Positions 1 to 64,000 of a stretch of DNA of 64,000 nt are shown here, piece by piece. This stretch comes from Lunularia cruciata (Eukaryota; Streptophyta; Marchantiopsida; Lunulariales; Lunulariaceae), in the NCBI GenBank assembly GCA_948567375.1, contig OX419756.1, positions 27,852,333-27,916,332 of the forward strand, in the 5' to 3' direction. The notes beneath the pieces are model-generated. The model searched no databases and was not told where the DNA came from. It worked only from the letters and a program-made list of their open reading frames with translations. A program made the position numbers and the translations under genes. Every line of letters begins with the position of its first letter. Position 1 is the first letter of the stretch.

Positions 1-1480
1 TCTAGCAAGAAAGGCAGATTTTGCCAACCAATGACCAAGATCTACTCTAAACTAGCTAGCCTCATGCCAACAAGCTGGCTTGCTGGCCCTTCTAGGCCTT
101 CTAGGCCTCTCATAGCCCACAGCCCTATGCCTTGAAGCCTCTAAATGCCAAATGAGGCCTTTCTTGTTGCCACTTCGAAACCTCCTCCAAAATTGGTGAA
201 ACTTCTCCAAATCTATGAAAGTCCTCCAAACTAGCAAAAATCCTCCAAATCTAGCCAAATAGCAAAAACTCCTCAAAATTTGACGTAAACCCTAAAGATG
301 GTTGTCTGCCAAATCCCCCGCTAACTTCCCACTTGAGCCAAACTGACATAAAATCTGATGTAAACCCTAAAGATGGTTGTCCGCCAAATCCCCCGCTAAC
401 TTCCCACTCGAGCCAAATTGACAAAACGGGTTTTTCCAAATCACAATTTCATGAGAAAAGCTTCCCAACTCCACCTTCAATTTCACTTTCTCAGCCCAAC
501 TAGTAGCAAATTGGTATTATCTTCACCTCCTGAGCTCAAAATCACAACACTGCTCGAAAATTGCTCCTTCTTTGCTCAAAATTTGGCCAACGCTTCCGCA
601 CACCGTCCGCCTAACTGCCAAATCTAATCACTTGAACAAGCTTCTGCACACTAGGGAAACACAGAACTTGAATCGAGCTACCACGATCCACCGAGCTTGG
701 AGATACCACCAACACTCAACGTTCCTGCACCCGATTTCCCCTTGACTTCACTTCTCTGATGTAATCAGATTGCTTAACACTTTCAACTCAACTCAACTCA
801 GATCAGTACTTGATCTGTCACTCTATAAACTGCCAACAACTGGACACTGATTACAGTCAAGCCACACCCACTCAAGCATAGAGAATCCAGGTGATGCTCG
901 CCGGCCTCTGTCTACCATAGCCAGGAACTCAAAGGCTCAACATCAAAGAAGTGAGCTCTCTGGAGCTCACTTCAAAACTATACCCCCTTGGACTTGAGCT
1001 AGCACTGAAACCCTAACGGTCCCACTGACAGCACACTCGACGGTGCAAACGGTGCAAAGTGACAATGGGCCCCACCGTGAAGTCAGTACCCCAAACACCA
1101 AATTTGACTGTCGGAAAGTAGTCCCTGAGAAACTACTAGAATAACTCTAACTACTATCACTAGAACTCCAGTGTCCAAGCAGCTAGATGCGGAACTACAA
1201 ATGGCGTGACAATATGGAGGACCATAAGGTTGGCAAATGCATACTAAAATTGTAGTTCTTGTAAATGGGCCAGATAGAAAAGGAACTAACTTCATTTCAA
1301 TTAAATACACTCGGCACCGAAGGATCCGATTGAGTCAAGGTGCCACTATCGTCTTGCAGCAAAGAGCCCGACGAAGATTTGTTGTCTTCCTTTAACCCTT
1401 ATTCTTGTGATCTATAACTATCGTTTCCCTTGAAGAGTGCTCATCAATCTCTTCCTATTATGAGACCCTTTGTGATCCAT
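1..1480. other. Gene-free left flank
   Basis: I see no recognisable gene, RNA or transposon here on either strand. Open frames are all below about 75 codons and match no family I know. The base composition is moderate, unlike the much more AT-rich DNA that follows. The only clear structure is a 75-bp tandem duplication near the left end, listed separately. Confidence 0.5.
282..425. repeat. 75-bp tandem duplication
   Basis: Two adjacent copies starting at 282 and 357, about 95% alike by eye. Both begin with a GA(C/T)GTAAACCC core and include a C5 run. Few substitutions separate them, so the duplication looks recent. It lies outside any gene I can identify. Confidence 0.85.
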
Positions 1481-4400
1481 ATTTAACTATTTTCAATATA
1501 TTAGCATCATTTCAAAAGTATAAGTTGGATTCTATCTTAAGAGAGGAAAATCATGATGATTGTACTCTTTTTAGTTGATTCTATCTAAACTCACATACTT
1601 GCAACTTGTTATTGTAAATTCAACATTGTGGAGTGTATGTGCTCTTCCTTTCTTACATAGTTATTATGTTTATAGCTATTACTCTTCTCAATTGTAGAAG
1701 ACTACAATTTTAAGCAAGGAAGATGTAAGAGAAAAGATGGACAAAGAATTATATGGAAAATCTAAGGATATGAGAGATAAGTCATAGTAAAGATGAGTTA
1801 GTTGTTAACTTCCTAGCTAAATTACTCCATTCTTAAGAATCTTCATCAACATCTTATAGCTAAGTATCTAATCATTAATTATAATCAAGACAAGCTACGC
1901 TGTTTATTAAAGCTAAAGTAACATCAATTGTATTCTAAAAAAAGCTTGTACTATGTTCTCCTTGTTGCATAATAAACCCATTGAAACATATTTATATGAA
2001 AATTTCTAAATTTATTTTGATAAAATCTATCTCAACTATCTTGTCAATAATAAAAATTTAAACATGAATTCAACATCAACTAACCTTACTAAATCTCAAA
2101 AGGGCTTATGGAATCTACTTTAGCTTTGGTTAAAGCCAATCCTCATGATACTAAAATTAGTAATTTTAATTGAGTTGTGAACCTAAATTTAAAGCAAGTT
2201 TTGGGTTTTAATCATTAAGCAACAAATTGCTAATAATTTCAATTAGCAAAAACATATCAAATGCTTCATATCACAAGTCTATAGAAAGGTTTTTGATCAC
2301 TTGATTAATCTACTTGATCTTTAAATGTACTACATGAAAAAATTAAGTACTTTCTAAATTATTTTCTAAACAAAAATCTAAATACTTATAAATAAAATTT
2401 CATTAACTAATACAATAAATTCTCAATTATTATATCAAGACTTTTATACTTCCTACTTAATGAGTTCACTTGTCTTACAACCTTAAACATTGGGGGTTTA
2501 AATATTATCCAACATATTAATCACCAATTAATCATAGAAAAATCTTCATTACCAAAAATCATAGGTTTCTTCCTTGAGTAACAAATGATGATAAAAATAA
2601 CCAACTTAATCAACCAAAACCTGTAAAGTATAATATTCAAGAAAATAATACGAAAATAATAATTTGCTGTAAAAAACTTATTTAGTTGATACTTGATACT
2701 TCATCATGAGATATTACATACTTATATTATAATTGATTCTTATAAATCTCATAAAGTATTATACATGCATAAATCATGCATATATTGCTTGATTTTATGA
2801 TAATTATTGATAGCAATAGTTATTATTGTTTTAAATAAATTTATATGAAATAAAATTTCCTATTTTTTAATATAATGTTCAACTTCCTCATCTTTTAAAG
2901 AAGTTTACCTACAAACATAAATTAACATAAGTGTGAACTAATAATGATTTGGTCTATATGTATTATACTAGTGTTGGTGGTTATATTTTTCTTACATATT
3001 TAAAGAAAAGGTCCAAGAGTTCATTTCACCAAGAAAAAAATCATCTTGGTATAAAGGAGTAAAAAATATAGAAAGAGGTGTACATAGGACAAGGAACCAA
3101 TGGGCTCCTTGCAAACTGGCACTTCATGGATCAATAGTTGCTTAAGATTTTGGATACCAAAGGAGAAGCTACTAGTTGTGTGTGTATTCATCACTTAACT
3201 TGAAATTTATAAGAAAACAATGATAAAAGTTAAAAGATAAGAATATCAAATACAAAGATATGATTGATCTATTTTAGTAATGCTTCTAATTGAAGATTTA
3301 ACTTTATATTTCATATGTATGCACTTTGATAAAAAAAGATTACATATAACGCATCAATCAATATAACCAACTATTATAACATCACTAAACCATTTATGTC
3401 GTATTATGTGTTGAGATGGACATAGAATGAGTAATAATTTGACTATTTGATATATAAGTGATCTCAAGAAGATCCAAGAATCATTCAAAAGTAGAGTAAT
3501 ATCCATGTGAAGGTAATAAAAAGCAATCATAAGGGTTATGGGTGAGGAATATAATAGTAAACAATACTTATCTCAAAGTAATACCAGAGAAAGAAATTAT
3601 TATCAGCTAAAAATATTTTAGATACTCAGAAATGCTAGCTTACAATAATTTAGACAGTCAACCAAGTCTATGGCTTTGTCAATAACTTTGTTTACGCCAT
3701 AGAAATTTACCTAACATCTTATTATATTGAGAAAACCTTAGTAATATGAGTAAAATCTCACTACTTGATGTTATTTTACTTGGCCCTTACAAATTTTATC
3801 CTTTTATAATAATTTACATGTCTACAGTAACATCAAATAATCAAAATATTTAATTACATTTTATATCTATTGTTTTTTGTCTCTAGTATATCTGCTAACT
3901 TAAAAGGAAAATTTGTGATGACATGTAAAAAAATTTAATCACAAGAATCAGAATTCATTATTCAATTATTGTGAAAGATCAAATTTATTATTTACTGATC
4001 ATAATTATCATAAAACTCAACAGATTTGATGTTCGATATTAGAAATATAGGTCCAAAGTAAATATATCCTCATAGTAAGTTAAAATTCTCATCAAGAAAC
4101 GATTTCTTCATATGAAGAAAAAAATTTAGACTGACGTATCTTATATCCCCGTAACTCTCCCAGGTATCTTTTTCCAGTTTTTACCTCTTTAGCTGAAAAT
4201 AGTAGATATTCGGGAGAAATCTACCTCAATCATCCTTCGCTTGAATTTTAAGGACAAAATATAATAGATAAATAAATAACGGCTATCCAAAAGTGTACAA
4301 CAGTCAACTTGTACATAGGTGGGAAAATCTACGTTTAAAACAAATTCAATAAAAAACAAAATTGTGTTCGGTTTCTTGTCTTATCGAGTTTTACAGCTAG

Positions 4401-4742
4401 CATGCAATATATCCATGCCGTCAACATCGAAACATTATTGGAAAACAATTCAGGAGAGTGAGAGAACGATCCCTTGTTTCTCAAGTTTCTATTATCACCG
4501 CATATGCTTGACTTACAAAAAGTTCAGTACAAGAAAATAAAATATTCAATATAAGGGTGGGTTTTGAACATCCCAACAATAAACCCAGCTCCATGACACG
4601 GTAAAAGACTCCCTCGTGAGTTTAGAGGTCCTTTTCCCTTCTATAAAAAGGAAACTACATCACTTTGTCCATATTCCAGCTTTCTTAAACATGCAGAATG
4701 CCTAGTAGGATTAAAAGAGACCAATTTTAAAAGAACGTTTAT
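1481..4742. other. AT-rich stretch without genes
   Basis: About 3.2 kb of very AT-rich DNA with stops in every frame and no open frame above about 75 codons. No recognisable transposon protein, RNA gene or tandem array. It is probably old decayed repeat DNA. The composition changes sharply on both sides. Confidence 0.5.
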
Positions 4743-4901
4743 CATCAGGTTATAGCTATTGGGGCTTAGCCCATTTTACCTCTTGTGTATTATCCTTGTA
4801 CGGGCTTGATAAGGTCTTCCCATCCTTTTTATTATCCTACACAGTAGCCTTACTTCTTTTGTTTCTAGTATTTTATTACTTCTTTTGTTTCTAGTATTTT
4901 A
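4743..4901 (+). mobile_element. LINE 3' end, 5'-truncated copy
   Basis: This matches the 3' untranslated tail of the LINE whose coding copy lies at 55.8-57.4 kb. Shared landmarks in order are the hairpin-like TTGGGGCTTAGCCC, a TTGTACGG(G)CTTGAT block, a GTCTTCCCATCC block, and a TCCTAC..(G)T.GCC block. There is no coding part, so it is either a 5'-truncated LINE or a SINE borrowing the LINE tail. It ends in a perfect 26-bp tandem duplication. Confidence 0.65.
4850..4901 (+). repeat. Perfect 26-bp tandem duplication at LINE terminus
   Basis: Two identical 26-bp units, 4850-4875 and 4876-4901, each beginning TTACTTCTTTTG. They sit at the extreme 3' end of the LINE tail, where some LINEs end in short tandem repeats instead of poly(A). 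Whether the repeat is part of the element or arose later cannot be told from this copy alone. Confidence 0.85.
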
Positions 4902-7900
4902 TCTCACAACACAACTCCACCCCACCATGCATGTATTGCATGGAAGTATCTTCCATAGGTATGAGATTCATATTCAACCGTCACCAACTTGAGAAGATTT
5001 TCAATCTATGTGCATTCAGAAGTCCACCATGGGAATCAGTCTACTACACCGAAAGATTTGTCTTCTAAAAGATACGGGCTAAGACATGGAAGGTCTCGTT
5101 GGACAACTTAACTTATTCACTCCCATGTAACCATGATACAAGAGAAGTATTAAATCTTGTTAAGTGGACTTCTTTAACTTGGGATTAAGTACTGGATATA
5201 ATTTGATCCGACCCAGGATCCACAGCCATTATCACCAAAAGGAAAATGGATATGAGCTGGTATGACCGGATCTACACTGTATATGCGCGGGCAAAACCGC
5301 TGGGGATGTGTATTATAAGTTAAATAAACAAATTAGAACTAATCACTAGATGTACTTAAGAAAATTTTCACACGCGTTTGGGAGGACGAGAGGTTTTGCA
5401 CATCTTGGGAACACAAACTCTTGTCCTACTCCCACGGCATGGGAATTGATCCTTACCTTACGGGAAGGATCCTACTTTTGCTTACCCCGTCTTTCCTCGC
5501 CCAAATCGACCCCCACAGCTAATGAAGGAATCGATCCTTAGCTTATCAGAAGGATTAGGAACCGATCCTACAGTTCATTACTCCAGGTTCCTCCCCACGA
5601 ACGGAGAGGGCTCGGCGGTTTCCAATTTTAGGGTTTGAGATCGAGGTACAAGTACTGTATTTAAGCTGTACAAACAACAGTACGCACATGAGATGAACTG
5701 TCGATTTCCAACAACTACTGTACACACAACATCAGTACGTACCACGGACTGCCGGTCGCGCTTGCCTGGCTGCCCGGGCGGACCTATGGTAGCATTGATT
5801 TTATCCTCCCCTCACTGCGGCTCTCTCCCTCTCCCTCTCCCTTCCTCGCATTTCCTAGTTGTCCTACGAACCGCAGTACTGTACTGTACTTTACTTTAGT
5901 TTGCTTCGCTGAGAGAATGATGATGGGCTCGCAGCTGCTGCCGCAGCTGCTGCATGTGGGAGTGGGAGGAGGTGACCTGTGAAGGGTCGAGGCTCTTGAG
6001 GTTGGGAAAGCTGTTGGGAGTAGTGGAGGATGGAGAGACGTTATGAAGGAAGGAAACGTCTACAGAATGAATGGGGGAGAGAGAACTGGGAGAAGATCAA
6101 TTCGGGGTGGAATACATGAGTTAACGAAAGCGGAAGAAATAGAGTAAACCGAAAGGTGGAAAAACAAGGGAGTATGAAGTTCTGGTTATTGATAAGAAAG
6201 TGATTAATCCGCCGCATGTGAATGGGAGGGGCCTTCTTTTGAACGCTCTCATCCTGTCTCAACGTCTACAGCGAATTACGATGTTAACAGGGCCAATCTT
6301 TCGAGATAACTTTTAGAACCGATTGTTTGTTGGTTTCCATAGAGTTGTGATATTATTGTGCATGTTGATGCAGGTGGACATGTGATGGCAATATGAAAGG
6401 AGGTTGTAGTTGCACGTTTTAGCGTGGAAAGCTATCTCCATCAATACTATATGGCGGGATAGCATTAAGGCGTTCCCTAGTCTTGAAGAGCTGAGTTGAA
6501 GAGTTGTAGTCTTGAAGAGCTGAGTTGGTCCAACCATTCATGTCTCTTGTGCTTGTTGTGATGTGACAAACGTCACTTTTAAGACTCTGCGAAAAGAGTG
6601 AAGTATACTGGGAGTCAAAACACGGTGACATAACAGAACGATATCAAAGAGCGTCGAGTGATTGGACCGAAACATGGTGAATGTGCCCAACTTCCGGAAA
6701 GAGGATTCATCTACATCAGGATGAGCTAATTGATTAGCTGGACGAGAAGCTCGCTTTGGAAATCTGTTTCACGGTGTGCAACAAATCATTTCACGGTCTA
6801 CTGCAACTGCAAGATTCTCAGTAGCCCATCATTCCTTTCCCGAAGCAAGCTTTTGGGGATGTAGGCCTGGGCCCGGTAGGGGATCAACTCGAGGGTCGGT
6901 TTTCAACAACAGGAGAGTTTCTCACATTCTATTATTGATGCATATGAACCAGATGACTGCTGCTGACGCCACAGTTATATTCTAAACTCGGCAAAGAACT
7001 GTTCAAAGCCTCACAATAGTGCCAATATATTCAATTCTGTCGACCGACATTAAACAAAGGCCGCTGCTCTTGATTGGAAGAGAAGACGTGAACTTTAACT
7101 GTAACTTCCTTTTACCACAATATGGTTTTAAACCCATGTTTATTATTGTATCTACAGGAGCGGGGTTTAGTTTCTGGACACAACTGGGAACTATTGAATA
7201 CACGTCCATGCAGTCCACAGTTCTCTAGCCTCTAGGAGGTTCAGTAGTAGGAAATCATATAGTATGTTTGTGGAGACAGTTGCAACTCCACACCCTTCTC
7301 CTTCTTCAAGCTGTTCTGATTGAGTCAATTGATCGGAGGATGAAATCTGGCTCTTCATCAGGTATTTGAACAGCTTCTCTTCCGAGCAGTCCAGTTTCTG
7401 CGTTTTGAGAACTCAATAGAGAAAATGAATAAGGAGGATGAAGCTCATGGCCGACGTTTCAAGACTCTGTAGTCTACCAGGGAGGAAGAAAAGGAAAAGA
7501 CGAGGAAGGAAAGAAAGAAAGAAAAGTGCAGGGTGACGGCGAACTCAAGTGCATCAGTAGGAGTTTGAATTTCTATTACGGTATAGGAGCCAGAAAGAGG
7601 ATAGCAAGCGATCGTGTGAAGACAGAAATCTGGAAGAAGGAAGTTTCATAAGATATCATAACTCCTGTGGAGTCAGGAACAGTGGACAGAGAGACTGACA
7701 TGTCAGCCATGGCCGTATCTTTCTTTAGTTTGAATACGGGAATTCAGAGTTTGAGGACCTTTTCCTATTGATGGTACGGCGAATCTCCAACTGATTTTCA
7801 GTTTTACAATCTTGCACGTTGTGTTGGCTTGCTTTCTCAATCTATGCTCCTGCTACTGCAGTTCAGCAACTGGCTAGTTTCACACCAGTTCAACAAAGAG

Positions 7901-9335
7901 TATATTTGTTCCTAATCAGTTAAATAATTCTACACCCGTTAGTGAGAACCTACTCGTAATTAATAGTGCAATTGACTAATGTACTTGTAAGAAATCTGCA
8001 AATTGACCACACTTACTGACATAAATGGGAGATGCTACTTAGTTATTATACATCGCATGCCACCATGTACCATGCATCATTTTACGTTCATTCTTCACAA
8101 CCAATTTCGGGATATGTTTTATAGTGATATCACCTTTGATTAACTTTGACTTCTTCATTCATTTGAAGATGTCGAATGAATCCAGTTTGATTCACATTAA
8201 TAATCTATTTTACTAAAAGGTTTTATTCTTTATAGAGATCCAAATGTGTATCGGTTTTGGATAAACTAACATTTCCAAGACAAAAGAATGCTATAAGTAG
8301 AGAAAATCAAGATATTTGTGATATCATCATAACTAAAATTTGAAAATTCATTTATTGATAAATTACAATCTGAACTTTTGAAAACTTACCATCTGAAGAT
8401 GAATTCCTCAACATACTCTTAATAGATTGATAGTTTGAAGAGTAGATGATGAATGAAATTCGAGAATGACGATAAAATATATCTCAATTCTAATAAACTG
8501 AATTATGTTAAAAATCACCTTACTCTTCAAGTGATTAAAAATTAACATAATAATATAATTTATGCATTATTATTATAATCTGATGCTTTTTATGCAGTCC
8601 TTCTGTTTAGACTTAATTCAACTTGATGTCACGCCTCTAATTTGAATGAAAATAAGTATCAATCTACACTGGAATCTAGGTCTATGGTCTCCATGGCAAC
8701 CTTCTTACCAGATACCGCAGTCCTAATTTTGTTTGACACTACACATTTCCAATGGAATTTAGCTATATGCATTCCATGGCAACTTTATCACTAACGTTAT
8801 AGGTTTTATTTTAACGTAAATTTCGTTCTCTATTGAAATGTTATGTCTATGGTTTCCTGGGCACCTTGACCACACCCTAACTACTACAAAATGTGGCATG
8901 GCCATGAAACCAATCAGAAGAAGTAAGTGAAAGGGCTGTAATAACCACAATATATGGTGATGGTCGCTGAGAACACACGGTCATGGTCAATGAGAACTTA
9001 TCCATTAGTTTGAAAACCTGTTTAGAAGAAAGTGCTCCTCATGAAAAGGAGTAGATGTATCCAACTGCGCAGTTCACCCATGTTGTTATACATACAGTAC
9101 TCTCTTCTTTCATTTATGTAAAACGTTTATAGACCACAATTGTCAGCACCAGAACGGTTCTGAGATCCCACATTGGTTTCGGTGGTGGTGGTGGCAAAAA
9201 GGAGTACTGCATTACCGTACGCATTTTCTAATGTAACCTGACTCGGGAACAGACTGACACTTTCCCAAAAACACCCACCTCTGGTCTACTGAATGGATAG
9301 GGAGGGTAGAGGAGAATTAGCCATTCGAAACATCA
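4902..9335. other. Intergenic DNA without recognised genes
   Basis: Composition rises in GC around 5.3-6.0 kb, with a CT-rich microsatellite at about 5821-5845. That would suit an old promoter or leader, but no following coding exon is recognisable. A short 30-bp tandem duplication lies at about 6479-6526. From about 7.9 to 8.7 kb the sequence becomes AT-rich again. Open frames are short and resemble nothing I know. Confidence 0.45.
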
Positions 9336-9490
9336 CACCCAATTGGGTGCGGTAGTGCAGATTTCTCATATAGCCTCTAATTGGAGCTTAACCCCATTTT
9401 ACTTTCTTTTTCTCTCCCTTTACGACTTGATGGGATCTTCCCAACCTTCGTTTTTTCTGCGCGGTCGCCTTCTTCTTATTGAAAATAAAG
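9336..9490 (+). mobile_element. LINE 3' end, 5'-truncated copy
   Basis: Matches the same LINE tail as the 4.7 kb and 55.8 kb copies. It starts a little further upstream, with the shared block GGTGCGGTAG.GCAGATTTCT, then the GGAGCTTAACCCC arm, the CGACTTGATGGGATCTTCCC block and the GCGGTCGCCTT end. There is no coding part. Substitutions against the other copies are scattered, as expected for independent insertions. Confidence 0.65.
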
Positions 9491-12197
9491 AACATATTTC
9501 AAATTGCACCTTATTTGTCTTGTAACAAGTTTTCTTTGAGGGTTGAGTTCATGGATGCACTCCACTAACCAGGGAACCGATGAGCACGATTAGGTGTCTG
9601 ACATTCAGTTTGGTTTATCGCTTGAGCATATTTTGTTTGTACTCGGAAGCAGTTCATCGAGCAATGAACATCGCCATTGTGGAACAAAGTTGTCACACAC
9701 CCAACCCGCAAGGAGGTAATATGGAATCTACTGATCTTTTGAGCAGTTATTTAGAAAGTCCAAACGGGCCATCTTGATGTGCCCGAGGAGGTCCCTGGAT
9801 AAGCGGGAGTTGCTTGCTGGCCCTTACCTTCAACAACTAAAGTAACTGCACTCACTTCGTCTCGAGAACAGATGTAGAATTGGAGTGTGATAAGTAGGAA
9901 TCTGCATAAGAGGTATAACAGTCTATAGAAAGAGGAGAAAATAATAGTGATTAAAGGCGTTTAGCAGGCTTCATCCAACAACTCACGATTACATCCAAGA
10001 CAAAGAGGTCATTACAATGGACCATGGACGAGAGTCGCTGGCGCATCCAAATGATTTTCCATATTGCAGTATATCCAAGTTGTCGAGTGCCCACTGCTTC
10101 TGGAATAGTTGGTGTTGGTTTGAATGTGTGTTTTCGTACGATGGATGATTTGCTCTATAGTATATCTTGTAGGATGTACATCTTCCTAAATGGAAGAGGG
10201 ACCGCGTGTGAAAACAAGAAGGATGGGAAGCCCTTCCTAGAGAGTGAAGGCCCTAACCTGAATCGTTGACCTGCTACGTATACAAGCAGCCACTAAGCAC
10301 AGGGGTATTATACAGGAGTTTCTACAAGAAGCTGCTTGTTTATTCAACGAACAAATCCATGACTCATATCTGGTCTTCTTTCTGTTACGTTAGTACCTGT
10401 AAAATCTGCAGGTCAAACGAACACCAGGGGCGATCTTAAACTTCTCGTCATGAGGTCCTACATCCAAGGTTAACGCGGAGAGATCACCCCGCTTTCACGT
10501 TTATCCCCTGAATGAGAAACTTATTTTAGATGCAAAGCAAAGACGAAATGCCATAGGTAAGCCAACAGTCCTGGAATGGTATAACGAGATTCAGACATCA
10601 TATTGGGTAATTATGTATAATAATATCACAACTCTCATACAGGAAGATCTAACACGTCAGAAAGTGTTTCATAGAACAAAATGAGAAAGGGCACCGCAGA
10701 TATTATTATACCAATGGGTGCTAAATTATTTATGATATCTTAAAAGTGAGTGTTGTTTCTTGCTCTGAACAAACCGCAAGAGTGACCCACATTCCCACGC
10801 TGGGAGATTGGAAAAGTTTATAGAATTAGGATAGGAGGAACCTCCCGACCATGCAAAATTGATCAGGTCCTAATAGATGGTCCTGGTGATTGCTGTTTGG
10901 AAGCTCTTGAAAGTACAACTGCCCTGTCTCTGCAGTCGTTAGAGTATAACCATCATGTTGAAGGATCACCAGAGACAGGAATGAGTCGAATGCCTCACGA
11001 GCAAAGCAAAGAAAAACGCTTGGGACAAACCAGTACCGTGCCTTACACTACCGCTTGCTTTTCAGATATAGTTGGAGAGCCATAGGGGCTTGAACAAAGA
11101 CGCTGTACAGTTTGATGATGTTACCCCAAGCATCAGAGGCTAACGCAAACATTCCGAAGACTGAACAGAGTCTCATATCCCAATTAGTCAGCTACCTGAA
11201 TTTTAGGAGACCGGAGGAGAAAGGTAAGTTCGAGATTGATAATGATACACATTATCAGTTTCGAAAGCAGCTAGCCAATCTGAACGGTCATATGTTTGAT
11301 TTCGGAGTTCAAACTTGCTTTTGATTTCCAGCCACTAACTAAGAGCAAAGCAGAAAGATCTAGTCATATGACGAGCAGCAATCTCAGGAGTGGAACTAAG
11401 TGCGATGGCCACCTCATCCACATTTTCCGTCCGCTGCTCCATTTCGGCTTCAAAAGCAGTAGGTTGCGCGTGACGGATATGTGAACTGAAAACAATCCAC
11501 GATTCCCGTACCACCTTAGGTAGACTTCTGCTATCCAGAAGTAAGTCCTCAACAAGAGAGGGGAAATGATGTCCGTACTAACTCTCAGATTTGCACAAGG
11601 GACCTTTCCCGTCTGCGGATCAGAGGACGTTTTGACACCCCAATCCTTGCTCCTTGCTGCATCACACCACGTCATAAAAACCACTAGGAATAAGTTATTC
11701 ACCTGTCTTTATGTTTGAGAGAGGTACAAGCTATCATGTGTGCAATCAGATGAATCGAAAATATTCTTTTGCTCTCGCAAGACCTGCTTCAAAACCCAAT
11801 AAACCTTTGAAAACATGTGCAACTCAGGCTGCCATCAGATTATATGAAAGTTGGAAGTGCTTGGTTTTAGTTACGACTAAATGTGACTGTCTTGCGCTTC
11901 GAAAGCAACATCGGTTGTGGTACATACGCAATATATCCCTCTGTTTGATCCAGAAGATTCACCAAGTTATAAGCTTCGTTTACTATCCGCTTGACTCTAA
12001 CGGACACTTCGTCTTTCAGCTCGGATCCGAGCGTTTTCTAATCCGAGAGAACTATAAACGCCTTGATTACCACCAAAATTGGAGCAAAACACAGTGTCCA
12101 ACTTTTTATCCTTGACTGGGTTCAAAAACCTAGACGTGATGCGCTACATTTCTCTACAGGGTATTTAAATCTCCAACCTTGAGTCCGGTCATAATAG
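9491..12197. other. Downstream flank of the phosphatase gene
   Basis: About 2.7 kb with no confident gene. It lies 3' of the minus-strand phosphatase gene and may hold its 3' untranslated region near 12.0-12.2 kb. One possible exon of an unknown minus-strand gene (11335-11485) is listed separately. A 134-codon open frame on the plus strand at 11711-12115 has no recognisable domain and is judged to be chance. Confidence 0.4.
11335..11485 (-). other. Possible terminal exon of an unknown protein
   Basis: A minus-strand stretch opens directly after a good acceptor (TTTTCAG ending at 11486) and reads 49 codons to a TAG. It is rich in acidic and helix-forming residues, for example around EAEMEQRTENVDEVAIAL. 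I do not recognise the family. It does not join in frame to the phosphatase gene upstream, whose last exon already has a stop at 12198. No partner exon was found, so this may be a relic or chance. Confidence 0.2.
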
Positions 12198-14950
12198 TTA
12201 AGAGCGTAAAACATAGCGCCTTGTGCTTGCTCCAAAAGTTAGCACGTCCCCAACATACAGTTGCTGCTTCTGGTCCCGTTGAAGTCTCACATTGTTGATG
12301 AATGTGCCATGGATCGAACCCAAGTCCATCACAGTTGCTCCCAGGCTCCGTACATACTCCAACTTGGCATGCTATTCAGCCCACGGAAATTTTACTTAGT
12401 TGTACGAAGAATTTCTAGGCAGATTGTCATGAGTGATTTAGGAGCTATGTAATAGTCTCGGTATCCAAAGTAAAGAGTTTCAAATGACAAAGTTCTCAGA
12501 AGCAATTTGTTAAAATGTAAAAACAAACAAGATATTACGGAATTATACGTCACATGGATTCATAACAGCACCTTTTAGTATCATTCAAAAACTAATGCAG
12601 GGAGTAAAACACATCAAAATCGTCGACTTCGAATATATTCCAGATAAAGGAAGATTCACCTGGCGAGAGATGGATGCATGATCAAGGACAACGTCACAAT
12701 TTGCACCACGTCCACAAACTAGGACCTTGTGTTCAACTAATTCCAGCGTCCCAAGTACTGTTCCTTCCTGGTCAGAGATTTGTCCAGGATCGTCAGGTTG
12801 GTCGGCCCCAGAGGATCAAGACATAGCAGATATTACTTCTAGAAGCATGACCTTACTTTAGACCGCCTAGCCAACATAGTGCGGAGTTGCTGCAAGTTCA
12901 AAGTAGGTTTGAATCTGACTTAATCTGTTGTACCTTGCACTGCAACCAAAATATTGCCTCTTCACAAGGGGACAGGATTAAGTCCTAAATTGTTGTTGCG
13001 CAACCTTTCAATTTCTCAAGGTATGAACAAAGTTTAAGAATCACCCACTTAGCATACATCAAAGTGCAGAAGTACTATAAATTACGGCGTTTATTTTCAT
13101 TTCTCACATATATCCAATATTCCCGGCATAAACTGGAAGCTAACTTGAAAGCTAATGATTGCAGTATCTTACTTTTAGGATGTCGAAAACAAGCATTGGC
13201 AAATTTTCCGCAAGGTCGAAGTCAGATCTTTGACGCTTTGACCCATCCGAATGTTCCTTAACCTCGACCTCAACTTCAGTCTCAAATGGCTGCAACCTCT
13301 GATGTAAATATCCATGAATTTGATCCGTATGTGTATCTTTCTCACTGGCATACAAAAGAGCCTTCTCATAGTTGACCAAAGCAGCAGTGAAACCGGGGTT
13401 TGGATCCACCTGCCTTCGTTGTTCTCTGAGAAACCTAGACAGGTAACCGGATTTTGAAGTTAAGCGAACTGCGACCTTCATCACAGAAAGGTCTCTCTTA
13501 TCAAGTATAGACCGATACTACTAAGAAAGACGACCGCAATTCACATATGAAATAGAACCTAGCCAAACAGAGAAAACTAAGTACTGGCACTAACTTGAGC
13601 GTCGTCTCCGCTTTCCATTGGTTCACCCGCATGAGGTAGGAAGCACAGAGTGTGGCCGACCGACTTGCACCGGCACCACAGTGCACCAAAACTCTCTTTT
13701 TATCTCTTCTCGCGTCTTCAACAAACTCAAACATTCTTTCAAAGAACTGGGTAATGTCCGCTTTGCTTTCATCTGCAATACAAGTTGAAGAAGTTATAAT
13801 TGCCCATGTGCATCCCTCAACTACAGAACTAGTTGTTAGTGAACCCCTCATTTAGATGCAATGAACGATGTCCTTTTACATAGACTAGAGATCCGACTAC
13901 TGAACTTCTGTTTACAGGTGCTATAAAGCTCTTACAGACCTCACTCACAAAAGAAGACTTGTACCGGCCAGTTCACAGAAGAGCGTCAGAAATCGTTTAG
14001 ACAGGTCGAGAGGTTCCGTGTGGATGGTCAAAACATGAGTTATCTGAAGGTCGTCCAAATGCATCTCATTTCTGGCGTGCTCCAAGTCACCCAAGTACAA
14101 CAATCGTGGAATTATCTGTGAGAGTAGTGATTCAGTCAGGTGCGCTAGAATGAGGAATAAGCGACAAAATCTGCAAATTGCAGCACAAGCAAATTGGAAC
14201 GGCTAGAAGTCCCTAGAATTCAAGAATCTACATATAGTCTGGATTGGTAATTTCATTAGCTCTAAAATAAAGAAGCCGACCTCGGCAGGGTACCCAGAAA
14301 CAACTGCTCCTTTGTGGGATCTCGTTACGAGAAAGGGGTATCGCTTGGCAAATCCTGCAAAGGAATCCTTTTCATCATCTGATGCACCGAGAGGCAACGG
14401 TTATCACCACCAGAGCTTCTCGGAAAAAGCAAAGGTACTTTCTGCATAATTGAAGTGAAGTGCAGAAAATCGCACGTCTTTGGTGCCAACAAATCATGCA
14501 AATAAAGGATATGCTGAACAAGCTAATAACAATGAGGAGTCTTAAGGTACAACAGAAACTGAACTTACTTTCAGACTCAAGAATTCTCAAGGATTTCGTG
14601 CGTCCCTCGTTGGTCATAAATTCAAGCACTGCATCGACATCCTTTCCTTCAGACTGTCGACTGCGCTTCCTCATGCGACCTCCTTCGGACTTCTTTCTGA
14701 GATCCTTCCGCATCTGTGATTCGCTACTATACACGGATGAGACTACAAGCACATTTCGACCCCACCAACAGTCTTGTGACCATGTTGGGGGCCCTGGTCC
14801 TGCTACCCATTCTAGAGACTTGCCATTACTCGCAGCTTTCACATTTATGGAACCACGTATGTGCCGCTCCAAATAAGCCCGCAATGGTCGAGAGTCAAAG
14901 ACCAGCAATTTCGGATCATCCAAAATCGCATTGTATGCCTTCCAAGCCAT
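12198..14950 (-). CDS. Rhodanese-like / dual-specificity phosphatase / FHA three-domain protein
   Basis: Seven exons read on the minus strand: 14950-14569, 14354-14281, 14115-13965, 13772-13595, 13434-13173, 12767-12660 and 12371-12198. All junctions are GT-AG and keep phase, giving 442 residues. Residues 1-80 look like the rhodanese/CH2 domain of MAP-kinase phosphatases (DSRP at 19-22, HIRGSINV at 30-37), with no cysteine in the usual active loop, so this domain is probably non-catalytic. A basic patch follows (81-99). The DSP domain starts at YPAEIIPRLLYLG (149-161), has a general-acid Asp203 and the signature HCGAGASRS (233-241, Cys234 and Arg240). Residues about 343-442 form a complete FHA fold: GR (368-369), SRQH (383-386), DLGSIHGTFINN (401-412). 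It should dephosphorylate Ser/Thr/Tyr on proteins and bind phosphothreonine partners through FHA. The ATG has an in-frame TGA 27 nt upstream and a good start context. Substrate unknown. Confidence 0.85.
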
Positions 14951-17900
14951 TTCAATTTTTTTGCACCTTGAAAGCTCTCATTCTACGCAATTCACATATT
15001 CCAAGTTTCCTTCCCTCAAGGTCAGTGGCCTACTGTTCCTGCCCATAAGAGCTCCTCAAACTCCTCGATTTGGAAAACCCTGATAGTTCTGCGTTTAAAC
15101 CTGCTGGAAACGAGACATTTCCTTGTTTTCATCAAGCCTCGCAATTCGATTCGGATAATCCACCAACTTTTCGGTCTCGAATAAGCTCGTCGTTATAAAC
15201 TAGCCAACACGAGCGGTCCAATTGCGAAAGGGTTGTAACATCACCACCATCGTCTCTGTACCACCCTTCAGGGAATAAGTGAGCATTTCCTGAAGAGAAG
15301 CCCTAACCCTAATTAGCTCCTACCCTAGCATCGTCCACAACATACACTGAAGCTGTAATTCTTGCCAGATGTTCTTTGTTTGAGAAAAAAAATGCAAGGA
15401 GGGTTCTTGAGGATATTGCTAGAATCTTGTGTGACACAATGTCAGTGAAATGAGATGTTTTCTGCAAGTTTCCCTGACTTTAATCGTTTCCAAATTGGAT
15501 TCAAGCGAAGACTTGAGCATGCGTACCTCGTGTGCAGTTTCACAGCATCGCTATCTACTGGATAAGATTTTGGATCTCAGTAGGCGTTCGATGCAACGAG
15601 CTAGATGAGCAAGAAAAGTTTTGGAGACAAGGTTTGGGAGAAAGCTCAATGTACTTATTAAGCAGTGGTGTTACTAAATTTTTACGTTCATTCAAGTAAA
15701 AACTATAACCAAGGTTTGAACCACGGCAGAAGCATGCCTAATCCATTCTATTTCTGCCAGGGCAAATCTCAATGTGAATCGTTGGGGAAGGGAAGTCATT
15801 CCAATTCTATACCGATTATTGGAAGTTCAGAAAGTCACATCGGGAATAAATCATGCTCCCAGATGATAACATGCCTCCTCCAGTTATGCGAAGTAGTGGA
15901 AATAGGGCAGTCCTGGGACCGGCCACGCCAAGCTAAGAAAAATTGATCCGAGATGAAAAACATCTTTTTCAAAACGGCAGATTCGACTGATGATTGTCAA
16001 TTTGGTAAAGTAAGGCACAGGATATGTAGACCATGGGACCAAAGAACAAATTTGGAAGAACAAAGAATTCGAATACAGCTTGCTGCCAAGCAATACCCAT
16101 CATACTTCCCGAATTAATTTGCCTTTTGGACTAAAAATAACAGCTCCACATCAGACTGCAGTACAATGAGAAGTCGCAATGCAGTGACTCAGCTCATCGG
16201 TAGCATGAATTATACGTACAACATGCTTCGAACATGGAAGGGCTACATTTTCACTGGTGTTGATTCAGTTCAAATTTCTTTCTTGCCATAGTTCCATACC
16301 TCAGATGAAGCTCTGTGATACATTACAACTTTGCCCGCACAAATCTTCCAGAGGTTCAACTGCGCCTTCTCCTTACAAACAGTCACATGTCACTGTGGAC
16401 GATTATTACTCGTGGCTATGCGCTGGAAAAGGAGTAGAGAATCATTATTTATTGTTCACTTCGTCGAGGAAATGCTGTGGTTAATACGGACAAATTGATT
16501 AATGTGTCTTAGTAAAAATTTCAAGCACGTTGATGTTTTGACGAGCGTGAAGGTCTTCACAAGACCGACTTGATCGGCTTTAATGCGGGTGTAGACATGC
16601 AATCGAGCTCAGCTAGTAACTTTTCCTATAGTTAAGATGATCTCCAAATGCCTTTCCATACTTTAAAAGTGAGAACACCTAAGATATAACGACAACTATT
16701 ATACTCCGCCCATGAATATCAGTCCTCAGAATCCCTCCTGTTTTCTTGTTCTCACGTCTACTGCACACATGTTTTGTCAATTGCCATATACGCCATATAC
16801 ACATATCTTAGTTCACGAGAGAAACATTCGTACTCAGTTCAAAACATAATCTCAAGACAATCTTATTAAAGAGGCACTTCTTCACTCTATGAATGATGAT
16901 ATTCTTCCAGATATTCCTCCAGATTCAACCCTGTTGAATCAAGGCAGAATAAATTTTGTACACGTAAATAGTTTCTGCAGATTTTGAGTTTACAGGTGTC
17001 TACATCAAGACCATAACTTGTTAACTAGCCACTACCTAACTCTCCCAAGTCCAGCGTCTCCAACGCGTTGTATTGGAGGAGAAAAACACATACATTCAAG
17101 CAAACAAACAGACCCAGCAAACCTTGTATCCATCGTCAGAATTCGAGAGATGGCCCATGATAGGCTTCAATGGTATGTTACTCGGACTGCAGTTTCTTTA
17201 CTGATTGCAGTACATTCACTACAACTCTGGGTTTCTGTTGAATTGACTAACAAGTTACACCTTTCTTAAACATTTGAAGATCTAACTTATCCTGTTAAAC
17301 TTGTTTACTTCTGGTCAGATACGTGTCCAGGTGTCCACCAGAAACGTGACACTTTAGTGCTATAGGATTTCTTATACACACATATCGAGCTTTTGAAACT
17401 TCATTGAGAGTACTCTAGACAGGCACAGAAAGCTCTAAATCAGATTTCCTATACGGTCCAGGGGCGAAACTCAGTTGCATCAGATCTTCAACCTACTGAA
17501 ATGTGGGAAAGATGTCCACGCGTAGAGTGATACAAGAGAACAGGTTACCGCTGGTGTGCATGGAACATATACGGTAGTGGAGGCATGCGTGTCCACTTCC
17601 CGTTTTGGAGTGGTGAATATCCTGAGCCGTAAACCCTTCTTAATTGCAAGTAATTTTGAGTGCAGAATCAACGAGGTGAAAACCGCTTCAGAAATCCGAT
17701 TCTCTAGGATGGGTTGCCTGCACGCTCTCCTCTATGAGGTACAGTGAACCGTAAACCCTTCTTAATTGCAAGTAATTTTGAGTCTGCAGAATCAACGAGG
17801 TGAACCGCGTCAGAAATCCGATTCTCTAGGATGGGTTGCCTGCACGCTCTCCTCTATGAGGTAGAGTGGAAGGGAGACAGACTTTCAGAAGGGAGAGTGC

Positions 17901-19055
17901 CACGTTGCCTGCCTAGTAGAAGTTCTAAATTTCATGAAGTGCGCTGGATCACGTAGAGTAGTGCATGAACCTGTCGGGAAATAGTCTACATCCACATAAT
18001 GACAAAGAAAGGGAATGTCTTTTAAGAGGACGAGAGCTCACCCTTGAGTATGCATGCAACACGTTTTAGAGCTCAGTCGGCGTTGAGGGGAAGGGACTAT
18101 GTCGCGTCCCTTCCTTGGAAACGATCGCCATGACGCATTCAGTATTGCAGTGATGCAAATTAGAATGACACAACGCAGGCGCTGGCAAATTGCTGTTGTT
18201 GCTGTCACCAGTACAGATCATAAAACTGACGACAAGATTCCTGGCGTACATGATAGATCTTGCGAGAGTTGGTCTTTCCTTTAACAATGTGACCGGCTGT
18301 TCCGAGCGCGGAGTGTTGAACCCTCGGACACACTTTTTCATATGGTTATGGTACGACGAGCTCTGCAGATTTTATGGATTTCACGAAACAGTCCGTGACA
18401 GAACGCTTGAACTCAAGTTCTATGGATTTCTGATACTGCTCGGGCATTGAGTGCTTCGTGATAAAGATGTCTTATGGAGATGAAGATTTTATCAAAGTCG
18501 GTTTGCTGCTGGCTCCTGAGAAGTTCGCATTTGGTTTAGCCTCCAAGCGTCCGACGTGAGAATTTTGTTTTAACACAGAGTAGACCCTACAAGGTTCATA
18601 TGAGAGATCAATCCATGTACGCTGTATGGAGGAGGCGAAACTATTTGGGGGTATTATAAAGTACTTGTAGACTGCAATTGAATTGCAATCGAAAGAATAT
18701 GATAATAAAACTGGCTCATCTCTTCAGGAAATGATAATTGCTAACCTACTTGCTACTTCCGTAATCTGTATTTGATGGTATTTTGAGACCAGCAAATCCT
18801 GGTACTGTGAATGGTTTGGGAAGACCAAAATTGTAAAGTTCTACATGCAGCAATGATACATTGAAGTGGATGCAGAATGGTACTCGTGATCTAGCTTAGA
18901 TGAGGATCATTCGCTATTTACACAAGGCTTGATCGTCAGCAATCGCAAGGATATAGAGAGGACTGAACGAATGCTGAATTTCAATTTGTGGGAGAACACG
19001 GAGCCGCCTTCTCCATTTCTAAGTACTATGATGTGACGGTTTGAAGTGAACCGTT
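14951..19055. other. Intergenic DNA between phosphatase and carrier genes
   Basis: About 4.1 kb. The part next to 14951-15400 should hold the phosphatase promoter and leader, including a CCCTAACCCTAATTAG stretch near 15300-15316. The part next to 19055 should hold the carrier's 3' untranslated region. No coding exon, RNA gene or transposon was recognised between them. A 122-bp tandem duplication at 17.6 kb is listed separately. Confidence 0.45.
17629..17868. repeat. 122-bp tandem duplication
   Basis: Two adjacent units beginning GTAAACCCTTC at 17629 and 17751. They differ only by a few small indels and substitutions (for example GTGCAG against GTCTGCAG), so the duplication is recent. It lies about 1.2 kb downstream of the carrier gene's stop codon, with no gene in it. 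Confidence 0.9.
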
Positions 19056-19967
19056 CTAAAAATCCTTCAATAAAGTCCTCACTTGTTCAAGGGTCACGAA
19101 CAGCACCACCGCGAAAGGACCCTGTCGTGTGACTGTAGGAATGAAGCCCTTGTATAGGGCCATAGGACCTTCTTTCTTCATTGTCTTCAGGGCGCAATCC
19201 ACGGCACCACTGTACGGGGGTTTCTGTCCTGGCTTGACCTCCATGTTCATAATTCGAGTTTTTATCACGTCTATTGGGTTGGAGGCCACAGAAGTCACGA
19301 AGCCGGCAGCCATGCTAGACGTAATGTGTGTAGTCAGACCGTCATCCAGGTAGCGGTTTGATATCAGGTAGTCTTTGATCTGGTCGTATGTAGCGAGTTG
19401 TGATGCGGTAACGATCATCGCCCGCTGCACAGTTGGACCCGAACCTGTCCACAAAGAAGCCAATCCTTCCTGTCTCACCATTCTTATCAAGGCGTCTCCG
19501 ACACCCGTATAATTTCTTCGTTGAAAGGCGGGAAGACGACCATCAGCTTGCATTCTAACCATGGCCACATCCGCCGGGCAACCAACTGCCGCTCCGACAC
19601 CCCCGGCAACTAGTCCTGCAACTATCTTCTTGTGCAATGGGAGTGTCTTCTCGTTTTTGTCTTGCATTTGTACCTTGAGGACATCGTAGAGCCCCAGCCG
19701 AGTGGAGGAATAGAGAACTTGACGGAGAATCGAGGCAGATACTCCTGAGTACAATGCCTTGATGCCTTCAGTTCTCACAACCTGTCTTCCCATCGATATT
19801 GTACCCGTACTGAAAGTAGCTGAGGTAGAGTTCGAAACTCCTGCCAGAGCAGGCACAACAGTCTCTCCTTGCAGCTGCATTCGGACCTTGATCAGGTCCA
19901 ACGGATGAGTAACGGATCCTGCAACGATGGAGGCCAGACCTCCTTCCACAAACCCCTTCCAGCCCAT
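19056..19967 (-). CDS. DIC: Mitochondrial dicarboxylate-type carrier (DIC / PUMP5 subfamily)
   Basis: An uninterrupted 303-residue member of the mitochondrial carrier family, which exchanges metabolites across the inner membrane. It has three repeats of about 100 residues with carrier signatures at PLDLIK (22-27), PADVAM (131-136) and PIDVIK (231-236). The second signature lacks the usual basic residue, as in plant DIC proteins. The start MGWKGFVEGG, the block VAMVRMQADGRLP and the end LYKGFIPTVTRQGPFAVVLF follow Arabidopsis DIC1-3 (also called PUMP4-6) closely. Family knowledge points to malate, oxaloacetate and related dicarboxylates exchanged with phosphate or sulphate; the older uncoupling-protein name is less likely to describe the function. 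The lack of introns and full length match this plant subfamily. Start context is good (A at -3, G at +4). A possible 68-codon upstream ORF precedes it. Confidence 0.93.
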   Translation of the reverse strand: MGWKGFVEGGLASIVAGSVTHPLDLIKVRMQLQGETVVPALAGVSNSTSATFSTGTISMGRQVVRTEGIKALYSGVSASILRQVLYSSTRLGLYDVLKVQMQDKNEKTLPLHKKIVAGLVAGGVGAAVGCPADVAMVRMQADGRLPAFQRRNYTGVGDALIRMVRQEGLASLWTGSGPTVQRAMIVTASQLATYDQIKDYLISNRYLDDGLTTHITSSMAAGFVTSVASNPIDVIKTRIMNMEVKPGQKPPYSGAVDCALKTMKKEGPMALYKGFIPTVTRQGPFAVVLFVTLEQVRTLLKDF

Positions 19968-20900
19968 TTTGGGAGCAAGAAGATATTTTAAACAGCAATG
20001 TAATATATGTCGAAAGAAAGAATCAATAAGTCGGTCGTTCCCTCCAGTCGAGTTTCAAGGACCACCGAATTTTACAAACAGAACTGAGACCGGAAGCACT
20101 AGCGGCGCGGCAAGTAGAAATTCTACTTTGTTCGAAGTCCTTCTCCGATCGGGAAACAAGTCGCTCACTCTCGGGGAACATTGGCAGAGACAATTTGTCA
20201 GAAGGAGATACGTTGTCAAAATCAGCCATATCACAGAAGACTGCTCCCGCTGCTACTTATACGTCCATCGAAACAGATGTGCACCCCGGACACAACACAG
20301 GTAGTCCGGCCCCTGGCCAACCAAGGACAAGAAAAGACCAAACGAGATGACTCCCAGAAGGGTCTACATCCGCGGGGTGGACAAATTCCTCGCTCCTCGC
20401 TCTCCCGCATGTGTCACATCATAAGGGGCCCCGGAGCACAACCTCGAAGACCGACGACCATTCCAAAAAGGCGTTGAATCCAGCCTCCTGAGTGACAGAA
20501 AAGAAAGTGAATAAAAAATTTGAACTGACGCCAGATGTTTGAACGAACCGCCGTAGTAGTGCAGACCACTGATTGTTCACGCGCATTCGATTCCTCGAGA
20601 CAACTGAACAGCCTGCACTCGAAGGACTCCAATCTAGTCCTAATGCTACTGCTGCTGGAATCGGCAGCCGTTCAGTCCCTTCTTCTTCTGCCCCACTCTG
20701 ATCGTCATCAAGAATCGAACCTCCCCGTCCCACTTTCCTTCCCTCTTTCCTCTCGCCTTCTCTGGTCCGTCCGTCCACAACATCACGCGCCGCTCGAGTC
20801 GCCTCTATAATTTCCAGCGCTGTGCGGTACCGACTGACTGATCTTTCCGTCCGGTCAGGTCAGTCGATCTTTTAGGTCTTCCTTTACGGACCCAGAGTAT
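19968..20900 (-). promoter_or_regulatory. Likely leader and promoter of the carrier gene
   Basis: About 0.9 kb upstream of the carrier start, clearly richer in GC than the flanks and CT-rich on the plus strand near 20690-20770. This is typical of a plant promoter and leader. I cannot fix the transcription start, and no convincing TATA box stands out. The stretch contains a 68-codon upstream ORF. The GC-rich part fades by about 21.1 kb, where LINE sequence begins. Confidence 0.4.
20023..20229 (-). other. Possible 68-codon upstream ORF in the carrier leader
   Basis: An ATG at 20229 (G at -3, G at +4) opens 68 codons beginning MADFDNVSPSDKLSLP and stops 55 nt before the carrier ATG, in a different frame. 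If the leader runs through here, ribosomes would meet this ORF first and carrier translation would be lowered. The peptide matches no family I know. It could instead lie upstream of the transcription start or in a leader intron. Confidence 0.3.
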
Positions 20901-21189
20901 CGATTCCACGCTGTCAGCTCTACAGCCAGCTCAGCTTGCACCTTTTCGTATGTATGAAACAATTGACGTCGCCGTCCAGTGCAGGGTGCCTTCTGGATTG
21001 TGCAGGGGATTCGGATTTAACTGGATCTGTAGTCTCTGTCTAACTGTAGTAAGATAACGATTAGGAGCTACACGAGCCTCTCATGCATCATTCTCCGCAC
21101 ATTTAAGGTGCTATTCCTGAATATACTTCGCCTGTTTATAGAGTAGAGGACCTTTCAGTTGCTCTTTTATCAGTGTTCTTTCAAATAAG

Positions 21190-22031
21190 AGAAAAGGCGA
21201 ACCGCATAGAAAATGCGAGGGTGAGACAAAAGAGCTAATGGGGTTAAGCTCCAATAGTATCGATACGAGAATTCTGCAATACTGTATCTGAGTTATGCAA
21301 GTGGTAAGGTTTACAAACCACAAGAGCATCCGAAAGAATTATCACTTAGTGTGAATGCTCTCCTATGAATTGTGCATATGAATTGTGCAAACCAATGCTC
21401 GTGGTAGAGCAATGAACACACTTCCTTTGAAATATGATATGAAGAATGAAAGTGAAAGTGATACCCATTGATGCTTAACGTGATAAGTTCTAGTGCACTC
21501 CTTGACAAATGGGTCAAATGTTGTGTCCATAACTCCAAGGCTAGAGGGACAAAAAAGTGACCTCGTTGCATAACCCTATATTTGGAGATCTTGTGTGATG
21601 CTACTCCGCCCACTGCACACCCAAGGGGATGATGAGTAATCACTCCCTCCAAAACTACATCACATGTAGGGTCCGGAACCACAACATCCACTACTATCAA
21701 CTGATCATCTCATAACAAGTATAAGTTTACCTGGACATGTGTCGTCTGCAAAGCAGATGAAAAACCTTTATCTCCAAGCAAAGTATCCACTCTCTTGTGC
21801 AATATCAAACACTATATCTTTGATGACATCATGGGTAGCTATCCTTTGTTTTCCAAAATGACACTGTATTATATGGATCATTGTTGCATCTAGTGAAACA
21901 TCATCACCAATATCATTTGTAGCTATCCTTTGTCTTCCAAAATGACACTGGGTTATATGGACCATTGTTGTATCTAGTGAAACATCATCAGTGTAGAGAA
22001 AGTAGCTACCAAAAATGAAGACTAATTGCAC
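21190..22031 (-). mobile_element. LINE 3' portion with nuclease-like C-terminal coding sequence
   Basis: A decayed copy of the LINE better preserved at 55.8-56.7 kb. On the minus strand it contains the motifs H(I)xQCHFG.QRIAT(H/N)D, then D(I)AQESGYFAWR, a VVVPDP block and an F.PLALELW block. The shared tail with TGGGGTTAAGCTCC and GCG.TCGCC-type blocks follows, ending near 21190. The reading frame is split in at least two places. An in-frame 84-bp duplication repeats the HxxxC segment. The 5' part, including any reverse transcriptase, is absent. Confidence 0.65.
21835..22002 (-). repeat. In-frame 84-bp tandem duplication inside the LINE copy
   Basis: GTAGCT-started units at 21835 and 21919 (plus-strand positions) repeat with period 84, exactly 28 codons. 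The encoded segment DDVSLD.TM.HI.QCHFG.QR therefore appears twice without breaking the frame. The other LINE copy, at 56.5 kb, has only one such unit, so the duplication belongs to this copy or its direct source. Confidence 0.85.
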
Positions 22032-23776
22032 ACTAGTCTTTCATTTTCCTTATCATATACTATATACTTTATCAGTTAGGATTGATATAAGAGAGTTATT
22101 AACACCGGGCAGTTTTATGAAATAATTGAGAAAAATAAAAGGTTAAATTTAAATATTGGAAGAGACCATGAGAATAAAACTTCCAAAAATTTGCAAATTC
22201 AAATTGTTGAACACTATCTAAAATTAAAATGAGATAACATGAGAAAAAGAGAACATGACATTAATGAGAAATAGCAGAGTATCATTTATTACGTGCAGGA
22301 CTTTAGTGAAAATTAGTAACTAAATTTCAATATTTTAATAAAGCACAGACAAAATAAAAACATCATCTATAACTTACCTTTTCAAAGAAGAGATTAATGG
22401 GCAAAGGCCCTTACCACTGTGCTCTTAGACTACATCTAAGAAGAAGAGAGTATTATAAGTTGATGGTTATGAAAGCAAAAAATCTTCTCATCTACTGCAA
22501 CTGCTCCAATTATAACTGCGTATTTCTCGACTAACCTTACCCAAGGGACCATGTTCGAGTGATACCACATCATCGTCAATCTTCTCTTAAGACCACTAAT
22601 TGAAACTTGAAAGGGAGTGCTTAAAACAGAATATTCTCCACCAGGTGCGTGCAACTCTCTATGTTCATAATACCTATAGCATAATACACGTGTTTCTATC
22701 AGTTTCCGAAGTCGAAGTTTCATCTGAAGGTGGTGCCTCGAAATTCCCAGAAAGTAAAGGATTGACTAAAAAAACAGATGTCTGGCCATGATACGGAGTA
22801 GGACTTGTGGAAAGAAGCCTTGTAACCGGTTACTTTGACCGTCCATCGATATCTACTCACAAGATCTAGTCAATGCATCCCCAGCGCAATTACTTCGTAT
22901 CAACGTGCACTTCTCATCAAATATGAGTCTTAGAAAGTTTTCGAACTCGCAGACATAACCTTTTTGAGGGCGAAACAGTGCTTTCGACCTCGCAAGAGTC
23001 ACGTTTACGTACGAAGAAATCAAGGGCCCCATGATGGCTGTGACCCGAATAAGGAAGACAGGCGTTATTCATATTTCGTGGTTAGATATGAAATAAATTG
23101 AGGAAGTCAAAGTCTACTCCTTTCCTACCAAAAGACATGCAAATTTTTCACCTCCTTGGGCGAAAGGGGTGCCAATTCTGGTCAAGTTGCTCTACTTGTC
23201 CACACCTTTCACAATAGTCTTTGTAAAGGTGTGAACAAGTAACTGATTGATACAAGTAAATGCCATATGATTCCCAGAAATAATACAATCGAAGATTTGC
23301 TCGACCGAAAAGGAAGCATCGATGATGATAAGAACTTGAGGGATAATCGCTTTCTGGCACAGTACTGGATTGGACTTCGGTGACCACTCTAATCAGCGCT
23401 AGAGCTGGATCAAGATAGATCGGAATTTGTATCATGTTACGATGCTGTTGCGCAACTCAGGTTTTAGTTGGGTGTTGGTCAAATGTTGCACGGCGACCAA
23501 CAGACTTCCTGTATTTCCGCGTCAACGCTTTGACCTGGGTTTAGGATGAGGGCATACTAGGGGTTTCAGAAATAGATGTGACGGACTTCTTCGGGTAAAT
23601 ATTAGATTTTGTAATTATTTTTAATGAACTATATGAGATGGGAAATAAATGAATGCATTGTAAATTCAGTTAAGTAGTCCAAGTTGGGTTTATTTATAAA
23701 AATCAGGCCCCATGTTCTGGAGATTTAGGAATGCTTTATTGAAATAAATGATTGTTATAAGAAGTGACATGGTTTC
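22032..23776. other. Intergenic DNA, probably old repeat remains
   Basis: No confident gene. The AT-rich part at 22.0-22.4 kb holds nothing readable. Around 23.0-23.44 kb, minus-strand translation shows a faint resemblance to a retroelement integrase, too weak to annotate. No RNA gene or tandem repeat was noticed. Confidence 0.35.
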
Positions 23777-25392
23777 TTGAGAGGATGGACACTTGGTAAA
23801 GTGAGTTTGTCTTGGAGTGGGATTTATGAATTTTTTGCCGGATCCAAAATGCCCGATTTCAACTATTCAATTTCTCAACTCAAATTCACCATCCCGAGTG
23901 CAAATGCTACTACTATCAATGAACTAAATGGCGGTTTTGTAGTTCATTTCTACAGATTAGTGCGGCAAAGGATAGTGCGAGTTATGGAAAATGAACTGCA
24001 CCACCACATGGCAACCAAGAAATTGATTGGGGGTCAAGGAATTTTACTCCAAAAAGACAACAAAAATCAAGCAACGGGAGTTCAAGTAACTTGTTACAAT
24101 GCAAGAGGCTTACTTTTGGATGCGGATCCAAGACCTATAGATTTACCTTTGGATTCGCAACCTGAACAACCATTAGGGAAATTTGGAGAACTGTTGAGAA
24201 TTGCTTCTTCGTGCCGGGCAAAAAAAGAGAGGATGAAAGGTTTTACATGGCGATGCACCATTATGGCCAAATACTAGATTATTTGGAGGACCCCAAGCAT
24301 TTTGCGTAGATTCAAGGTGGGAATTGCAAAATGCATATTAAAAAATTGACTACTTTTAGTTTCATGGCAATATTTTTGATCCGTGAGGAGTAAGGATTTC
24401 CTACTTCTATGATAGGAGACCGGCTTCACAAAAAATGGCTGAAATACATTAAACATTACAAAGAAAATTGAAAGCTAAAGAACAAGTCTACCGGAGTAGG
24501 TCTCACTAAGAAGGAATATTGCAAAGGGTGTAGAACTATAGAAGATAAATTGAATAGAATGTGCATGCATTTTGCTAGAATGGAAGCCATGTTCAAAAAT
24601 AGAGCAAAAATTAGTCCACATGCTATGGTAATTTTGGGAGATTTAAATCTCAATTTGAGCGAGGTTGGCATGGAGGAGGTCCATGAATGTGTAGAGGAGG
24701 GCTCTCAATTCACATCTCCCTTAGAGGTAGTGCTCTTCAGCTCATGCCTCCAATTTGTCCCAAACACCAATGTGATGGAAAGTATACCTAATGTGTGCAT
24801 GGACAATGGAATCCGATCACTAGAGGACAATTCACCATTTGTTGCACCAGTAGAGGACTCACCTTTTGTTACGCAACCTCCTTTAACTTCTATAGTGGAT
24901 GGATTAGAGTGCACTTTCCTTGTCCAAGAGGGAAAACATGACCCAAAAACAAGAAAAGGTGGAATATCAGCAAGTAAGGTATCATGGATGTCACCTAATA
25001 TGTCATTGTCTAAGGATTTAGCAAATATTACCATGTTGAAGGCAGATACTATAAAATCCAAGTAGAGGTTACGACTAGCTGAACTAGAAGCCACCAACAT
25101 GAGGAAAAGAGAGAAAACATTGATGAAAATGGAAGTCAAGCATGTTAGATTAGAAATAGAGAAGATGAAAGTTGAAATTGAGAAGAAACTAAGTGTAGAT
25201 AAAATGAAAGATAGGGCAAATAAACACATATTCAAGGAGAAGAGTTTAAAGTTAAAGTGCAATCATGAAATCAAAACAAGCCTCTTACGTGCAAGAAATT
25301 CTCCTAAGGAAATAAGTCAATATTTCAAAGTGCTAACTCAAGTTCAAGCGGATCCTACTCCAAATTCATCATACTCTAGTGATAGCGAATAA
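23777..25392 (+). mobile_element. Harbinger-associated DNA-binding-type ORF, decayed copy 1
   Basis: Two long open stretches on the plus strand (23777-24277, and 24550-25392 with one stop near 25063). The second contains DKLNRMCMHFARMEAMF.NRA.ISP, an acidic and Pro/Ser-rich middle, SLSKDLANITMLK, and then a Lys/Glu-rich coiled coil of about 90 residues ending TPNSSYSSDSE. The same series occurs at 48.1-49.1 kb (plus) and 44.7-45.4 kb (minus). PIF/Harbinger transposons encode a separate Myb/SANT-like partner protein, and this family is my best candidate for it, because the window also holds three Harbinger transposase relics. That link is inference, as none of the three lies next to a transposase here. 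Confidence 0.4.
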
Positions 25393-25494
25393 CATACTAG
25401 AATGTAACTTGAGTATGTTATAATAAAGATGAGTTTAATGGACTTGACAAAAGCTCTATATTATCACTATTTGCAAATTTATTGCTTTTTGGGG

Positions 25495-28400
25495 TTGGAT
25501 GCCACTCATTTCTGCTCCATGCCGCCTAATGTTGCATCATTGAGCTTGCTCCATGGCAAATGGCATTAGCTAGGTTCCGGGTGATGCTCGATTGTGCACA
25601 TTGGTGCTTGATAGTGCCACTTAATGTCACACCCCCAAGTTTGTGCCATGGCAAGTGGCACTGGCTGCATTTTAGGTGACCCCCAAGGTGCGCATAGGCA
25701 TGGAGTGACACAAGTCAATGTGAATTTGTGTACACCCAATGCGGTAGGATGCCTTCCGCCCAGTGCCGCTAGGGTCTACTGAGTTACGCTGGGTCGGTTA
25801 AGGGTGATGTGTGATGGAACTTGTTGTTTGTGAGTGGTGCACATAGGCACCAAGGGATGCTGGATTTGATGCACAATGCACAAGTGATACAAAACACATC
25901 CAAATTAACATGAGAATCTGACAAGGAGAAATTGAGAACTGGTGATAAAGTGTATTAATGTGTATACATGTACATAAGATGTATACAAATGTGGAGCCAC
26001 TAAAAAATGTCACTATGCTAGAGGAGAAGGAGGTGAAGAAGAAGAGGGAGATACCCCATGGTGTCTAAGTGTTGCTATTGCATCCTCAAGTCTATGATGA
26101 TATACATGATATTGAAACCTAAATGGACTCAATGACCACTAAAGGAGCCACTTGCTCTCATCCCAATCTTGGTATTTGATACCGGTAGCAAGAAGAGAAT
26201 ATGGGTCACTATTATAAGAACTCAGTCTACTAGATGTCCATTCCTCTTTTGCCCAACTAACAACATGCATATCATCATGGACAAATCTATCCATAGCACT
26301 CATCAAAGGGTCAAATGACCAAGTGTATGATGCTCTCTCTACCTTGTAAGGATGGAAATGGGTAGGATGGATAACATCATATGGATGGTTCCTATAGTAA
26401 GAGAATGCATAACTATCCAATATCAAAAGATCACAAAGAGGTAAACCTAATGAAGTGAGATGCTCATATGATCTAACTCTAAGTCTTTTGAATTCAACAT
26501 CTTGTTGGACATCTATAGAACACAAACAAGCCATGAGGCAGGACTTGGTGTGAACTCTCTCTAGGAGTTCCGATACTACCACATGCTCCATAAAAACCAC
26601 TCCACTCCATCCGGAGTAAGATCTATCCACAAGATAACCTCAAAGCCTAGCAAATAGAATTGGATGACGTGTCTAACACTAGGATGTGCTACCCACCCTA
26701 TAGGCCCTAACTATGTGTGAGTGCACCAACCATGCCTAGTCATCCAGTTCTTTGATGCATGGAAACTAGTGCTACCACAAAGCCATCATGATGCCAAACA
26801 AGTAATATCCACAACAATAATCTTCTTCCGCAAGAAGCCTGGGAAGAGAATACATGGAATATACTCTCTTGATAAAAGAAGCCTCTGTCTAAACTCAATT
26901 TGAGTCCCTTGAGTCTCTGCACTATGAGGTAACACATGGGTGACATCTATCACAAGGATAGCATTGATTTGTGTCAACATGTGACTATGGGTGTGGGTCT
27001 GGTGAGTAGTAGTACGTAGTCTTGGTCCAAGATAAGCCACACAAGCCTTCACTTGAGCTTGACTACTCTCACTCTCCTCTACCTGAACATGTGCACTCTT
27101 GCACCTCTCCATAGCAAATGATGTGCCTGATCTTGTAATTAGAACTTATAACCCTTCGCCATGGCAATGTCACCTAGGATGTCCAAGTCCAAGTCAACTA
27201 ATCTCTGCTCTCTATCCATCTCAAGTGATAAAGGTCAAATGCCTCTCTTCTTTTGTAGCAAGAGTATCCTCTTTCTCACAAAGGAATCTCTATCTCTCTA
27301 CTAACAATCTACCATGCTCCTCAAAGCTCTCCAATCTACTCTTGCGCTCAAGCATTAATCTCTCTTGCTCCTCTACACTCTCCAATCGCCTCTCTTGCTC
27401 AAGTAGATGTCTCTCTCCTTCCTTAGCCATCCAAACACAGTCATTTAAAATATTCATGATATCAATAGAACAAGAAGAGGTGAAAGTACTCTAAAGTGTG
27501 TGAGTTCAGATGCTCCCTCCATGGATGGAGAAAGGGAAGAAGAGAGAGAAGGAGCTATCTCCAAGGATGAAGATGGAGAATGAATTTTCTTAACCCAACT
27601 ATCACGACCTAACTTCACTACTGGTAAGGGATGTATCTCAACACAAATTTGGTGAAAACTTGTTAAAAAATGGTACATTTAATCATCTATCAAGTAAAAT
27701 TCATTTTCAAATTAGTAAATACACAAGTTAATTAATTATGCCATGTTAAATTAACTCATTTATTAAATTAGATAATGGTATATACAATAAAACTTTATAT
27801 GTTTTCAAACATATACATATATAAAAATATATATGCCAAAACTCAAATCTAATCAATCACTCACCATCATCATCCTTCCTATCATCAACAATCTAATCCT
27901 CGTCCAAGCTATTTGGATACTTATGATCATCATCATGCTCTCTCTTGCATATAATCTCTTCTTCTCCATCACTCAAGTACATCACGTTCTCCTTAGGAAT
28001 GAAACATCTCTCCACAAAGAGATGAGTGAGTATCTGCCCAAGGAGGTGACTTTGAACCTACACCCCTTAGGACTCCTCAATTGGCTTTGAAAACTCCCCA
28101 CCTCAACAATGATAGCTCTAAATGCTAACTCTCTCCAATCATAATCCTCCATACCAAATCTCCTCAACTTCATCTTGGTGTTGAGTACTAAATGCCCATG
28201 TACAATCTTTGACCTAATAGTTGGTGCAACAAGTTCACCCATCAACTAAAAGAAAACCCTAAAAGCATGATACACACATTGCCTTGAAAGATACCTTTTT
28301 GCAACCCTATCCCTTTGTGGAAACCAATCTGAAACAAATGTGTAAGGAATAGTCTTTTGTCTTGGTGTCCTCCCCCTTGGCATGGCAAGTGTATCTCTAA

Positions 28401-29294
28401 TTATATCTAGTGTCAATTGAAATTGCCTCCCTCTTACCAAACCTATGCAAGAATACTTGTCCCAAGAACTCATGAACTCAATACATGGAAGAACCTGCAA
28501 AAACCACCAAGGAAAAGAACTTAAACCTCAATCCTTACACCCGAAGACATTGGGCGTTGCTCACCAACGCCCTTGGACAAGAAAAAAAGGAGGAATCCAT
28601 TGGACACCGCTCATTGCTACTGTAGGATAGGTTTTAAGGGTAGGAATGCCACATAGTAATTCCTACCAATGCTTGCTGGCAGTCTCCATGGTGCCAAGCA
28701 CGGGGTGATACCTAAGGCTGCACGTAAATACCCACTAGTGCTGTTGGTAAGGCACAACTGCATTAGGCACCGCTATGGGGTAGGGTTTTATACTAAAGAA
28801 GGTTTTGATGGTGCTAGGTGGCACTTGTAGGCACTACGGGACAAAAGGGTTTAAGGTATTAATTTTGAACAATGTCGGGTGATGCATATTGACACGGGAT
28901 GGCGCATGAAGGTGATACAAGATAGATGCAAGAAGGAATCGGGTGACATCCGTAGGCACTGATAATCATGACACCTAAGGGAGATAAATACAAAAATAAA
29001 GAAGTTGAGCTTTTTACAACTAGAGTGAAATGGAGAAATAGCACTTAAGAAGGCCAGAATAATACCTCTAGACATGGGTACTGAAGGCCAACAGTAATTT
29101 TGAGGCCAATTACATCAAGATCAACCTCCTTAATTCCAACTATAGTAGTTTGAATTTGATGTTTGTCAAACCAACACCTTTTGTAAAAGATGGAGACAGA
29201 GGAGAGAAATAGAAGAATGGAAACTCACATTGGGATGCTTGAATGAGGGAAAAATCTGAACGCCTAGCATGAGCTTTGGCTCTTGTATTTATAG
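25495..29294 (-). mobile_element. Unclassified plant element, copy 1
   Basis: Minus-strand coding remains at 28500-26139. The N-terminal part reads EFMSSWDKY, LVRGRQFQLTLDIIRDTL, SDWFPQRDRVAKRYL, then KIVHGHLVLNTKMKL and DYDWRELAFRAI. A coiled-coil-like middle follows near 27.5-27.1 kb, and the C-terminal part has YRNHPYDVIHPTHFHPY (about 26.4 kb). The same order recurs at 40.4-43.0 kb and 50.4-52.8 kb. The N-terminal part resembles what plant annotations call a putative plant transposon protein; the class is unknown to me. Dense GGTGCCAC and AGGCAC-type short repeats occur at 25.5-25.9 and 28.6-29.0 kb. A TATA-like box and heat-shock-element array lie just upstream. The element is broken. 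Confidence 0.55.
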
Positions 29295-29520
29295 GGAGCA
29301 TACAAGGCCATTGAGAAGCTTCTCAAGAGGCTTCCTTGAGTCGCTTTCTTGGAGTGCAAGCCAAGTTGACTTGGAAGCTTCTCAAGAAACTTCCTTCTAG
29401 AAGTTGTTTACTTGGCGTGCAATCTAAGCTAGTTGGAAGCTTCTAGAAGCTTCCTTATAGAAGTTACCTACTCGGAGTGAAAGCTAAGCCAACCGGGAAG
29501 CTTCCCAAGATGCTTCTTAG
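29285..29520 (-). promoter_or_regulatory. Heat-shock-element array with TATA box, facing copy 1
   Basis: On the minus strand CCTATAAATAC (29295-29285) is a textbook plant TATA box. Directly upstream of it lie repeated heat-shock-factor sites of the nGAAnnTTCn type. The best is the perfect 20-base palindrome GGAAGCTTCTAGAAGCTTCC at 29435-29454, with four alternating GAA/TTC units. Further GAAnnTTC pairs occur at 29315, 29374 and 29497, plus GAATATTC near 29530. The array would drive transcription leftwards into the unclassified element. The predicted start near 29255 is about 750 bp from the first recognised coding sequence, so an intron or an unrecognised leader must lie between. Confidence 0.5.
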
Positions 29521-29530
29521 AGACTTTTGG
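29315..29530. repeat. Imperfect 61-bp tandem array (about 3.6 units)
   Basis: GAAGCTTC-started units at 29315, 29374, 29436 and 29497, spaced 59, 62 and 61 bp. Each unit contains the GAAGCTTC palindrome followed by a (T/C)T.GGAGTGCAAGC-like segment. The array multiplies the heat-shock-factor-like sites described for the adjacent promoter. Confidence 0.8.
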
Positions 29531-30764
29531 AATATTCTAGGTTAATTTGTCTTATTTGCTACTTCATTAGCCCTATTAATTTTGTCGCTAAACTCCAGAT
29601 TGTTACAATTTGATGAAGTTCACTGGGTGTTGAATGGTATGAAAACCAATGAGCCAATCTCCTTCCTGAGTATTTCTCATGTTTGGACCATCAACAATCT
29701 TCTCATATCCCCAAATTTCTACCATGGATATGTAAATGTAGAAACTGTGAAGAAATTCGGTTCCTTGCTCTCCTCTCCCTTCTCACTTGTGTTTAGAAAC
29801 TACTCCTGAACTCTCTCTCCTCTCCTTTCCCAATTTTGAATCCTCCTCTCCTTCTCAATTCTCCATCTCAATTGAACTTTGGTCTTCCTTCTAAATTTCT
29901 AATTCTATCAAATGTAAAAAACTCTCTTGAACCCTGCCACTAAATCTCTGCCCAAAAACTCAATTAGCACTTAACACTCAAGCACTCAGCACTCAGCACT
30001 CAAAATCAAACAGTACATCTTTGAAACTCCACAATGCTTTAAACCAACCTAAAGTCTCTCCTCCTTCAAAAACCCATGAAGCTCAAGTGCAAAGTGTGAC
30101 TAGTTCTTGCCCAAATAACTTCCCAAAATGCTTCAATGCTAAAAAATGTGAAACATATGTGCAAGGAGGGTTTATATAGCCCTCATGCCAAAAAAAATAA
30201 ATGTATATATCCCTTAGTAACTAAATTTTCATTTGAGAGGAAAGAACCCAAATTTGTGGAGAAATAATTTAAATCATGAGCTGCAATTGACGGCAACATG
30301 CAACACACCATGTCGCTAACCGGCACATCCAACCGTTACTTTGAGCATGAGTACCATTGAGCGGCATCGTCAAACACCAACCAAAATTAAACATGCTGGT
30401 GTGCGACTCCCAAACACTTGCAAACATCTACACGCGAGCGGTGGTCGGTGCCACCCTTACCAACCAATATTAATATGGTCTTCCAACATACACGAGGCAT
30501 CAACCATTGCCATCCAACAACTTCTTCTTTAGAGTGGGTGCCTCTGAGCATCATCTAACAACTTTGAGTGTAAACTGGGCGACACCCAACACCTACAAAT
30601 GTACACCGGGTCTCTTCAAGCATCTTCTTGCAATTTTACATAAAGATCGCGGCATGGTAAAGGGAGCAAACAATTTTGTAAACTTGGTGTTGGTGACAAA
30701 ATACAAGAAACCTTTTTAGATATGAAGAATTGAAGAATGAATAATTTATTATAGAGAACTCATT
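29531..30764. other. AT-rich intergenic DNA with a CT-rich part
   Basis: A CT-rich stretch at about 29750-29870 and a small CACTCAG array at about 29970-30003. Short CAACC and GGCACC-like words cluster at 30.28-30.6 kb, reminiscent of the repeat blocks around the unclassified elements. No coding exon or RNA gene was recognised. Confidence 0.4.
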
Positions 30765-31255
30765 TGAGTATATCATCGAGGTGATAATAAAGGCAGTGTT
30801 GCATGACCGACTTTCTTCTTTGACACTTTCTATACCATGAAAAGAATTTTTGAACCTATTTGAGTTTCCTTAGTAAATCTACTATCATCATCGTTTGACA
30901 AGACGTATGACCTATTGATTAAAAAGTTATGTAAAATAATATACAATATAACCCACTCTAACAAATATGCATTTCTAATATTGTCTTTAAGTTGCACTCT
31001 TAGCTCATGAAGAGAATCTCATCTATCTTTCAATATTCTTATGCGAGGTCCATTTATCACTCTTACCTTTGCAAAATATTTCTTGAAGTCTTGCTTGTCT
31101 TTTGATCAGGCTCGCTTGAAAGTTGAGACTAGATGATACATGGGTACATAACCCAAATCACCTAAAAAGTACTATTTTTTCTCAAAAGTGCAATAGCTCC
31201 CTCTTTGGTTCAAATCATTTCATCATGATAATTTTTCTAAACAAGTCATGTCGTG
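30765..31255 (-). mobile_element. PIF/Harbinger transposase relic, C-terminal part
   Basis: Minus-strand translation gives FLGDLGYVPMYHLV (about 31.18-31.13 kb), ARVRVINGP-like sequence, LHELRVQLKD, and then ILHNFL, in the same order as the better copy at 37.3-38.6 kb. These are the conserved C-terminal blocks of the DDE_Tnp_4 (HARBI1-like) transposase. The reading frame is broken by several stops and shifts. No 5' half or terminal inverted repeats could be found by eye. Confidence 0.6.
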
Positions 31256-32173
31256 ACATGACCCTAGCATTCTTGCAAATAAACAAATCAAATCATATTT
31301 CTAATAAAATCTTACAGAATTACAAAAAAAAGGACCAATACATTGAAAAAAAAACAAAACAAAATATAAAACTTCACTCCAATAAATAATATAATTTTAC
31401 TTTTATATTAACAAATCAAGTGATTTTTTATGGAATATGAACTCTTTTGGCTGAAATAGATTTCTCCATCCAAGATGGATCAAGCACCATTCTAATTTGT
31501 ATGTATCTAATATCATTAACACAAAGATAGAACACTGTCATTCTAATTTTTATGTATCAAACATCATTAACACAAAAATAGCACACAGAAATTCACTCGC
31601 ATGATATTCATAACACCCAAAACTAAAGTAGTATAAAACACACCATTGAGTATGCTGGACATGATGTTAAACAGTCCAGGACTTCATAAAATGTAAGGTG
31701 TTGCTGTGGAAAATCTCCATTGTAAAAAACTAACTAAAATAAATTCAGAAAACACTCATATGTACACATTCGCAATCCCTAAAAACTGCTTTGCACAATT
31801 CTAATTGTGGTTACACCCCACTTTACCCTAAGCAGATGGTAGAGCTATGGAGAAATCTAACAAAACCATAAAAACTAAAGAATTCCTTATACTAGAGATT
31901 AACTAAAACTAACAAAACAAAATGGTCTATCACCTCAAGGATGGTGGCCGAACTTGTGAAATATGATTGTCTATAAGGTAGGGTACTTGCTTCTCCTGAC
32001 TGTCGCTACGGTGTTCAGTTATTCGCTAGTAACGAAGGGTGTATGACATCGATGGAAAGGTGCAAAACAACTATAGTTTTGCTCCTAAAGAATTGCCCGT
32101 GTAAGCAGTTGGATCGGGGCAGAATACATATAAAATTAGAAGAGGAGGCAGCTATGAGATCCCACTAAGATGT
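31256..32173. other. AT-rich DNA downstream of the HIR gene
   Basis: The section from about 31.9 kb to 32173 probably holds the HIR gene's 3' untranslated region, since the gene is read leftwards. A short ~80-bp near-duplication with CATTCTAATTT.TATGTATC occurs at about 31.49-31.58 kb. Nothing else recognisable. Confidence 0.4.
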
Positions 32174-34704
32174 TCAACTCCCGCCATCCAGTGTGGATGA
32201 TGGAATCGAATTACCCTGTAGAAGCCCATTACGAATTTGGTCGGCGATGTCACTGACATGGCCAGGTCCATGAGGAATGAAGACAGTAGTGGTCTTAGAG
32301 TTGTTGCCAAGGTCCTTCATTGTATCAAAGTACTGCGTAATCAGAACCATATCCATTACATCCTTTGCAGAAGTCCCGGGCACGTTGTGAGAGAAAGCCA
32401 AGACACTGTCACGTAGTCCATTTGTGATTGCTTGTCGCTGCCGCGCGATACCAACACCCGACAAATACTTCGCTTCTGCTTCAGCTTCGGCACGCTTTAC
32501 TTGCAGGATCTTTTCTGCCTCTGCCTTCTCCACTGCTGCCATTCTCATTCTTTGTGCTGCAATTACAGCGCAACTTTGGGTGATTAGTGCCAAGCACCTA
32601 TGAAGATGCAGGATGGTTCAACAGGATACAACCGGAGCAAAATAAATATCCCTTTACCATGTGGAACATGAATGAACTATCGCTTAGCATAAAGACTACT
32701 CACAAACCTGCATTGATTTCGTTCATAGCACGGCGAACGGTTGCATCAGGTTCAATGTCCACAATCAGTGTCTGCTCAATACTATAACCATAATTACTCA
32801 TAACCTGCATCAACATGGACAAAACGTTACGTTCAACAATTTAAACGGATTGCGTACATCCTCACAGACTATGAGTACAGAGGCATCCAGTGTGGTAAAA
32901 GGAACATAAATACTTCCCCCTTTCCTGCCTAGCTATTTGCTGCAGATAGGTCTAAAATGCCGACAACAGGCACAGCTCCAACAAAGTTCTATACCCTCAA
33001 ATACACTCTACGTACAAGATACCAAGAGAAAGATGCCTATTAGACTGCTGCGATTAGACTACTATTACATTCTACTGAAAACATCCACAGGAATACTTCT
33101 TATTTCGCGGGAGTCTGAAAACTACAATACCCAGGTCTCGAGTGGAAACATGTCATTTGTATGGTTTTCAGGAGTCTTTGCAGGATTTCCTAACAGCATA
33201 TCATAGAGTTCCATAGCCAATCTCCTCGTGACGAAAGGCTCATTGAGAAAGAGAGGACAAGGTTCAAGTATCACACCTTTTCAAGCTCGTCTGAGACACT
33301 TTTTGCGACTTCGTCTTTCTGCTCGAACACGTCATCAAGATTCATCTTGGGAACACAAGCTCTCACCACTGAAATTTACAATATACAAGTATAAGGTGCT
33401 TTTCAGAACATATCTTTCCACAGTATTTCGAATGTACATCTTCTTAACATTATCACTCCAACATGAGCAAGACAACTAATATCATAGACGATCAGTCAGA
33501 GAAGCTCCAAAAGTGTTACACAATGTCTGGCTTCGGAAACATCTTTAAAGAAATATGGTGTTGGAAACAAAAGAACATACCATCAAAGACGTATGATTGA
33601 ATTTGTTCTCGAGGATTTTGCAGCTCGTAGAAAGCATCATCCGCATTTTGCTTCACGACACGATATTGGATGGAGCAGACAACTAGCACAAATACATTAT
33701 CCTGCAGACAGATACCCAGATATGGGTTAGTCAATCAAGAAATCTTTGATCTTGTATGTTCTCTGATCTACTCTCGATAGATGAGCTTGATGAGTCCTAG
33801 TGTCCCCTGGAAATTCATGTCCACTACTCACAATCACAATCCACAACCCTCGACAGAGAAGCACACGGAGCCCAGGAAGATGATTGAGTAGGAAGAACAT
33901 TGACTCATTCCTTTTCTAAAAACTGGGAGGCTGTAGGATAACTTGTTATCGTGTTGATTGGCAAAAAATGAATGTGAAGGAATGCTCTCTGACTGGGTAA
34001 ATTACATCCCATCAAACAGAAAATATATATGCTCCAAATTCTTTTTACTCCATGTAAACTACAAGCAACTTAATAGGCCCCTCAGCCACGATCGATTACC
34101 TCTACCATACAGGAAAAAAATGTTCCAGAGAGAAAGGGCACGCTTGACAAAGCTAAACAAACTCAACTTTCTCCCACATATATTGTCAACGACAGATTTG
34201 GACTGTAGCTCAATTTGGAGTGTCCACCCTCTGAACTAATTGACAGGAGCACGGACAGATGAATAGAAATCGACCATACAAGTCCGACGTGCATACTTCT
34301 AACATCGAGTAGGTCAGCACCTGTTGCAGGATCACAGGTCTAAAGAGAAATTGCCTGCTCTTCTCACGAAACCTGTTGCTCAAACATCACTCAAATCGTA
34401 CCTTAAGGAGCTCCATTGAGGATGGGCTTATGTCACAAAGTAAAGGACATAGCTAAAGTTTCACACAATAGATACAAGGTGTTCAACTCTATTGTAGGGA
34501 AGAAGAAAGAGAGAATCGGACCTTAGTCTTTGTATCGCACCGGACATCGAGCGACTGGACGCGAACTGACAGGCGCCCGGCCATCCAATATCCGAAGAAG
34601 GGGTTCAAACAAATCAACCCCGGTGACGCCACACGTGAGAATCGGCCCCATTGTTCAACAATGCCTATCTCCGCATTATCAACACACAGTAATCCAGTTC
34701 CCAT
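32174..34704 (-). CDS. HIR: Hypersensitive-induced reaction (HIR) protein, band-7/SPFH family
   Basis: Five exons on the minus strand: 34704-34522, 33701-33581, 33368-33277, 32804-32708 and 32556-32174. All have GT-AG borders in matching phase and give 291 residues (Arabidopsis HIR1 is 286). The start MGTGLLC carries Gly2 for likely N-myristoylation and a nearby Cys for acylation, as in HIR proteins, which sit on the inner face of the plasma membrane in microdomains and take part in immune-receptor complexes and cell death. The SPFH domain is recognisable throughout: [47 protein letters not shown]. The C-terminal part ([20 protein letters not shown]) is coiled coil, followed by [14 protein letters not shown] and [14 protein letters not shown]. 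The first 45 residues are less conserved than the rest. The ATG at 34704 is preferred because no other in-frame ATG was seen in the open stretch upstream. Confidence 0.92.
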
Positions 34705-37264
34705 GTCTCCTGATCCCAGATACTTCTTCAAGCCACAACTTACACTTCCTCTATCAACCGCGATGAAATCTCCTGATGTCGATCTACTCTTCCTCCTCCT
34801 TCTATCGTCAATCAACCAGGCGAAGCAACCAGCGAACTGTTGTCTTCTCGTCTATAAATCACTTCCCATCTTCGTCTTCGTGTCCTTTTCCTTCTTGCAC
34901 TGCAGCAAAGCGAGACCGTATGAACAATCAAACTCAGAGGAAGGTGATGTCTATGTAATTCGTGGCCTCTCTACAGTCTTTCGCTTCAGCTTCAGTTAAA
35001 GCTTAGTCTACTCCTTACCCGCTTATGTGGTCGCCTTCTTTGTTGTTCTTAAGTGGACGATCATGCTAGTCTTTCTCCCAGCGGTGCTCCCTCCGTACAG
35101 GGAAGAAGTTCTGTGCATAGAGGAACTAGAGACAGGGAGATAAGCACCGGACACGTCCGGCCTCCACCGGTCGCTAAGGGGGTTGACTTCTGTACAACAC
35201 TGTTATCCATTTTCAACAGATTATACTCTAGCAACGGAAATCGACCAGTCGTTTTCTGTGAATGTGGAATCTCTCTCACTCTAAATTGATAAGTGGATCC
35301 TACGAATTTTAAAGTCTACCCATAAATTCGTTTACGGAGTTTTACCGATCTGAAACCCCCTATTGTATGAATCAACATGTCCAGGTTAACAAGAAAATCA
35401 CAAGTTTGTAAACCTGTCTTCAGTTAAAACCGGTTCACACATCTATGCATTATATCACCTCTTTAAATACTGTATGTAATCATCACCTGTTACTGGAAAT
35501 ATATAATCCATAAAATTCACAAAGTAAACCATTACTCCAGAAACATGTGATGCACTTAAGTAGCAAAAAGACGGTTTTCTCTTCCTTTTGAGCTTACCAG
35601 CAATAACCGATTGGTAAAGACACATTAGGGCATCGATAGGATGATTCGTCCGAATGGTCCTATTATATATCGAGAAATTGCCATAACGAATTTCGAAGCA
35701 TAGTGCTGCATTCGTGGAAGGTGGTTAAATAGCTCCATACAACTAGCGTGCTCTGGTCGTGGAATCGTTTGGACTTCACGAGTAAGCTTGTTGCTTGCTT
35801 GTGTTCAGCAGATAATACGAGTAATCTTATCTGGTCAACGCACAGATGCTTGTTCTTGTAAGAAGCGGGTCTTTTGGGGTTGGCTTGGTGTCGAAGACAG
35901 CCCTTGAGGGCACTCACCAGCGACGACAAGTGGACCACAAGTGTGCAAACTAAGGGGGTTCAGTTTTAGGGGCAGAGCCTCGTCGTGAAAAAAGGAGGAG
36001 GAAAGAGTAGATAGCGTGTCTCGCTATATAGAGGACCAGTAGATCTACATCTAGCGTATCCTGCTCGTCGTGAAAAAGAATTTGAATTAAAAAATTGATT
36101 TTCAGACTTTTGATTATTATAATCAATTAAGAATTTCATAGACCCGTAAAGTGTTGTAGGGTGCGCAAAAATATTGGATTTGAAAAGTGAATAGGGGGTT
36201 TATAAAAGCTGTTTATACCTCCCATAAATAACCTGGAACAAAAATGAAAGGAGGGTAGTTGAAAATTCTAAAATTCCCCTTGTATTAAGTACTTGGTAAT
36301 CATGTCATTATGAATTTGATTAAGAGTTTGAAATTTGAAATAAAATGAAGTTTAGCAGGAACCCGTGAACCCATCGCAAAACACACAAACAACTTGGACT
36401 AGATTGGGTCAAGCTTTGCCATTGTAAATAAGATTTGTTGAGGACATAGGTGGAGCATTGACTTGTGAACACGAGCTTTGTAAAGAGTGTTGCTTGAGGG
36501 TATGTCATGGGTCTAGCTTTGCCAAGTGTACTAAAGTAATCTAGTTTTGCCAAGAGTATTGGCTTGAGAGTCTGGTGCTTTGAACGAGAGTAGTCGAGCT
36601 ATTGCTGAATGTTGATTTGCTGCAAATTGTTATGCATGTATTTTGATTGGGAGTATTCAAAGAGTGGAAAAACTTCAAGAGAGACCTCAAGAGTATTTCA
36701 AAATAGTTATACATATATTTCTATTGAGAGTAGTCAAAGAGAAGATAGGAGAAATTTCAAACAGAACAGAAGAGAAAAATATCAAAAGAGTCAATAAGTA
36801 TTCATATTTGAAGAGACCGGGAAAGGAAAATTTCAAGAGAAACAAAAAAAAAAAAAAAAAAGTGCAGAAAAAATAAGAAGTATGCAAGAGAAGAAAGTGG
36901 GTTGGTTTGATTTTCTACAAAGTAAATTGGATTGATTTTCTGCACATGAACTTGGGTATGAGAACTTGTGTATTAGGTGAGAAATTGAGAAAGAGCACCG
37001 GTTGGAATTTTTGCAGCTTGGGTAGGGAGGATGAAGGAGAGAAAATAAACGGAGAGAGAGGGGAGGACCATCACATGAGAGTTGTGTAGCATAACCTCTT
37101 TGGAACATAACAAAGATAGCCATTGGGACAATTATCAAATAGACTTTGTATCAATTGTCCATTTGATTATCAATATGCCTTGCACTAGCAGTCAGCAATA
37201 GTTGACCAATGAAACAAAGAGACGAATGTGCTTGCAAATTGTGGAGTAGCAAGGTGAACTGTAC
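34705..37264. other. HIR upstream region and AT-rich flank
   Basis: The first kilobase has moderate GC and should hold the HIR promoter and leader; no TATA box could be assigned with confidence. From about 36.0 kb composition shifts to AT-rich, and purine-rich sequence with an A-run of about 20 at 36844-36863 precedes the Harbinger relic. No coding exon was recognised. Confidence 0.4.
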
Positions 37265-38577
37265 ATGGAGCCAAAATGGCAAGGTGAGTGTGGCATGGAG
37301 TTAGACATGGACAATTGTGGATTATGGGAAGAGCTCAAGAATATACATAAGCAAGATTGGGACTTGGACGTTCACGTTGATAGTGTTGGAAAATGCTTAT
37401 TAAGGTGGTGGGACTTTGCTTACTCTTTGAGATATCTTTTAAGCAAACGGTACATGATGAATAAGAATAGCAAATTTGTCTCTCAATTGTTCATGAATCT
37501 AGAACCATTGCAATTTAAACAATTGATGAGGATGGATGTATATTCATTTTATAAATTTTTTGAACTCATCCAAGATTATGAGGTGTTTAGAGAGAGTGAG
37601 ACGAGGAGGAAAAGGATTCTTATTTTAATTCAACTTGCAACAATGCTCAACATATTTGTTCATAACAAGAATATAGCATGTATTGCAAGGAGAATGAATT
37701 TGTGTGTTATTAGTTTAGGATCCACTACAAATTTCATGGAGAGTTATCACTGTCATTTTATCTAACATGGTCAAGGAAGTGTATGGCTGGATGTAGAGAA
37801 GAGAGAGAAGTCAAAAGCTTTTGCTATGAAAATATTTCTTGGATGTGTAGGACTAGTCAATGGGACATTATTCCCATTAGCGAAATGACCTAATATTGAC
37901 AAAGAAACTTATTTTTAGCAAGAAGTGGTCTTATTCTATTAATGGAAAAGTGGTATGTAATGATATGAGACCAATTATACATTTCTTTGGTAGTAAGTTC
38001 TTGTTTCATACCTATTGGAATTTCAAATTTCAAATTTTGGATACTTTTATGTGGTTGAATTAATGTTCACGAGTTGTATGTATGGATGCTTGGTTCTTGC
38101 AATGATACAACTTATCTTCAAAATCCTCCTTTGTGAAGAGATTTGAACCATTGAGGAGCCAACGACTCATTCAAATATCACCAATACGTGTTAGGTGATT
38201 TGAGTTATACTCCCATGAGCCACTTGGTATTGTCATTTAAAGTGCAGCAGCGTTCCCTAAATAGAGTAGATGTTAATAAATGTTTAGCAAGAACCAGAGT
38301 AGTCAATGAGCATTGTATAGGAATTTTAAAGAGCACATGGTATTTGTTACAAGAACTAAGGGTACAATTGAAAAGTAAACCTGAGCGGAATAGATATCTG
38401 TTGAGGTGGATCAGTACTTGTATCATTTTACATAATTTTCTTCTTAATAAAAGAGATATATGGGAAGAAGAAAATGAATTAGCTAGAGAAGAGGAAACAA
38501 AGATAGATGAAATTCAAGAGTTCTCTATTTGGGCTAGCCAAAGTAGAGAAGAGAAGCTATGCATCTCTGGACTTTAA
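37265..38577 (+). mobile_element. PIF/Harbinger transposase, most complete relic
   Basis: Two good open stretches, 37265-37765 and 38188-38577. The first carries the N-terminal region with FVSQLFMNLEPLQFKQLMRMD and a YKFFELI-type helix before a degenerate helix-turn-helix (QLATMLNIF..NK.IACIARRM). Between them, out of frame, are FLGCVGLVNGTLFPLA (first catalytic block, with the Asp replaced by Asn) and other blocks. The second stretch has LGDLSYTPMSHLV, LARTRVVNEHCIGILKSTW, LQELRVQLK and IILHNFLLN, the C-terminal DDE_Tnp_4 blocks. Several stops in 37766-38187 show that it is dead. Element ends were not found. Confidence 0.75.
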
Positions 38578-40059
38578 TATACTTGTAGCCTTTTTGAATC
38601 TTGGATAACAATAGCAATTTGTAACATGTGCAGTAATAAAATATTTTATTATCTTCATAAAAAGGTGCTACTAGTGTCTTGGACATGGAAGAAGTTAAAG
38701 GGTATTTGTATGAGATGGAAAGATGTCTTTTGGATGGAAGGGTGCACACAAGTTTAAAATGTGTTTGGATGAGATGGAAAGGTGTTGTCTTTTGGATAGA
38801 AGGATGTTGGCATGTTACTAAGTTAAGGGTGAAGAGTCATAGTCAAAATGTCAAAGATTTTGGGAAATGTTTAGAATTGTAATTTCAAATATCTGGAGAT
38901 GTTCAAAATTGTAATGTCAAAGATTTTGGGAAGATTTAAAGAGCATTACTTGTTTCATTTTATCCTAGAATGGAGATGTAGAGCCTATCAACTAAAGCCA
39001 ATAATGAGGCTGATTTTTGAACAAAGGGACAAAGGTTGGAGAGAGCAAGAAGAGAAGACAATAAAAAGGATGGTTTTTGAACAAAGTGCAAGAGAGAGAG
39101 TAGAAGGAGAAGACAATGATAGGGTAGAATTTAAACCTCTAATGGTAAGGCAAGGTAACAGAGAGCTAGAAAATATAGAGATGGCTTTAGGAGATAGAAG
39201 GAAAGAGGGAATTTGAGAGGCAAAAGAGGAGAGAGAAGGGGTTTTGGGGGCAAAGGAGAAGAGAAGAATCTAAAGGAAAGAGGTTTTTGGAGTGACTATG
39301 ACCTCTTCTTCTAGTCTTGTCTTTTTGTTTTCAGGAACAATAAGGAATACATAGTGATATAAAGACATGATGCAAGAGAGAGGTTTCAAAGGGATTTAGC
39401 ATTTTGGAAGGAGAGAGGTTCTGATAGTTTTGGTAGATAGAGGTTTCAAAAGAATGAGAGAAGTTTGATATTTTTTGGAGGATTGTCTGAGGGAATGAGG
39501 TTTTGGAGGGCATCATTGCAAGCCCAAGCCAAAGATAGATAAAGATAAGCCCAGATTAAGAGATAAAAAATATGAGCTCAAGAAGAGAGAAGCAACTTGA
39601 AACCCATTTTCTTTCAATACTATTTACTAGGTGAAGATGGTAGTGGTTTATCTAAAACTCAAAGACATGTCAAACATGGAGGATTTCAAGGAGTGCACAT
39701 TGATTATTAGAAATCTTGGTTCAATTGCTGATAACATGACTTTTGTCAAGTGTGCTTGGCTGGATCAAACTCAAATTTTATGATTAGTTGAGTCTATCAA
39801 AGAATTAGATTTGGGTTCATCAGGCTTGAAAGTTGCAATCCACTTGCATTATCCATGCTTCCATGTAATTAATCTCATTTGAATTCATATTTCAACTAGC
39901 AATGGGTTTTCAAATTTCATCATGCTTAAACCCCATGTCCTTGAACCCCGTCAAAATCTGATCCATTCTATTCCAAAACTTGTCTTAGGACTTCTTCATT
40001 TCCAAAAAACCTCACTGTTGACAACTTGGATTTTTGGAGAACATTGAAACTCAACTTCC
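38578..40059. other. Purine-rich AT DNA without genes
   Basis: Plus-strand purine-rich sequence at 38.65-39.5 kb, with a short near-duplication around 38700-38800 (two GAGATGGAAAG words). The 105-codon open frame at 38899-39216 is highly charged and may be the far end of the Harbinger element or a chance effect of composition. Nothing recognisable follows to 40.06 kb. Confidence 0.4.
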
Positions 40060-43000
40060 TAAATTTTGCAAAACCTTTCCAACACCTTCATGATTCTAAT
40101 GAAACCGCTACCAAAACCTGGCCAAAAAATCCAGAAAGTAAGCCTACACTTTAGCAAAACCTTAAACTTGGCACAAATCCCTAACCCAAAGCAAAACCCT
40201 AGCAAAACCCCTAGATTGTTGCAAACCCATACCTTCTTCAAATTCCTAATCCTAACACAAAACCCTAGCAACATGTGATCCCTTATCGGATCCTTAGAAA
40301 AACCCAAAATTGTGATGCAAAATTCCACACAACTCTTGCAAAACCCTCATGAAACCCGCCAAAATCTGTTTTCCTTGTTGTGTTTAGCATGTTTGCTTCA
40401 TTTTGGTGTGATTAATATTTCCCACTTTTTTTCTCTTGTGTTTCACCTGTAGATTTTTTCCCACACTGAGTTTATGAGGACATGGGATGCCACTACACAT
40501 GCCGGTATAGTGAGTGGTAGGCCATTCAATTTAACTCTTGAGATGATTTAAACAACTTTTGCATTGCCACTTGGGGGTGTGAAGAAGAGGTATGTCCCTT
40601 GCTCTCTTGTGTAGGATAAGTTTCTTGTAGATTTTGCATTGCCACTTGGGAGTGGACGGAAGAGGTATGTTACTTACTCTCTTGCAAGATTGGTTTCGTG
40701 TATTGGATCACACAACAAGAAGATACTTGGCATGACAATGCCATTTATCTTGCATGGAGGCCATTTTCCAAAATGATTGTTGCTCTCCTTATCCTAAACG
40801 CCAACCAAAGGTGGTGCATGGGTATCTTGCAGTTGTGGTGAAGTGGAAGGTAGAGAGATCTAAGGTACAATTTCAGCAAGCAAGAGATGATTATGATTGG
40901 GTTGAACTCATGCTCTAGGTAATTTGTGCAGATATGGCATTCTTATAGAAAAAGATTTGTTAGCTGGATGGACAAAGGCACAAGGTGACATTTGTGGGTC
41001 AATTTCTCACTCAAATGTTCATAGAGAGTGGATTTCTAGATGAAGGAAAGGCAAACTATGACACCATAGTCCAAGGAGGAACATGTCTTCATGATGTGGG
41101 AGTTGAGAACAAGAGTCAAGACAAGGAAGCATGGTATAGTATGAATAAAGGATATAATATATGTAGTATTGTCTTGGATTCGCTTGAATGCTTTCTTGAG
41201 TTTCATGAATGAAAGTATCTTGTACCCTTATCAAGCTATGTATATGCAGATGATGTTACCTAGAAAGGGAGAGGAGGCAAGTGGTCTTTTAAATTACCCT
41301 CAGAGCAGCACTCTACCTTACCTCTTCTTTTGTTATATGGATGGATGAGGTTCCTTCTTCATCATTTATATTCAAGCAAGGAGAGAGGATTTGGGGAGCT
41401 AGGACGACATAGTGTAAGGAGCATGAGGTCAAGCCCATGTTGGTAGAGTCCCATGTAGTGGACAGAAAAGGTGTTCCATTGGCACCTAGAGTTATTCTTG
41501 ACACAAGGAGAAGATTCTCCAGAGTTACTCTTACCCATATGCAAGTTACCACCACCCCTACACTCAACACTAGAGTGTGGAGAGAGAGTGATATAGATGC
41601 AATTTTTGATGTTAGTGCTAGAGTGGTAGACTCTAGTGAGAGAGAGAAATTGGCAAGAGACTTGGAGAGGGACTTGGAGGAGAGAAAGAGAGCTCTTTCT
41701 AAGAGAGAGTTAGCCCTTGTGGAAAGAGAGCATGCAATCTGATGCATAGAGGAGAGAGAGAGTTCTCAATAAGAGAGAGTGTTCTTTGGGAGACTTGGAG
41801 GAGAAGAAGAGGGAGTTGGAGAGGAGAGACCAAGAGTAAAGAGAAAGAGATTATATTTGACTTTGGTGAGAGATGGGAGGAGAGAGATGATTTGATGATG
41901 GCATTCAAAGAGCTTGAGGCTAGGAGAAAAATTGTAGTTGAGGCTTATAGGTTGCAAATATGAAACTATTATTGAGAGCTCCAACTCTTCAATGGAGAGT
42001 TGGAGAGTACTTAGGTTGATGTGGAGGGATCTTGGGTTGAGCTGGTCAAGGTGAGGACATCCTTAGAGGAGGCTTAGAAGGATGCAAGGGTCTTTTTCCA
42101 AGAGGACTTATTGAGATGATCTCCAAGAGATTTTGTTGTGCATGAGGAGACCCAAACAGAAAGGATTAACATGATTAGTAAGGAGACTTAGATAGGAAAA
42201 CTTAGAGATGAGATTTGTAAAGGTGCAGATAGAGCCTCACTTGTATGGAGTGCCTAAATGAGAGCCATATGTGATGACATCTAAATAGGCATTCTAGCTT
42301 GGAGACCTCAACTTTTGGAAGATCTTGCTCCTCCACACCCTTTTAGTCATATGTCTTAAGAGATTGAGGGGTTAGAGGAGAGGAAAGAGACACTCACATG
42401 TGAGATTTCTAGACCATCTATATTGCAATAGATGATGAGTGAGTTAGGAGAGTTTACTCCCTTCTTGGTTTATGCTCATGATCAATGGAGGAAGATCTTG
42501 GTTTTGGATATTGAATGTTTGGGAGACATTATGTAGGATAGTAGTAGTCTCTTGAGCAAGTGGTCTAGATTGGTGGAGAAGGATGGATGGGTCTCATTTA
42601 GAGCAAGCAGTACTTTTAGATATACCTCTTGTCCTAGCATTAAAGAGTTCGTGGAGTATTGTGACTCATTTTGAGGTACTCATTTGGACAAACAACACAA
42701 GGCAAGACTACAAGCATATGTTGAGAGATATGTGGGGCTATGGTTTCTTACACACAAGTGCTCACCTCATGGATACACATGGTTACACATAGGTGCTTAG
42801 CTCATTGCTTTGTTTGATAATATGGATGGATATTGGGACCAATTTTTAGACTATATTGTGAGATCTTATAGTGTATTTATGGATATAGGTTTAGTTTTGC
42901 ATAATATAGTGATAGTGGATAGTGCATTCGTACCATATTTTAGGAACCATCCAAATTGTGCAATTCATCCTTTAGCATTTACTCCTTTTTACACTTGAGT

Positions 43001-44160
43001 AGTAGATTCAATTCTATCCTCACGTGAATACTTGATAGCTCCTTTAGATAGATCTAAGTGATATACAAGATCATCTATTGGATTTTTCATCCACGAGTGA
43101 ATGAGAAACCTAGAGTATAGTCTCAATCCCTATGATGGTCTAACCTTGGCTTTTCAAGACCCTCCTATGCATGATGTGGAGTAGGATCTTCTTTGGAGAT
43201 ACAATAGTTGCTTGATTTCTAGACCTTTCATTTCACGCATGGATGCAACATTATAGTGGATCAGATTAGAGTGCCTTCCACCCAATACCAAGGATATAGC
43301 TCATGAGAAGGTTCGAGTTCATCCCCAATCTAGTGACACTCTCTTGATAGCAACATTGCCTCCATTCTTTGACATCTCTTGTGTTCATGAGTATACCCAT
43401 TGACACCAGTCCCATGGTCCACAAAGGTATAATGACATATTCCTTTTCTTACACATATAGATTGACTTACATATCTTTTTAACTCTTTTCCATGTAATTT
43501 GTTAATAAGGTTCATTGTATGAGTTGTTAATATGAAACATTTTGTCCCTTCCTTATGACTTGTCCAAATCTGAGATGTATGAGTTATTAATATGAAACCT
43601 TTTGTCCCTTATGACTTGTTCCCAAAGTCTACAAGTATAAGTTCATAATATGAAACCTCTTGTCCCTTTCTTATGACTTGTCCAAATTTATGAATATCTA
43701 TGAGTTTTTAATATGAAACCCTTCTTGTTGCTTTGCATTTGGATACCCCACACGGATACCTTGAACCCAAGAAAGAACCACGTCTACCTAGTTTATAGTG
43801 AAACAAAAATCTCTTTCTTATATATTATGATTCCCTTGCAAACCATACAAACCTAATTGCTTTACAACAATCACCTTGCAAAATCGGTGCAATATTGGAC
43901 AAACCTGATCTCTTTATTGCAATCTCCTTGTGAAATCCGCATGATACAAGACAAAATTGATTGCTTTGAAGCATCTCCTTGCAAAACCCACACAAAACCA
44001 AAAAAACTTGATATCCTCATGAAACCTATGTGAAACCTAACAAAATAATGTGCTTCATCACAAAAGCTCCACAGAACCTGTAAACTACTCTAGATTATAA
44101 TGATACCCAAGCAAACTAGCATGAAACCCGTTTTTCCAATACCACAATGAAACTACCTAA
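40060..44160 (+). mobile_element. Unclassified plant element, copy 2
   Basis: Coding remains at about 40460-42998 on the plus strand. They match copy 1 in order: an F..TWDATTH-like start with a RPFNLTLEMI block (about 40.5 kb), then KVVHGYLAVVVKWK and DDYDWVELM (40.8-40.9 kb), a long Glu/Arg-rich coiled coil (41580-41960), and IVIVDSAFVPYFRNHPNCAIHP..FTPF (about 42.9 kb). Short GCAAAACCC words are dense on both sides, at about 40080-40345 and again at 43850-44130, and I take these as the element's margins. The ORF is broken. The class is unknown; the margins resemble the subterminal repeats of some DNA transposons. Confidence 0.5.
43500..43725. repeat. Imperfect 60-bp tandem array (about 4 units)
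   Basis: TATGAAAC words at 43531, 43591, 43649 and 43712, each within a unit of form TGAGTT.TTAATATGAAACC.TTTGTCCC...TTATGACTTGTCC. Unit length varies from 58 to 63 bp. It lies between the last coding block of the unclassified copy 2 and its right repeat margin. Confidence 0.85.
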
Positions 44161-44677
44161 TTGATTTGAGTGCTTCTCTTTGATTATCACTCATAGCTGA
44201 ACTAGATCCAGATCCATAATACAACCAACTCATAATATGCATAAAATTATAGTGTATAAATGTGTAAATTAAGGTACTCTATAACATATAGAAAATTCAC
44301 AAAAAACATGGAAACTCACTCATCAATACATACACTGACAGCTACCAACAACCATGAATGTGTTTTGGCCAAGCATTCTAGCCTTGCGCATTTGCTAAGG
44401 CACAACACTTTTGCTATCAAAAATGGAACTATTAACATGGGTACTATTGATTCCATATGAAGACTATCTATGAGGTGTAATATTTGGATGGAGCATGATA
44501 CTAATTATACTTTTGATCTCTTTGGATGTCTTCTCAACTTTTGCTAATTCACAAATCATAGAATGAAACCTTTTGTATTTGGAAGTTCTCTCTTTAATCC
44601 TTTCTTCTCTAACTTAAAAAATAAACTCCTTAATGTAATTCTCCTTTTCTCCAACTCTGAACATTAAGCTATTTGTT

Positions 44678-45380
44678 CTACTTTTCCTTTGAGTTGTAAA
44701 ATTTCCATCTTGGCCACTTTTGAGCTTTTATTTTTGCAAATTTGTATCTCTCCTTGGCATTTGTAGACTCACTCCTTAACTTGGTCATATTAGAAAGACA
44801 ATGGGCAAAGATGGAGACCATTGATGATGAAGATCTCTTTGAAGCTAGTGTCAAATTGGAAGAGGAAGACATCTTGCCTCGAGAGACCTTTCTTTGCTTC
44901 ATAGATCCTACTTCTTGTTCTCTTATTTCTCATTTTCTGTCCCTATTACCCTCATGGTATCCCACTCTAATTGCTTTCCTTGTTAGTGGTTCCTCATCTT
45001 CAAAGGTAATTGGTCGATATGGAAAGTAATCAAAATCCAATTCCAATTAGTTCTTGTCCTCTTGCCTCTTTGATCTACTCTTGTTTGCTTGCTCTTGCAT
45101 ACGATACTCCTCAAAACCTTGAGACAATCGTACATAGGGAAATGACTCTTTGGTGCTAGGAACTAAAACCCCTCAATGATAGCACCATAAAACCCATATG
45201 TAGGTTTTTCATCAACACAATCCTCAATAGAAATTCAAATGTAACGCAAGATCTCATATCCTCTTCTTTGACTATCTTCTCCAAAATTCCATTTTCAACC
45301 CTTAAGGATACTAGAGCGGGTGAAATAATGTTAGCTCTTGAACCTAACATAAGATCCATTCTTGAATATGTGGACATTGA
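44678..45380 (-). mobile_element. Harbinger-associated DNA-binding-type ORF, decayed copy 2
   Basis: Minus-strand translation gives STYSRMDLMLGSRANIISPALVSL (from 45377), and further on LSNMTKLRSESTNAKERYKFAKIKAQK (44.8 kb). These are the same two landmarks, in the same order, as the copies at 24.55-25.39 kb and 48.1-49.0 kb. The frame is broken in several places. No transposase lies alongside, so its assignment to PIF/Harbinger is by inference only. Confidence 0.35.
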
Positions 45381-45399
45381 TGATTTAGTTTCTCATCAT

Positions 45400-47382
45400 T
45401 GATTTTCCATCCTCATTTTATTTCTTTCTTGGTGAGTCTTTCCATGTCCAGGTAAACTAATAAAGAGCTATGTATTGAGGCTATTTCTTTTGCAATCTAT
45501 CTCTTGTCATAGATTCTAGAAAACCTCTCCCAAACTTCATAAGATCTTCCTATATAACTGAATTTTGTACTCTCTTGTACATGTTTCTTACTATTCTCTC
45601 TATGTATTTGCTTGAAATGGTCAAGGACTTCTAGATAATCCAAGATTGACCAATAATGGTGAGATATCATTCTAAACTTATTATCTTCACCCCCTTGGAT
45701 TTCACACTTGATGCTTTCAATTTAACACCCTCGAAAAAAAGTCCAAATGATGGACCAAAGGAAACCATAGGAAGAGGAGCTTGAAATTCAATATGGGAGA
45801 ATGCAAGGCATGACTAGACTTCTTGAGAGAATGTGGAGGATTTAAATCTATAAGATTGGAAGCAACTTATCTAGAATGCTTGATATTAGATATATCAAGA
45901 GAAGACGCATGATTCAGTGATTCAACATGATGGGAACTTGCTAATGGAAATGGAACTCCCATGTCAAGCAGTTTGCATTGAGTGCATTCCATATCCCTTG
46001 ATCTTGAATCTCAAATTCTCATTTTGTAGGCCGATGCACTTAGTTCTTCTCTCCACTCACATCTGTGAATTTTCTTTACAAAATCTTGCAATACACTAAC
46101 TAATTTTTAATTTTTTTATTGAAACTTACATTGCTTGCAAAAGTGAGATTTTAGAGGGAGTATGATAGAATTAATTATATCATAGTGTTTTTGGAGGGAG
46201 TTTGATCAAGTGAGTGTTGAGGGAATGGGTCAAAAAATCAAATTTCATACCTATTTGAATTGAGGTAGAGCAGGGTTTACAATTCAAAATTTGCACACAC
46301 ATTGGTGTATTTTCCACATCACTTTTGCCCCAAATCCATATTTTATTAGTCCTTGATCTCTAATTCTATTTATTACTAGATATCAATATTCATTCAAAGT
46401 TCAAATCTCTCATCATGTCACAAGATATTGAGAGAATGAAAAAATCCATAAATTAAAACAAATTGAGTAAAATATTTACATCCATTTCATTTTTAGGGTA
46501 AGTAGTTTTTATGTAGTTGTTCCCACTAACCCTCATAAGTATCCCATAGAAAAAGCTTTTCAAACCCTTTAATAGACTCACATATCTGGTTAGGGTAGCA
46601 TATTGGTATATAAGGTTTTAGTTTGATCATTTAGTTGTTTCTTATTCACTATTTATAGATATCTAAAATTAGATTAAATTTCAATCTTTAATTAAATTTA
46701 GCAAACATAATGAGCCCCATGGACACAAGAGTTTAAGGCAATAAAGAATCATGCAGTGTTTTAGTTTTTGAAGATTTTCCCTCTTGATGGGTGGTGGTGT
46801 GGTGACAAGAATGTTAAGGGATAGACTACTAGAGATTTAATAAGCCTTTTCTTTCACACTTGACAAGTGAATGAATGAATAAGCTGCCTCTCTCACACTA
46901 GATGAGATAGTTATTCACACAAAAAATTGAACTTTAGTTGCATGAAATTCCAGACCTTTGAGAATGAGAGCACTAAGATGGAGAGTATTGGAGATTTTCA
47001 AGTTGATGAGCCTCAATTCAAGTTTGCTTAACTGCCCTCTATGCCTCTCAGATTTCAAAAGCTACTTAAGAAAATGGTTGCTTCAATTTCCACCTTTATT
47101 GTCACTATGAAAAGAGCAAAGGTTGCTTCCGTATCCACATGCACTAACAAAGGTAATGAAGACAAGTTCAAGGTGATTCCTCATCATTATTTTCTGATTA
47201 TAGACTATTTGGATGATCTCCCAACATTAGTAATGGTGAGAATAGTAAGAAATATGTGCAAAAAAGCACAGAAATAATTTATATGACCACTTGCCTTATA
47301 CAACACAAGAGAGGATTCCCTCCTATGATGAGTAGTGGTGGGCTCTACAAGAAATGTGCATGCTATATTGTAATACCAGGGG
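45400..47382. other. AT-rich DNA without recognised features
   Basis: About 2 kb with stops in all frames and no recognisable coding block. Some stretches may be flanks of the neighbouring Harbinger-associated copies. Open frames stay below 80 codons. Confidence 0.4.
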
Positions 47383-47690
47383 TTAGCCATATGATCTAGA
47401 TGTGAAATACGGTTTGGTAACATCTAGAATGATGTTATACATGATGGTCAAAATAGATCAGATAGAAGTATCACTAAAAGAGTACTTCTTCTAATAGAGC
47501 AGAAACCGAAATAGACTTGAGAACCTTAGAACCAATAGCTAGACATATGATTTAAAGGTGAGAATTGGTTTGGTAACATCTGGAAGGATGTTACACATGA
47601 TGGACTAAACAGATCAGAAAGAGGTATCACCAAAAGGGGACTTCTACTAATAGAGTAGGAACCAAAATATGCTTGAAATCTTTAAAGGCA
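47383..47690. repeat. 156-bp tandem duplication
   Basis: Two units with the shared word TGGTAACATC at 47415 and 47571, period 156, roughly 85% alike by eye. Each includes GATGTTA.ACATGATGG and a GTATCAC.AAAAG block. It is older than the 122-bp duplication at 17.6 kb. No gene inside. Confidence 0.8.
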
Positions 47691-48140
47691 ATTTTTGGAG
47701 GCCTAAACGGATGAATTAGGCCTCAAAAATGTGCAGACTCCCCCCCCCCAAATAGAGGAGAGGCTGGCCTTCCCTCCTCCCTGGTTTGCCTCGTCGAGAG
47801 CTTTCCAACGGTACCTTACTCATGTGATTCTGAGATTCCTACAGGAAGATTCCCTAAAAGATTCCCTCTAGTCAAAGCTCGTTTGACCAACCAGATAGGA
47901 CCTAGACCAGACAGGTCACCCATCCAAGTAAGTAATCCAAGGGTGGAGCTTGCTGACATGTCACCTATCTGTGTCCCTAATCCTATGGTGGAGCTTCCTT
48001 GGAGGAGATCCTCTTTGTCTATATAATAAAGAGAAGGTGCTCCCTTGGGGCATCGAATGTTTGAGTGTGCAATCTGTGTTTTCTCTCTTCTCTTGTCCTC
48101 GGAGTATTACATATATGAAGTCTTATAAAGATGCTAAAGA
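47691..48140. other. GC-richer segment with a C-run and TATA-like word
   Basis: A GC-richer 400 bp compared with its flanks, with a run of ten C at about 47741-47750 and CTATATAATA at about 48018. It precedes the plus-strand Harbinger-associated ORF and could be that element's promoter, but I have no second copy to compare. Confidence 0.3.
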
Positions 48141-49080
48141 TTGGAAATCAATTACAAAAGAGAGAGTCTTATCATGAGAGAGTTAAAGAGAGGATGGTCA
48201 ATTGTAGTAGATAAATTAAATCATATTTGTACTCCTTTTGGTAGAATGGATGTAATGTTTGGCAATCGTGCTAACATTTCTCCTCCAACTCTGGTGAGTA
48301 TTAGTTGTGTGCTTGAACAAGAGGTTATGATCCTTGATGGGATCTACTCTAACAACAAGGATGAAGAATTGGTTGAAAGTCTTATAGATTTTATTCTGCA
48401 AATTTTCTACATCTTGAGTACACAAGAACATGCATGCAATGCACTTGAAGAATAAAATGGTGCATTTGTTTTTGTGTCAAGAAGGCTTGAACCTAAGGAT
48501 AGTCCATGCTTAATGAGAGCATTAATATGAAGAGGAGTATTGTTTTGAAGGAGAAGGTAGCTTCTATATCAAGGGTAGGAGCACAAGAAGAGGAGCACCA
48601 TGGTACAAGAGCAAGAGTACAAGAGGAAATTCAAGAAGATTTAGAGGAGGAGGGTAGAGAAGTAAAAAAGGAGAATGAAGAAACCAAAGAAGCATCCAAA
48701 GAGAAGGAAGATTTGAGGAAGAGGAAGAAAAAAATTTTAAGTGACAAAGATTACACATGTAATTGTCTCTTTATCATAAGATTTAGCTAATCATAGCAAA
48801 TTGAAGAGTGAATCACTAGAAGCTAGAAACAAGTGTATGATAGTTGAGATTGAAGAATTGAAAGCAACAAAAATTGAGAACAATTGAAGAAAGAATATAT
48901 TTTTTATAGAGAAAAAAAGATCAAAGGTAGAGAAATGTAGAATCAAGGAGAGAAATGAAAAATCCAAAAGATTCTACTCCATGACACTAGAATTAGCATG
49001 AGCACAAAGACACCCAATGAAATCAGGAGTATTATTTCAACATTCTATGAAATAACTCCTTCTTATCCATAGGTTGATTA
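48141..49080 (+). mobile_element. Harbinger-associated DNA-binding-type ORF, decayed copy 3
   Basis: Plus-strand open frame 48141-48455 holds VDKLNHICTPFGRMDVMFGNRANISPPTLVSI (read in two parts here), the best preserved version of this family's core. Downstream, in other frames, are LSKDLANHSKLKSESLEARN (about 48.77-48.83 kb) and a charged coiled coil, as in copy 1. The conserved Phe-Gly-Arg-Met and Gly-Asn-Arg-Ala-Asn motifs do not match a domain I can name. It would be a partner DNA-binding protein if it belongs to PIF/Harbinger. Confidence 0.4.
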
Positions 49081-49369
49081 TAGTAACAATTATAATATAG
49101 AGCATAAATTTCTAGTAAGTCATTACTAGTGGGAATGATATTGATGATAGTGAATGGGAATGAAGACACTAGATACTAGACAATGTGGTATTGTGGTCAA
49201 TGATTTGTGTAAACATCCTCCTATGTTATATAAATTTTATGATGTGCACTTTTATAAACCTTGGTTGAATGTAACATGGATCATTTGAAACACTTTGAAT
49301 ATATTTGCAATTTTTTCTCTGGAACCAAAGAAAGTGACCGTAGAAAAAAAGAAGTTAGAAACCGGCCAA

Positions 49370-52300
49370 GATGTGCAAACCTATGTTAAAATGGCAAACC
49401 ACCTACAAGTTTGGGCAAACCTATCATACTAACTTGCAAGTTTAATGCAAACCTCATGTTGGTTTGTGCAACAAAATTTGCACAAACTGCTAGGTTCATG
49501 CAAACCAAGTATCATGCTTGGAAATATATGTGTATAATTGTAAATATTTGTAATTTTTCCACTCCCATCTACCATATATACCCTTATAATACCTTTTTTA
49601 TACCCTCAATATTATATTTTTTTGCTTGTTTTTCCTTTGATTAATCTTTGTTTTAAATAGTGGTCATAAGGAGTTGCACTTCTTCTTTTGGCCTTGTGCA
49701 CTTTCGTTTCTTTTACACTCATAAATGCCTCATATTATTTCTTGAGCTATTTCTTTCCTTGTGAATTGCTCATACTTTCCACTCATTCTCTCCTTTCTTT
49801 TAGGCTATTTGTAACTATCATAATCATGAGTGGAAGTAGTTGTAACTAGCATGGTTTGAATGTCATGTAATAGTGTATGGGAGCACCATGCATAAATAAA
49901 CTCAAGGAAAACCAATGATAATCTTGAATAGAAATAGAAACAATTTAAACATATGGCATCAATATATGGGCACATGTATATAACACTCAATGTGTAAATG
50001 TGTACCAAATAAATGTACATATATAACTAGGATACAACTAGCCTACATGACTCTATCATGAAAGTGTATCATGAAAGCGCCATAATAAGATGGGTCATAT
50101 AAAAAATTGATTGTAACACCACATCCATCTGAGCTCACAAGCAAGCATCACAAGCTCACAAAATCATCTAGCTAACAAATCATGAGAGTCATAACTAGAA
50201 TCTCTAAATTGACATAAGGGTCATAACTAGAATCTCTAAACTGACATGAGGTTCACTCCTCCTCTAGAAACCTAATGGTTAGCTTTGTAAAAGCACTAAA
50301 TTGGTGCTTCTACAAAGCTTACCATTAGGTACAAGGATATTCAATAATGGCATATATGAAGTACTAAGGGTATTTCAAGGAGAAAATCTAGGAAGATGTA
50401 TGACACCATGAGCATGTTTCATACAGTAAGGTAAAGCATCATTAGCCACAACCAATATATCTTTAATTGATACATCCACCAATATAAATGTACTATAAGG
50501 TCTAACCATGAAACCTTTATAATCATCTATAAATCCATTTATCTTGGAGAGATATGCCATGAGACATGAACCAATGTGTACTCTAACATGAAGAAAGAAC
50601 TCATCCCACATAGATCACAATAGTGTCTCCACCTCCTCCTTTGGATTGCTAGTCCAAAAGATAACCTCAAAATGAGTAACACAATACTTGATGAACTCTC
50701 TAATACCAAGCTATGGAATATACCTACTTACTTTATAATGAGCACCATCCTCTAGAATGGGTATGAATGCAACAATGTAAGAATTTTGGTCTAGTATGAA
50801 CTCTCATATCAAGTACACACCTCACGTCCAATACTAGAATTCTCATCTCCAAATCATGGTGAAGAAGTATGGGTGGGATGAATGCTCTAGATGAGGTCAT
50901 CTTCTCTCTCACTTGAGTGAGTCATTATACCTTATCCTTCATGGATGTCTTCTTCTTGTATAACCATGAGTACTCCTCCAAATTACCTTTAAAATTTAAA
51001 AAGAGGAGCGGCTAGATCCTCTAAAGTATGAGCTCTCCAAGCCACAATATCCTTTCTTAAAGGATAAATAAGAAAACTAAAATAAGGCTCCTCTCTTGGC
51101 CTTGCAAGTAGATTAATCCATGTTTGAGTTCCACAAGTGGCTCTCCTTCTCAAAGAAGGTTATGTAGATGCACTTCTTATCTCACTAGGCTCTCTTCTCC
51201 CATCATACATATCCCTAGTCTCATTGGGGTGATGCCCAACATAAGAAGTGCTACCATGGTCCTCTTGTGTTTGTGTCCGAGTCCAAACATCAATAGTCTC
51301 ACTAGGCTCTCTTCTCCCATCATAGATATCCTTAGTATCACCAGGGTGATGCATACAATAAGAAGTACTACCATGGTTCTTTGTTTGTGTACCAACATCA
51401 ATAGGAGTAAATCTCTAAGGGTAGTATAACGTCTCTATCTCAAGCCACTCTATAACCACCTCATGAGCAATAATACATAACTCTTTAAGAGTGTGTAGTT
51501 GAGTGCTACTCTCATGTAGAGTACTTGAGTCCTCTTCAATAACATTATAGTAATAGTAAACTCTCTTAAGGTAATAGATATTGTGAAGTCAGAACCCCTC
51601 TACCATAAGCTCCTATCTCTAACAAGTATATCTAGCTCTACCAACATCTCACCTTTTGCACTAATCAATATATCCAATTCTGCAAGCCTCTCAACTCTAG
51701 CTCTATCGTCATCCTCCCTTTGCCTAATAACACCAACTAACTTGGCTAATTTCTTATGAATAGTACTCTCTCCTACAAAATGATTCACCTCTCTTTGCAA
51801 GTTTGCTCTCCCTCTCTATCAAATTAATAATACTTGCTCCTCCTTCTAACCTACTCTACTCTCACGAGTCCTCAACATCAACTCCTCCTCCTCAAGTTTA
51901 TTCTCTCTCTCTATCAAAATATGCTCCCCTAAAGGTATAGTACATTCCTCTACCTCTATATGTAAATGCACATAAGTCATATCATTGGGTGGTAGTGGTG
52001 GTAGAATAGGTGGCTCAACCTCTCTTCTCCCTCCGTGCTCAAGTGGCTCAACATGTGATGTACACAAATACTAATTACCATCAAACTCCATAATGAATCC
52101 ATAAACAAAATAAATATTATCCATAACTCCCAAAAGGTCTCAATCAAACATAAGTATATATATATATAACTCTAGGTACATATCAAAACTCATGATTAGA
52201 GGGATCTAAACTCTCACTCACTCATCATCAACTAGTAAGCATCATCATCCATGGACATAAACCTCACCTTTGGGTACTCCAACATCATGTACAAATGCAT

Positions 52301-52990
52301 CCTCACCCACTAATCCTCTCTCTATGAAAAAGTGAGTAAGAATCTACCCTACATAGTAATGTAGACCATTCTACCATTTTCATGGTGAAGCTATCTCTAG
52401 ACTACAACCAACTTGGCCTCAATAGCTCTAAACATGAGCATAGCCTAATTAGAGTCCTCTAGAGATATATATATCTTACTCTTTACTAGCATGATAATGG
52501 TCCAGTGTACCACCCTAGCAATGATGGAATGAGAAATGAACATAATAATTGGAAAAATGCGTAGAATGTTGGACATCCATAATGTCTACTAGGTATCTCT
52601 TAGATTTCACGTCTCTATCTAGAAGCCAATCTTCAACCATTCTATGAGGAACCTTCCTCTCCCTTGGAGTGCTCCCCATAGACAAACAAAAGGCATCACA
52701 TATCATGGACACATTGGGTACCAAATCACTTCCTCCAAATCTTCTTGAATGAGTATCTTTGTCCCATGTATGGACAAACTCCATGCACAATAGTACCTAT
52801 AGTCATCAAATAACTTACATGTTAATCAAGCCTTAATCAAACCCAAACCTAACTAATAAAACCCAAACCACATTAACAAACTAAGTTAATAGGACCCAAA
52901 CCACACCATGTTGATGTGCAAACCACTCAGATTTGTGCAAGTTTGGTTTGCACAAACCAAACATGGTTTGTGCATCAACATTGGTTTATG
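49370..52990 (-). mobile_element. Unclassified plant element, copy 3
   Basis: Minus-strand coding remains at 52790-50375. The N-terminal block EFVHTWDKDTHS.R and SMICDAF.L..GSTPRERKVP, with EDWLLDRDVKSKRYL, aligns with the matching block of copy 1. A Glu/Arg-rich middle (52.07-51.6 kb: ILIERENKLEEEELMLRTRE) and the C-terminal block VRPYSTFILVDVSIKDILVV with GVIHLPRFSP follow. GCAAACC and GGTTTGC words are dense at 49374-49510 and 52916-52990, on both sides of the coding part, including a near-perfect palindrome around GTTTGGTTTGCACAAACC (about 52944). These are taken as its margins. The element is broken. Confidence 0.5.
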
Positions 52991-54484
52991 CTTGGGTTTT
53001 GATAAGGTTTAAATTTAGACAAGTTTAGACAGTTCCAAAACTTGAAATTTTCATCAATTTGCAAAACTTCTTTACAATGAATTAACTCACATGAGGTGAA
53101 GGGTAATTGATGCTAAGTGCAATCTTGAGTCCAAGTGCATCCAAATCAACTTCTTGGATCTGCTTGGCTGCTCTTCAAATCTGAAACTTATCCATCCAAC
53201 ACCATTTTATATATGACATGTTATTGATGAGAGTATGAAAACTTATCAACCATAGCCCTTCTCCAATTTCCCCATGTTGTTCCTTGTCTTGATTTCTCTC
53301 ATAAGAATCTATCAATTTCAAGTGTCATTTTTAATTTATCAATCTTTTGATCCACTTCCTTGCTTATTCTTCCTTGATATATTCTTGATCACTTCTCTCT
53401 TCTCTTTGGTTTCCCACTCTCACAATACAATCATCATTCAAACCTTGACACTTCCTTAACTTCTTGAGAGACAAAAAAAACATGTACCATTTATGTAAGT
53501 GGTATAAGTGAATGGAGAAACATGTGCACATGGTGGTGAAGAAGAGTCAAGATTCAGATAGACATTAAAAAAGTAGATGAAGCATAACAAGTTCTTGGTG
53601 TACAAAGTTGTTACTTGGCCCCGGCTCACTCTTGATGTTATTGATGCAGAAAAAGGAGAAATCTTCATGAGAACAAGAACAAGAATTTTGTATCCTTCAC
53701 ACTTTACACTCTCTTGTCTTTTGATACACTTCACTTCCCTGCTCACTCTCCTTCCCAATCATTTCTCTCCTCTCTCTAATTTTATGCTCTCACAATAAAA
53801 TAATCTTGAGTATCAGTCCTTTTGGATTTCTTGAACTTTGATCCTTTTGAACTTCCTTCTCCTCTTCACTCATTTCCCCATACTAAACCCTGAAATTATT
53901 CTCTTCCTTATTTCTTCCCAAACTTTTCTAACATAAATACTTCCTATCTGAATCTTGTTGGTTATATATATATTAGAGTTTGGGATACATATATCTTGAA
54001 CTCTTACCTGTCTCTATCCAAACTAGATCTTTCTTGACCTCTCTCTTGGGTTCTCTTCTTCAACTTTAAATTTCTCTCCCAAACTCTCTTATACTATTTT
54101 ATATATTTCTCTTCCTCTCAATTATAACCTATCAAGCAACTCTATTTTCAATATTTTCCCAATTTTCTCAATATGATATAGGGACATCTTGGTTCAAAGG
54201 ATCTTCTAGAATAGTGAAATACTTTAAAACATACTAAATCTAAACTATATGTTAATCCAAAAAACTCCAAAACAAAGCTATTGAAAATATAAACAAGTTC
54301 AAAATATTTACAAAATTGAAATCATATCAAAACCAACTTGATAAATAATACTTATCAGGTGAAATCCATTTATTTCCTTCCAAGGTAAGCTAAGAAATTT
54401 GGATTGGAAATCCTTTTAGTCTCTGCTCTATACTCTCCGTGGTACTCTATTCGATGTTATGAATCATGATCTATTTCTTTTGAA
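52991..54484. other. CT-rich AT DNA with a diverged direct repeat
   Basis: Two segments about 375 bp apart (near 53346-53430 and 53718-53805) resemble one another: both run TTTGAT.CACTTC..., then a TCTCT-rich part, then CTCTCACAATA.AAT. No coding block was recognised. It lies between the unclassified element and a Harbinger relic, and may be flank sequence of either. Confidence 0.4.
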
Positions 54485-55465
54485 TTATTTATATATTTCT
54501 CTACCCAAATGTTGGCTAGGTTAGTGAGGAAAATTATGTAAAATAATACATATTATCACTCATTTTAACATCACTACATTTCTACTAGTGTCATTGTGTT
54601 GAACCCTTAATTCTTTCAAAGAATGCTACCTTGTATTCATTGCCTGATACGATGCTCATTTACCACTCTAGCTCTTGCAAGTCATTTGTGAAAATCTTGT
54701 TTTTCTTGAGTTTGTGCTTGTTTGAAGGAAGGGACCAAAGTGACTCATAGGAATGTAACCCAAATCCCCTAGTAGAAATGGTTGTTTTTCAAACAGCGTG
54801 CATTCTTCTCTTGTGTTCAACTCACTCCAAATAGGAGAACTTCTCAAGGAGGCCATGTCATGGCAAGATCCAAGCATCACTTGTTACAATAAATATCAAT
54901 TAACAACTATTAATATTAATATTATGTTCATGCAAGACACTCAACTAAAACACCTAATTTGAACACTAAAAAAAAACAAGTATTCTTACCTCTACAAAAT
55001 GAATAATATATCTTTGATCATCACACACCACCTGACCATTGAGAGAGTGATATCGTTTTCCATTGAAACCTTGCTGTCAATACATGGTCTTTGAAAACAA
55101 AAATAAATTCCCATCAACTAAACTGACACACGGGGATGCCCCTTCTCGGCAAACATAGAGGATATTTGAATTCTCTCCTTCTTATTGGGTCATTTTACTT
55201 CTTTGCCCGTAACACTAATTACTGCAGTTATAACTCATTGTAGATCCTGTACTAATACCTCATAAGTTTAAACCTCTCCCTACTTTTCTACACTTGCTCC
55301 ATTCATGAGATGCCCAAGCCTATCAAGCCCCAGTGCAACTTGGTTCCAAACAAGGGTTTGGTCCCAATGCAACGCATTTCTAGATAAATAATGATCTTTA
55401 ATTAAATCTGTTAAAGCATTGAACCAAAAAAATATCCATTCTACTGAGGTGTCTGAATGCATTCA
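54485..55465 (-). mobile_element. PIF/Harbinger transposase relic, second-best copy
   Basis: Minus-strand blocks in order: LIKDHYLSRNALHWDQ and VALGLDRLGHLMNGASV (55.4-55.28 kb, the helix-turn-helix region typical of this family), QGFNGKRYHSLNGQVVCDD (about 55.07-55.02 kb), then REECTLFEKQPFLLGDLGYIPMSHFGPF (54.8 kb, read in parts), LKELRVQ and IILHNF (about 54.55 kb). They match DDE_Tnp_4 (HARBI1-like) transposases. Several stops and frame changes interrupt it. It retains a better N-terminal helix-turn-helix than the 37.3 kb copy. Confidence 0.65.
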
Positions 55466-55804
55466 TATCCAATTTAAAACACAATACCCAATTCCAAATA
55501 CAATTTTAATACAAATTTAGAACAACAATGACATTGAATCCTATCTTGCAAGTAAAAAGTATTGTGCTTCTTCAACACCTTGGTGCACGGGCTCTTCCTT
55601 GTTGTTGCTCCACTCATCATTTGACTGACTCAACTCCGCCAAACTGAACTCCGACTTGTGAATCAATAAGATTTGAATATAACTTGCAATTTCTTTCTGA
55701 AGCAAGGTGTGACTGCTTGTGCGTGGCATTGTGCTATGTCCAGTGTGAGCCTTCTAGATAATCTCCCTTGTTTCAAGGGTCTAGAGAAAGGTGATGCATT
55801 TCTA

Positions 55805-57350
55805 GTATACAACAGAATAAAAGGCGACCACGTAGGAAAAATGAAGGATGGGAAGACCCCATCAAGCCGTACAAGGGAGAGACAAAAAAGGTAACATGGG
55901 GCTAAGCCCCAATAGAGTCTGTATGAGAAATCTGCCCTACCGCACCTAAGATATCCGAGCTATGCAAGTCGTATAGTCTACACACAACTAGAGCATCCGA
56001 AGAAACATCACCTAATGTGATTGCTCTCATATGGATTGCACCAGCCACTGCCCTCTGTAGAGCAATGGACACACGCTGTCTAACATGCTACACAATATGC
56101 TACAAAGTATGAGAGTGAGAGTGGTACCCTCTGACGCCTAACATGATAAGCTCTCGCGCACTCCCTGACAAATGTGTCAAATGCAGTGTCTATCGCTCCA
56201 TATAACTCCAAGGCTAGAGGAACAAAGAGGTGACCTTGCTGCATGCCCCTATACTTGGAGACCTTGTGACCTGCTACTGCACTCGCCGCCCATCCAGAGG
56301 GATGGGTAATCACTCCCTCCAAAACTGTATCCTGCGTAGGGTCCATGACCACGACATCCGCTATTGTCACCTGATCATCTCGGACCAAGTATAAGTCTGC
56401 CCTGACACGAGTCGTCTGCAACGCATACGAACGCTCCCTCCAAGCCAAGTATCCACTCTCTCGTGCCATAGCAAACACTATATCTCTAATGGCATCATGG
56501 GTAGCTATCCTCTGTCCTCCAAAAGGACACCTTGTCATGTGGACCACCGCTGCATCTAGTGTAGAACCACACTCACAAGTGAGTAATGAAGATGCAGATG
56601 GGTGGACCAAACCTAGGCAAAACCTCATCGCTGTAGAGAAAGTAGCCGGTGCAAGTCGGAAAGCCCTAATGCATGGTTGAGCTAGGATCCACGAGCCTGC
56701 ACCCTTGCCGGAGCAAGAGCGTAGTCATGCTCTAGTAGCATGAGGAATGGACGAGTCAATTAAGAGAGAATGTAGCGTATGCTCACACGGTTGCTCCATC
56801 AAGGAAGACTGTAGACCTCTAGTCCAATCTGACGATAGTGAAGCAAACGGTGGAAAAAACTCTCGTGCTCGTGAGGATAGACTATCTCTCGTCTGCCGCA
56901 ATAACACCTGGAGAGAAAAGGATCCTCCCTCCACCTCTGTCACATAAGTCTCCCAACCAGGTTTCCGGTCTACTATTCTCTCTTTGCTATAAAGGAAAGG
57001 TGCTTCCCCGTGCTCCTCTAGAAAAGGGAAAAAGGCGACCACCTCTCCTTTGTCCTCTACTAATCTCGTAGGCTTTGAGAGGAAATCATCAATCGAGAGG
57101 AGAGTGTGTGCTTCTTGTCGTGAGAAGAATTGAAGGTCGTGAGCTTTTGGTCGCGAGAAGAATTGAGGATGTGATTCAATGATTCTCTCTATGAGAACGA
57201 ACTACAACAAGAACTTAGAGGAAAGCTTTTCGTCGTGAGAGGATGTGATTATGTGATTCTCGACAAGAACTAGATTGTGTCTCTCTAGCTCTCTCTACTT
57301 CGTGTCTCTGTGGACGAACCTTGTTTGCATTCCGTGGAATGTTTGCGTGA
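55805..57350 (-). mobile_element. LINE with Cys/His and nuclease-like C-terminal domain, best copy
   Basis: The minus-strand frame 56628-56080 (182 codons) contains CECGSTLDAAVVHMTRCPFGG (as CxCG...H..xC), THDAIRDIVFAMARESG, then RADLYL, IADVVVMDP, a KVSKYR lysine and FVPLALELYGAIDTAFD. This order (zinc-knuckle-like CxC...H...C, then a PD-(D/E)XK-like core) is the C-terminal half of non-LTR retrotransposons with a restriction-enzyme-like nuclease; reverse transcriptase itself is missing here. The 3' tail follows to about 55805. Upstream on the same strand is an unrelated 105-codon open frame (57042-56725, MVAFFPFLEEHGEAP) and a leader-like GC-richer stretch to about 57350, possibly the 5' end joined by an internal deletion. 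The join near 56.68 kb shifts frame. Confidence 0.6.
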
Positions 57351-58873
57351 AATGATTAGGATAAATGTTTTCAAATTTCAAAATCTAGATGCACTTAATT
57401 TTTACGGATACCCGTAAACACCTTATCCCCTCACCTAAGGATAATGAAAAACATGATCCATAAATATTTTACGGTAACCGGTACTCTACCCATAATCTTT
57501 TCATAATCATAAGTTTTAATACCTGTAAAAACTGTATGGATTGCTTGTCAAAACTTTCAAGGCTTCCTACGTAACCTCATAAACACTAAAACTGAATCCC
57601 CCTACTGTCTCTCTTACCACCCCCGTTTTAGCGATGCTGTAAACCACTGCCTTGACTATCCAACTTTAGTGGAGCTTCTAGGGAACTTCCAAGTGGATCG
57701 TTGTACCATGCCTTCTAGTAATGTCGGTGAATCGCCCTTTCTGTCATCTGATGAAAGAGCTGCGGTTTACTAAGAAAAGACACCTTTACTCCAGTTTCGA
57801 CCTTTAGGAGCGTAGACTTAGTTCCAACATAATTAGTTAGTTTCTCATTGCTGCATATTCATGCAGAAAAGTACTGTTAAGCCAAAAATTGCTAACCAAA
57901 ACTTAATGGAGTTATGGTATGTGCAAAGTTTTCCCTTATTAGCTCCATTGGGCGTAGAAAACAATATGGTAACTATTGCATCCGATATTCAGGGTATATT
58001 CGCAAGGTGTAGACATAGGAGAGGTTTAGTTCTCATTTTGAGAAAACAAGGATTATTTAGTAAAAGTGAATGGAAATGGTTTTAGAATTTTGGGACAGTG
58101 GATTCTATGAAGTTCCATGTAAAAATTCTGAATGAGACCAAAAGATACATCGAACATAAAATTTCCAGCATGATTTCAGTTAAGGGAGAAATGCTTCTTA
58201 CACGTACGACAACTTTCCTACTCTATTTGCAAATTAATAGAAGAAATTTCTTTGAGTGTTGTTGATTACAATTTACGTACAAGTATCAAAAGATTTCAGA
58301 TAAATGGAGCCCAATGAGAATTCAAATTCTGAATTTAATTGTAGACTGGTGTACAAACAGACACAAGCGTTTGAAATGAATTATGTGCAAGAATTGAAGG
58401 GTAAATTTCCACTTACACATTGTATGAACGTCGAGAAATAAAATCCTAAAGAAAAGCTTCTAAAAAAAAAAAAAAGCCTCGCGCATAGTTATACCAGTAT
58501 TTCTTATAAAATAGTTTCGGTGTAGAGAATGTTTTTTTGGAGATTTGTGTTCCAAAACCTTTAAACTCTCGTCCAAAACCCAAAATTTAAAATCCTTGCA
58601 CCAATCCCCTACTACTTCTGAACGGATACCTTTTGTAAATAATGAAAAACACTACATTTTGCAAACCAAAGCCACGGAGAAACAAATAGAAACAAGAAAC
58701 TAGAAAGAGAACGACAAGAACCATCCACAAAGTAAAGAGGATTCGTACAAAGGATTCGTACTGACAGAAAGAAAATGAATAGAAGTGTGCTAAGTAAGTT
58801 GTTGGATGAACTCCTACCTTCTCAACGAAATAGAAGTGTGATAGGTTGTATATGAACTCCGGCTTTCTCTTTC
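57351..58873. other. Intergenic AT-rich DNA
   Basis: No gene recognised. An A-run of about 14 lies near 58461-58477. Close to the LINE tail at 58.9 kb a pair of ~50-bp near-repeats (GGAGTTCAT..., each ending CACACTTCTATT when read on the minus strand) occurs at about 58775-58865. Confidence 0.4.
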
Positions 58874-58985
58874 TTAAACGACAAAAGCGACCTTGTAGGA
58901 TAACAACAAGGATGGGAACCAACCCATCAAGCCGTACAAGAATAAAACACGAGAGATAAAATGGAGCTTAGCTTCAGTATCTTTT
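58874..58985 (-). mobile_element. LINE 3' end, 5'-truncated copy
   Basis: On the minus strand this matches the LINE tail at 55805-55915: GAAGCTAAGCTCC, CTTGTACGGCTTGATGGG, TTCCCATCC and CC TAC..GGTCGC blocks in the same order. No coding part. It is the fifth 3' end of this family in the window and sits in the gene island left of the MRS2 gene. Confidence 0.6.
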
Positions 58986-60482
58986 GGAAATTGGACGGGA
59001 TATTCTACCTTAGCTTCAGGCGCACTTGACATGGAGAACATGCTATGGACGAAACTAGTACTGCAATGCGATGCTGACATCTTCTGGGATCTTTTGACGA
59101 TCCAATACCCTTCACTGACTTTTAGATACTCAAAATACAAGACGATGATCTGGTCTTGCAGGCCACACCCCTCGTGGTATATATGAGCGTAAACTTCCTC
59201 AATGTCTGCCTTTGTAAAGGATATAAACGTTGGCTTAACTGCAAAGGCCTAAATCCTCTTAGTGACATTTCACCAATGATGGTTTCCCTCGAGTTTATGC
59301 ATAGTTGACTCCCCCACCACAGTACTTGAGAAGTAGAAAACTAGATTAACAAGTAATCTCCAAAGACACTTTGTTGAATCAGAAATGCTAGGATCAGAAT
59401 CAGCTCACTGCTCCAGAGTTGTTTTCATGATTTATAAAATTTGTGATTAATCACGACTTTTATGTTAAATCACTCTTGTGAGATATTAGCTTATCGTAAA
59501 CAAGTAATTACAAGTGATGGATTCAACCCACTATGCAAACAGTTAAATTGACTTAACTGTACGATACGCTGATTTGGCTTTAAAGTACTCCATTGGCCAC
59601 ACGAAAGGATAGTTGGTCACATCGAATCCAGAAAGAAAGCGTTGCAGAACGCCCATGCAATAGTCCATAAAACAAGGAGGATTTAAACAAAAGGGTTGTT
59701 AGTACCTGCATTACCAGCAGGTTGGAAAAGCTCAATAGGACAAACAACTGAATATAGTAATACTTGACCGTAGCCCTAGCTGCCGACAACAGATATTCTA
59801 ACGTAGGTTAGCAGAATATGGACGAACTTCAGCAGAACTCAGTCGGTTGAAGAAGGCGTAAACACTGCAGCCTTTCTCACGTACTTTGTAGACCAACTGA
59901 GTTCCGTCTTGAGAGGATGAACCGGAACGGATGTAGCGAAAGAGTTTTCCGTCATTGTGAAAACGTTTCTGCTGATCCTGGGAAGCACCGGGGTCATGGA
60001 TGTCGACGTCACGCGCGCAGGGATAGAATACTGAGAAATAAGTGCGATTGGTGCAATGTGGTGAGGAGGCCACCCAGTCCCACGACGAATGCACAGGAGG
60101 AATCAATTCGCAGTTCTTGCATGAATGTGCCGTAGTTTGGAAGAGAGATCGAATCGTGCAGGTCGGGCGGGGATCTCTGGAGTTCGTGGCGGGCCATGGT
60201 GGACTGGGAGAAAGGAGCTGAAAGGTCCGGATCGGAGAATTCTGTAGGAAATGTCCGAGTTGACTGTCCTGGAGAAAACCGGTGGAAGGAGACCAGAGGA
60301 GGAGGAGTTAGTATAGTGATCGATAGTTCGTTTGAACTCTGGAGAAGATCCATTGACGCTTGCTTGTTGTGCCGGAGGAATTGATCTTGGGAAGGGTTTA
60401 TTCTCAAGACACATTGTTTGGGAAGAGATTGATGTTTGTGAGGGCGGAGTGACGCAGGGAAGAACAACAATAATAGTAGCAA
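58986..60482. other. Intergenic region with a possible divergent exon
   Basis: AT-rich to about 59.8 kb, then GC-richer. On the minus strand 60236-60009 opens a frame including MARHELQRSPPDLHDSISLP and GTFMQELRIDSSCAFVVGLGG, and an overlapping frame runs from 60106 to 59798. Their composition looks coding-like and they lie back to back with the MRS2 gene, but I recognise no family and could not join the two by a clear splice. A divergent gene sharing the MRS2 promoter is possible. Confidence 0.25.
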
Positions 60483-61247
60483 TGATGGAGTCTACAAGAG
60501 GCTGAACATTGCATTCGTGCTCAATTCTGGATTTATCTACGAAGAGAGAGAGAGAGGTCAGTATATGTGAGCATGCATTGAGAGCCAGTTATTGTTTTGT
60601 AGACAGAGGATTTGTGGAATTTGTTGTTATGAACTTATTCGCAGACGCAGTAGTAGCCCTAGCATTTTGTGAAGTGATGATTTGTTGACGGGTTGTCCAT
60701 ATGAAGTTCTAGACTGAGGGATTTGAGGCGTCTGAGGGGTGAGCATTGCTTGAATTGAGTGCCTGTCTGGCTGATTTGGATTGCTGAAGTTTAATGTAGT
60801 CTTCGTTCTTCGTTGTTAATTGCTCTGTCCGGACTTTCGCTTTACAGAAAATTGGAAGGAAATTCAGAATTCCCAGGTTGCAACACGTTGGATGTCGATT
60901 TGGACATGTTGGAGCTATATCGAATATTTCGAAGTCGGGAAAAGGCAGAACTTAACACAGATGTGAACCCATGTATGCTTAATGGAGTAAAAGTGCGAAG
61001 ATGTAGACGCTACTGTGCATCGGCTTCCGGTTCAGATTCTGTAATTTCCCTGGACTTCGACGGTTCTTGCTGTTTAGGCATCCATGACTCAGGAGGTCGT
61101 ATGCTGAGCTAAACAGTAAAGAAGCCACTTTATTTGGCAGGGATTTCAGGTCGGCATGGTCTGCTGATGACAGGGCACTCTGGTTAATCAAGGCAGAAAG
61201 GATTGGCGGGTGGTCTTAGGTGCTACAATACATCTACTGGGGTAAAG
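60483..61247 (+). promoter_or_regulatory. MRS2: Likely promoter and leader of the MRS2 gene
   Basis: This stretch lies directly upstream of the first MRS2 coding exon and has gene-island composition, with a short GA microsatellite at about 60543-60556. An in-frame TAA at 61185 separates the coding exon from anything upstream in the same frame. An open frame at 60813-61112 in a different position could act as an upstream ORF if transcribed; its first ATG encodes MLELYRIFRSREKAELN. No TATA box could be assigned. Confidence 0.35.
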
Positions 61248-63900
61248 ATGAGGCCCCGCACGCCTCCGGTTAAGGCCGCGGTCTCAGGAAATGGAGTCCT
61301 TCTCGATGACGAGAGGGACAAGGAGAGAGAGAAGGCCACTTTACTTGGACTAAGGAAAAAAGGAATGGGAGTTCGGGCTTGGTTAATGATAGACGCCAGT
61401 GGAAGAGCTCAAATGGTAGAAGCCGGAAAGCATGCCATTATGCGTAGGGCTTGTCTCCCCGCTCGAGATCTGCGCATTCTGGATCCTCTGCTCACATATC
61501 CTTCGACTATTTTGGGAAGAGAGCGTGCGATTGTGGTCAATCTTGAGCACATTAAAGCAATTATCACTGCCCAGGAAGTTCTGCTACTGAATTCTAAGGA
61601 TCCTGCAGTTGTTCCAATCGTGTCAGACCTGCAGCGTCGGCTTCCTCTGCATTTCAATTCGTTCGGGCAGCAGGTATGCGGGAATAATTGAAACAAATGC
61701 ATCTTGAGAAAATCGAGACACCTTTTCCTTTACAAACGAATTTACTCGATTGTAGCTAATTAGAGAAACTCTTCAAGTTCAATGGACTTCGTCTATCTGC
61801 TTGGAGGCGGAGATGAACATCTTTTTCAATCTTATCATCACCTGGTTAATCATCACATCTCTCGTCAGTCGTGTTGTGCCAATTTGAACGGCTTCCCAGC
61901 CTGAGTATTTGTTCCCACGGAATTGCAGGTCGCCGGTGACGGAGGTGGTGGACTTAGTGACAATGAGGGAGATGGCCACCTAAAGCCTCCTGAAAATTCT
62001 CCATCGGGTGGCATGAGTAGAGTAACATCTAGCTCGATGTTGAACAATTTAGGACAAGGGTCTCAAGCACAAGGAACCACTTCTGATGGTCCACCATCAC
62101 CACCTTCTTTCCAGGCTAGTGACTTTAGAAACTCAGGTGCGAGTCCATCTCGAGCAAGTGGAGGTCCCAGCGTGTTACCTTTCGAGTTCCGCGCTCTCGA
62201 GGTTTGCTTGGAAGCAGCTTGCAGCTGTCTCGATGCGGAGGTTAGATTTCAAACCTATGAATTTCTTTGGGTACCACCTTTGATCGTGAGTGATCCGAGA
62301 ATCTTCCACCCGTTCTGCGGAATTTCGGAACTATATTTGAGTTTCTCATTCAAGTTATTAGGGTGTTCTGGTGTATATTACTCTGTTGCCGGGCATTAGG
62401 TTATTGAAACGTTACATCTGGTTCTTTGGAGCGCTCTCCAGGTTGATGGTTGCTCAAAAGTCATCCATACATCGCCGTGCAGTGTAGTCAGTCGATAAAA
62501 CATGTGTATTCCCAAATTCATGTCAATGATCCTTCTGAGTTGATGGTGTATCTTCTTCATGCAGACCGTCACTCTGGAGCGAGAAGCCTATCCTGCGTTA
62601 GATGAGCTTACATCGAAACTAAGTACCCTAAATCTTGAGCGTGTCAGACAGATAAAGAGCCGTCTCGTGGCTATCTCTGGTCGAGTGCAGAAGGTACTGG
62701 AATTGCTTGCAAAGAGCTTAACTTAGTACTGCTGAGTTTGTATTTATTGAAGATCTGCTTTATGCTAACAGCTTCTTTAGACAGAACAAAGTCCTAGTAG
62801 TCTGTGTCTTGTCCCATGTCAATCAATCTTTATCCTTTTGTTTTTCGCAATTAACCTGCGTTTGAAAATCTCAGGGTTAAGGGAATGAAGAGAAAAATAG
62901 TGATGTATATGTGGGTCTCGTTGGCGAGTGCTCTCCCTCGTGAGCGGAAATTTTGTTTTGCCCCTTTGCGACAAAAAACTAATAAGGGTTACTTGATATC
63001 TCGCTCCCAATATTCAGAATGTACGATACGAAGTAACATGTGAAGGGGTTTGGTTCATCGAAGCTTAACTGGAATTGCAATAAGTTGGGACTCTATTGCA
63101 ATAAGAATTGCAATAGATTCTCATAGTCTTTCCAGCTGTGTCAGAAATATTCTTTTGAAGATGATACGGATTACAAGCTCCAGGATCTTCCTCTGGATTT
63201 TCTTGGTTCTTGGTTGGTTTCTTGGTTTGTTGATTTTCTTATGCGTTGGACCTAACTTTCTAGGTTGTAAATAATGGACTGCAGGTCAGGGATGAGATTG
63301 AGCAGCTTCTGGATGATGATGGAGATATGGCAGAAATGTATCTGACTGACAAACTCTTGCGAATGCAAATGGAAGGAGCATTATCTCCATCTTCATCTGA
63401 GGGAGGTGCACGTTCTATGTCTTTTAACCATATGGACTCCGGCAAGATGGACTCGTCGTTAAACCTGGATAAGACATCCACTGCTCTCCAACCTGACATT
63501 CAGGACTCAGAACAGGGGTGAGCTTGTTGTTGATCTTGAAAGTCCTTGGTGTGGTGCCAATCTACTTTGGAGCAGTTTGTGTACTGTTGTGGGCAAATAT
63601 TGTTGTCAATTTTTATTTCCAGGAGATTCTTTTATTGATGTGTGTTTCTTTCTCGTGTGCTGCCTTTTGGCATTCCGCAGAGGGGCAAAAGCATATGAAC
63701 AGATATCTGGAGGAGGTATGGAGGACCTTCTTCACTCCGACGAAGTTGGTGCAAAGAGGACCATAGCTCGAAGTAGAAGCAGTAGTAGCAGTAGCTCATC
63801 CAGCAGTAGCAATGGGGGAAAGCTGGACGTTGAAGAACTGGAAATGCTTCTGGAAGCCTACTTTGTGCAGATCGACGGCACTCTGAACAAGCTGTCAACT
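61248..63900 (+). CDS. MRS2: MRS2/MGT magnesium transporter (CorA family), 5' part, runs off window
   Basis: Five coding exons: 61248-61673, 61929-62240, 62565-62693, 63285-63517 and 63681-63900, all GT-AG and in phase, giving the first 440 residues. Strong matches to the Arabidopsis MRS2-1/MRS2-10 clade: LPARDLRILDPLLTYPSTIL, REDERAIVV-like RERAIVVNLEHIKAIITA, LPFEFRALEVCLEAAC, YPALDELTSKLSTLNLER, RVQKVRDEIEQLLDDDGDMA, and LEMLLEAYFVQIDGTLNKL. These proteins form pentameric Mg2+ channels, usually in vacuolar or other inner membranes. The two membrane helices and the Gly-Met-Asn pore motif should follow in the next exon, beyond the window. The part seen is longer than in Arabidopsis, whose whole protein is about 440 residues: a Gly/Ser/Pro-rich insert (about 143-230) and a Ser-rich tract of 11 serines in exon 5 (about 63778-63810) account for this. 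The first in-frame ATG after the stop at 61185 is used. Confidence 0.92.
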
Positions 63901-64000
63901 GTACGGCTCATTTTCTCTATTCTCGCCCTCTCTTTCAAGTTCCGGGCAGGAGTCAGTATAGGCGCCAGATAGTACATATGGGATCGATAAAATGAGCGCG

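Follow-up and report, generated by a model that had tools for sequence, protein, structure and literature searches.

The window analysed here, a 64,000-nucleotide stretch of Lunularia cruciata DNA, contains on its minus strand a seven-exon gene (14950-12198) predicted to encode a rhodanese-like N-terminal part, a dual-specificity phosphatase (DSP) domain and an FHA domain. The gene was rebuilt independently from the raw sequence, and the seven joined exons yielded 442 codons followed by a TAA stop. All six introns are of the GT-AG type with compatible phases, and the spliced coding sequence is devoid of internal stops; the remaining two frames of the same sequence contain 20 and 28. GC content is 0.44-0.53 in the exons versus 0.34-0.41 in the introns. 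The start ATG lies in a good context (ATTGAAATGGCT) and is preceded by an in-frame stop. The rebuild reproduces the single 442-residue protein from seven phase-compatible exons that had been proposed in a preliminary description of this DNA.

Exon 1 (14569-14950, residues 1-127) carries the start codon and the N-terminal rhodanese/CH2-like segment and ends at a GTAAGT donor. Exon 2 (14281-14354, residues 128-152) keeps the frame and encodes the end of the rhodanese-like region (RFAKRYPFL) together with the linker to the DSP. The first half of the DSP (IIPRLLYLGD...) is encoded by exon 3 (13965-14115, residues 153-202), as placed by Pfam DSPc and by alignment to DUSP1, DUSP4 and DUSP5, and the catalytic core, with the general acid D203 and the P-loop HC(234)GAGASR(240), by exon 4 (13595-13772). 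Exon 5 (13173-13434) contains the end of the DSP, a linker (residues ~290-340) and the first FHA strand, PMLVFDILK (residues 341-349), and has a GTAAGA donor. The remainder of the FHA domain is divided between exon 6 (12660-12767, residues 350-385; 108 nt, phase 0-0), which runs from EGTVLG through CGR(369) to S(383)RQ and is assigned by Pfam FHA and by the solved structures 2jpe and 4h87, and exon 7 (12198-12371, residues 386-442), which runs from H(386)AKLEYV through DLGSIHGTFINN and FGASTRRYVLRS to the stop. Intron 5 (12768-13172), at 405 nt the longest of the introns, separates the DSP exons from the FHA exons. Two variant transcripts can be predicted from the sequence: retention of intron 5 would add six codons before a stop and give a 355-residue rhodanese-DSP form devoid of FHA, and skipping of exon 6 would leave the frame intact but cost the FHA domain R369 and S383.

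The donor of intron 2 (GTCGGC) is weak. At the exon 2/3 junction the predicted GYPAE aligns with GGPVE of DUSP1 and DUSP4, and in a five-residue test only 4 of the window's 5119 open donors matched as well. Alternative in-frame exon 2 donors at 14305 and 14302, which would give KGAIIPR or KGAVIIPR, were set aside; the donor at 14281 was preferred because it restores the P-x-E-I motif of MAP-kinase phosphatases (MKPs).

Several other features were identified in the window. At 19059-19967 on the minus strand lies a mitochondrial carrier gene of 303 codons without introns, of the plant DIC/uncoupling type (Pfam Mito_carr, 2.8e-67). The plus strand carries an MRS2-like magnesium transporter exon at 61188-61688 (PF22099, 1.1e-10). 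An open reading frame at 32177-32617 (minus strand), which had no Pfam match above the cut-off, presumably resembles the C-terminal part of HIR (hypersensitive-induced reaction, SPFH) proteins from plants. The open reading frames at 21314-21709 and 56083-56724 (minus strand; the latter had no Pfam match) have the stretch DVVV.DPT.D.VLEGVITH... in common and are probably copies of one retroelement. Those at 24472-25062 and 48138-48452 (plus strand) share KLN..C..F.RM..MF.NRA.ISP and are probably copies of one transposon-borne gene. Upstream of the fusion gene, at 17480-17853, short direct repeats are seen in translation (RRACRQPILENRIS..., QNYLQLRRVYGS). No tRNA and no Rfam family was found in the window. 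The mitochondrial carrier and the MRS2-like exon, taken together with the GT-AG introns, are in keeping with nuclear DNA of a plant, and intron size would tentatively suggest a bryophyte.

A Pfam search of the 442-residue product returned DSPc, FHA and Rhodanese above their respective cut-offs, the last of these modestly, in agreement with the domains first proposed. The DSPc match (PF00782) scored 105.7 bits against a cut-off of 33.5 (E = 2.1e-30, residues 158-286) and the FHA match (PF00498) 71.1 bits against a cut-off of 20.7 (E = 1.1e-19, residues 366-432). As sequence matches these two assignments are far past chance and beyond doubt. Among solved proteins, DUSP1, DUSP4 and DUSP5, all MAP-kinase phosphatases, come nearest to the DSP (E = 2e-20 to 1e-19), with 33-35% identity across the domain and 35% to human DUSP1. 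D203 aligns with the general-acid Asp in EDNHKADI of DUSP1, and the P-loop HCGAGASR (residues 233-240) is a complete HCxxGxxR motif with C234 and R240. All three residues are found where the initial reading of an intact active site had placed them. The three aligned DUSP chains show HS at the position of the expected catalytic Cys, which we take to be the customary crystallography change, and because of this the catalytic Cys was judged from the motif. The DSP is predicted to be catalytically complete and MKP-like, with catalysis by cysteine taken from knowledge of the family.

The FHA domain is closest among solved domains to those of human NIPP1 (2jpe, E = 1.7e-16, 40% identity) and human kanadaptin (4h87, E = 1.3e-15, 43% identity), and the match to the FHA domain of KAPP (1mzk) is far weaker (E = 0.028). 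By this similarity a KAPP origin of the domain was ruled out, and the domain is classed as NIPP1/kanadaptin type, not KAPP type. The conserved residues include G368, R369, S383, R384, H386, H406 and the FGxSTR motif. The preliminary description had reported a complete domain with the phosphothreonine-binding residues Arg369, Ser383, His386 and Asn411. The first three are present, but Asn411 is the N of TFIN and not the peptide-contacting FHA Asn; the position of that Asn in STNGT is occupied by His406, as it is in NIPP1 and kanadaptin (STHGT). In the present protein this contact loop is GSIHGT, with Ile405 where NIPP1 and kanadaptin have Thr. In canonical FHA domains such as Rad53 FHA1, the Thr at this position helps to hold the phosphopeptide, and binding may therefore be weak or altered. 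Phosphothreonine binding is likely from membership of the family, not certain with one contact position changed.

The N-terminal part is less clearly recognisable. In the full protein the Pfam Rhodanese match scored a modest 27.0 bits against a cut-off of 22.2 (E = 6.2e-6, residues 6-37) and covered profile positions 5-36 of 102, i.e. the first third. When the N-terminal part was scanned alone the score was 22.1 bits, just below the cut-off, and no PDB relative of this part was found up to E = 10. The RFAKRYPFL segment and the position ahead of the DSP fit a CH2/rhodanese domain of the MKP type by resemblance. The rhodanese active-site loop (Cys and six-residue loop) was not seen in the N-terminal part, and a rhodanese fold, if present, is therefore most likely inactive. 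An inactive CH2/rhodanese-like domain, as proposed, is plausible, with the domain recognised only in its N-terminal third. No RRR cluster, the kinase-interaction motif, lies straight after GSINV, its usual place in MKPs. A basic cluster is found further along, at residues 80-98, where it would fit nuclear import.

The gene structure, the domains and the intact DSP catalytic residues are established at the sequence level, and the single-gene reading of this locus is likewise strong. Both the NIPP1 alignment, from residue 341, and the kanadaptin alignment begin within exon 5, the exon that completes the DSP, and run across the exon 5/6 junction, with LETLK|GGTILGT in kanadaptin corresponding to FDILK|EGTVLGT here (the bar marks the junction). 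The nine residues before each open GT donor in the whole window, on both strands, were scored against NIPP1 and kanadaptin; the donor at 13173 scored 30, a value reached by no other among 4194 open GT donors. The argument that the junction falls inside the FHA fold and speaks against two genes is borne out by both results. Going upstream from the FHA domain, the frame of exon 6 meets a stop before it meets any Met, and the first Met downstream is M400, inside the fold; the FHA exons end precisely where the FHA domain ends. A separate FHA gene would be without the first FHA strand because that strand sits in exon 5. The alternative is that two adjoining genes were wrongly joined, one for rhodanese-DSP that stops after exon 5 and another for the FHA domain. 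It is favoured by the length of intron 5 and by the stop six codons past 13173, which makes a DSP-only product possible, but is highly improbable against the aligned strand on the DSP side, the unique donor and the FHA exons that lack an in-frame upstream start codon.

As far as can be seen, the DSP+FHA combination is undescribed in the literature searched. A rice survey listed ten phosphatase architectures, none of which is DSPc+FHA or rhodanese-DSP (PMC3091634). Phrase searches for DSP+FHA returned zero papers. The main text of kinetoplastid, oomycete, Entamoeba, apicomplexan and human surveys describes no DSP+FHA protein, aside from a label on human DUSP15, and the main text of the Zygnema genome paper, which includes an analysis of domain combinations, makes no mention of DSP+FHA. 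The DUSP15 label is 'SMAD/FHA' superfamily, given in one review table (PMC5618612). DUSP15 differs from the present protein in being a small one-domain DSP, and in our judgement the label is a superfamily-level annotation and not a tested FHA domain. No relatives were found in prokaryote genomes and viral contigs by scans with full-protein, DSP and FHA alignments that need near-exact short peptides, a weak negative and the expected one for a plant gene. The earlier statement that no described plant protein with all three domains was known is consistent with these searches and with the rice list.

The architecture may nevertheless be common, unnamed and unstudied, in non-seed plants. The odds are roughly even that this is one member of a widespread family of plant proteins carrying automatic annotations yet undescribed in the literature searched. 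That the seven-exon gene is intact and its active sites are conserved implies that selection has acted and hence that relatives exist, while the rice architectures and the empty phrase searches argue against a widespread family.

The explanation that best accounts for these data, with a probability of approximately 0.6, is that one nuclear gene joins a rhodanese-like part, a complete MKP-type DSP and an NIPP1/kanadaptin-type FHA domain, and that its product would act as a reader-eraser phosphatase. The nuclear location, the ligand, the substrate and the order of reading and erasing are what we infer. The FHA domain of NIPP1 binds the TP-rich region of SF3b1, dependent on phosphorylation of SF3b1 by cyclin/CDK (PMC1420302). 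By analogy, the FHA domain described here would dock on a phosphothreonine in a target protein that is probably nuclear; a pThr-Pro site generated by a CDK or MAP kinase is one possibility. Docking would bring the DSP to further phosphosites, in the bound protein or in its partner, with the rhodanese-like part adding substrate docking, and the DSP would then erase phosphates near the docking site. A neighbouring site is the more likely substrate than the docking site itself because the FHA domain shields its bound phosphothreonine.

The main rival is a mechanism like that of KAPP, in which the FHA domain would recognise the phosphorylated Thr of an activated receptor-like or MAP kinase and the DSP would switch that kinase off. 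The FHA domain of KAPP does bind receptor-like kinases (PMC3091634), and the present DSP is nearest to MAP-kinase phosphatases and follows a presumably inactive rhodanese-like domain, as in MKPs. Against this, the FHA domain is not of the KAPP type, no basic docking motif stands out where MKPs usually have one, and the basic cluster located beyond that place points to the nucleus. This action on a bound kinase is considered possible but unlikely.

Less probable still is an FHA domain that works mainly in cis, by binding a phosphothreonine in the linker or rhodanese part of its own protein, or in a second copy of it, and so gating phosphatase activity or dimerisation. The long charged linker between the DSP and the FHA domain would suit such an arrangement, and Chk2 uses its FHA domain in cis and for dimers. 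No specific phosphothreonine site was identified in the protein, and the cis arrangement is regarded as rather improbable.

An extension of the reader-eraser reading is offered tentatively, and its full form is doubtful: the gene may represent an undescribed, lineage-specific class of plant phosphatases that arose when an NIPP1/kanadaptin-type FHA domain was added to an MKP-type phosphatase. Such a class would act only on proteins primed by phosphothreonine, possibly nuclear targets of CDKs or MAP kinases, and would be absent from flowering plants. If expressed as one protein, this DSP with a phosphothreonine reader of its own would allow phosphorylation-primed dephosphorylation to be tested directly in plants.

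Compared with known systems, the protein shares with DUSP1, DUSP4 and DUSP5 the order of an N-terminal rhodanese/CH2-like part then DSP, the P.EI linker before LYLG, and the conserved Asp and P-loop. It differs from them in that the rhodanese-like part is only weakly recognisable, no clear kinase-interaction motif is seen and a C-terminal FHA domain is added. The rhodanese-DSP order had been described as the layout of animal MAP-kinase phosphatases, but it is not confined to animals, as Plasmodium and Toxoplasma also have RHOD-DSPs (PMC8949495). These apicomplexan proteins (e.g. PfMKP1) likewise place rhodanese before DSP outside animals, although no FHA domain is mentioned for them and the catalytic residues of PfMKP1 are poorly conserved (PMC8949495). 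The FHA domains of NIPP1 and kanadaptin, at 40-43% identity, have the SxHGTF and FGxSTR motifs in common with the present one. NIPP1 is a regulator of PP1, and to our knowledge neither NIPP1 nor kanadaptin carries a phosphatase domain. KAPP is the plant protein in which FHA is likewise joined to a phosphatase, and, as had been noted at the outset, its enzyme is a PP2C; the rice phosphatome contains FHA with PP2C only (PMC3091634). PP2C is unrelated to DSP, no PP2C domain was found by Pfam in the 442-residue protein, and the FHA subtypes differ. If the gene is expressed as one protein, plants would have joined FHA to a phosphatase at least twice, in KAPP and in the present gene, with enzyme folds and FHA subtypes that differ between the two.
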